DNA of 5,750 bases, taken from the NCBI GenBank assembly GCA_016209155.1, contig JACQWU010000226.1, positions 1 to 5,750 on the forward strand. The letters are read 5' to 3'. Made by a program: the position numbers and the translations under genes. This stretch comes from Candidatus Desantisiibacteriota bacterium (GTDB lineage Bacteria > JACRDZ01). The notes under the pieces are model-generated. The model searched no databases. It was given only the letters and a program-made list of their open reading frames with translations, and was not told where the DNA came from. This document shows positions 1-5,750 of this stretch, in pieces; the first letter of the stretch is position 1, and each line of letters begins with the position of its first letter.

Positions 1-1
1 T

Positions 2-256
2 ACAGCCGGAAATGCGCTTGCTCAGAATTATAATTGGAGTTTCACAACCGGCACGGCAACAAATACAGTAGACGGAACTGGCAAAGCTAAGAAAGGTTGT
101 ATTATAACAACAATAACTTATGGTTCATCTCTTAATACATGCATAAAAACTCTTACGGAATTTAAAGACAGATATTTATTTAAAAATTCTATTGGAGAAT
201 TTGTTACGGAAATTTATTATAAAGTATCTCCATCGATTACTGAGTTTATATATTAA
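2..256 (+). CDS. C-terminal fragment of a secreted protein: Ig-like (Big_5-type) domain end plus CFI-box C-terminal domain
   Basis: The frame is open from the left edge to the TAA at 254-256, so the visible 84 residues are the 3' end of a longer gene. Residues 1-18 end in NYNWSFTTGT, the typical last strand of the SbsA-like Ig domain (Big_5), which often occurs in tandem in surface proteins. After a short Gly/Lys linker comes GCIITTITYGSSLN (residues 32-45), then FKDRYLFKNSIGEFV and YYKVSPSITEFIY. This matches the CFI-box C-terminal module (usual form CFIATAAYGS...FRD.YL..N..G...V..YY..SP). Such modules end large exported, repeat-rich proteins; their function is unknown. Seen here: the usual leading CFI is GCI, and the protein stops right after SPSITEFIY, without the hydrophobic stretch many relatives carry. 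A role in surface display or adhesion is inference. A strong hairpin terminator follows 20 nt after the stop. Confidence 0.75.
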   Translation, partial: TAGNALAQNYNWSFTTGTATNTVDGTGKAKKGCIITTITYGSSLNTCIKTLTEFKDRYLFKNSIGEFVTEIYYKVSPSITEFIY

Positions 257-276
257 ATAGTTTTTAATACAATATT

Positions 277-316
277 ATGAAGAACCCTGCGGTTTCAATG
301 CCGCAGGGTTCTTCAT
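277..316 (+). terminator. Strong hairpin, probable rho-independent terminator of the upstream gene
   Basis: Arms 277-292 (ATGAAGAACCCTGCGG) and 301-316 (CCGCAGGGTTCTTCAT) form a perfect 16-bp stem around an 8-nt loop (TTTCAATG). The core is GC-rich (CCCTGCGG/CCGCAGGG), and the descending arm ends in a U-rich TTCTTCATT. It lies 20 nt after the stop of the CFI-box gene and 57 nt before the annotated start of the AbrB-like ORF. A good terminator for the left gene is the simplest reading. No convincing promoter is visible between it and the hgc genes, so read-through or a role as a leader hairpin cannot be excluded. Confidence 0.7.
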
Positions 317-357
317 TAATATTGCTGCGCTGAGTGAAACGAATGTGCCCGCAAAAT

Positions 358-368
358 CGAGTCACTCG
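358..368. promoter_or_regulatory. Small inverted repeat CGAGT-C-ACTCG at the start of the AbrB-like gene
   Basis: CGAGT (358-362) and ACTCG (364-368) are mirror arms around one base. A second, looser pair encloses it: AAACGAATG (337-345 region) against CACTCGTTT, with one mismatch. Dyad symmetry just upstream of a DNA-binding protein gene could be an autoregulatory operator. It overlaps sequence that reads as homologous coding sequence of the same gene, so chance is a serious alternative. Confidence 0.2.
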
Positions 369-373
369 TTTGC

Positions 374-571
374 GTGGATGAGAGGGGACAGATGATTTTA
401 CCTAAAACCTTAAGGGAAAAAGCAAATATAAAAGCAGGGGATAAATTTGCTATTGTCAGCTGGGAAAAGGACAATAAGGTGTGCTGTATTTCGCTTGTTA
501 AGGTTGATGATTTTGTGGAAATGGTAAAAGATTCTCTTGGCCCGATAATGGAAGATTTTTTTAAAAAATAG
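374..571 (+). CDS. SpoVT/AbrB-like HgcAB-associated small protein (start unclear, N-terminus probably extends upstream)
   Basis: The frame gives 65 residues from a GTG. VDERGQMILPKTLREKANIKAGDKFAIVSW is a swapped-hairpin AbrB (SpoVT-AbrB) DNA-binding fold, and KVCCISLVK followed by a short helical tail ending GPIMEDFFKK resembles the small AbrB-like proteins found next to hgcAB (sometimes called HgcC; name from memory, so not assigned). A role as DNA-binding regulator or accessory factor of mercury methylation is inference. The start is odd. In-frame codons before the GTG read KIESLVC, which is the expected first beta strand, so starting at 374 would cut the fold. No ATG, GTG or TTG lies in frame between the TGA at 335-337 and 374, and no Shine-Dalgarno precedes 374. 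One base less in CCC (348-350) would join ATG at 343 and give MCRKIESLVCVDERGQ, about 75 residues. One base more in AAAA (353-356) would join GTG at 345. A sequence error, a real frameshift or a non-standard start are all possible. The stop is 8 nt before hgcA. Confidence 0.75.
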   Translation: MDERGQMILPKTLREKANIKAGDKFAIVSWEKDNKVCCISLVKVDDFVEMVKDSLGPIMEDFFKK

Positions 572-579
572 GGATAAAA

Positions 580-1596
580 ATGAATTTTATAAAAAAATGG
601 ATAAATACAGATGCAGGTAAAATTCCTGTAGTTAATACTTCTCTTGATTGGACTGACAACTTTGGCACAATCAAAGCAAGACTTACATTCGGCAGGATGA
701 ACTATAAAGTTGAGCCGGGAATTTATGCAGTGGGCAATCCAAATTCTGATTCTTTTGTTTTTGTTTCAGCAAATTATAAAATGAGTTTTGATGTATTGCG
801 GAGTAATCTTTCCGGGATAGATGCGTGGATACTTGTTCTGGATACTGACGGTATAAATGTCTGGTGCGCTGCGGGGAAAGGAACGTTCGGAACCAAAGAA
901 ATTGTTAATCGCATAAAAATTACCGGGCTTGAAAAAATTGTTAATAATAGAAGACTTATAGTGCCTCAATTGGGTGCTCCCGGTGTCTCTTTTTATGATG
1001 TAAAAAAGTTTTCATCTTTTTCAGTAACTTACGGGCCTGTCCGTGCTTCGGATATTCCGGAATTCATTAAAAGCGGGATGAAAGCAACAGAAGATATGCG
1101 TAAAGTGAGGTTTACTTTATATGACAGGGTTGTTCTGATTCCGGCAGAAATTGTTTTAGGAAAAACTTATTTGATTTATGCCGCTTTTGTTATGTTTGTA
1201 TTGTCAGGTCTAAATAAAAATGGTTATTCCGTCTCATTAATTTTTGATAAAGGTGTTTTGTCTATATTAAATGTATTAATAGCTTTTTTCGCAGGGGCGG
1301 CAATAAGTCCTTTATTATTGCCATGGCTACCCGGTAGAAGTTTTTCATTGAAAGGATTTTTTACCGGGATAATCGGATTTATAATTTCTTATTATTGCGG
1401 ATTAACAGGAAATAATGCATTGAAAATTTTTGCATGGTTTTTGCTGTTTTCATCCGCAGTTTCATTTTTAACTATGAATTTTACCGGAGCATCGACATAT
1501 ACTTCACTTTCAGGTGTTAAAAAAGAAATGAAATACGCGGTACCTATGCAAATAGCGGGTGCTATATCAGGACTTTTGATTTGGGCGATTAAATGA
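580..1596 (+). CDS. hgcA: HgcA, corrinoid-dependent mercury methyltransferase, membrane-bound
   Basis: HgcA transfers a methyl group from a corrinoid cofactor to Hg(II), producing methylmercury, with HgcB as partner. The protein has 338 residues, the family's usual length. The N-terminal soluble domain (about 1-175) resembles the corrinoid-binding domain of the acetyl-CoA-pathway corrinoid iron-sulfur protein. It carries the diagnostic cap-helix motif NVWCAAGK at 93-100, in which Cys96 is the expected lower axial ligand to cobalt. It is followed by GTFGT and LIVPQLGAPGV. The C-terminal half has five hydrophobic segments, near 191-211, 225-250, 256-274, 280-299 and 321-337. The loop FTGASTYTSLSGVKKEMKYAVP (301-322) is also characteristic of HgcA. 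ATG at 580 is preceded by TAGGGA, which overlaps the stop of the AbrB-like ORF, suggesting translational coupling. All key residues are present, so the gene looks intact. hgcB follows after a 106-nt gap rather than immediately. Confidence 0.97.
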   Translation: MNFIKKWINTDAGKIPVVNTSLDWTDNFGTIKARLTFGRMNYKVEPGIYAVGNPNSDSFVFVSANYKMSFDVLRSNLSGIDAWILVLDTDGINVWCAAGKGTFGTKEIVNRIKITGLEKIVNNRRLIVPQLGAPGVSFYDVKKFSSFSVTYGPVRASDIPEFIKSGMKATEDMRKVRFTLYDRVVLIPAEIVLGKTYLIYAAFVMFVLSGLNKNGYSVSLIFDKGVLSILNVLIAFFAGAAISPLLLPWLPGRSFSLKGFFTGIIGFIISYYCGLTGNNALKIFAWFLLFSSAVSFLTMNFTGASTYTSLSGVKKEMKYAVPMQIAGAISGLLIWAIK

Positions 1597-1611
1597 TTTG
1601 CGGTACTGTCA

Positions 1612-1639
1612 GTAGAGACGCAAAATTTTGCGTCTCTAC
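1612..1639. repeat. Perfect 28-bp palindrome between hgcA and hgcB, dispersed-repeat-like
   Basis: GTAGAGACGCAAAA (1612-1625) is followed directly by its exact reverse complement, TTTTGCGTCTCTAC (1626-1639). In RNA it would form a stem of about 12 bp with an AATT loop. No U tract follows, so it is a poor terminator. The sequence resembles short palindromes (TAGAGACGC...GCGTCTCTA) that I recall as intergenic dispersed repeats in many bacterial genomes. With only one copy in this window, repeat status is inference. It sits 15 nt after the hgcA stop. Confidence 0.6.
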
Positions 1640-1649
1640 AATTAATATT

Positions 1650-1671
1650 CCATGCGGTCTTTGCTGCATGG
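1650..1671 (+). terminator. Second hairpin in the hgcA-hgcB gap, possible weak terminator or mRNA stem
   Basis: CCATGCGG (1650-1657) pairs with the 1664-1671 arm (CTGCATGG), including one G-U pair and an optional further T-G pair around a CTTT loop. The following TTCTTCATT is U-rich, then comes an A run. The 13-nt tail GGTTCTTCATTAA (1670-1682) is identical to that of the hairpin at 277-316 (307-319). It lies 32 nt before the hgcB start and could attenuate transcription into hgcB or protect the mRNA end. Direct evidence for either is lacking. Confidence 0.45.
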
Positions 1672-1689
1672 TTCTTCATTAAAAAATAC

Positions 1690-1694
1690 AGGAG
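1690..1694 (+). promoter_or_regulatory. Ribosome binding site that fixes the hgcB start
   Basis: AGGAG at 1690-1694 lies 8 nt before ATG 1703. It supports that start over the in-frame ATG at 1652, which sits inside the 1650-1671 hairpin and has no Shine-Dalgarno sequence. The 17 extra residues from 1652 also do not look like the HgcB N-terminus. Confidence 0.85.
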
Positions 1695-1702
1695 AAATAA
1701 TC

Positions 1703-2005
1703 ATGAAAGAGCAGATTTATCTTAATAATGTAGTTACTCTGGAATTGGATATTGATAAATGTAATGGATGCATGATGTGTATGACAGTATGTCCACACCA
1801 TGTCTTTGAATCAAAAAACAAAAAGGTGGAAATAATCAATAAGGATGCATGTATGGAATGCGGCGCATGTGAAAAGAATTGCGCTGCAAAAGCGATAACC
1901 GTAAGATCTGGTGTCGGCTGCGCGGCCGGAATTATAAAGGGGACACTAAGCGGAACAGAACCATGCTGTGGTTGCGGTGAAAAGAATAAAAACAAATGCT
2001 GCTAA
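1703..2005 (+). CDS. hgcB: HgcB, 2x[4Fe-4S] ferredoxin partner of HgcA
   Basis: HgcB reduces the HgcA corrinoid and is thought to bind Hg(II) and hand it over through cysteine thiols. The 100-residue protein has two ferredoxin motifs: Cys20, 23, 26, 30 (CNGCMMCMTVC) and Cys50, 53, 56, 60 (CMECGACEKNC). CMECGAC is typical of HgcB. Cys73 stands at the position of the conserved extra cysteine of characterised HgcB, and the protein ends in a Cys99-Cys100 pair, also typical. An additional CCGC cluster (88, 89, 91) gives this copy an unusually cysteine-rich tail. The chosen ATG has a good ribosome binding site. The gene follows hgcA on the same strand after 106 nt containing two hairpins, so it may be partly uncoupled from hgcA expression. 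The convergent neighbour ends 10 nt away, with no visible terminator between. Confidence 0.95.
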   Translation: MKEQIYLNNVVTLELDIDKCNGCMMCMTVCPHHVFESKNKKVEIINKDACMECGACEKNCAAKAITVRSGVGCAAGIIKGTLSGTEPCCGCGEKNKNKCC

Positions 2006-2015
2006 ATGAAAAACA

Positions 2016-2402
2016 TTATAACATGCGTGGAATTTGGGATGAGTGATGCTGAATGATAGGTTTTGAGAGTGCAAGATCCACAACATAGCTAAATCTGGCC
2101 TCAAAACTTAGCAATTCCCCGTCAAGTATAAAGCGCCAGCAATAAATTCCGCATAATGCATATATATCATTTTTTATCGGTTGTATAGTCAATGTTTTTT
2201 CATGCAGTGCTACGCTTAATTCCTCGCGGCTTCCAAGTTTTTCAAAATATTCCCTGATTTGCTCTGAATTACTCAACAGTCTGTTAGAAAAGGTTGGAAT
2301 TAAGATAGCTTTCTCATTGTAGAGAGCAAGAAGACTTTCAATATCACCATTATTGACAGCCAGCATCCATTCATTAAGTATATCTCCGGGTTTTTTTATC
2401 AT
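2016..2402 (-). CDS. NTF2/SnoaL-like small protein (DUF4440 / CaMKII-association-type fold)
   Basis: This 128-residue cytosolic protein has no signal or membrane segment. The N-terminal helix (DILNEWMLAVNNGDIESLLALYNEKAILIP, about 7-36) is the classic opening of the NTF2-like cone fold. YALCGIYCWRF, LLSFEARFSYVV and the ending KPIIQHHSSQIPRML fit the final sheet of the SnoaL-like/CaMKII-association/DUF4440 group, whose members often end HHSSxxP. Members range from small enzymes to ligand-binding or oligomerising domains, so no reaction can be assigned. The ATG is preceded on its strand by AAAGGA (plus-strand 2408-2413) at good spacing. The gene is convergent with hgcB and transcribed apart from it. 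An operator-like palindrome lies about 30 nt upstream of its start. Any functional link to mercury methylation is unsupported. Confidence 0.8.
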   Translation of the reverse strand: MIKKPGDILNEWMLAVNNGDIESLLALYNEKAILIPTFSNRLLSNSEQIREYFEKLGSREELSVALHEKTLTIQPIKNDIYALCGIYCWRFILDGELLSFEARFSYVVDLALSKPIIQHHSSQIPRML

Positions 2403-2426
2403 TTTTTTCCTTTATGGATATTGTGC

Positions 2427-2454
2427 AAAATTTGAACTGATCAATTCAAAATTT
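2427..2454. promoter_or_regulatory. Near-perfect palindrome upstream of the NTF2-like gene, candidate operator
   Basis: The core TTTGAACTGATCAATTCAAA (2431-2450) is a 20-bp palindrome with 9 of 10 base pairs matched around TGATCA. Three more A/T pairs extend it to 2427 and 2454. It lies 25-52 nt upstream of the minus-strand start at 2402, where a repressor or activator of that gene could bind. It has no loop and low GC, so it suits a protein-binding dyad better than a terminator. No clear -35/-10 pair stands out on the minus strand. The rest of 2455-2632 holds only AT-rich sequence and a short GGATATATCC palindrome (2511-2520). Confidence 0.35.
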
Positions 2455-2632
2455 ATAGCGCCTGTGACAAAAATTATACCTGAAATAATAAATAAATTCA
2501 TTAAGTATTTGGATATATCCTATTTTTCACACCTTCTGACAGATTACCGGAAATCCTCTTGCTTTATTGAAAAATAAGTGGGATTATTCTAAAATAGACC
2601 AAATATAGATTTTATAATCTTAAGGAAATACT

Positions 2633-3970
2633 ATGAAATTTCTTAAAGCATCTAATTTAGACGTTTATTCTATAGTACTTATGGCGGTATGGACAATAAT
2701 TGTTGTTAATCTAATTGTTTATGAAATGATTAGTTTGCGCAATAAAACTCATGGTATAGTGCTGGCTCAAGCTAAAACATCTTTTAATAAGGATCTGGCT
2801 TTGCGCAAATGGGTAACAAGCCATGGCGGGGTGTATGTACCAATTGATAAGAAAACTCCGCCCAGTAAGTATCTTTATAATATTCAAGATCGTGATATCG
2901 AAACACCTTCAGGGATAAAACTAACATTAATGAATCCGGCTTATGTTTTACGGCAGATAACTGAGCTATATTCTGATTTGTACGGAGTTAAAGGGCATAT
3001 AACCAGTTTAAAGCCGATACGTCCTGAAAATTCTCCGGATGAGTGGGAAAAAAAATCTTTAACAATTTTTGAACAAGGGGTTAAAGAAAAATTTGAGTTT
3101 ACCAATATAGATGGAAAACCTTTCCTGCGTTTTATGTGTATGATGATTACCGAAGAAGGATGCCTTAAGTGTCATAGTCATCAAGGTTATAAGGTTGGCG
3201 ATGTTCGGGGAGGTATTAGTATTGCAATACCAATGGAAAATTATTTTATTCAAGAACGCAAAGATTTTTTATTACATTTGTTTTGGTATTTGATATTGTG
3301 GAGTTTTGGAGCAACCGGTATTTATTATGGGGCACGCAAAATAAAACAGAATATGTTTGAACGTGATTTGGCTTATGAAGAATTAGAAAAATATCAGGAA
3401 CAACTTGAACAAATAGTCAATGACCGCACATCAAAATTAGAAAAAATAAATCAAAAATTAGAATATCTTACTATTACAGACAGTCTGACAGGCATTGCTA
3501 ATCGCAGATATTTTGATACATTGATTCAAAAAGAATGGAACCGGGCCATGCGTGAATCAAAACCCATCTCATTAATTATGATAGATATTGATTTTTTTAA
3601 ATCATATAATGATTTATACGGTCATCAAAGCGGTGATGAGTGTCTAAAAAAAGCGGCAATGGTATTAGATATTGAAATGAAGCGGGCTGGTGATTTTGTG
3701 GCAAGGTATGGCGGTGAGGAATTTGTAGTAGTATTACCTAATACAAATATATCTGAAGCACTTGCAGTTGCCGAGACATTAAGAACAAGTGTTAATAAAC
3801 TCCAGATCGTTCATGCAGGTTCAAAAATAAATAATTATGTTTCGATTAGTTTGGGGGTTGCCTCTACTATACCTGAAAGGAATTCGCTCGTGGAAAAATT
3901 TATTATGTCAGCTGACAAAAATTTGTATCTTGCTAAAAAAGAAGGAAGAAACATGGTGAAATTCAGTTGA
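2633..3970 (+). CDS. Membrane diguanylate cyclase with CxxCH heme-type (Tll0287-like/DUF3365) sensor domain
   Basis: It condenses two GTP to cyclic di-GMP. The 445 residues comprise TM1 (about 13-30), an extracytoplasmic sensor (about 35-205), TM2 (about 213-233), a coiled coil (about 240-280, ERDLAYEELEKYQEQLEQ...) and a GGDEF domain (about 280-445). The sensor carries CLKCH at 177-181 within EEGCLKCH...GDVRGGISIAIPM, matching the Tll0287-like (DUF3365) family with a covalent c-type heme site, and an upstream NPAYVLRQ stretch also typical of it. In the GGDEF domain, DSLTGIANRR (283-292), the metal-binding Asp318 in IDIDFFK, and GGEEF at 360-364 indicate an active enzyme. RAGD at 351-354, five residues before GGEEF, is the product-inhibition I-site RxxD. 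AAGGA (2622-2626) precedes the ATG. Redox or gas sensing through heme is inferred from the family. The output pathway is not visible in the window. Confidence 0.92.
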   Translation: MKFLKASNLDVYSIVLMAVWTIIVVNLIVYEMISLRNKTHGIVLAQAKTSFNKDLALRKWVTSHGGVYVPIDKKTPPSKYLYNIQDRDIETPSGIKLTLMNPAYVLRQITELYSDLYGVKGHITSLKPIRPENSPDEWEKKSLTIFEQGVKEKFEFTNIDGKPFLRFMCMMITEEGCLKCHSHQGYKVGDVRGGISIAIPMENYFIQERKDFLLHLFWYLILWSFGATGIYYGARKIKQNMFERDLAYEELEKYQEQLEQIVNDRTSKLEKINQKLEYLTITDSLTGIANRRYFDTLIQKEWNRAMRESKPISLIMIDIDFFKSYNDLYGHQSGDECLKKAAMVLDIEMKRAGDFVARYGGEEFVVVLPNTNISEALAVAETLRTSVNKLQIVHAGSKINNYVSISLGVASTIPERNSLVEKFIMSADKNLYLAKKEGRNMVKFS

Positions 3971-3991
3971 AGTTTATTTTCTTGATATTTA

Positions 3992-4027
3992 TTGACGCTT
4001 TTGATATTATTCAAACTAAAATATAAG
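3992..4027 (+). promoter_or_regulatory. Weak candidate promoter before parA
   Basis: The gap between the diguanylate cyclase and parA contains TTGACG (3992-3997), and 19 nt later TAAAAT (4017-4022), with TATAAG (4022-4027) as an alternative -10 paired with TTGATA (4001-4006, 15-nt spacer). Neither pair has ideal spacing. An inverted pair TTTGA/TCAAA (4000-4004/4011-4015) overlaps it and could be an operator. AT-rich sequence yields such matches by chance. Confidence 0.25.
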
Positions 4028-4048
4028 TAAGGTAAACCAATCTTTATT

Positions 4049-4822
4049 ATGGGAAAAGTAATCGCGATTGCCAATCAAAAAGGCGGTGTGGGAAAAACTA
4101 CCACGGCTGTAAGTTTAGCCGCATGTCTTGCTGCCGCTGAAAAAAAAACACTGCTTATTGATATTGATCCGCAGGGAAATGCTACCAGCGGGATAGGGAT
4201 AGATAAAAATAATCTAAAATATACTGTTTATGATGTTTTGATAAACGGCAAAACCATTCTGGAAGCAAAAAAGTATACGGAATTAAATTTACTTGAAATT
4301 GTTCCGGCTAATATACATTTGACAGGGGCAGAAGTTGAACTGGTTAATATGCTTTCCCGCGAAACCCGTCTAAAAGAAGCTTTAGACAGGGAGAAAGATA
4401 AATATAATTACATAATAATAGATTCTCCACCATCTCTTGGACTTTTAACTATTAATACTCTGGTAGCTGCTGATTCTGTATTAATACCTGTACAATGTGA
4501 ATATTATGCGCTTGAAGGACTCGGACAATTAATAAATACTATTAATCTGGTAAAAGAAAGGCTCAACCATAACCTTGAAATTGAGGGAGCTCTTTTAACC
4601 ATGCATGATACAAGAATAAATCTGGCCACACAGGTGACGAATGAGATACAAAATTATTTTCAGGATAAGGTATTTAAATCAATTATTCCAAGAAATGTAT
4701 CTTTGAGTGAAGCACCCAGTTTCGGGAAACCGATTATTTTTTACGCAATTAAATCAAAAGGTTCTCAGGCTTATCTTGATTTAACTAAAGAAATAATCAG
4801 TAAAAACGAGAAAAGTACATGA
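4049..4822 (+). CDS. parA: ParA/Soj chromosome-partitioning ATPase
   Basis: A Walker-type ATPase that binds DNA non-specifically as an ATP dimer and is stimulated by ParB, driving segregation of the replication origin. The 257 residues match the Soj-type chromosomal length, without the N-terminal HTH of large plasmid ParAs. The deviant Walker A motif is KGGVGKTTT (11-19) with both Lys11 and Lys16. Walker A' is LLIDIDPQGN (35-44) with Asp40. Walker B is YIIIDSPPSLG (121-131) with Asp125. The C-terminal IPRNVSLSEAPSFGKPI is a Soj signature. ATG 4049 fits the family N-terminus (MGKVIAIANQKGG). Its nearest ribosome-binding sequence, AAGGT (4029-4033), is 15 nt away, so initiation may be weak. parB follows after 71 nt on the same strand, the usual order. 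A chromosomal rather than plasmid origin is inferred from length and sequence type. Confidence 0.95.
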   Translation: MGKVIAIANQKGGVGKTTTAVSLAACLAAAEKKTLLIDIDPQGNATSGIGIDKNNLKYTVYDVLINGKTILEAKKYTELNLLEIVPANIHLTGAEVELVNMLSRETRLKEALDREKDKYNYIIIDSPPSLGLLTINTLVAADSVLIPVQCEYYALEGLGQLINTINLVKERLNHNLEIEGALLTMHDTRINLATQVTNEIQNYFQDKVFKSIIPRNVSLSEAPSFGKPIIFYAIKSKGSQAYLDLTKEIISKNEKST

Positions 4823-4824
4823 AG

Positions 4825-4880
4825 ATTAACCCCTGAAAACAGAGAAAAAAAATGATTTATCAGTGTTCTATGTGGTTAAT
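4825..4880. repeat. Degenerate inverted repeat in the parA-parB gap
   Basis: ATTAACC (4825-4831) and GGTTAAT (4874-4880) are exact mirror arms, and the flanking inner sequences (CTGAAAACAGAG against CAGTGTTCTATGT) still pair partly. The ends recall the ATTAACCACAGAG...CTCTGTGGTTAAT intergenic palindromes I remember from many bacterial genomes, here decayed. It is not a parS site: nothing resembles TGTTTCACGTGAAACA. With one copy in view, the identity is tentative. Confidence 0.35.
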
Positions 4881-4893
4881 TTAGGAGCAGTAA

Positions 4894-5750
4894 ATGAAAA
4901 TAGCATTAGGTAAAGGATTAAACAGTTTGATTCCTCCGCGCGAGGATAAAGGGGCTGAAGTTTTGAATGTTTTAAATGAGCATGCTGTCATTCATGAAAT
5001 CATGGTAGATAATATTATACCTCAGAAATTCCAACCGCGTCAGAATTTTGCCGAAGATAAGCTTCAGGAATTAATAAGCTCAATTAAGGAGCAGGGACTC
5101 ATACAACCTATAATTGTAAAAAAAAGCTCCGGCGGTAAATATGATTTAATAGCAGGGGAAAGACGCTATAGAGCGGTTAAAGCGCTTGGCATGGCTAAAA
5201 TCCCGGCTATAATAAAAGATGTATCTGATGAAAAAATGCTGGAACTGGCACTTATTGAAAATATCCAGAGAGAAGACTTAAATTCAATTGAAGAAGCAGA
5301 AGCATATGAAAGACTCCTTACTCAGTTTAACCTTACTCAAGAGGAAGTCGGGAAAAAAGTGGGTAAAGACAGAGCTACTATTACAAATACAATCCGTCTT
5401 TTAAAACTACCGGACCCGATAAAAAAAATGATTACTGAAAACAAACTGTCTTCAGGACACGGCAGGACGCTTCTTGCAATACATTTTAAGGAAAAGCAAA
5501 TAGCTCTTGCTAATGAAATAATTAAAAAAGACCTTTCAGTCCGTCAGACGGAAGATTTAATAAAAGCTCATCTTGGGACAAAACCCCCAATTCTTAATGA
5601 AGAAAAACAAAAAAAAGATATTGAGATTATTGATCTTGAAAATAATTTGAAAAGATTTTTCGGAACTAATGTAAAAATAAAAACCAAAGGAAAGAAAGGA
5701 TCAATTGTGATTGATTATTTTTCTTTGGACGAATTAAACAGAATTTTAGA
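4894..5750 (+). CDS. parB: ParB/Spo0J CTPase partition protein (3' end beyond the window)
   Basis: ParB loads at parS sites, spreads as a CTP-dependent DNA clamp and stimulates ParA. There are 285 residues up to the right edge with no stop, and probably only a few are missing. The N-terminus LGKGLNSLIPP is the usual ParA-interacting segment. The ParB/Srx CTPase domain (about 33-130) has GERRYRA (88-94) and ENIQRED (122-128). The helix-turn-helix LTQEEVGKKVGKDRATITNTIRLLKLP (147-173) is followed by SSGHGRTLLAI (187-196). A charged linker (about 225-245) leads to the dimerisation domain, whose KGKKGSIVIDYFSLDELNRIL (265-285) is the standard C-terminal ending. ATG 4894 has AGGAG at 4883-4887, 6 nt upstream. 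It is very likely co-transcribed with parA. No parS is visible in the window. Confidence 0.95.
   Translation, partial: MKIALGKGLNSLIPPREDKGAEVLNVLNEHAVIHEIMVDNIIPQKFQPRQNFAEDKLQELISSIKEQGLIQPIIVKKSSGGKYDLIAGERRYRAVKALGMAKIPAIIKDVSDEKMLELALIENIQREDLNSIEEAEAYERLLTQFNLTQEEVGKKVGKDRATITNTIRLLKLPDPIKKMITENKLSSGHGRTLLAIHFKEKQIALANEIIKKDLSVRQTEDLIKAHLGTKPPILNEEKQKKDIEIIDLENNLKRFFGTNVKIKTKGKKGSIVIDYFSLDELNRIL

Follow-up and report, generated by a model that had tools for sequence, protein, structure and literature searches.

An hgcAB pair behind an apparently decayed hgcC, predicted to encode a thiol regulator common to arsM and hgcAB operons

We analyzed a stretch of DNA (the window) that makes up a whole contig of 5,750 bases from bin G000. 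Our overall reading, which we hold to be likely, is that its hgcAB genes are genuine, that HgcC, encoded in front of hgcA, is a predicted thiol regulator common to arsM and hgcAB operons, and that this control has decayed in the window. The hgcAB pair is of a known kind, and the result on the HgcC regulator is the new part. The features of the window are as follows.

2-256, plus strand: end of a CFI-box gene
277-316: 16-bp perfect inverted repeat, a terminator-like hairpin with a T-run on the minus strand
323-571 (core 353-571), plus strand: apparently relic or truncated hgcC, AbrB-like, NF040962
580-1596, plus strand: hgcA, corrinoid protein of mercury methylation, 338 amino acids (from the NF040863 score and the HgcA tree)
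856-879 (nucleotides), plus strand: cap-helix motif NVWCAAGK of HgcA, amino acids 93-100, with Cys96
1612-1639: perfect 28-nt palindrome GTAGAGACGCAAAATTTTGCGTCTCTAC between hgcA and hgcB, RNA hairpin
1650-1671, plus strand: second hairpin between hgcA and hgcB
1703-2005, plus strand: hgcB, 2[4Fe-4S] ferredoxin, 100 amino acids, with Cys73 and a terminal CC (from the NF040864 score and the Cys positions)
3' of hgcB, minus strand: SnoaL/NTF2-like gene
2633-3970: diguanylate cyclase with an N-terminal Tll0287-like domain and one CXXCH heme motif
3' of the diguanylate cyclase: parA and parB

The first-pass annotation had named a CFI-box protein, a heme diguanylate cyclase, and parAB as neighbors of hgcAB. 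All were found again, the cyclase, with its CXXCH motif and Tll0287-type domain, being a possible redox or gas sensor. A search of Rfam returned no match, and neither did PADLOC for three window proteins.

The window gene in front of hgcA scored 99.9 bits on the published HgcC model (NF040962, "HgcAB-associated protein HgcC," near_HgcAB; cut-off, 70) and, by this score and its place directly before hgcA, is a member of the HgcC family. We searched the same model in 395 genomes from the phylum of a Syntrophaceae bin and in 400 genomes from the phylum of a Chloroflexi bin, in which 48 and 16 genomes, respectively, exceeded the cut-off. Together with the genomes of the window's own phylum, these two phyla yielded 73 HgcC loci, in which the next gene was read with HgcA and ArsM HMMs. 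The gene directly after HgcC was arsM, coding for arsenite methyltransferase, in 52 of the 73 loci and hgcA in 16, the window included; five loci had neither or an unassigned neighbor, two of them at contig ends. One of the arsM loci, L174, carries hgcAB behind arsM. In a further set of 386 diverse bacteria, 12 new HgcC loci outside the phylum exceeded the cut-off; arsM was clear in 7 of them, and hgcA stood beside HgcC in none of the 12. Among the 80 hgcA loci most like that of the window, only 3 have HgcC. HgcC is mostly a partner of arsM and mostly not an hgcAB gene.

Both partnerships occur in the sister genus of the window's genome, to which G003 and G001 belong. The order in G003 is hgcC, a gene for a small Cys-rich membrane protein, hgcA, and hgcB. 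In G001, hgcC lies directly before arsM, the product of which scored 362 bits on the arsenite methyltransferase model NF008823 (cut-off, 263), and no hgcA exceeded the cut-off. A search for arsM elsewhere in G000 gave only a weak generic methyltransferase match of 48.8 bits. The G003 contig also appears as locus L018 (JAQUKH010000008.1). Here the protein between hgcC and hgcA (4678-4869) is about 61 to 64 amino acids long, with several Cys-Cys pairs and one membrane segment; it had no NCBIfam match and is possibly a metal-binding partner. Behind hgcB (6344-6679 of L018), by eye, lies an open frame with a carboxymuconolactone-decarboxylase/AhpD-type look, its product ending in a Cys-rich tail, CGKGCKCS.

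In a tree of HgcC, the hgcA-linked copies are nested among the arsM-linked ones, with five parsimony switches, or perhaps a single one, in a tree of few columns and weak support. Closely similar HgcC proteins in L174, L156, and L175 head hgcC-arsM-hgcAB, hgcC-hgcA, and hgcC-arsM, respectively, a set that hints at a route from one gene order to the next. By eye, an HgcC-like gene is followed by an ArsC-like low-molecular-weight phosphatase frame with neither arsM nor hgcA in L190 (G405:C75), and by a ferredoxin/nitroreductase-like frame instead of arsM or hgcA in L224 and L226.

Loci of both classes, arsM and hgcA, carry a TTGACA-type promoter upstream of hgcC, overlapped by TCAG/CTGA half-sites. 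The promoter was detected in 38 of 49 arsM-type and 11 of 15 hgcA-type loci. At least three half-sites were present upstream in 37 of the 49 arsM-type loci, compared to 0.35 expected from dinucleotide shuffles, and in 13 of the 15 hgcA-type loci, compared to 0.15 expected. Half-site pairs within 60 nt were spaced by an exact multiple of 9 bp in 190 of 227 cases (25 expected). Since the motif was found and counted in the same loci, the shuffles, the 9-bp phase, and hgcA loci lacking HgcC served as controls; the last of these had at least three half-sites in only 6 of 75 cases, over a longer stretch. In many loci, both the -10 element and the beginning of the transcribed region are overlapped by the array.

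This promoter and 9-bp operator signature, a criterion found here and lying outside the published NF040962 model, is absent from the window. The 170 nt upstream of hgcC contained no half-site and no TTGACA promoter, and a search for an alternative hgcAB promoter in the window gave matches at chance level only. The place that promoter, operator, and start codon of hgcC occupy in relatives is taken by the 277-316 hairpin. Related 30-nt palindromes were found at four other places in G000, each with three mismatches, and perhaps form a second family of palindromic elements.

The coding frame itself is also broken. The HgcC core is well conserved (110.6 bits), and the family match begins at 353. 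There is no in-frame ATG, GTG, or TTG before 374, and the GTG at 374, the sole candidate start, would remove the first conserved strand. Upstream of the core lie two in-frame stops, TGA at 335-337 and TAA at 317-319. At 323-328, in frame with the core, ATTGCTGCGC aligns with the Cys-Cys codons of phylum-mates, including G003, which places the TGA inside the former coding frame. Among the 73 HgcC frames, that of the window is the only one without an ATG, GTG, or TTG at least six codons before the (V/I)DERGQ motif. Judged by a start codon and an N-terminal Cys segment, the window hgcC is not a complete gene. The in-frame alignment of ATTGCTGCGC, with a stop codon on either side, points to a former coding frame through the 5' region that has decayed or carries consensus errors. 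Such conservation of the core suggests one of three things: that the decay is very recent, that GTG 374 serves as the start, or that the consensus is in error. The first-pass annotation had described a complete locus with an AbrB-like gene in front, starting at 374. Completeness stands for hgcAB, and the AbrB-like gene is indeed present and over the HgcC cut-off; as a plain intact gene it does not stand, with a match from 353, no start before 374, and an apparently decayed 5' end instead.

Two other accounts of the stop codons were considered and set aside. A chimera, with an unrelated upstream piece joined to hgcC at the TGA, is weakened by the in-frame homology across the stop. Reading the TGA as selenocysteine meets a TAA two codons before the Cys-Cys codons, with no start between them, and the relatives have no Cys at the TGA position. 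We also observed by eye that a one-base shift would join an ATG at 343 to the hgcC core.

The most serious alternative is that the 5' break is an assembly artifact, produced by erroneous bases or by a false join at a palindromic repeat near the left edge of the contig, and that the cell has an intact, operator-controlled hgcCAB as in G003. We regard this as unlikely, if not strongly so. The break lies less than 340 bases from the edge of a 5,750-base contig, where misjoins are common, the bin is fragmented (3.08 Mb in 352 contigs, 79% complete), the hairpin at the break resembles the four other palindromes in the genome, and the HgcC core is intact. However, the in-frame homology continues past the TGA to the Cys-Cys codons, so there is no simple join at the stop, and base errors cannot account for the absence of both promoter and operator. 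Moreover, nowhere else in the bin does an HgcC fragment exceed the family cut-off, and none of its operator arrays lies outside a coding frame. One array, at G000:C351:1740, falls within a coding frame and was taken as chance. According to our preferred reading, decay of the regulatory region, the loss of operator, promoter, start codon, and a continuous N-terminal Cys region would leave hgcAB outside HgcC control, and the pair in the window would be read from another promoter or be little expressed.

The nearest solved structures to HgcC are SpoVT (E, 4.5e-4 for SpoVT) and archaeal AbrB, which makes a DNA-binding dimer of the swapped-hairpin type the most likely form of HgcC. The N-terminal tail has at least two cysteines in 65 of 67 loci, the two in the window frame lying off the conserved places, and a Cys-Cys in the core is present in 63 of 67. 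In structure predictions for four sequences the core was modeled, and the N-terminal Cys segment was unreliable, with pLDDT near or under 50. Together with the operator, these features suggest that HgcC is a thiol-rich regulator of the AbrB type and probably an autorepressor, responsive to As(III)/Hg(II), common to arsM and hgcAB operons; we infer both the metal sensing and the repression. In relatives, hgcC is the first gene of an operon containing arsM or hgcAB, and TCAG/CTGA half-sites at 9-bp steps cover the -10 region and downstream flank of its sigma-70 promoter. In the likely mechanism, a dimer or oligomer of HgcC on this array would repress its own operon, and As(III) or Hg(II) on the HgcC cysteines would release the repressor. 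One type of thiol sensor would thus control both arsenite methylation and mercury methylation. A fuller version holds that HgcC is no mercury gene at all but a widespread, cysteine-based As(III)/Hg(II) sensor-repressor of AbrB fold with a 9-bp-phased operator, native to the arsM operon, that hgcAB was placed under it in about five switches by parsimony, or perhaps one, and that the lineage of the window lost this brake. We advance it tentatively, giving it slightly less than an even chance. If it holds, arsenic would turn on the methylation of mercury in many bacteria that are still uncultured.

HgcC might instead be an activator of arsM and hgcAB, or a general stress regulator blind to As and Hg, with the link to arsM reflecting another signal, such as thiol redox or antimonite. 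AbrB-type proteins can activate or repress. Nevertheless, the position of the operator in many loci, over the -10 element and the beginning of the transcript, is typical of a repressor, and both partners are methylases acting on soft elements with an affinity for thiols, which makes this alternative rather improbable. It is very unlikely that HgcC is a MazE/PrlF antitoxin of a type II toxin-antitoxin module co-regulating hgcAB, as proposed for archaeal methylators (PMC10349881): the Pfam MazE_antitoxin match is barely over its cut-off (25.7 versus 24.7 bits), while the HgcC model fits far better, at 99.9 bits, the usual downstream partner is arsM or hgcA, and the conserved Cys pairs and the metalloid-methylase partner indicate a metal regulator. 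No toxin gene was seen among the direct downstream neighbors of HgcC, and in the window this neighbor is hgcA.

The hgcA and hgcB genes of the window are a genuine and intact pair. HgcA scored 431.2 bits on the NCBIfam HgcA_corrinoid model NF040863, above the curated equivalog cut-off of 275, and HgcB scored 118.1 bits on NF040864 (cut-off, 99), so the profile check that had been suggested for both proteins supports them. The cap-helix motif N(V/I)WCA(A/G)GK with the corrinoid-facing Cys is present in HgcA as NVWCAAGK, followed by about five hydrophobic segments, all after amino acid 184. In HgcB, two CX2CX2CX3C clusters (cysteines 20/23/26/30 and 50/53/56/60) fit the 4Fe-4S pattern, with Cys73 and C99-C100 at the expected places. 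These are the key residues that the first-pass annotation had read in both genes. The ATG of hgcA lies 8 nt past the hgcC stop. For hgcB, the ATG at 1703 is a better start than that of the longest open reading frame at 1652, because an AGGAG ribosome site (1690-1694) precedes it. HgcA would transfer a methyl group from its own corrinoid to Hg(II), and HgcB would re-reduce the corrinoid. Mercury methylation by the host is predicted from these two families, and the earlier caution that motifs are seen and the organism's activity is inferred still applies. That the window HgcA is a generic corrinoid iron-sulfur protein (CdhD/AcsC-like) with no role in mercury methylation is hardly credible: it shares the CdhD fold (Pfam CdhD, 50.5 bits), and another open frame of G000, 462 codons long, matches HgcA weakly, but the window protein reached only 76 bits on the CODH/ACS (acetyl-CoA decarbonylase/synthase) gamma model (cut-off, 306), against 431 for HgcA, has NVWCAAGK, membrane segments, and an adjoining HgcB, and is nested within the HgcA tree. 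A better fit to CdhD than to HgcA models, named beforehand as grounds for rejecting the gene, was thus not found.

The hgcA-hgcB spacer (1597-1702) as a whole had an RNA folding z of -6.1. The 26-nt core of its palindrome GTAGAGACGCAAAATTTTGCGTCTCTAC occurs at 30 places in G000, with up to three mismatches, and a reversed control pattern occurs at none. This dispersed core ties the contig to the bin. The otherwise differing hairpins at 277-316 and 1650-1680 have a tail, GGTTCTTCATTAA, in common.

Three other genomes of the phylum were available for comparison, in keeping with the earlier guess of an uncultured lineage, and two of them have an HgcA over the cut-off. Placement in an HgcA tree, also suggested beforehand, made the window HgcA sister to that of its phylum-mate G003 (72% identity; SH-aLRT, 95), on a branch neighboring Omnitrophota, KSB1, and Firestonebacteria. 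The HgcA of G002 (L003/L028), from the same phylum and identical to that of JAJRWM010000158.1 (L028), is placed elsewhere in the tree, so hgcA was not simply inherited within the phylum or was replaced; we read this as a possible replacement or transfer. With the window, its host phylum joins the predicted methylators; the regulator there is apparently broken.

Regulators in front of hgcAB have been noted before. Among 904 genomes of putative methylators, McDaniel et al. (2020, PMC7438021) reported one in 112, and a PrlF/MazE/AbrB-like gene in this place was described by Zhang et al. (2023, PMC10349881); both are likely the HgcC family. In the literature outside subscription journals and preprints, we found no statement of a regulator link between HgcC-arsM and hgcAB and no text naming HgcC together with hgcAB. 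AbrB and arsM were named together in single mentions only, and in text on hgcA the words were unlinked. A regulator and operator common to arsM and hgcAB bear directly, and in a testable way, on what induces hgcAB and what purpose it serves in many uncultured methylators. Both arsM and hgcAB may be inducible by arsenic (or mercury) through the same thiol sensor, and the HgcC family would tie together the control of two toxic-element methylations. As a label, HgcC points to an arsM operon more often than to an hgcAB operon, which makes it unsuitable as a marker of mercury methylation.

Apart from its host, the window hgcAB is ordinary for the field. Compared to the hgcAB of cultured and metagenome-assembled (MAG) methylators (NF040863/NF040864), the catalytic and structural residues, gene order, spacing, and size are all alike, whereas the window pair has a dispersed palindromic repeat and two hairpins between the genes and comes from a phylum represented here by four genomes. 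The window copy of HgcC resembles the NF040962 family in its AbrB-like core directly upstream of hgcA and differs in having no start codon, promoter, or operator and in its in-frame TGA; the name of that family omits its main partnership, with arsM. HgcC shares the AbrB swapped-hairpin core with the DNA-binding domains of SpoVT and archaeal AbrB (PDB 2w1t, 2ro5, and 2l66) and additionally has a Cys-rich N terminus and a C-terminal helix. Finally, an ArsR-like regulator of hgcAB has been described in Pseudodesulfovibrio mercurii ND132 (Gionfriddo 2023, as cited in PMC10349881). Its fold is ArsR/SmtB, in contrast to the AbrB fold of HgcC, and the two have no sequence in common; like HgcC, it is small, lies in front of hgcAB, and is linked to arsenic.
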